From the IMG/VR virus record IMGVR_UViG_3300042539_000183, positions 1 to 23,781 of that record: 23,781 bases of DNA. One strand, 5' to 3'. The stretch comes from a virus. Made by a program: the position numbers and the translations under genes. Shown here piece by piece: positions 1 through 23,781 of the stretch. Position 1 is the stretch's first letter, and every line of letters starts with the position of its first letter. The notes beneath the pieces are model-generated. The model worked only from the letters and a program-made list of their open reading frames with translations. It was not told where the DNA came from and made no database searches.

Positions 1-236
1 AGCAAAGCCCCTACACCAAACCCTCGCTCGGCACCAAATTGGTTGTGCTGGGGGTGGAGGTGATCCAGCTCAGCACCGGGGATTTGGTGGATTCCGGAGA
101 TCTGGAAGGCGACGACGTGGCTGCCATGTTTGCGGCCTCCGGCTCCGTCAAGGGCTACACGGCGTCTGCCCCGCAAGTCCGGGACAACCCCGAGGCTGCC
201 ACCACCACCACCGAACCTGACGCCTACGACTTCTAG
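1..236 (+). CDS. gp2.5-like single-stranded DNA-binding protein (C-terminal part)
   Basis: Only the last 77 codons are in the window (reading frame from base 3); the start lies upstream. In T7-like phages gp2.5 coats single-stranded DNA at the replication fork and contacts polymerase and helicase through its C-terminal tail. The visible part has a beta-rich stretch (VVLGVEVIQL), then a low-complexity Pro/Thr/Ala linker, and it ends in EPDAYDF. A tail with acidic residues and a terminal aromatic Phe is the hallmark of gp2.5, although this one is less acidic than that of T7. The next gene is endonuclease I, exactly as in T7 (genes 2.5 then 3), which supports the call. The TAG stop shares its G with the GTG start of that gene (TAGTG). 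The OB-fold is not visible, so the family call rests on tail and position. Confidence 0.75.
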   Translation, partial: QSPYTKPSLGTKLVVLGVEVIQLSTGDLVDSGDLEGDDVAAMFAASGSVKGYTASAPQVRDNPEAATTTTEPDAYDF

Positions 237-586
237 TGAATCTGCGCTCCGGCCTGGAGGAGCGTGTCTCTAAACACTTCGATAAAGCGAATGTGCCTTA
301 TCTCTATGAGGCACAGAAGTTCGCGTATGTAACCGAGTCGAGATATACGCCAGATTTCTTCCTCAAGAACGACATCATTCTCGAATGCAAGGGATTTTTT
401 AAGCCCTCAGATCGGAGGAAGATGCTGGCTGTCAAGACTCAACATCCGCACTTAGATATACGTTTCATATTCCAGCGTAATAACACTCTTACTAAATCAA
501 GCAAAAGCACTTACGGGAACTGGTGTGACAAACACGGGTTCCCTTGGTGCATTTTCCCAAACATTCCACCCGATTGGTTGCAATGA
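236..586 (+). CDS. Endonuclease I, Holliday-junction resolvase (T7 gp3 type)
   Basis: This 116-residue protein matches T7 endonuclease I along its length. That enzyme cleaves branched DNA such as four-way junctions, breaks down host DNA and resolves replication intermediates. Visible motifs are RSGLE near the N-terminus (catalytic Glu8), YTPDF (Asp40), and ECKG (Glu50, Lys52), which form the PD-(D/E)XK active site, followed by a DRRK helix, HPHLDIRFIF and a conserved STYGNWCDKHG segment. It is shorter than the T7 enzyme (149 residues), lacking its N-terminal arm of about 15 residues and its basic C-terminal tail. The GTG start at 236 overlaps the upstream stop by one base (TAGTG); RSGLE begins three residues later, so a much later start is excluded. 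Its own stop overlaps the next ATG (ATGA). Confidence 0.93.
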   Translation: MNLRSGLEERVSKHFDKANVPYLYEAQKFAYVTESRYTPDFFLKNDIILECKGFFKPSDRRKMLAVKTQHPHLDIRFIFQRNNTLTKSSKSTYGNWCDKHGFPWCIFPNIPPDWLQ

Positions 587-828
587 CCGTCACCACTACC
601 CCCTACGTCCGAGCCAACGGTCCCGACTACGGCACCATGGCGTACTACAGCGAAATGTTCAGCGACATCCTCTGTGATGTTGGTGAATGCGAAGCCACTA
701 AAACCACAGTGCTCGCAGGCCTTCTGGACGCTCTCAAGAGCTGGATTGACTACCACGACAAGGCTGCTTGTCAGTACGAAGATTTTGCTATCGAGCTCAA
801 CGACCTCGTCAAGGAGCTGCTGGCATGA
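583..828 (+). CDS. Small acidic protein of unknown function
   Basis: An 81-residue protein I do not recognise. The ATG at 583 overlaps the stop of endonuclease I (ATGA), and its own TGA overlaps the next ATG (ATGA again), so it sits in a tightly coupled chain. It starts with a Thr-rich stretch; the rest looks helical and acidic, with a repeated aromatic pattern (MAYYSEMF, WIDYHDK, CQYEDF) and a leucine-rich end. No catalytic motif, signal peptide or membrane segment is seen. An in-frame ATG at 544 would extend it back inside endonuclease I, but the overlapping ATGA start is the more economical choice. Its place between endonuclease I and primase suggests an accessory early or middle gene; this is inference. 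Confidence 0.65.
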   Translation: MTVTTTPYVRANGPDYGTMAYYSEMFSDILCDVGECEATKTTVLAGLLDALKSWIDYHDKAACQYEDFAIELNDLVKELLA

Positions 829-968
829 ACGAAGACACCAGCAAAGATCTGCTGTTCTCCCGCATTGATGCGCTGGCCGAGCAGTTTGAACAAGAGGGTT
901 ATCCCTTCGCCCACATCATCGATGTGATGCGTGACTACATCGAGATTGCCGATGACTTCCTCCTCTGA
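825..968 (+). CDS. Small acidic helical protein of unknown function
   Basis: A 47-residue ORF starting at the ATG of an ATGA overlap with the preceding gene. The protein is acidic and looks like two amphipathic helices (FSRIDALAEQFEQEG and IIDVMRDYIEIADDFLL). I do not recognise a family. The 3' end overlaps the primase-helicase start by 17 bases, so the two may be translationally coupled. It is probably real because the overlaps on both sides are tight and it uses codons like its neighbours, but nothing in the sequence gives a function. Confidence 0.6.
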   Translation: MNEDTSKDLLFSRIDALAEQFEQEGYPFAHIIDVMRDYIEIADDFLL

Positions 969-2547
969 GGGGGCGGAATTCCTTCGGCATGAGCCCTGTC
1001 CTAACTGCCCCTCCTCCGATGCTCTGGCGCGTTACAGCGACGGTGGCGCCTACTGCTTTGCCTGTGGGCACTACGAGCGCGGGGATGGGGCAGCTGTTCC
1101 CTCTAACAAGCCGCAACGTCTCGTGAATTACACCGGTGAATTTGGTCCCATCAAGAACCGCAAGCTCACCGAAGAAACCTGCCGCCAGTTCAATGTCCGC
1201 ATGGACCCTGGCTCTGCTGTCCGCTTCCCCTACTACGACAGCAACAAGGTGTTGGTGGGCTACAAGGAGCGGGGGCGCGACAAAACCTTTCGTTGGACGG
1301 GCTCCAACCCGGACCACCAGCTGTTCGGCCAACACTTGTTTGGCTCGGGCAAGACGTTGGTGATCACCGAGGGGGAGCTCGATGCTCTCAGCGTCTGGCA
1401 AGCGCGGCCCAACTGGCCGGTGGTGTCGGTTCCCAATGGCGCCAACGCCGCTGCCAAGGACCTCAAACAGCAGCTGCCCTGGCTGCTGAATTTTGAGGAA
1501 ATCGTGCTGATGCTCGATCAAGACCAGGCCGGCCAAAAAGCCACCAGTGAATGCGCGGCGCTGTTCCCAGCGGATCGGGTGTTTATCGCCACCTTGGGCA
1601 AATACAAAGACGCATCCGAGGCGTTGGTTCAAGGCGGCGGAGATGCGATCCGTCAGGCCTACTTCAACCGCAAGCCCTACATGCCCCAAGCCATCATCGA
1701 TGGCAAGGACCTGTATGAGCTGGTGTCGACGCCCTTGCATGGCAAGGATGCGGACTACCCCTATGCGGGGTTAAACCACCTCACTTCGGGGTTGCGGCTG
1801 GGGGAGCTGGTGACGATCACCGCTGGCTCCGGAACGGGGAAGAGCACCCTGTGCGGAGAGATCGCTATGGCCCTGGTCGATCAAGGCTTCTCCGTGGGCT
1901 ACATCGCCCTGGAGGAATCGATCAAACGCACCGCCTTGCGGCTGATGACCGTTAAGGCCAACAAACCGCTGCACTTGTCCAACGACATTGATGCTGATGA
2001 ACTCCGAACCGCATTTTCATCTTCTGTGGGCTCTGGTCACGTGTTTCTGCGTGATGGCTTTGGTTCTGTCGATCCAGAAGTGATCCTTAATGACATCCGC
2101 TTCATGGTGAAAGCCAAGGGAGTGCAATGGATCATCCTTGATCACCTCTCGATTCTGCTGTCCGGCAATGCATCAAATGATGAGCGCCGGATGCTGGATT
2201 TGACGATGACCAAGCTCAGGTCCTTTGTTGAAGAAACAAGGATCGGTATGGTTCTAATTAGTCACCTCAGGCGTACCACCAACGACAAGGCCCATGAAGA
2301 TGGTGCTGATGTGTCTTTAGGCCACCTCCGAGGATCCCACTCCATCGCGCAGCTCAGCGACCTTGTGGTCTGCATTCAACGCAACATCTCCTCAGGCGAC
2401 AGCTTTAGTGAGATGAAGGTGTTGAAGAACCGCTTCAATGGTCAAACCGGATCGGCTGGAACGTTGGTGTATGACATCAAAACCGGCCGCCTGACTGAGT
2501 CCTCTCAAGCTTTAACCGCAACCTCCACTGGCTATGAAGACTTCTAA
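952..2547 (+). CDS. Bifunctional DNA primase-helicase (T7 gp4 type)
   Basis: A 531-residue protein that makes RNA primers and unwinds duplex DNA at the fork. In order: a zinc-binding domain with four cysteines (C16, C19, C35, C38), a TOPRIM primase domain with EGELD (Glu140 region) and DQDQAG (about residues 189-194), then a RecA-like hexameric helicase with Walker A GSGTGKST (Lys297, Ser298), a Walker B strand ending in ILDHLS, and a HLRGSHSIAQLSD arginine-finger region. All align with T7 gp4 by eye. ATG 952 was chosen because it places the zinc cysteines one position from their T7 locations; a GTG at 931 would add seven residues. The protein ends in GYEDF, an acidic tail with a terminal Phe like that which docks T7 gp4 on polymerase. 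The end overlaps the thioredoxin gene by 14 bases. Confidence 0.95.
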   Translation: MTSSSEGAEFLRHEPCPNCPSSDALARYSDGGAYCFACGHYERGDGAAVPSNKPQRLVNYTGEFGPIKNRKLTEETCRQFNVRMDPGSAVRFPYYDSNKVLVGYKERGRDKTFRWTGSNPDHQLFGQHLFGSGKTLVITEGELDALSVWQARPNWPVVSVPNGANAAAKDLKQQLPWLLNFEEIVLMLDQDQAGQKATSECAALFPADRVFIATLGKYKDASEALVQGGGDAIRQAYFNRKPYMPQAIIDGKDLYELVSTPLHGKDADYPYAGLNHLTSGLRLGELVTITAGSGTGKSTLCGEIAMALVDQGFSVGYIALEESIKRTALRLMTVKANKPLHLSNDIDADELRTAFSSSVGSGHVFLRDGFGSVDPEVILNDIRFMVKAKGVQWIILDHLSILLSGNASNDERRMLDLTMTKLRSFVEETRIGMVLISHLRRTTNDKAHEDGADVSLGHLRGSHSIAQLSDLVVCIQRNISSGDSFSEMKVLKNRFNGQTGSAGTLVYDIKTGRLTESSQALTATSTGYEDF

Positions 2548-2830
2548 ACCAGCTCGCTTGGTCTTCTTTAAAAAGGAAGGCTGTGGCCCCTGTGACATGG
2601 CTGCTAAGGCCTTGACTCAGGTGCTAGAGCAGCACCCGGACTACAGCCAATACATCTCCATCATCCAAAAGGAAAACGCTCCGGCGTTGGTGGCTGCTTA
2701 CGAGCTGACGATGTATCCCACTGTGTTGATTATGGATAAGGATAGCCACGAACTTTCTCGCAAAGTTGGTAGCTCCTACCTAACGCAACGCTGGTGGTAT
2801 CAAGCCCTTGATGTCATTGCCAACCAATGA
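2534..2830 (+). CDS. Thioredoxin-like protein with CGPC active site
   Basis: This 98-residue protein has the thioredoxin fold signature: a strand (ARLVFFKKEG), the redox motif Cys17-Gly-Pro-Cys20, a helix, and the conserved cis-proline (YPT, Pro62) before a hydrophobic strand. CGPC is the exact motif of true thioredoxins, although the preceding Trp is Gly here and the protein is about ten residues short. Known roles in this setting are reducing ribonucleotide reductase, or in T7 serving as the polymerase processivity factor (host-supplied there). It sits between helicase and polymerase genes, overlapping helicase by 14 bases and polymerase by ATGA. The downstream polymerase lacks most of the T7 thioredoxin-binding segment, while the downstream reductase carries a C-terminal Cys pair, so I favour a reductant role; glutaredoxin-like substrate use cannot be excluded. 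Confidence 0.85.
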   Translation: MKTSKPARLVFFKKEGCGPCDMAAKALTQVLEQHPDYSQYISIIQKENAPALVAAYELTMYPTVLIMDKDSHELSRKVGSSYLTQRWWYQALDVIANQ

Positions 2831-4593
2831 GACTGGTATTTGATGTCGAGACTGATGGCCTGCTGCGGGGGCTGTCAGTTGTGCATTGTGTGGTTACGCA
2901 AGACCTCGATACAGGTGAGGTCAACCGCTACGACGACAGTGGCAATCACGAATCAGTGACGACTGGGATCAACGTCCTGGTCGAGGCTAATGAGCTGTGG
3001 GGTCACAACATCATCGGCTATGACTTTGAGGCTATCAAGGAAGTCTTCCCCTTCTTTGAGCCCCAGGGGAAGGTCTACGACACGTTGATCCTCTCTCGCC
3101 TGTTCTTCATGGACATGTGGAACCGGGATCATCGCAAGAAGCCAGCCAACATGCCCGCTCAGCTGTATGGCCGTCACAGCCTGGAATCCTGGGGCCACCG
3201 CCTGGGGGTTCTCAAGAGTGAGTATGGCAAGCAACTGAAGGGGGATTGGTCCACCTATACCCCAGAAATGCTGGAGTACTGCGCCAAGGATGTGGAGGTG
3301 TCGGTCGCGTTGGTCAAGCTGTTTCAGCCCAAGCTGGAACTGTATAGCCAGTGCATCGAGACTGAACACCAGATCGCCAAGCTGATGGCCTGGCAGGAGC
3401 GGGAAGGTTTCCCGTTTGATGTCAAGAAAGCAGAGATGTTGACGTGGAAATTACAGAGTGAACTCGAACAGCTCTCGGACGAGATGCGAACCACATTCCC
3501 TTATGTGAGTGGCGGAGAGTTCACCCCAGCGGTCAACAACAGTTCTCGTGGTTACGTCAAAGGCGTAACCTTCACGCGCTTGAGGGAGTTCAATCCCACC
3601 AGTCGTCAGCACATCGCCTGGGCCTTCCAGACCTTCCGGGACTGGGAGCCACTGGAGCGCACCGAGACGGGTATTCCCAAGATCGACGAACAAATCCTGA
3701 TGGAGCTCGACACGCTCGAATCCAAGAAGTTCGCTCGTATCTTGACCCTGCAGAAACATCTCGGACAGATCAGTCAAGGACAGAACGCCTGGTTGAAAAA
3801 GGTCGGCAAAGACGACCGAATTCACCACAGCTGCATCCTCAACTGCAACACGGGCCGTCAAGCCCACATGGGTCCAAACATCGCACAGGTTCCTTCTGAT
3901 CATGAGTACCGAGAATTATTCCATCCGGGGAATGATCGGCTGCAAGTTGGCGCTGATGCTTCTGGCTTGGAGCTGCGCTGTCTTGCCCATTACTTGGCTA
4001 GGTTTGATCATGGCAAGTTTGGAAAGGAAGTCGTCGAAGGCGACATCCACACCGCTCTAGCCAACATCTATGGCACCGACCGCAAAGCCGGTAAAGGGGT
4101 GACTTACTGCCTGATCTATGGCGGCGGGAACCGCAAGCTGGGGCTAACGGCAGGGGCTAGTAAAGATGCTGCTGAGAAGAAGGGACGAGAGATTCGAGCT
4201 CGCATCATGGAAGGTCTGGAAGGCTTTAAAGAGCTGTCAAAGGCCGTCTCCAAGCGGGCTGAGTCTGATGTGCTGACTGGTCTTGATGGACGTCCGATTC
4301 GCCTACAAGGTAAGAAGCATGCAGCTCTGAATTATCTCCTTCAATCAGCTGGGGCGATCATTTGCAAACAGTGGGTGATTCGCGCTAATCAGCTTTTACA
4401 AGAAGCCGGCATCTGCTATTGGCCAATGGCCTTTGTGCACGATGAAATGCAGCTCTCTGTTGCTCCTGAGCAAGCAGAGCAGGCTGCGTTCCTTATTACA
4501 GCTGCTATGAAAGACGTTGAGTCAGCTCTCGCTTTTAGGTGCGGATTGGATTCCGAATATCAAATCGGTAAATCCTGGGCAGACTGCCACTAA
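2827..4593 (+). CDS. Family A DNA polymerase (T7 gp5 type)
   Basis: A 588-residue replicative polymerase, against 704 in T7. The N-terminal 3'-5' exonuclease is intact by eye: FDVETD (Asp6, Glu8), Asp66, and the YxxxD motif (Tyr151, Asp155). Polymerase motif A is ADASGLELR (Asp377), the O-helix is RxxxKxxxYxxxYG (Arg419, Lys423, Tyr427, Tyr431) and motif C is VHDE (Asp539, Glu540). Tyr427 matches T7 Tyr526, the residue linked to poor discrimination against dideoxynucleotides. The protein ends WADCH like T7 WAICH. The thumb segment that in T7 holds the thioredoxin-binding loop is reduced to about 25 residues (226-252). The ATG overlaps the thioredoxin stop (ATGA), and the 3' end overlaps the HNH gene by 77 bases. 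Confidence 0.96.
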   Translation: MRLVFDVETDGLLRGLSVVHCVVTQDLDTGEVNRYDDSGNHESVTTGINVLVEANELWGHNIIGYDFEAIKEVFPFFEPQGKVYDTLILSRLFFMDMWNRDHRKKPANMPAQLYGRHSLESWGHRLGVLKSEYGKQLKGDWSTYTPEMLEYCAKDVEVSVALVKLFQPKLELYSQCIETEHQIAKLMAWQEREGFPFDVKKAEMLTWKLQSELEQLSDEMRTTFPYVSGGEFTPAVNNSSRGYVKGVTFTRLREFNPTSRQHIAWAFQTFRDWEPLERTETGIPKIDEQILMELDTLESKKFARILTLQKHLGQISQGQNAWLKKVGKDDRIHHSCILNCNTGRQAHMGPNIAQVPSDHEYRELFHPGNDRLQVGADASGLELRCLAHYLARFDHGKFGKEVVEGDIHTALANIYGTDRKAGKGVTYCLIYGGGNRKLGLTAGASKDAAEKKGREIRARIMEGLEGFKELSKAVSKRAESDVLTGLDGRPIRLQGKKHAALNYLLQSAGAIICKQWVIRANQLLQEAGICYWPMAFVHDEMQLSVAPEQAEQAAFLITAAMKDVESALAFRCGLDSEYQIGKSWADCH

Positions 4594-4951
4594 GCAGTGC
4601 AAACACTGCAGCCAGTGGAAGCCTGAATCAGAGTTTGTGAAAGCCGATGGTCGTCATCGCGCTACTCGCAACCGCTGTAAGGCTTGCCACCGGCAGCAGA
4701 GCCAAATCCGCACCACCCTAAAAACTAAATATCCAGTGCCACCGCCTGGCGCTTGCCCCATATGTGGGGTCCATACCCAGAACTGGGTACTCGACCACTG
4801 TCATAGCGGCGAGACCTTCCGAGGCTACATATGCAAATCCTGCAATTCAGGCGTGGGTCTTCTCCATGATGATCCAGTTGTCCTGTCGCGGGCTTTGTTG
4901 TATCTACTCCATAACACTAAACCAAGTGACAACGCTTCTGATCGATGCTGA
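4517..4951 (+). CDS. Endonuclease VII-like HNH nuclease with two zinc-binding pairs
   Basis: A 144-residue protein of the recombination endonuclease VII group. The C-terminal half has CPIC (Cys80, Cys83), the His-Me finger LDHCH (Asp93, His94, His96), then FRGYICKSCN (Cys106, Cys109) and GLLHDD, a standard endonuclease VII pattern that resolves or nicks branched DNA. The N-terminal half has another CxxC pair set (Cys28/Cys31 and Cys54/Cys57), often seen in phage members. No in-frame ATG lies before these cysteines; the best conventional start is TTG at 4517, inside the polymerase gene. An ATT or ATC start nearer the polymerase stop is possible. HNH genes beside polymerase genes can be mobile, but the tight packing and the position in T7-like cyanophages suggest a fixed gene. 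Confidence 0.87.
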   Translation: MSQLSLLGADWIPNIKSVNPGQTATKQCKHCSQWKPESEFVKADGRHRATRNRCKACHRQQSQIRTTLKTKYPVPPPGACPICGVHTQNWVLDHCHSGETFRGYICKSCNSGVGLLHDDPVVLSRALLYLLHNTKPSDNASDRC

Positions 4952-5651
4952 CTACTTCTTCTACCGAGCTGCCTCGGCTGTTGAAGAGGAGCACGACTAC
5001 AACGAAGAACTGACGGTCATCGTCGGTAACTTCACCGAGGCAAAGAAGATTGTTAGTGGTGAGCTGAACAAGCTCAAGGAACGCTTTGATACCAACAAGC
5101 TGATCCTCACCTTTACAGATCGCGCAAACTTCAGGAAACAGATTGACCCTTCTTACAAGGGTAATCGCACTAAACGTAAGCCCTGTGGTTATCTGCGCCT
5201 GAAGAACTGGGGCCTTGAGTCGTTCAAGTCCATCATGAAGCCTGGCCTAGAAGCCGATGATGTCTGCGGAATCATGGCAACCAATGGCTTGATCAATGAC
5301 TTTGTATTGATTAGTCCAGACAAGGATCTTGAACAGATACCCTGTCGCATCTTTAACCTCAAACAGGAGTTTACCCAGAGCCCCGAAGCGGCTCGACGGA
5401 AACTGTTTGAGCAGTGCTTGACGGGTGATCAAACCGATGGCTTTGCTGGTTGCCCAGGTGTTGGGCCCAAGAAAGCAGATGCGATCCTTCACTCCGTTAA
5501 AGACGAGAACTACTGGCCTGCTGTGGTTTCCGCCTATAAGCAGGCTCAGTTGTCTGAGGAAGATGCTCTCCGCAACCTTCGGCTCGCTCGCATCTTGCAA
5601 GCACCGGATTGGGATACAGAGTCACAGGCTCCCATTCTTTATACACCATGA
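4926..5651 (+). CDS. 5'-3' exonuclease (T7 gp6 type, flap nuclease family)
   Basis: A 241-residue nuclease that removes RNA primers and degrades host DNA in T7-like phages. It opens with LLIDADYFFYRAAS (metal-binding Asp7), then LTFTDRANFRKQIDPSYKGNR (split here only by prose, matching T7 FTDSVNWRKE...DPNYKANR), EADDVCGIMA, ISPDKDLEQIP, and a helix-hairpin-helix segment GCPGVGPKKA after TGDQTDGF. The start is GTG 4926, which gives a five-residue lead before the first acidic strand; the frame stays open far upstream but that would be non-homologous sequence inside the HNH gene. It overlaps the HNH gene by 26 bases and the next gene by ATGA. It is shorter than T7 gp6 (about 300 residues), mainly in the region after the helix-hairpin-helix. 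Confidence 0.92.
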   Translation: MTTLLIDADYFFYRAASAVEEEHDYNEELTVIVGNFTEAKKIVSGELNKLKERFDTNKLILTFTDRANFRKQIDPSYKGNRTKRKPCGYLRLKNWGLESFKSIMKPGLEADDVCGIMATNGLINDFVLISPDKDLEQIPCRIFNLKQEFTQSPEAARRKLFEQCLTGDQTDGFAGCPGVGPKKADAILHSVKDENYWPAVVSAYKQAQLSEEDALRNLRLARILQAPDWDTESQAPILYTP

Positions 5652-5896
5652 TTCCCTATCCAATTCTGGAGCTCACTGTTGAGCAGGAGTTTCAGCTACG
5701 CAAGCTTGCTGATGTGTCGGAGAGGGCATCCTCTACTGATCTAGCCAAGCTTTGTCTTTCACTACAAAGACAGAACTTTATGTTCTCCAACACGATCACT
5801 AATCTAGTGAAGCACTGGAATGAGATTGACTCTGCAAGAGCTGCTGCTGGTCAGGGGGATACTCCTAACCAGGAAGATGTACTACCGGCAACCTGA
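5648..5896 (+). CDS. Small protein of unknown function
   Basis: An 82-residue protein starting at an ATG that overlaps the exonuclease stop (ATGA). It looks helical: LTVEQEFQLRKLADVSE, then LAKLCLSLQRQNFMFSNTI and LVKHWNEID, with a Gln/Gly-rich tail. A pattern of an N-terminal helix pair followed by QNFM(F)SNTITNLVKHW resembles small proteins found in many T7-like phages, but I cannot name a characterised member. No membrane segment is seen. The 3' end overlaps the 37-codon ORF at 5877 by 20 bases. Confidence 0.7.
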   Translation: MIPYPILELTVEQEFQLRKLADVSERASSTDLAKLCLSLQRQNFMFSNTITNLVKHWNEIDSARAAAGQGDTPNQEDVLPAT

Positions 5897-5990
5897 AATT
5901 TGGAAGCCTTGGATGTCTTCGTTTCTGCAAAAGGTCGAGGATGAACTCGAACCGCATAATCCACCCGCATGGTCACGCTTTCATGAGTAA
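5877..5990 (+). CDS. Very small ORF (37 residues) tiled between neighbours
   Basis: An ATG at 5877 opens a 37-codon frame that ends with TAA at 5990. It overlaps the gene before it by 20 bases and the DUF3310 gene after it by eight bases (ATGAGTAA), filling what would otherwise be the only gap of more than about 40 bases in this part of the operon. The peptide is aromatic and proline-rich, beginning MYYRQPEIWKPWM and ending NPPAWSRFHE, with an acidic middle. It has no known family that I recognise. Four tryptophans or more in so short a frame would be unusual for random sequence. The start is close behind a weak AGGA. It may be a real peptide or only a coupling leader. Confidence 0.5.
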   Translation: MYYRQPEIWKPWMSSFLQKVEDELEPHNPPAWSRFHE

Positions 5991-6198
5991 GTATTCACCG
6001 CACCATTACACTCGTGGCGTCATTGAGGTCTGGGATTTTATTGCTGATCAGAAGCTTGATTACTTCATCGGCAATGTCATCAAGTATTGCTGCCGAGCTG
6101 GATACAAGTCTGGCGAGGAGGAGATGGATGATCTTCTGAAGGCAAAAGCTTACATCTGCAAAAAGATTGAGCTCATTTCCAAAGAGCGTAACCGATGA
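5983..6198 (+). CDS. DUF3310 protein (T7 gp1.7-like domain)
   Basis: A 71-residue protein matching the DUF3310 pattern: SPHHYTRGVIEVWDFIAD, then a FIGNVIKYCCRAGYKSG segment and a DDLLKAKAYICKKIE helix. In T7 the related gp1.7 is a nucleotide kinase in which this domain is only a part, so a nucleotide-metabolism role is reasonable but not shown here. ATG 5983 was chosen because it starts just before the conserved SPHHY; an upstream ATG at 5941 would add 14 residues that do not look like the family and would bury the small ORF. Its stop overlaps the MazG-like gene start (ATGA). Confidence 0.82.
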   Translation: MSKYSPHHYTRGVIEVWDFIADQKLDYFIGNVIKYCCRAGYKSGEEEMDDLLKAKAYICKKIELISKERNR

Positions 6199-6590
6199 CC
6201 CACAAGTACGCACCAGACCTGTTGGGCCAGGCACTCCAATTTCGGGTTGCTATGGATCAACCAACAGCTTGTTTTTTACCTTCTATTCTTGATGTTCAAT
6301 CAGATCTCATTGCAGAAGAAACGTTTGAGTTCTTCCATGCATATGATGATTGTCTCAACGATCTTTCAAATGTTAGGGCTAGAGAGGCTGCCCTTAAAGA
6401 GCTTGCGGACATTGTTTATGTCTGCTTCCAGTTTGCTGCTACTGCCGGCTGGGAGCTCGATGAGGCTCTGGCAAGAGTACATCGGAGCAACATGTCCAAG
6501 CTTGTGGACGGAAAGCCTTTAAAACGAGAGGACGGCAAGGTCCTCAAGGGTCCTAACTATCAACCACCGTACCTCACCGATCTCATTTAA
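6195..6590 (+). CDS. MazG-like nucleotide pyrophosphohydrolase
   Basis: A 131-residue all-alpha NTP pyrophosphohydrolase of the MazG/phosphoribosyl-ATP pyrophosphohydrolase-like group. The metal-binding pattern is EETFE (Glu41, Glu42, Glu45) followed by ELADIVY (Glu69, Asp72), and the typical phage C-terminus HRSNMSKL...GKPLKREDGKVLKGPNYQPP is present across residues 96-125. Such enzymes hydrolyse (d)NTPs to monophosphates; in cyanophages they are thought to adjust nucleotide pools or alarmone levels, but the substrate cannot be read from sequence. It sits between DUF3310 and ribonucleotide reductase, all nucleotide-related. The start overlaps the DUF3310 stop (ATGA). Confidence 0.88.
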   Translation: MTHKYAPDLLGQALQFRVAMDQPTACFLPSILDVQSDLIAEETFEFFHAYDDCLNDLSNVRAREAALKELADIVYVCFQFAATAGWELDEALARVHRSNMSKLVDGKPLKREDGKVLKGPNYQPPYLTDLI

Positions 6591-6593
6591 CTA

Positions 6594-7970
6594 ATGTCCA
6601 CTTCAAAGATCGCCCGAACGGGCAGAGTCCAGTCCTGGATTGATAACCCAGAAAGTCGCCTCCCCGTTAGCTGTACCATCTTTGTGGTGGAAGATACAAT
6701 GGAAGGCCCCAATGGAATTGAAGCATCCTGGCGTTTTGTTTCCCACGCTCTCCGCTACGGAGCTGGCGTTGCTGTCCATTTATCCAAACTACGACCGAAA
6801 GGAGATGAGAATGGCAAGGGACTTGTGGCTAGCGGCCCAGTATCCTTTGCAAAGATCTACTCCTCTCTGAATGAGATCCTACGTCGTGGTGGGGTTTATA
6901 AGAATGGAGCTGTTGTTTGTCATCTTGACCTGATTCATCCAGACATTCTGGAGTTCATCACTGTTTCTCGTGGTGAGCTGCCTTGGGTCAAGCGTTGCGT
7001 CAACATCAACAGACCGTGGTGGGAACAGGCCACCGACGAAGTTAAGGCTGCTTTGCTGCGTGGCATTCAAAGTGGCGATATCTGGCTAGCAAAGACTAAA
7101 GTTGATCGTAATGGAAACCGTATTCGAGCCAATGTGTGCCTCGAAGTTTATCTGCTGTCACGGGGAACTTGTCTCCTGCAGCACGTCAACCTCGGAGCCT
7201 GCAACATCGACGACATACAACGTGCTTTTGTCAACGGAATGTCCGAGCTGTGCGCGTTACATGGTCGAACAAATGTCGACGCTAGCGGAGAGTACCTCAG
7301 TCCAGAAACAGACCGTCAGGTGGGCCTTGGAATGTTGGGACTTGCCAACCTCCTGAGGCGCTATGCCATTAGCTATCAGGAGTTCGGAGAGGCTCTCTAT
7401 CTAATCAACAACAACATCGGTCATGCTGCCACCAAAGCTTCCTTGTTGGGCTTTGAGCTAAAGCAAGCTATTGAGGCTGCTGCTCAGGTAGCTCGTGTGA
7501 ACAACATGGAGCGTGCGTTCTGCATTGCTCCTACTGCTTCCTGCAGCTACCGCTACACCGATCTTGATGGATTCACCACCACCCCTGAGATTGCCCCACC
7601 TATTGCCCGTCATGTTGATCGGGACTCTGGCACTCTCGGTGTGACCTCCGTTGATTATGGTCCTGTAGAAATCGCGGCAGAGGTCGGCTGGGAGGCCTAC
7701 AAGTCTGTTGCCGATGGCATTATGTATATGCTTGATCGCACAGGTCTGCTGCATGGATACAGCTATAACAGCTGGTCCGATGTTGTTACCTACGATGATG
7801 CGTTCATTGAAGATTGGCTGGAGTCACCCCAGACCTCTCTTTACTACGCACTTCAGGTGATGCCTGACACTCTTCGTAAGGATGATGCTACTGCCATCCT
7901 TGACGATGATTACAAGGACATCTTCTCCTTTGAGTCTGATGATTCATTTTGTATTTCCTGTGCTGAGTAA
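6594..7970 (+). CDS. Ribonucleotide reductase, class I-like alpha (catalytic) subunit, compact
   Basis: A 458-residue catalytic subunit that reduces ribonucleotides to deoxyribonucleotides. By comparison with E. coli NrdA the active-site cysteines are Cys27 (SCTIF), Cys182 in N-x-C-x-E (Asn180, Cys182, Glu184) and Cys193. Near the end, SLYY (Tyr417-Tyr418) matches the NrdA tyrosine pair used in radical transfer from beta, and FCISCAE gives a C-terminal Cys453-x-x-Cys456 pair of the type reduced by thioredoxin. The tyrosine pair plus an adjacent beta gene indicate class I, not B12-dependent class II. At 458 residues it is much shorter than NrdA (761) and lacks an N-terminal ATP-cone. The stop overlaps the beta start (TAATG). 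Confidence 0.9.
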   Translation: MSTSKIARTGRVQSWIDNPESRLPVSCTIFVVEDTMEGPNGIEASWRFVSHALRYGAGVAVHLSKLRPKGDENGKGLVASGPVSFAKIYSSLNEILRRGGVYKNGAVVCHLDLIHPDILEFITVSRGELPWVKRCVNINRPWWEQATDEVKAALLRGIQSGDIWLAKTKVDRNGNRIRANVCLEVYLLSRGTCLLQHVNLGACNIDDIQRAFVNGMSELCALHGRTNVDASGEYLSPETDRQVGLGMLGLANLLRRYAISYQEFGEALYLINNNIGHAATKASLLGFELKQAIEAAAQVARVNNMERAFCIAPTASCSYRYTDLDGFTTTPEIAPPIARHVDRDSGTLGVTSVDYGPVEIAAEVGWEAYKSVADGIMYMLDRTGLLHGYSYNSWSDVVTYDDAFIEDWLESPQTSLYYALQVMPDTLRKDDATAILDDDYKDIFSFESDDSFCISCAE

Positions 7971-8689
7971 TGTCAAGTTATCTGGATGTAATTTCTCGAA
8001 AGCGTAAATGGACTCCTGTTCAGGTGGAGCGGGGGACCTTGGTTGATGGGTCTGAGGAGTCCCTGTTTAGGGCTCTAGCCCTGCGAACCTTAGAGCTCCC
8101 AGTCAAGGAGTTCCTCCAGCAAGGACTGGACAAGGAGCTCCCCAACAAGCCTGGTGTGATGGAGGCTTTGATCTCCAACCAACAGGATGAGGACAAGCAT
8201 GACCTGGGCCTCGCCTATGTCGTTGCTGCCCATGGCACGGATGACAAGGCTGAGCGTGAAGCCCAGATGATCCGTAAGGCCTGGTTGGAGGCTCCTGAGC
8301 ATCCGATCCTCAAGGCCTCGATCCTTGAACGCAGTGTGTTCTTTGTGCTGCTGCCTTTCTTCCGTTTCAACGGGGACATGGGTCTTCGAACCTTGGCAGC
8401 AGACATCAGCCGTGATGAGCAAACCCACGTCGCTATTCACGGCATGGTTGCTCATGACCTCGGACTGAAGAGCACCCCAAACCTAAACAAGCTCCGCAAG
8501 GCCACTGTGCATTGGGTGATGGATGGTCTGGGGCGGTCCGAGAACAAGTGGCTCGACAAGGACTTTTGGCTTAGCCAGTCCGACTCTCTTTATACCCAAG
8601 GCAAAGCGGCTGGTCTGGTGGAAACCCAGCGAGCCCGTATGCCTGCTTTCTTTGAGGCGTCTAACAACGACCTACCCGCATATGGCTGA
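7970..8689 (+). CDS. Ribonucleotide reductase, class I-like beta subunit lacking radical Tyr
   Basis: A 239-residue ferritin-like metal protein that should generate the radical for the alpha subunit. Likely ligands are Glu42, Glu74 and His77 (DEDKH), Glu120 (ILER) and Glu150 with His153 (ISRDEQTH), the two E-x-x-H pairs being clear. In E. coli the radical tyrosine lies four residues after the first ligand histidine; here that position is Leu81. A Tyr two residues further on (Tyr83) is out of register. The protein is far shorter than NrdB (about 375), with helices between the ligand pairs cut back. A Tyr at the extreme C-terminus (PAYG) could serve radical transfer. It starts at an ATG overlapping the alpha stop and ends overlapping the next ATG. 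Confidence 0.87.
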   Translation: MSSYLDVISRKRKWTPVQVERGTLVDGSEESLFRALALRTLELPVKEFLQQGLDKELPNKPGVMEALISNQQDEDKHDLGLAYVVAAHGTDDKAEREAQMIRKAWLEAPEHPILKASILERSVFFVLLPFFRFNGDMGLRTLAADISRDEQTHVAIHGMVAHDLGLKSTPNLNKLRKATVHWVMDGLGRSENKWLDKDFWLSQSDSLYTQGKAAGLVETQRARMPAFFEASNNDLPAYG

Positions 8690-8864
8690 GCTTAATTCCA
8701 AAGATGTCTTTGATGGTGATCGTGTCATTGAAGAGCTTCTGGAAAAGCTTGAAGAGCTTTATCCACTTTATAACCCCAACCCCTCTGATCCACTAGCCAA
8801 GATCATGTATCTAGCTGGACAGCGATCAGTTGTTGAATACATCCACTCATTAAAAGAGGATTAG
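8682..8864 (+). CDS. Small acidic protein of unknown function
   Basis: A 60-residue ORF beginning at an ATG eight bases inside the end of the reductase beta gene. The product is acidic and helical (DRVIEELLEKLEELYPLY), followed by NPNPSDPLAKIMYLAGQRSV and a short tail. I do not recognise a family. The pattern of a helix, then a turn and an AGQRSVVEYI helix looks like small proteins that stand between reductase and structural genes in related phages, but no function is suggested by the sequence. Confidence 0.65.
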   Translation: MAELNSKDVFDGDRVIEELLEKLEELYPLYNPNPSDPLAKIMYLAGQRSVVEYIHSLKED

Positions 8865-8868
8865 AATT

Positions 8869-9156
8869 ATGTGTGGCGGTGCTCCCTCCATGCCTGAAAT
8901 GCCGAAGCCTCAGCCGATGCCTGAGATGCCTCCGGCTGCGCCTACCCCGCCTCCGATGCCTGAGCCTGCAGCTCCGCTGCCTGCTCCTCAAGCTGTGAGT
9001 GCAACGTCGGCTGAAAACGCCAAGATGCAAAAGAGGACCTCCAAGCGTGGTCAGCTTCAACAGGCCAGCGGTGGTACTTCGCCGCTGAAGATTGCTCTTG
9101 CAAAGTCTCCGGTTAATACTGCTGATGCTAAAGGCAGTCTGAATATCCCATCCTGA
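8869..9156 (+). CDS. Proline-rich virion protein, gp7.3-like
   Basis: A 95-residue protein with a Met/Pro/Ala-rich N-terminal half (several MPE or MP units) and a basic, Gly/Ser-rich end that finishes SLNIPS. T7 gp7.3, a small tail or virion assembly and host-range protein just upstream of the portal gene, shows the same layout: low-complexity front, then KRxR-type basic segment, then a short SL-x-IA strand and a final GxNI. Here these are KRTSKRGQ, SPLKIALAK and GSLNIPS. The position directly before the portal gene supports this. It has a usable ribosome-binding sequence, AGAGGA about nine bases before ATG 8869, one of very few in the window. Sequence identity is too low for a firm call. Confidence 0.6.
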   Translation: MCGGAPSMPEMPKPQPMPEMPPAAPTPPPMPEPAAPLPAPQAVSATSAENAKMQKRTSKRGQLQQASGGTSPLKIALAKSPVNTADAKGSLNIPS

Positions 9157-9158
9157 TC

Positions 9159-10799
9159 ATGAAAGATTCAGCCTTATCTCGCTATCAAGTTTTGTCGGCG
9201 GATAGGCAGCAATACCTTGACTCTGCCAGGGAGTGTGCAAAGCTCACGCTCCCTTACCTAATCGTCGAAAGCGGTCAGGCTAAGGGAGGTTCTCTCCCTA
9301 TTCCTTGGCAGAGTGTTGGTGCTAAGGGCGTCAACGTATTGGCAGCTAAGTTAATGCTGTCACTCTTCCCAGTCAATACCAGCTTCTTTAAGCTGCAGAT
9401 CTCTGATGCTGAACTCATGCAGCTTCCAGAGCTCACCCCAGAAGTTCGCAGTGAGATTGATCTTTCGCTTTCTAAGTTAGAGCGGATCATCCATCAACAG
9501 ATTGCGGAATCTTCTGACCGGGTGATGCTCCATCAAGCCATGAAGCATCTGGTCGTCACTGGCAATGTTCTTATCTTTGTCGGGAAGAAAGCCCTTAAGG
9601 TCTATCCACTGGATCGATATGTCGTCAACCGAGATGGCGACGGTAATCTCATTGAAGTAGTCACTGTTGAGTCTGTTCATCGGACCCTGTTACCAGCTGA
9701 ATTCCAAAAGCATCTCCCTGATACCAAAGATCAGGACAGCAATGCCCCTGGGGCTGACGGTCCTCGTTACGGTGTTGGTTCTGGAAAGAGCTCTAACAAT
9801 TGGGAAGAGGCTGATGTCTATACCTGGGCAAAGCTCCAGGATGGGCAGTGGAAATGGTTCCAAGAAGTAGACGGTAAGGTTCTGCCTGGATCAGAAAGCA
9901 ACTCACCCAAGAACATCGCTCCTTGGCTTGGACTGAGGTTCAACGTGGTGGATGGTGAACCCTATGGCCGTGGTCGCGTAGAAGAGTTTCTCGGGGATAT
10001 GACCTCCCTTGAGAACCTGATGCGTGCCCTGGTGGAGGGTAGTGCCGCAGCCGCCAAGGTGATCTTCACTGTGTCACCCTCGGCTTCTACCAAGCCTCAA
10101 TCGCTAGCCCGTGCCAGTAATGGTGCCATCATTCAGGGTCGTCCTGATGATGTGGGCGTCATTCAGGTCGGCAAGACAGCCGATTTTAGAACTGTCCAAG
10201 AGATGATTCGTGATCTCACGACCCGTCTTTCGGATGCATTCCTGATTCTCAATCCACGTCAAAGCGAGCGCACTACTGCAACCGAGATCTCCGCTATTCA
10301 ACAGGAGCTCAACGAGCAATTGGGCGGCATCTACGGCAACCTCACTACTGAGCTGCTTGGTCCGTACCTTAACCGTAAGCTCCACATCCTCCAACGTCAG
10401 AAGGCTGTTCCAACCCTGCCTAAGGGTTTGGTGATGCCGACTGTTGTGGCTGGTCTGAACGGCATCGGCCGTGGCCAAGAACGCATCGCCCTGATGGAGT
10501 TCATGCAGACCGTTGCTCAAGGCATGGGTCCTGAGGCCCTTGCTCAATTCATTAACCCCACCGAGTTCCTGAAGAGACTCGCCGCCTCTAGCGGTATTGA
10601 TGTTCTTAATCTGATTAAAGATCCTGCAACTATGGAGCAGGAGACCAACACTCAGAAGCAAGATATGATGCAAGCCAGCCTAATGAATCAGATGGGTCAG
10701 CTTGCCAAGTCTCCTTTAGGTGAAAAATTAGTTGAACAGTATGCCAACCCCCAACAACAAGCCCAGCCAGTCCAACAGGAGCCGAGCCCGGGAGCTTGA
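9159..10799 (+). CDS. Portal protein (T7 gp8 head-tail connector)
   Basis: A 546-residue protein, close to the 536 of T7 gp8. The portal ring sits at the unique vertex, nucleates head assembly, is the DNA-packaging channel and joins the tail. Recognisable regions are the N-terminal helical part with LTLPYLIVE and LPIPWQSVGAKGVNVLAAKL, the VTGNVLIF strand, KVYPLDRYVV, EEADVYTW, the stem helices around ERTTATEISAIQQEL and LGGIYGNL, and a Gln/Pro-rich C-terminus. The start at 9159 follows the gp7.3-like stop by two bases with no Shine-Dalgarno sequence. The 3' end overlaps a small ORF at 10741. Confidence 0.95.
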   Translation: MKDSALSRYQVLSADRQQYLDSARECAKLTLPYLIVESGQAKGGSLPIPWQSVGAKGVNVLAAKLMLSLFPVNTSFFKLQISDAELMQLPELTPEVRSEIDLSLSKLERIIHQQIAESSDRVMLHQAMKHLVVTGNVLIFVGKKALKVYPLDRYVVNRDGDGNLIEVVTVESVHRTLLPAEFQKHLPDTKDQDSNAPGADGPRYGVGSGKSSNNWEEADVYTWAKLQDGQWKWFQEVDGKVLPGSESNSPKNIAPWLGLRFNVVDGEPYGRGRVEEFLGDMTSLENLMRALVEGSAAAAKVIFTVSPSASTKPQSLARASNGAIIQGRPDDVGVIQVGKTADFRTVQEMIRDLTTRLSDAFLILNPRQSERTTATEISAIQQELNEQLGGIYGNLTTELLGPYLNRKLHILQRQKAVPTLPKGLVMPTVVAGLNGIGRGQERIALMEFMQTVAQGMGPEALAQFINPTEFLKRLAASSGIDVLNLIKDPATMEQETNTQKQDMMQASLMNQMGQLAKSPLGEKLVEQYANPQQQAQPVQQEPSPGA

Positions 10800-10986
10800 T
10801 GGTAAGTACAAAGGTGGAAACGAAACAGGTGAAGCCTGGGTTCCCACTGAAGTCGAAGCTTCTATGGATAAGGAGATCGACTATTCCATCAAACCAACCG
10901 TGCGTCCTTCTGGGGATGCTGGTAGCTACAGCCGCAAACCAAAGATCCGACCCACTTTTGGGAACGTAACCACTGACACCTACTGA
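10741..10986 (+). CDS. Small hydrophilic protein between portal and scaffold
   Basis: An 81-residue, basic, hydrophilic protein of unknown function. The ATG at 10741 lies inside the end of the portal gene (59-base overlap), and the TGA at 10984 overlaps the scaffold ATG (TGATG). The downstream part has clear phage-like codon use (GDAGSYSRKPKIRPTFGN). It is rich in Pro, Asn and Ser at the front and has no predicted membrane segment or enzyme motif. A competing frame beginning at an ATG at 10799 is shorter, more hydrophobic in a random way and stops before the scaffold start, so I prefer this frame. Position suggests a head or connector-associated protein. Confidence 0.65.
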   Translation: MPTPNNKPSQSNRSRARELDGKYKGGNETGEAWVPTEVEASMDKEIDYSIKPTVRPSGDAGSYSRKPKIRPTFGNVTTDTY

Positions 10987-11819
10987 TGGCCACCGTAACT
11001 TTCGACACCCAACCTGATGCACCGACCGCTCAACAGCAGGCTGCTGAAGCGGAAGCACTTGCTCAAGGTGAGAAGATTCAACAGATGCAAGACGAGGATC
11101 GTGCTCGTCTGTATGACCAAGCTGATTCGGAGAACCAATCCGCTGACTTGATTGGCGGTAAGTTCAAGTCACAGGAGGACCTCCTAAAGGCCTATGAAGA
11201 GCTTCAAAAGAAGCTTGGCCAAGGAGACCAGGAGAGCGACTCCGAAGCCCCCTCAGAGGGGCAGGAAGAGGCCTCTGAGCAAGAGTATCAAGTCCTCACC
11301 AAAGCTGCTGATGAGTATGCTCAGGGTAAGGGTCTCAGTGACAACACTGTGAAGAGCTTGGCAGAACAGCTTAAGGCTGACCCTGAGAAGTTCATCCGTG
11401 AGTATGAGGCCTTCTACACCCAGAACGCAGGCAAGTACCAGCAGGCTCAGCAGCTGGCTCAGAACGAAGCCAACGAAATCATGGCTATTGCCGGTGGTCC
11501 TGAGGGATACCAGGAGATGGTCCAGTGGGCTGCTGAGAACCTCGATGCCTCTGAGGTGGATGCCTTTAATAGCATCACCGACTCCGGGAATGCTGCTTCT
11601 ATCCGCTTTGCTGTTAGTGCTCTGAAGGATCGCTACAAGGCAGCCGAGGGCTTTGAGGGTCAGATGGTTAGTGGTCGAGCTTCCTCGAACACAGGCATCA
11701 AGCCATACCGCAGTACTGCCGAGCTTGCTCGGGACATCGCTAACCCCCTGTACTCCTCTGACCCAGCCTTCCGTGCTGATGTGGAGGAGCGCCTGTCCAT
11801 CAGCAAGGACCTGCTCTGA
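10986..11819 (+). CDS. Scaffolding (capsid assembly) protein, T7 gp9 type
   Basis: A 277-residue acidic, Gln/Glu/Ala-rich, largely helical protein located between portal and capsid genes as in T7 (gp9, about 307 residues). Scaffolding proteins direct procapsid assembly and leave before maturation. Features are an N-terminal Gln/Ala/Glu coil region, GGKFKSQEDLLKAYEELQKK (a motif widely seen in scaffold proteins), a highly acidic Ser/Glu linker, a helical core with ALKDRYKAA, and a C-terminal basic to polar helical end (YRSTAELARDIANPLYSSDP and DVEERLSISKDLL) expected to bind capsid subunits. The start ATG overlaps the upstream stop (TGATG), and the stop overlaps a 14-codon ORF (TGATG). Confidence 0.92.
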   Translation: MATVTFDTQPDAPTAQQQAAEAEALAQGEKIQQMQDEDRARLYDQADSENQSADLIGGKFKSQEDLLKAYEELQKKLGQGDQESDSEAPSEGQEEASEQEYQVLTKAADEYAQGKGLSDNTVKSLAEQLKADPEKFIREYEAFYTQNAGKYQQAQQLAQNEANEIMAIAGGPEGYQEMVQWAAENLDASEVDAFNSITDSGNAASIRFAVSALKDRYKAAEGFEGQMVSGRASSNTGIKPYRSTAELARDIANPLYSSDPAFRADVEERLSISKDLL

Positions 11820-11863
11820 TGAAGAAAGGGAAAGGCGGTAAAGGCGGCAAGAAAGGCTGCTAA
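11819..11863 (+). CDS. Tiny Lys/Gly-rich ORF (14 residues)
   Basis: An ATG overlapping the scaffold stop (TGATG) opens a 14-codon frame ending in TAA. The peptide is MKKGKGGKGGKKGC: seven Lys or more in regular KGG spacing and a single C-terminal Cys. Such composition is hard to expect by chance next to an intergenic region, and the coupling to the scaffold stop matches the habit of the other genes here. The product would be very basic, so nucleic-acid binding is a guess only. It is too short for homology methods. It could also be an unselected extension of the scaffold reading region. Confidence 0.4.
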   Translation: MKKGKGGKGGKKGC

Positions 11864-11877
11864 TACCGAGCCCGCGC

Positions 11878-11895
11878 CCGTGGCTTTATAACGGC
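11878..11895 (+). repeat. Direct repeat copy 1 (18 bp)
   Basis: First copy of CCGTGGCWTTAWAACGGC, matching the second copy (11992-12009) at 16 of 18 positions, 114 bases apart. It lies in a small hairpin: bases 11875-11878 and 11880-11881 pair with 11891-11896 around a bulged C, leaving a nine-base loop that starts GGCTTT. Two copies so close to the strongest expected promoter region suggest a phage RNA polymerase promoter or RNA-processing element; this is inference. Confidence 0.6.
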
Positions 11896-11909
11896 GAATT
11901 GTCCCCGCT

Positions 11910-11925
11910 CCTGGTTTAAGCCAGG
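11910..11925 (+). other. Small hairpin
   Basis: A five-base-pair inverted repeat, CCTGG then a six-base loop TTTAAG then CCAGG, between the first repeat copy and the longer hairpin. On its own it is short enough to be chance; it is listed because it belongs to a cluster of dyads in the capsid leader. Confidence 0.35.
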
Positions 11926-11947
11926 CCGCTTGGGCAGGAAGGAAGGG

Positions 11948-11978
11948 GAGTGAGGCACCTCATAGTCGGACCTCACTC
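11948..11978 (+). terminator. Hairpin with short T-rich tail, possible terminator
   Basis: GAGTGAGG (11948-11955) pairs perfectly over eight bases with CCTCACTC (11971-11978) around a 15-base loop, and TTATT follows directly. This could stop transcripts that come through the scaffold gene before the capsid promoter, or be a processing hairpin. The loop is long and the tail is weak, so confidence as a terminator is limited. Confidence 0.4.
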
Positions 11979-11991
11979 TTATTGCCCGTGT

Positions 11992-12009
11992 CCGTGGCAT
12001 TAAAACGGC
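11992..12009 (+). repeat. Direct repeat copy 2 (18 bp)
   Basis: Second copy of CCGTGGCWTTAWAACGGC. It sits in a larger dyad: ATTGCC (11981-11986), a bulged C, and GT pair with AC and GGCAAT (12005-12012), leaving a 15-base loop. The hairpin architecture with the same bulged C is shared with copy 1, even though the loop lengths differ, so the fold and not only the sequence seems to be repeated. Confidence 0.6.
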
Positions 12010-12065
12010 AATCCTTGCAAGGAAAGATCTAGGTCTATAGATACAATCTAAGAGTAGGAGAGAGC

Positions 12066-12077
12066 CCTCTGCGGAGG
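12066..12077 (+). promoter_or_regulatory. CCTC-TGCG-GAGG hairpin burying a GGAGG
   Basis: A four-base-pair stem with a TGCG tetraloop. Its 3' arm contains GGAGG (12073-12077), the best Shine-Dalgarno match in the leader, but no usable start codon follows at ribosome spacing; the capsid ATG is 68 bases downstream. It may be fortuitous, or part of a leader structure that affects capsid translation. Confidence 0.3.
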
Positions 12078-12144
12078 ACAACTTTCATCTGAAAAGGATT
12101 TGATCGGCTGACCGAACAAACACACTTTCTCCTAGTTCTTTCAA

Positions 12145-13134
12145 ATGGCTAACATTTCTAACCTGACTCGGCCTAATGCCGTAAACGGTAACCAATCTAA
12201 TACTTTTGCAAACAAGTACGCCACCGCTCTGACTCTGTTCAGCGGCGAGGTGTTCACTGCTTTCAATGCTGCTTCGATCTTCAAAGGTCTGGTGCGTAGC
12301 TACACCCTGCGTGGTGGTAAGAGCAAGCAGTTCCTGCTGACCGGTACTCTTGGCGCTGGGTATCACACCCCTGGCACCCCCATCCTCGGGGATACCGCTC
12401 TGAAGGCGAACGAAAAGACCATCGTGATGGATGACCTGCTGGTGTCCAGCCAGTTCGTGTACTCGCTCGATGAGGTTCTGTCTCAGTACAGCCAGCGTGC
12501 CGAGATCTCGAAGCAGATCGGTGAGGCCATGGCCAAATTCTATGACCAGCGCATCGCTCGTGTGCTCGACAACGCTTCCCGTGAAGCTGCTGTCGTGACC
12601 GGTGAGTCTGGTGGCTTTGAGGTGAAGATTGGTGCTAACAACCAGTTCAACGCCCAAGCCCTGGTGGATGGCTTCTTCGAAGCCGCTGCCGTCCTGGATG
12701 AGCGCAACGCTCCTCAGGAAGGTCGTGTGGCCGTGCTTAGCCCCCGTCAGTACTACAGCCTGATCTCCTCGGTGGATACCAACATCCTCAACCGTGAGAT
12801 CGGCAACACCCAAGGCGACATGAACAGCGGCAAAGGCCTCTACAGCATTGCCGGCATCCGCCTGTACAAGTCCAACAACCTGCCTTTCATGGCGGCTGGT
12901 GGCGCTGCCGTGACCGGCGAAAACAACACCTATGCCCACACCAACGCCACCTGTGCTGGCCTGGTCTTCCATCGTGAAGCTGCCGGTACCGTGGAAGCTG
13001 TGGCTCCTAGCGTGGAAACCACCTCTGGTGACTTCGGCGTGATGTATCAGGGCGACCTGATCGTCGGCAAGCTCGCCATGGGTTGTGCTTCCCTGCGTAC
13101 CTCCGTGGCTGGCTCGATCCAAGCCAAGGCCTGA
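12145..13134 (+). CDS. Major capsid protein (T7 gp10 type, HK97 fold)
   Basis: A 329-residue shell protein, close to T7 gp10A (345). Recognisable segments include the N-terminal LFSGEVFTAFNAAS, the SKQFLLTGTLGAGYHTPG region, VMDDLLVSSQFVYSLDEVLSQ and RAEISKQIGEAMAKFYDQRI of the E-loop and spine helix region, RVAVLSPRQYYSLI and GLYSIAGIRLYKSNNLP of the A-domain. The A/P-domain pattern is that of T7-like phage capsids. Codons are strongly biased to C- and G-ending choices compared with the flanking tail gene, as expected for the most abundant virion protein. It ends in tandem stops (TGATAA). No extended frame follows the stop, so a T7-like frameshifted minor capsid form is not supported. Confidence 0.96.
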   Translation: MANISNLTRPNAVNGNQSNTFANKYATALTLFSGEVFTAFNAASIFKGLVRSYTLRGGKSKQFLLTGTLGAGYHTPGTPILGDTALKANEKTIVMDDLLVSSQFVYSLDEVLSQYSQRAEISKQIGEAMAKFYDQRIARVLDNASREAAVVTGESGGFEVKIGANNQFNAQALVDGFFEAAAVLDERNAPQEGRVAVLSPRQYYSLISSVDTNILNREIGNTQGDMNSGKGLYSIAGIRLYKSNNLPFMAAGGAAVTGENNTYAHTNATCAGLVFHREAAGTVEAVAPSVETTSGDFGVMYQGDLIVGKLAMGCASLRTSVAGSIQAKA

Positions 13135-13139
13135 TAACG

Positions 13140-13168
13140 GCCCCTGGGACCTTTGGGTCCCTCGGGGC
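13140..13168 (+). terminator. Strong hairpin after the capsid gene (Tphi-like position)
   Basis: Outer stem GCCCC (13140-13144) with GGGGC (13164-13168) and inner stem GGGACC (13146-13151) with GGTCCC (13156-13161), loop TTTG, separated by a small T/TC internal loop. This is the strongest hairpin I see in the window and it sits five bases after the capsid stop, the place of the main T7 terminator. No run of T follows, so it may act as a partial terminator or protect the 3' end of capsid mRNA. Confidence 0.65.
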
Positions 13169-13188
13169 ATACCATTCCCTAGAAATAA

Positions 13189-13794
13189 ATGGCAAAGCTT
13201 ACTAAGTTAGCAGCTATTAACATCATTCTCTCGAACGTCGGTCAGTCACCTGTTACAAGTATTGATTCCAATAATCCAGCAATTACGCTTGCTGAAAGCA
13301 TTCTGGATGAAGTAACCAATGCCTTGCAGACAGAGCAGTGGCATTTTAATACAGAACAAGACTATCCGTTTGTCCCTGATGTTAATGGGCAAATCACAGT
13401 CCCTTCCAACCTTCTAGCTCTGGACCTTGTCCCCTGGGATGATCGTGACATTGTCATCCGCAATGGCAAGCTCTACGACAAAAAAGATCACACTTATACC
13501 TTTACGGGTACTTTGTATCTCGACGTAGTTTGGTCTTTCGACTTCATTGATTTACCTGAGGTCTTTAAGCAATATGCAGCTATCCGAGCTGCCAACCTGT
13601 TTGCTGGTCGTGCTGTTGGCTCCACCGAAGTTGTCAAATACTCGGAGCGTGAAGAGAGTATTGCCAGAGCTGCTTGTCTTGAGTATGAAACTCGTCAAGC
13701 TGACTACAACATCTTTAGCGATGTTGCTGGTGATACCAGTGTAATTCACTTCCGCCCATATGACGTAGTAACTCGTCCTCGTAGAAACATCTAA
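13189..13794 (+). CDS. Tail tubular protein A (T7 gp11, adaptor)
   Basis: A 201-residue protein, nearly the T7 gp11 length (196). Gp11 forms the adaptor ring between portal and nozzle. Matching features are AINIILSNVGQSPVTSID at the front, ALQTEQWHFNTEQ, LDLVPWDDRDIVIRNGKLYD, the strand and helix around FDFIDLPEVFKQYAAIRAA, FAGRAVGSTE and the C-terminal CLEYETRQADYNIFSDVAGD, which parallels T7 MEYEMDYGGYNMLDGDA. Its A/T-ending codon use differs sharply from the capsid gene. No Shine-Dalgarno sequence precedes the ATG; the leader is the 54-base segment holding the hairpin. Confidence 0.92.
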   Translation: MAKLTKLAAINIILSNVGQSPVTSIDSNNPAITLAESILDEVTNALQTEQWHFNTEQDYPFVPDVNGQITVPSNLLALDLVPWDDRDIVIRNGKLYDKKDHTYTFTGTLYLDVVWSFDFIDLPEVFKQYAAIRAANLFAGRAVGSTEVVKYSEREESIARAACLEYETRQADYNIFSDVAGDTSVIHFRPYDVVTRPRRNI

Positions 13795-13796
13795 CA

Positions 13797-16529
13797 ATGG
13801 CAGCAGTTTCTCAATCAATCCCCAATTTGCTTGGTGGCGTAAGTCAGCAACCAGATCCCATCAAACTTCCGGGTCAAGTAAGAGAAGCTGTCAATGCTTT
13901 TCTTGATCCTACGTTTGGTTGTAAGAAAAGACCTGCCACTGAGTTCATTGCCAAGCTGGCTTCTAACATCCCAGCTACAGCCAAGTGGTTCCCAGTATTC
14001 CGCGATGTCACAGAGAAGTACATCGTCTGCATCTACCGCAACCCCAGTTTGGTTGTTCGTGTGTGGGATGCAATCACTGGAGTAGAGAAGACAGTCACGC
14101 TAAAGCCAGGTGCTGATGCATACCTGTCTTTTACTGACCCAGATAGCCTTACCTATCTCCCACTGGCTGACTACACCCTGATCGCAAACAAGGAACGTGC
14201 GATCACGATGAACGAGGTTGATACTACCGCCAAGCCGGAAGAGGCTTTGGTGATCATCAACTCCGTTGCTTACAACACTACTTATAGCGTTGACCTGTCC
14301 AAGGATGGCGCTGGAGGCTCTCCTGTAAAGGTCTATTCAGCTTCAAAGCTGGAAGTCACCCCAGGCTCCTACGAGGTTGCTGATGGTGGTGTTTGTACGC
14401 AGAACTCTGCCCAAGACCATTCGGTTACCTCTGGCGCTAAGACTGGCCTTCAATTCAGGATCGTCAATCAATGTGCTGCTTACCTCGATACAGCAGCCAA
14501 TGCTTACAGATCCCGCTACACCGTTAGCGTCATCCTGAAGAACGGTGGTGTTGGCTGGCGTGTTGGAGATGAGGTTCAGGTAACCCAGGCTGGCAAGACC
14601 TTTACCGTGCGTGTGTCTGAAGAGACCTTCGTCTACACCTACGCAAGTGATGGCACAGCAACCTACACTACACCTAGTGATGCCACCTCTGGCACTCTGA
14701 CAGTCACCACCATTGTGACTAACCTTCAGAATGCCATTAACGCCATCACTGGTTATTCTGCTTCCTATGTCGGCAATGTTCTGAGGATTAAGCGTACCGA
14801 TACACGTCGCTTCAACCTCTCTGTTCGTGGCGGTATCACGAACAATGCCATGGTCGGCATCAAAAATACTGCTAATGATTTTGCTTTACTGCCTGAGCAG
14901 TGCTTTCCTGATTTTACTGTTCTGGTAAAGAACACGGATAACACTGACTCTGACGACTACTACGTTAAGTTTACGCCTGACGTTGAAGGTGTTCCTGGTT
15001 TGGGTTCATGGGAGGAAACTGTTGCTCCCAACATCTTCACAAACCTGAACCCTTCGACCATGCCTCACGCATTGGTACGACTGGCTAACGGTAATTTTGA
15101 ACTTCAACCACTTGATTCCAGCAGTGCCTTTGGAGGTTGGGCTGGACGTGAGGTAGGTGATGAAAAGACCAACCCGGAGCCTAGCTTTGTTGGTAACTCT
15201 ATCTCCAGCATGTTCTTCTATGCGAACCGACTTGGGTTCCTCAGCGAAGATGCTGTGATCATGAGTCAGCCTGGCGATTACTTCAACTTCTTTGTCCAGT
15301 CTGCATTGACTGTTAGTGATGCTGATCCTATTGACCTGACTGCTGCCTCGACTCAGCCTGCCATCCTTCGACATGCCATTGGCACCTCCAAGGGTCTGCT
15401 GTTGTTTGCCGAGAATGCTCAGTTCCTGATCTCCACTACTGAAGTTGCTTTCGGACCAAGCACCGTCAAGCTGACAGAGATTGCTAACTACAACTATCGC
15501 AGCAACGCCCTCCCCATCAACACTGGTGTGAGTGTGATGTTTGCAACGGAAGCCGATACCTATTCCAAGGTGTTTGAGATGGCTGTTGACTCTGTCGACA
15601 ACCGTCCTCAGGTGGCAGAGAATACCAGGATCATCCCTGAGTACATCCCACCTGGTCTGTCCTGGTCAGCTAATAGCCCCAACAACAGTTTGGTGCTGTT
15701 CGGAGATGGGTCAAAGAACGTGTATAACTTTAAGTTCTACAATAACGGGAACGAGCGACAGATTGCGGGTTGGGGTAAGTGGCAGTTCCCCGCGAACGTG
15801 GTTCTGTTTGGCTGCAACAACGACACCAACTACCTCGTTCAGTATGACGGGACCAACCACTGCCTAACCAGCATGGAGTTGATTGATGACCCAGACACTG
15901 CGCCCGTTCAAACAGCTTTCTCAAAGTTTGTTCCTAGGCTGGATAACCTTGTCTACAAGGCAGATGCCACCATCGTCAGTGGTACTACCCAGGATAAGGT
16001 TTATTTCCCAACAGGTGCTTTTGTCACTGGCTACCAGCCTGTGTTCATGGCTTCTAGCGGGGTAGAGGCTGGAACTTTTGTACGAGCACCAATCAATACT
16101 GATGCATCAGGCAAATATATCTTGATTGATAAAGCTCTTACTGCTGTCAGCTTTGCTATTGGACTTGAGTATCGTCTCCGACTTGATTTGCCAGCCTTCT
16201 ATGTGACCCAGCAGAACAGGGCAGATCGTGTTGACAATCCTATTGTCGAAACTCTTTATCTAGATCTTTATTATTCTGGTCGCTACCAGCTTGTCGTTAA
16301 GAGGACTGGCTACGACGACTTTACCTTTGATATTGACGTTGCTCGTGCGGACCTTTATGGGGCTAACTCAGTTCCCATCGCCGAGGTCTTTACTCAGCAA
16401 TGCCCCATCTATTGCCAAGGCAAGGATGCATTGGTCTCTGTCTATGCAGATGATCCTGTTCCTGCCGCTTTAACCAGCTATGGCTGGCAGGGTCATTACA
16501 ACAAGCGTGGTATTGCTGCTCTTCGTTAA
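13797..16529 (+). CDS. Tail tubular protein B (T7 gp12, nozzle)
   Basis: A 910-residue protein, longer than T7 gp12 (794), in the position of gene 12. It starts SQSIPNLLGGVSQQPDPIKLPGQ, the classic N-terminal motif of this family, then NAFLDPTFGCKKRPATEFI. Further markers are SYLSFTDPDSLTYLPLADYTLIANK-like beta strands (residues about 105-135), an inserted beta-rich domain with YTYASDGTATY and TVTTIVTNLQNAIN, GLGSWEETVAPN, AFGGWAGREVGDEKTNPEPSF, NRLGFLSEDAVIMSQPGDYF, a TAASTQPAILRHAIGTSKG segment and a C-terminal beta domain. The nozzle closes the tail channel and carries the fibres. The gene starts two bases after gp11 and overlaps the next ATG (TAATG). Confidence 0.94.
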   Translation: MAAVSQSIPNLLGGVSQQPDPIKLPGQVREAVNAFLDPTFGCKKRPATEFIAKLASNIPATAKWFPVFRDVTEKYIVCIYRNPSLVVRVWDAITGVEKTVTLKPGADAYLSFTDPDSLTYLPLADYTLIANKERAITMNEVDTTAKPEEALVIINSVAYNTTYSVDLSKDGAGGSPVKVYSASKLEVTPGSYEVADGGVCTQNSAQDHSVTSGAKTGLQFRIVNQCAAYLDTAANAYRSRYTVSVILKNGGVGWRVGDEVQVTQAGKTFTVRVSEETFVYTYASDGTATYTTPSDATSGTLTVTTIVTNLQNAINAITGYSASYVGNVLRIKRTDTRRFNLSVRGGITNNAMVGIKNTANDFALLPEQCFPDFTVLVKNTDNTDSDDYYVKFTPDVEGVPGLGSWEETVAPNIFTNLNPSTMPHALVRLANGNFELQPLDSSSAFGGWAGREVGDEKTNPEPSFVGNSISSMFFYANRLGFLSEDAVIMSQPGDYFNFFVQSALTVSDADPIDLTAASTQPAILRHAIGTSKGLLLFAENAQFLISTTEVAFGPSTVKLTEIANYNYRSNALPINTGVSVMFATEADTYSKVFEMAVDSVDNRPQVAENTRIIPEYIPPGLSWSANSPNNSLVLFGDGSKNVYNFKFYNNGNERQIAGWGKWQFPANVVLFGCNNDTNYLVQYDGTNHCLTSMELIDDPDTAPVQTAFSKFVPRLDNLVYKADATIVSGTTQDKVYFPTGAFVTGYQPVFMASSGVEAGTFVRAPINTDASGKYILIDKALTAVSFAIGLEYRLRLDLPAFYVTQQNRADRVDNPIVETLYLDLYYSGRYQLVVKRTGYDDFTFDIDVARADLYGANSVPIAEVFTQQCPIYCQGKDALVSVYADDPVPAALTSYGWQGHYNKRGIAALR

Positions 16530-16987
16530 TGAATGCTTTTTACCGCAAAGCCACCTTTGCCGATGCATTGCAAGTTGGTTTAAACCTACGAGAAGAAGAC
16601 AGGCGTGAGATTGAAGGCCTTGGTCATTCACCTTTAATCCTCCCTGCTTGCGTTCAGACCAGTCGGGAGAGCGTTGCCTTCTTCGATTCTGATGGGACTA
16701 TTGCAGGGGTCGGTGGCATTTCACCAGACCCCTCTAATGGCGACTATGGGCTCATCTGGATGTTATGCACTCCTGTCATAGCAAACAAGCCCCACACCTT
16801 CGTTAGAGAGGCTCGTCGGTGGCTCTCAGAGCACGAATCAAAGTACAAGCTTCTGTGGAACCTTGCAGACGCAAGGAACCATTATCACCACAAACTGCTC
16901 AGGATGCTTGGTTTCAAGGCTCTTCGGGTAGTCAACACAAGACCATATTTCCTCCCTTATTTGGAGATAGTTAAACTATGTGCTTAG
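16529..16987 (+). CDS. GNAT-like gp13 equivalent
   Basis: A 152-residue protein in the place of T7 gene 13 (138 residues), which is needed for correct assembly of the internal core but is not known to be an enzyme. The visible pattern is that of the GNAT acetyltransferase fold: an N-terminal FYRKATFADALQV strand-helix, a central beta segment (IAGVGGISPDPSNGDYGLIW), a FVREARRWLSEHESKY helix and the terminal HHKLLRMLGFKALRV, typical of the end of this fold. The acetyl-CoA binding loop R/Q-x-x-G-x-G/A is not evident, which fits a non-catalytic structural role. TAATG overlap at the start; the 3' end overlaps gp14 by ten bases. Confidence 0.82.
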   Translation: MNAFYRKATFADALQVGLNLREEDRREIEGLGHSPLILPACVQTSRESVAFFDSDGTIAGVGGISPDPSNGDYGLIWMLCTPVIANKPHTFVREARRWLSEHESKYKLLWNLADARNHYHHKLLRMLGFKALRVVNTRPYFLPYLEIVKLCA

Positions 16988-17703
16988 CAGCAATTGGTAT
17001 TGCAGCTGGTGCTGCTTCTGGAACTGGTGCTGCTGCTTCTCTTGGTGCTGCAATTGTAGGGACTGTTGTTTCTGCAGCTAGTACGGCTGCGGGCATCTAT
17101 CAACAGCAACAGTCGATGGCCTACCAGGCCACAATGAACAATTATCAGGCTCAAGTCTCTGCTCAACAGCAGGATCTTGCCTACAAAAACCAGCAGCGTC
17201 AAACCTATTTCGATAGGCAGCAGCAGGTTATAAAGCATATTGGTGATACCCAAGCACAGCAGGCTTCAATGCTTGCTTATCAGCGCAACCTCTACAACAA
17301 CAACGAAGCAGCTAATAAGGTTTATGTCTCCGAGCAGCAAAAAATGCTTGAAGCTAAGCAGAAAGCTGCCTTCAAATCAGTGGATATTTACGCCAAGCAG
17401 ATTGGAGCCATGGGCAAAGTGCTCAGCACTGGTGCTGTTGGTCAGTCCGTTGGCCTTCTGGCGATGGATCCTGGCCGTCAAGCTGGTCGTGCTATGGCCG
17501 AGCAGTCTGCAAGCCTGCGTAGCGCATCTGATGCAATGACTATTGGTATGTCGTCTGCTCAGAGTCAAAGCGAATCGGCTAACAACCAGGCCCTTTCACG
17601 TGTGATTGCCCCTGTGCAAGCACCACAATTTGCTCCGTCTGCCAGCGGTTTTGGTCAGAATCTTGGCCTTGGCATTCCGTCCTACAACTGGGCTGCAGCG
17701 TAA
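16978..17703 (+). CDS. Internal virion protein, T7 gp14 type
   Basis: A 241-residue protein between gp13 and gp15, as T7 gp14 (196). It begins with a hydrophobic Ala/Gly-rich segment (residues about 3-40, GAASGTGAAASLGAAIVGTVV) that could cross or enter a membrane, followed by a Gln-rich coiled region with QQQ runs and a Gly/Ser-rich end. In T7, gp14 is part of the ejected core and forms an outer-membrane channel; the front here fits this. A Cys at position 2 and no clear signal peptide are noted, so lipoprotein processing is not claimed. The start overlaps gp13 by ten bases and the stop overlaps the gp15 start (TAATG). Confidence 0.85.
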   Translation: MCLAAIGIAAGAASGTGAAASLGAAIVGTVVSAASTAAGIYQQQQSMAYQATMNNYQAQVSAQQQDLAYKNQQRQTYFDRQQQVIKHIGDTQAQQASMLAYQRNLYNNNEAANKVYVSEQQKMLEAKQKAAFKSVDIYAKQIGAMGKVLSTGAVGQSVGLLAMDPGRQAGRAMAEQSASLRSASDAMTIGMSSAQSQSESANNQALSRVIAPVQAPQFAPSASGFGQNLGLGIPSYNWAAA

Positions 17704-20243
17704 TGGCAAGAATCTATGAAACCCAGGACTACGGAGATCTCTTTGAGAGTCACGCTAGGTCTAGGGAGTTTAACCCTGTAGCTTCTTACGATCCGTCTAA
17801 TCAGATCCAACAGCGTACTCAACAGAAGCTCAACGACATCCAGATGCTTGCTCGTGGCGCTCTGCGTCAGTATGAGCTAGATCAGATGTTCCTTCAGGCT
17901 GAGGGTAACAAAGGAGCTCGCAGCTTGTCCCTTTCGAGTACTCAGTCCACAAGCACTACGCAGACTTTTAATTCTCTGCTAGGTCTTTCTAATTTAGCCT
18001 CTAAAACCTATGCAACCATTAATGAGCAGGCTAACAGCTACAGGGCCGATCAGCAGCTGATGGCAAGTGTTGGCTTTGGTATTGATCCTAATATCAAGCT
18101 TACACCTGAACAGCAGCAGATTGAAACTGAAAAGCAGGTTGCTATTAAGGCTGATTCTAAAGCTGCATCAGAGGTTGCAACAGAGCTAAAGCAAGAGGGG
18201 ACCCTTGAAGGTCAGGGTGTTGCTCATGCATTGCAGCAGACAACCGTCTATAATTCTTTGAAAGGAGCGGAAAACAACACCTTTGCTGCCATTGGTGCTT
18301 ACCCGGCTTTCCTAGCTGAATTCAGGAATGCAACTCCTGCAGACAAGCTGCCAAAAACTACTGCTGAAACACAAGCCTACCTCATAGAAGCCAACCGCCT
18401 GTTCTTCCGAATGACGGGAATGAATGAGGCTTCTCATGCAGATAAGGTTCAACTAGCACGCTCAATGGCAGGGACTGGGCAGAACTTTCTGCTTCAGCAA
18501 GTATCCCAAAGCATTAAAATTGAGAAGGACGAAAACCTTGCTGATGCTAAGGCTTATGTCTCGACCGTTGTTGATGCTCATGGTACGGCTGATGGTGTTA
18601 CTGCTCAGGAGGCCTGGAACCGTACCTCTACACGCTATCTTCTAGGCAATGTAGGATATAACGATAATCCTAGAGGTGGTAACAGGGCTGCTCTAGAGAA
18701 TCTATTGCAGGAAGCCGTTGACCAGAAGAATTCCAAGTTCCTTGAAGAGCTTGCTATCGTCGAGAAAGTCCCTGGTAATAAAGGTACTCGTCTTGGTAAA
18801 GAATATGACGACATGTTCGATAAGTATCGTCGTCAACTTCGCCAGCAAGCAGTACAGGATTTCAACCTTGGTGAGGCAGAAGATCGTGTCGAGGTCGGTA
18901 CAATTATGCGCCGCTATATGGAAGATCCAACCAAGCCTGGAGCCCGTCGTCAGACAATTGAGGCTCTTTACGCTAATGGCTCGGAAGATGCTTTGAAGAC
19001 TGCTCAGTCACTGCTTGAGAAGGGCTTCAACTACGACCCCACCAAAGCTCTTGAGCTCGAAGAGATGCGTGCCAATGGTCGTCCTATCGACCAGGATCAA
19101 CTTGATGCTATGCAGCGTCAGGGCATCATATCTGGTGATGAATACAAGCGTTATTCCACTCGCGGTCCAGCTGGTAAGGCGGATAAAGATGTTGATAAGT
19201 TTCTCAAGACCCTGAGTGCCGGTTACAAGGCAGCTATGCAGGGGAATGCTCCAGCTACTGGCCTTACCCAAGAAGTCAAGCTGCAACTTATCTCACGTCA
19301 TCAGCTTTTCATGGACGAGCTTAAGCAGTCCGTGATGATGGAGGTTGGTGTTAATTCTAACCTAGCTAATGACAATGCAGCTCTGTCAAAGCTTGTCGAG
19401 CAGAAGGCTGCAGTTCTGATCAAGCAGCCTCATTATCAGCTTAAGAATGATCCTGAGAAGGGATGGGGGTTTAGCGGTGATCTGACTCCTACCAGGAATC
19501 TGATCAAGGCCAACAGGGGAACTTATTATGACTTCTCTTCGCTGCCTGCTGAAAAGCTATTTGGGCCTAAGATCTCAATCCCACGTAGCCAAGTATCCCT
19601 TGGCCGTGATCGCTTCATCACCTATGACAGCCTCCGTAGTGATGTGCGTCAGGTGTTGGGCGGCAAAGATGCTTCTAACAACACTCGTTTGATCGCTAAG
19701 AAGTTTGGTGTTAGTACGCCTGCCTTTGTTGATCAACAGCTTAAGGCCTATGGCCTGCCCAGTTTGTCTTCCCTTCGGTCGACTCCTGATGGTCAGTCCC
19801 TTATGTCTAGTGCTGATGGTGACATCCCTAATGCCACCCACGGCATGCGTTTGCTCCGTTCGTTCGGCTTCCCGAAAAGGTCTGCTGCTTACCTAGCTGG
19901 CAACATCCAACAGGAGAGTGGATTCACTGGCCGTCGTGAGTGGTACAGCCCCATGAACGATGGATCTGGCCGCAATGGGGGTCTGATCTCGTGGAATCAA
20001 GGGCGCATTCAAGCCCTCGAACGTTACTACGGACGAAACATCAAAGAAATTAGCGAGATTGAGCAGCTCACTTACATGATCAGTGAGATGCGGTCTTCAT
20101 ATAAAGGTGCCTATCGAATCTTTATGAATCCTAATTCTTCGGAGTCAGAGTTGAGGCGAGCCTCATACCTCTACTGGGGATATGGCCATGAAGGCAACCG
20201 GTATGCATATGCCAAAAGTCTAGACAAATACGGACGTATTTAA
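17703..20243 (+). CDS. Internal virion protein gp15-like with C-terminal lysozyme domain
   Basis: An 846-residue protein, between gp14 and gp16 as T7 gp15 (747). Most of it is helical and polar, with RARSREFNP-like start, ARGALRQYELDQMF, and repeats of charged helices. The last 140 residues (about 705-846) form a domain like phage tail lysozyme (Phage_lysozyme2 type): AAYLAGNIQQESGF with probable catalytic Glu738, then GGLISWNQGRIQALERYYG, LTYMISEM, SYKGAYRIF and YLYWGYGHEGN. Such domains locally open peptidoglycan to let the ejection channel through. In T7 this activity sits at the N-terminus of gp16. The gene ends before a terminator-like hairpin. Confidence 0.85.
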   Translation: MARIYETQDYGDLFESHARSREFNPVASYDPSNQIQQRTQQKLNDIQMLARGALRQYELDQMFLQAEGNKGARSLSLSSTQSTSTTQTFNSLLGLSNLASKTYATINEQANSYRADQQLMASVGFGIDPNIKLTPEQQQIETEKQVAIKADSKAASEVATELKQEGTLEGQGVAHALQQTTVYNSLKGAENNTFAAIGAYPAFLAEFRNATPADKLPKTTAETQAYLIEANRLFFRMTGMNEASHADKVQLARSMAGTGQNFLLQQVSQSIKIEKDENLADAKAYVSTVVDAHGTADGVTAQEAWNRTSTRYLLGNVGYNDNPRGGNRAALENLLQEAVDQKNSKFLEELAIVEKVPGNKGTRLGKEYDDMFDKYRRQLRQQAVQDFNLGEAEDRVEVGTIMRRYMEDPTKPGARRQTIEALYANGSEDALKTAQSLLEKGFNYDPTKALELEEMRANGRPIDQDQLDAMQRQGIISGDEYKRYSTRGPAGKADKDVDKFLKTLSAGYKAAMQGNAPATGLTQEVKLQLISRHQLFMDELKQSVMMEVGVNSNLANDNAALSKLVEQKAAVLIKQPHYQLKNDPEKGWGFSGDLTPTRNLIKANRGTYYDFSSLPAEKLFGPKISIPRSQVSLGRDRFITYDSLRSDVRQVLGGKDASNNTRLIAKKFGVSTPAFVDQQLKAYGLPSLSSLRSTPDGQSLMSSADGDIPNATHGMRLLRSFGFPKRSAAYLAGNIQQESGFTGRREWYSPMNDGSGRNGGLISWNQGRIQALERYYGRNIKEISEIEQLTYMISEMRSSYKGAYRIFMNPNSSESELRRASYLYWGYGHEGNRYAYAKSLDKYGRI

Positions 20244-20247
20244 TCAC

Positions 20248-20279
20248 CCCGAGGTTGCGACTTCGGGATCTTTCTTCTG
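20248..20279 (+). terminator. Hairpin terminator candidate between gp15 and gp16
   Basis: CCCGAGGT (20248-20255), loop TGCG, ACTTCGGG (20260-20267): eight base pairs including one G-U wobble, followed by ATCTTTCTTCT, a T-rich tail. It looks like a rho-independent terminator in the 40-base gap. The gp16 ATG comes only five bases after the tail, so gp16 would either need read-through, a new start or use of the hairpin as a processing site; partial termination would set the lower gp16 level. Confidence 0.6.
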
Positions 20280-20283
20280 AGAA

Positions 20284-23200
20284 ATGCCCGATTACATTGA
20301 TCAATTATTTGACGCCAATAAACCTCAAGAACCATCTGGACCTGCTGGTGCTGATCTTGAGAGTGCGTTAATTAAGGATAACGAAGAGCTGGTTGCAGCA
20401 CAGCAGCCACAACAGTCGAAGGTTCTAAAGCCGCAGCCGTCACCTGTCCAACCCCGTCAACAGGTCAAAGGCGGTCAAGACATGATCCAGACTGGCGCCA
20501 AATGGGTTGAACAAAACATTGGCATTCCTCTTGAGGATACCATTGATAACTTGTTCCAAGGTAACAAGAGAACTCCTGATCAAGTAGCCAGAGATCGTGC
20601 CAAGCGTGATCAAGACATGGCTCGTCAGCTTGGTCAACAGAAGACGATCAACGACCTTCCAGGACCTGCCAAGGCAGTCTTGGCTCCTGTTGTAGAGACT
20701 GGTCGGACCATTGCCGGTGCCGCCACTGGAGCTGCTGAGAGCACTCTCAATACGCTTGAGTTTGCCGCTGATGTGGGTCGAGCTATCAACCCCTTTGCCC
20801 ATCTTGCTGGTATTCCTGAGAAGGAGAACGTCTTCTCGAACAAATACGAGTGGGCACGTTGGGATCTTGGCCGTAATGAGGTTGGGGCACAAAGTACGGC
20901 TGGCAAGATCGCTCAGGATCTCCTGGAGTTTGCCGCTCTAGCGGCTGGAACTGGTGGCTTTGGATCTTTGAAGGGCATCCCTTCTCTGGTCAAGAGCACC
21001 CCAGGCACCCTTGCTAAGACAGGCCTCCTGGTTAAGTCTGGTGCCTATCAGGCTCTCCGCTCCTCCCCTGCTGAGCTTGCTATTGCACTTCGTGGTGAGG
21101 GTGGTCTCTCCAATACATTGCGTGATGCAGGGTTTCCCCAATGGGCTACGCCCCTTGCTGTAGACCCTAACGATTCTGGTGTCACCCTTGCTGCAAAAGG
21201 TCTTGTAGAGGCTGGCCTAGTGGGTCTGCCCCTGAGCATGGCTGCAGATGTCCTTGAACCGTTCTTTAAAGGTCGAGTAGCTCGTGAGGCTGCAATCGCA
21301 GCTAAGGCTACTCCTGAGCAAGCTGATGCTGCAGCTGTTAATGAGACGCTGCAGAGTCTTAGGGACACTATTCCTAATGCTCAGACAGTAAGACTTGATA
21401 GTACTGCCTATTTGGATTCTCTTCAACTTGCTAACGAGGCTAATCCGCAGGGTGCGTGGAGAACCTTGGAAGTCCCTTCAGAGGTTCTGTCAACTGGTCG
21501 TCCAGTGATGACTGACAATATTGCTGGGATCCTTGATGTCAATGGAGAAATGCATGGCATCACCGGAATTGAAACAGCTGCTGTGGGTGAGTGGAAAGCC
21601 TTTGCTAGGCGTATGTCTGAAGAGGGTGTCACCCAATTCAGCATCATTGCCGAGCGTCCTGGTCAGAATCTTGATGATGCGCTATCTGAGTTAGGTTATC
21701 GAGTAGTTGCTACCTCCCCACAGGATTACAACTATGTCACGGCTCGTGGTTTACAGGCTTATGCAGATCAAGCAGATCTATCGACATACGGCGCACGTAT
21801 CCGGCACTATGTTTTTGACCCCAATGCTGATTTTGATTTTGGTGGGTCCTTCGATACATACAGCGAGGCTCTAAATTATCAACGCGCAACAGCAGCTTCT
21901 CTTAGTGATCTTGATCTTGGAGCTATTGAAAACATTGCTGAGGTCCGTCGTCTTCCACCAGAACAGCAACTCATTTGGTATGACCGTCAGCCGCGAGGCA
22001 CCCCGTTCTTTGAATTGGGAGTCGATGCTCAAATAGCGCGTGAAGGTCGTGCCGTAAGAATTCACCAGCTTCCTAATGGAACAAAGGTCAAATTCCTATT
22101 TACGCAAGAACGACGTGGATTAAATCAAGGTGATAGCCTTTCTCAAATCCCTGCTATCGATGTTGAGTTCGGTGTTACAGGCGAACGGGGACTGGAGCTG
22201 TATGGCACACGAGTGGTCACTTGGTTTAACCGTGTAGCTCGTGATGAGATCGAGCCCGGAACAGTACTATTTAACACCCCCGCTCGTAACCAATACGGAC
22301 GAGGTGAGAGTGCTGCTCAAGAACGTCGTAGGTTGGCTGACCCTGAATTCCGTCGTAGAGAAACACTTTATCGTAGAGCCGGTTTTTCTCATGGTATTGA
22401 AGATGCCAGGGGTTATATGCAGCAATTCGCTGTTGTACGTCACAGTCCAACTGGGAGCGGTAAGTTTTTAGAGCCTCTCCGTGTAGAGCTTACCAATTCG
22501 CGTACATTTGACGAGTTTGCAAATACTTCTGATATTTATCAGCAGGTCATGGCCCAGCGTAATCCATTTAGGCTGGCTCGTGACTTCCTTGCGATAAGCA
22601 ATAATCATTCAGCAGCAAGAAGTGCTGGTATTGCACGCCTGATGCGGAGTTCTAGCATGGGTGTTCCTGTTACCTGGGATGATGCAGCTGCTGTTGTGCC
22701 GGAGCTATTCACTCCAGGCACTCGTGACATTAGTCAACTTGGCCAGGTAGATCTTTCCGGGATCCTCAGAAGCCTAGATCCTATTGACTCGGCTTTTGGA
22801 TCTCCTAACACTACTACCAATTACTTTGACCCATTCACTGGCAGCTTTGTCAATCAAGGTTATGCAGTGGCTATTGATGGTATAGAGCTCACTGATTTTA
22901 CTCAAGAAGGTATTGATTCTTTCTTTGCTCGTAGTGCAGGGATCTTTAGCAGAAGTGATACTGCTCTTGAAATTGGTTTTAGGGAAGGCGCTCCTTATGC
23001 GCGTCCTGTACGCCTCATTGAGGATGCGACAGAAGCTAACGGCCTTGGTGTTCTGTTTGATCAACCGCATGTTACCCGTACTTCAGATGGTCGTCAGTCT
23101 CCGACTTTTGGTTCAGACAACCTCCGTCATACCCAAGGTCAACACCTTGCTTCCACCTACGGTGTCCCTGTAGAACCGAGGCTTGTTACACCTACTGAGG

Positions 23201-23781
23201 CTCTTGCTGATCAGTTGGCTACTCAAAGTCTGGTCAATGGTCGTCGCCTCTCGCGTCGTACTGTCACTCAGGCTCAGATTAGTCAGATTGCTGCTGCTAC
23301 CTCTGATGGTGCTGGTAACCTGCTGCGTCGCATGGTTCAGCAGAATCCCATTGATCTGGCTGAGCTGTCTGAGATCTCCCGTCGCACCGAGGAGGAGATC
23401 GTCATGGATGCTTGGCGTGGCATGCAGGATGCTCTCGATGAGAACTTCAACGTTGACCTCACCCAGCTTCTGACTCAAGACGTTGCTGGTGACACCTTGC
23501 TTTCCCGTGCAGGCATTGTCCAGGTGCGCGGTCTGATGCAGGAGCTCGCCAATCAGATGTATGAGTCGGCTGGTCCGATCATGCAGATGATCGATAACAA
23601 TGTTGATGCTGTCCCTTCCTTTGCACGTCTGGCTGACAACCTGAAGGCTCTGATGCGGATCCATAAGGTCAGTGCCAACGTCTACGGCAACATGCTGCGT
23701 GCGTATCAGATTCCTATCCCTCTGCTTGGTGGAATCTCGATCAACGTACCTACTCGTGCTTTGAGTCCTGAACAGCTTGGT
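20284..23781 (+). CDS. Internal virion protein, gp16-like (N-terminal 1166 codons, open at window end)
   Basis: The ATG at 20284 opens a frame that runs without a stop to the end of the window. T7 gp16 is about 1318 residues, so the end should lie soon after. In T7, gp16 is the largest core protein and, with gp15, spans the periplasm to pull DNA in. The first 60 residues are Gln/Pro-rich and look disordered, and no transglycosylase motif is visible where T7 has one. Residues 120-200 have GPAKAVLAPVVETGRTIAG and a helix AQDLLEFAALAAG typical of this family. Regions at about residues 560-705 and 830-965 look like separate folded modules. From about residue 1000 the protein becomes helical. No Shine-Dalgarno sequence precedes the start. 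Confidence 0.85.
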   Translation, partial: MPDYIDQLFDANKPQEPSGPAGADLESALIKDNEELVAAQQPQQSKVLKPQPSPVQPRQQVKGGQDMIQTGAKWVEQNIGIPLEDTIDNLFQGNKRTPDQVARDRAKRDQDMARQLGQQKTINDLPGPAKAVLAPVVETGRTIAGAATGAAESTLNTLEFAADVGRAINPFAHLAGIPEKENVFSNKYEWARWDLGRNEVGAQSTAGKIAQDLLEFAALAAGTGGFGSLKGIPSLVKSTPGTLAKTGLLVKSGAYQALRSSPAELAIALRGEGGLSNTLRDAGFPQWATPLAVDPNDSGVTLAAKGLVEAGLVGLPLSMAADVLEPFFKGRVAREAAIAAKATPEQADAAAVNETLQSLRDTIPNAQTVRLDSTAYLDSLQLANEANPQGAWRTLEVPSEVLSTGRPVMTDNIAGILDVNGEMHGITGIETAAVGEWKAFARRMSEEGVTQFSIIAERPGQNLDDALSELGYRVVATSPQDYNYVTARGLQAYADQADLSTYGARIRHYVFDPNADFDFGGSFDTYSEALNYQRATAASLSDLDLGAIENIAEVRRLPPEQQLIWYDRQPRGTPFFELGVDAQIAREGRAVRIHQLPNGTKVKFLFTQERRGLNQGDSLSQIPAIDVEFGVTGERGLELYGTRVVTWFNRVARDEIEPGTVLFNTPARNQYGRGESAAQERRRLADPEFRRRETLYRRAGFSHGIEDARGYMQQFAVVRHSPTGSGKFLEPLRVELTNSRTFDEFANTSDIYQQVMAQRNPFRLARDFLAISNNHSAARSAGIARLMRSSSMGVPVTWDDAAAVVPELFTPGTRDISQLGQVDLSGILRSLDPIDSAFGSPNTTTNYFDPFTGSFVNQGYAVAIDGIELTDFTQEGIDSFFARSAGIFSRSDTALEIGFREGAPYARPVRLIEDATEANGLGVLFDQPHVTRTSDGRQSPTFGSDNLRHTQGQHLASTYGVPVEPRLVTPTEALADQLATQSLVNGRRLSRRTVTQAQISQIAAATSDGAGNLLRRMVQQNPIDLAELSEISRRTEEEIVMDAWRGMQDALDENFNVDLTQLLTQDVAGDTLLSRAGIVQVRGLMQELANQMYESAGPIMQMIDNNVDAVPSFARLADNLKALMRIHKVSANVYGNMLRAYQIPIPLLGGISINVPTRALSPEQLG

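Follow-up and report, generated by a model that had tools for sequence, protein, structure and literature searches.

A thioredoxin-fold protein in the helicase-polymerase slot of marine T7-like phages, and its orthologues without active-site cysteines

The window, that is, the whole stretch of 23,781 nucleotides analyzed here, comes from an IMG/VR virus record and represents part of a clade A T7-like cyanophage, with its early and middle genes. Its polymerase clusters with those of clade A isolates in trees, with 72% identity to S-CBP42 and 66-69% to SS120-1, Syn5, S-TIP28, S-CBP2 and P60, and the gene order agrees with this placement. The order is endonuclease I, primase/helicase, a thioredoxin-like protein, family A polymerase and an endonuclease VII-like frame, followed by exonuclease, DUF3310, MazG-like, the RNR α and β genes and then the head and tail genes; for those without a Pfam scan of their own, the names rest on position and on similarity to annotated relatives (Table 1). 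The thioredoxin frame starts with ATG, overlaps the helicase end by 14 nt and reaches 4 nt into the polymerase gene (ATGA). The helicase/primase, thioredoxin and polymerase genes are translationally coupled, as the sequence-only reading had stated for this CGPC gene. In S-CBP42, the polymerase gene (L001, 3501-5266) has internal frame breaks in KC310805 and is intact in EF535234; the breaks are probably a sequencing error.

Table 1. Features of the replication and nucleotide-metabolism genes in the window
Feature	Coordinates	Strand	Basis and remarks
T7 gp4-type primase/helicase	931..2547	+	Pfam DnaB_C, Toprim_2, Helic-prim_T7_N; C-terminus ...GYEDF; 3' end overlaps thioredoxin start
Thioredoxin-fold protein, 98 aa	2534..2830	+	PF00085; PHROG 22 thioredoxin; orthologues in S-CBP42, Syn5, S-TIP28, P60
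CGPC active-site codons	2582..2593	+	Translation; replaced in Cys-less orthologues
T7-type family A DNA polymerase, 588 aa	2827..4593	+	Pfam; T7 gp5 match; AF2; Foldseek
Shortened thumb insertion, polymerase residues 228-253	3508..3585	+	Anchor interval versus T7; AF2 model
RGYVKG segment, counterpart of T7 R318-EYVAG	3547..3564	+	HMMER alignment to T7 gp5
RNR α subunit, 458 aa, class I-like (Cyano SP type)	6594..7970	+	PF02867; β-like gene next
C-I-S-C at RNR α C-terminus (tail CISCAE)	7950..7961	+	Translation
RNR β-like subunit	7970..8689	+	Weak PF00268 match, E 0.025; position after α as in Syn5, S-TIP28, P-SSP7

The polymerase is homologous to T7 gp5, its closest solved relative (E 1e-75), and its AF2 model (pLDDT 93.5) superimposes on 6p7e with a TM-score of 0.88 in a Foldseek search whose top matches are T7 polymerase. 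The thumb insertion is cut down, as had been proposed: 26 residues separate TTFPYV from EFNP, and the interval between the GFPFD and FNPTSR anchors is 56 residues versus 98 in T7. The enzyme is therefore 42 residues short of a full-length thioredoxin-binding domain (about 71-76 residues), for which the figure of 76 assumed earlier for T7 should be replaced by the published loop length of 71 (PMC3997047). The RGYVKG segment (residues 241-246), earlier taken as a remnant of T7 REYVAG, does align with it (318-323) in the HMMER comparison. Within this segment, the T7 residue E319, reported as a thioredoxin contact (PMC5984650), is replaced by G242, giving R-G-Y-V versus R-E-Y-V. The T7 “backwards loop” 272-290, which carries the DNA-facing K281, K285 and R288 (PMC5984650), has no counterpart in the short-loop polymerase. 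Judged by eye, the missing T7 parts would be ~265-293 and ~306-316, so that the earlier description of the loss as the first two-thirds of the insertion is roughly right. What is left is modeled by AF2 as part of an ordered β-hairpin, with strands at 226-232 and 249-254 (block-mean pLDDT about 89-91).

The thioredoxin-like protein passes the curated PF00085 cut-off (24.9 versus 23.5 bits) with a match that begins at profile position 17, and it is without the N-terminal β1-α1 unit of canonical thioredoxins. It possesses both the active-site motif, C17-G-P-C20, and the cis-proline, Pro62 (YPT), the latter being the sole invariant residue across 63 family members. Orthologues occupy the same slot in S-CBP42 (CQPC), Syn5 (CGPC), S-TIP28 (CKPC) and P60 (CGPC); that most clade A phages have a thioredoxin and clade B phages have none has already been published (PMC9381782). 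In 81 of 109 thioredoxin loci the gene overlaps the polymerase start or ends within 20 nt of it, 49 of them by a 4-nt overlap, and at 19 loci one small gene separates the two. In Syn5-like phages, a conserved gene of ~83 aa (Syn5 gp26) lies between thioredoxin and polymerase (L003, 3253-3504; L004, 3257-3517; L015, L017 and L018), with the motif LPSDIHLVRYKKPxWKKKExVSAIRA...YAVLEIxSGxGRIKPKLF. Clade B loci (L029-L042) have an unrelated small ORF before the polymerase, ending in RPNPPSSEAVEKAKFVDKTYxWKPK, and their polymerase is split between two frames, one for the exonuclease part and one for the polymerase part, which is also how P-SSP7 and S-TIP37 are annotated. A small zinc-ribbon-like protein (CxxC...CxxC) replaces thioredoxin in or near the slot in six further loci (L158, L159, L207, L208, L216 and L221).

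Homologues without the CxxC motif occupy the same slot in S-CBP2 and in contigs L046/L047, L022-L024, L170/L172/L174/L176/L201/L206, L272-L277, L279/L289 and L025; L107 and L125, called Cys-less by script, were dropped, as their thioredoxin is cut by the contig edge. To remove circularity, we rebuilt the family HMM from the CxxC members only, and this profile recovers 22 of 22 Cys-less loci among 10,444 ORFs (E 3e-14 to 7e-7), its reversed-sequence control being empty. Five Cys-less proteins tested against PHROGs are not named thioredoxin there. The AF2 model of the L022 protein (pLDDT 89.8) has thioredoxin or PDI-type proteins as its listed PDB matches, and the Cys-less proteins retain both the thioredoxin fold and the cis-proline. 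They are under purifying selection, with 31 synonymous versus 4 nonsynonymous changes between L046 and L047 (p 4e-16), 20 versus 2 between L022 and L024 (p 9e-12) and 11 versus 5 between L170 and L172 (p 1e-4). The helicase of the L022-L024 group ends in EYEFGIV, without the usual acidic ...DF. We found no prior description of the Cys-less orthologues in the openly accessible literature, and they appear to be new. Retention of the protein without its cysteines suggests that the function shared across the family is not a redox one.

The short loop is a trait of the whole lineage and is unrelated to the thioredoxin gene. An interval of exactly 56 residues recurs in 204 loci (135 in one scan plus 69 in a later one, summed without de-duplication) that include phages of both clades, A and B, as well as contigs in which no thioredoxin was detected; other lineages have intervals of 41, 48, 60, 66 or 74. 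Computed on distinct loop sequences, the mean top-residue frequency is 0.77 with a CxxC thioredoxin (50), 0.75 with a Cys-less one (7) and 0.76 without the gene (53), the last set possibly including contigs cut before the slot. In SS120-1, whose corresponding slot has no thioredoxin, and in L204, the interval is unchanged despite apparent loss of the gene. We accordingly rejected a tie between loop length and ownership of a phage thioredoxin, which the sequence-only reading had implied: neither the length nor the conservation of the loop differs between phages that have the gene and those that do not. Covariation between thioredoxin and loop gave no signal, with 55 of 351 windows scoring as high or higher. 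A different T7-like lineage, with an interval of 60, has its thioredoxin gene downstream of the polymerase, at a distance of ~0.9 kb, and the active site there reads WCAPC or WCEVC (L062, 8203-8517; L063, 5213-5527; L067, 8731; L069, 3572; L099, 8731).

The CISC tail of the RNR α subunit is the kind of cysteine pair that is reduced by thioredoxin or glutaredoxin and looks substrate-like. Cyano SP type enzymes are assigned to class I, and the hosts carry class II RNR (PMC6370689). Every Cys-less locus with an RNR visible on its contig has a class II-like enzyme; nearly all CxxC loci have the short class I α, with visible tails mostly CxxC-AE; P60 and S-CBP42 combine a CxPC thioredoxin with class II RNR. 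In clade B phages, where no thioredoxin was detected, the α tails are of the CxC type. The association of RNR class with cysteine loss has a Fisher p of 3e-9, a value that ignores kinship and counts the records from before the later scans. On supported branches it comes down to one independent pair, with a minimum of 2 changes in each of the two traits on the careful tree. Hence, a link between cysteine loss and class II RNR is suggestive, and as a statistical law it was not upheld, representing about one evolutionary event. We did not find this pairing in the literature consulted. SS120-1 and P-SSP7, both with class I RNR, yielded neither a thioredoxin nor a glutaredoxin (the family-model check covering part of the P-SSP7 genome), and many further contigs have class I RNR and no detected thioredoxin.

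Taken together, binding to the polymerase or replisome is the likeliest job of the thioredoxin-fold protein, given its tight coupling to the polymerase gene and the precedent of T7, whose polymerase does not need the redox capacity of thioredoxin (PMC3997047). A second role of the CxPC form, as donor to the class I RNR of this phage, is plausible, and a combination of the two fits the data better than an either/or choice. We give about an even chance to the view that the protein is a phage-owned subunit of the replisome, conserved for binding rather than for dithiol chemistry, and that the CxPC forms add RNR reduction to this. We infer that it would bind the polymerase at the thumb hairpin, or else the helicase-polymerase junction, via the cis-proline side of the fold, in a manner resembling host thioredoxin on T7 gp5. 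The 26-residue loop would then be an ordered hairpin that stays constant throughout the marine T7-like group; where the gene is absent, host thioredoxin may dock there, or the phage may need none. Lineages with class I RNR, that of this phage among them, retain the CxPC pair, and there the CxxC tail of the phage enzyme is probably an additional substrate of the protein. Simple docking has to be set against the independence of the loop from the gene, the lack of covariation and the glycine in place of T7 E319. A more specific version, in which the marine lineage has its own thioredoxin-fold clamp subunit on a compact hairpin instead of the flexible domain of T7, purely structural in several Cys-less branches and with cysteines kept for a second job in those with class I RNR, is one that we put forward tentatively, at somewhat below even likelihood.

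Among the alternatives, the protein could be a thioredoxin-fold adaptor that acts elsewhere, either within the replisome (for instance on the helicase/primase) or on a target in the host, with the loop serving as a DNA- or helicase-contacting hairpin. The conservation of the loop with or without thioredoxin, the overlap of the thioredoxin start with the helicase end and the 19 loci with an intervening small gene are consistent with this, but the T7 precedent favors the polymerase, and we regard such an adaptor as rather unlikely. The sequence-only reading had offered two options, namely that the protein uses the short loop in a different way or that it has given up processivity and serves the reductase. 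Of the former, a redox-independent replisome role remains. The latter, in which the protein donates electrons to the phage RNR, has no polymerase role and is unrelated to the short loop, draws on the CISCAE tail, on the near-constant company of CxxC thioredoxins with class I enzymes ending in CxxC, on the occurrence of Cys-less ones with class II only, and on the class II RNR of the hosts, since a class I enzyme foreign to the host could depend on a donor supplied by the phage. It is weakened by the selective maintenance of Cys-less orthologues in the slot and by the class I RNR phages without a detected thioredoxin, and the gene lies between helicase and polymerase, not beside the RNR genes; we consider it improbable. 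A reading of the Cys-less proteins as remnants in decay, and of the CxxC protein as just another redox auxiliary gene, at which the missing ATG at the usual place in the S-CBP2, L046 and L170 groups and the single divergent contig L025 might hint, is hardly credible against frames that stay open over deep branches, strong purifying selection and an L022 group that starts with ATG and has a confident thioredoxin-like fold.

The thioredoxin clamp of T7 is usually seen as a curiosity, a redox protein borrowed from the host. A family that belongs to the phages themselves, and that has lost its cysteines in places while keeping fold, slot and selection, would separate the structural from the redox role and offers ready-made natural variants for testing compact processivity factors of marine phage polymerases. 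No measured cyanophage polymerase-thioredoxin complex was found in the openly accessible literature; the closest comparison is T7 gp5 with E. coli thioredoxin. The two systems share a homologous polymerase, an insertion at the matching thumb position, a thioredoxin-fold partner and dispensable cysteines, by experiment in T7 and by comparison here. Unlike in T7, the partner is phage-encoded and without the first β-α unit, and the shorter insertion is without T7 270-290, including the basic K281/K285/R288, and does not conserve E319. In terms of RNR, where cyanopodoviruses have either Cyano SP class I or P60-type class II enzymes, this phage has the short class I α/β pair. The thioredoxin genes of the clade A phages Syn5, P60, S-CBP42 and S-TIP28 are same-slot orthologues of the one described here, to which the present analysis adds the Cys-less forms, the RNR pattern and the independence of the loop from the gene.
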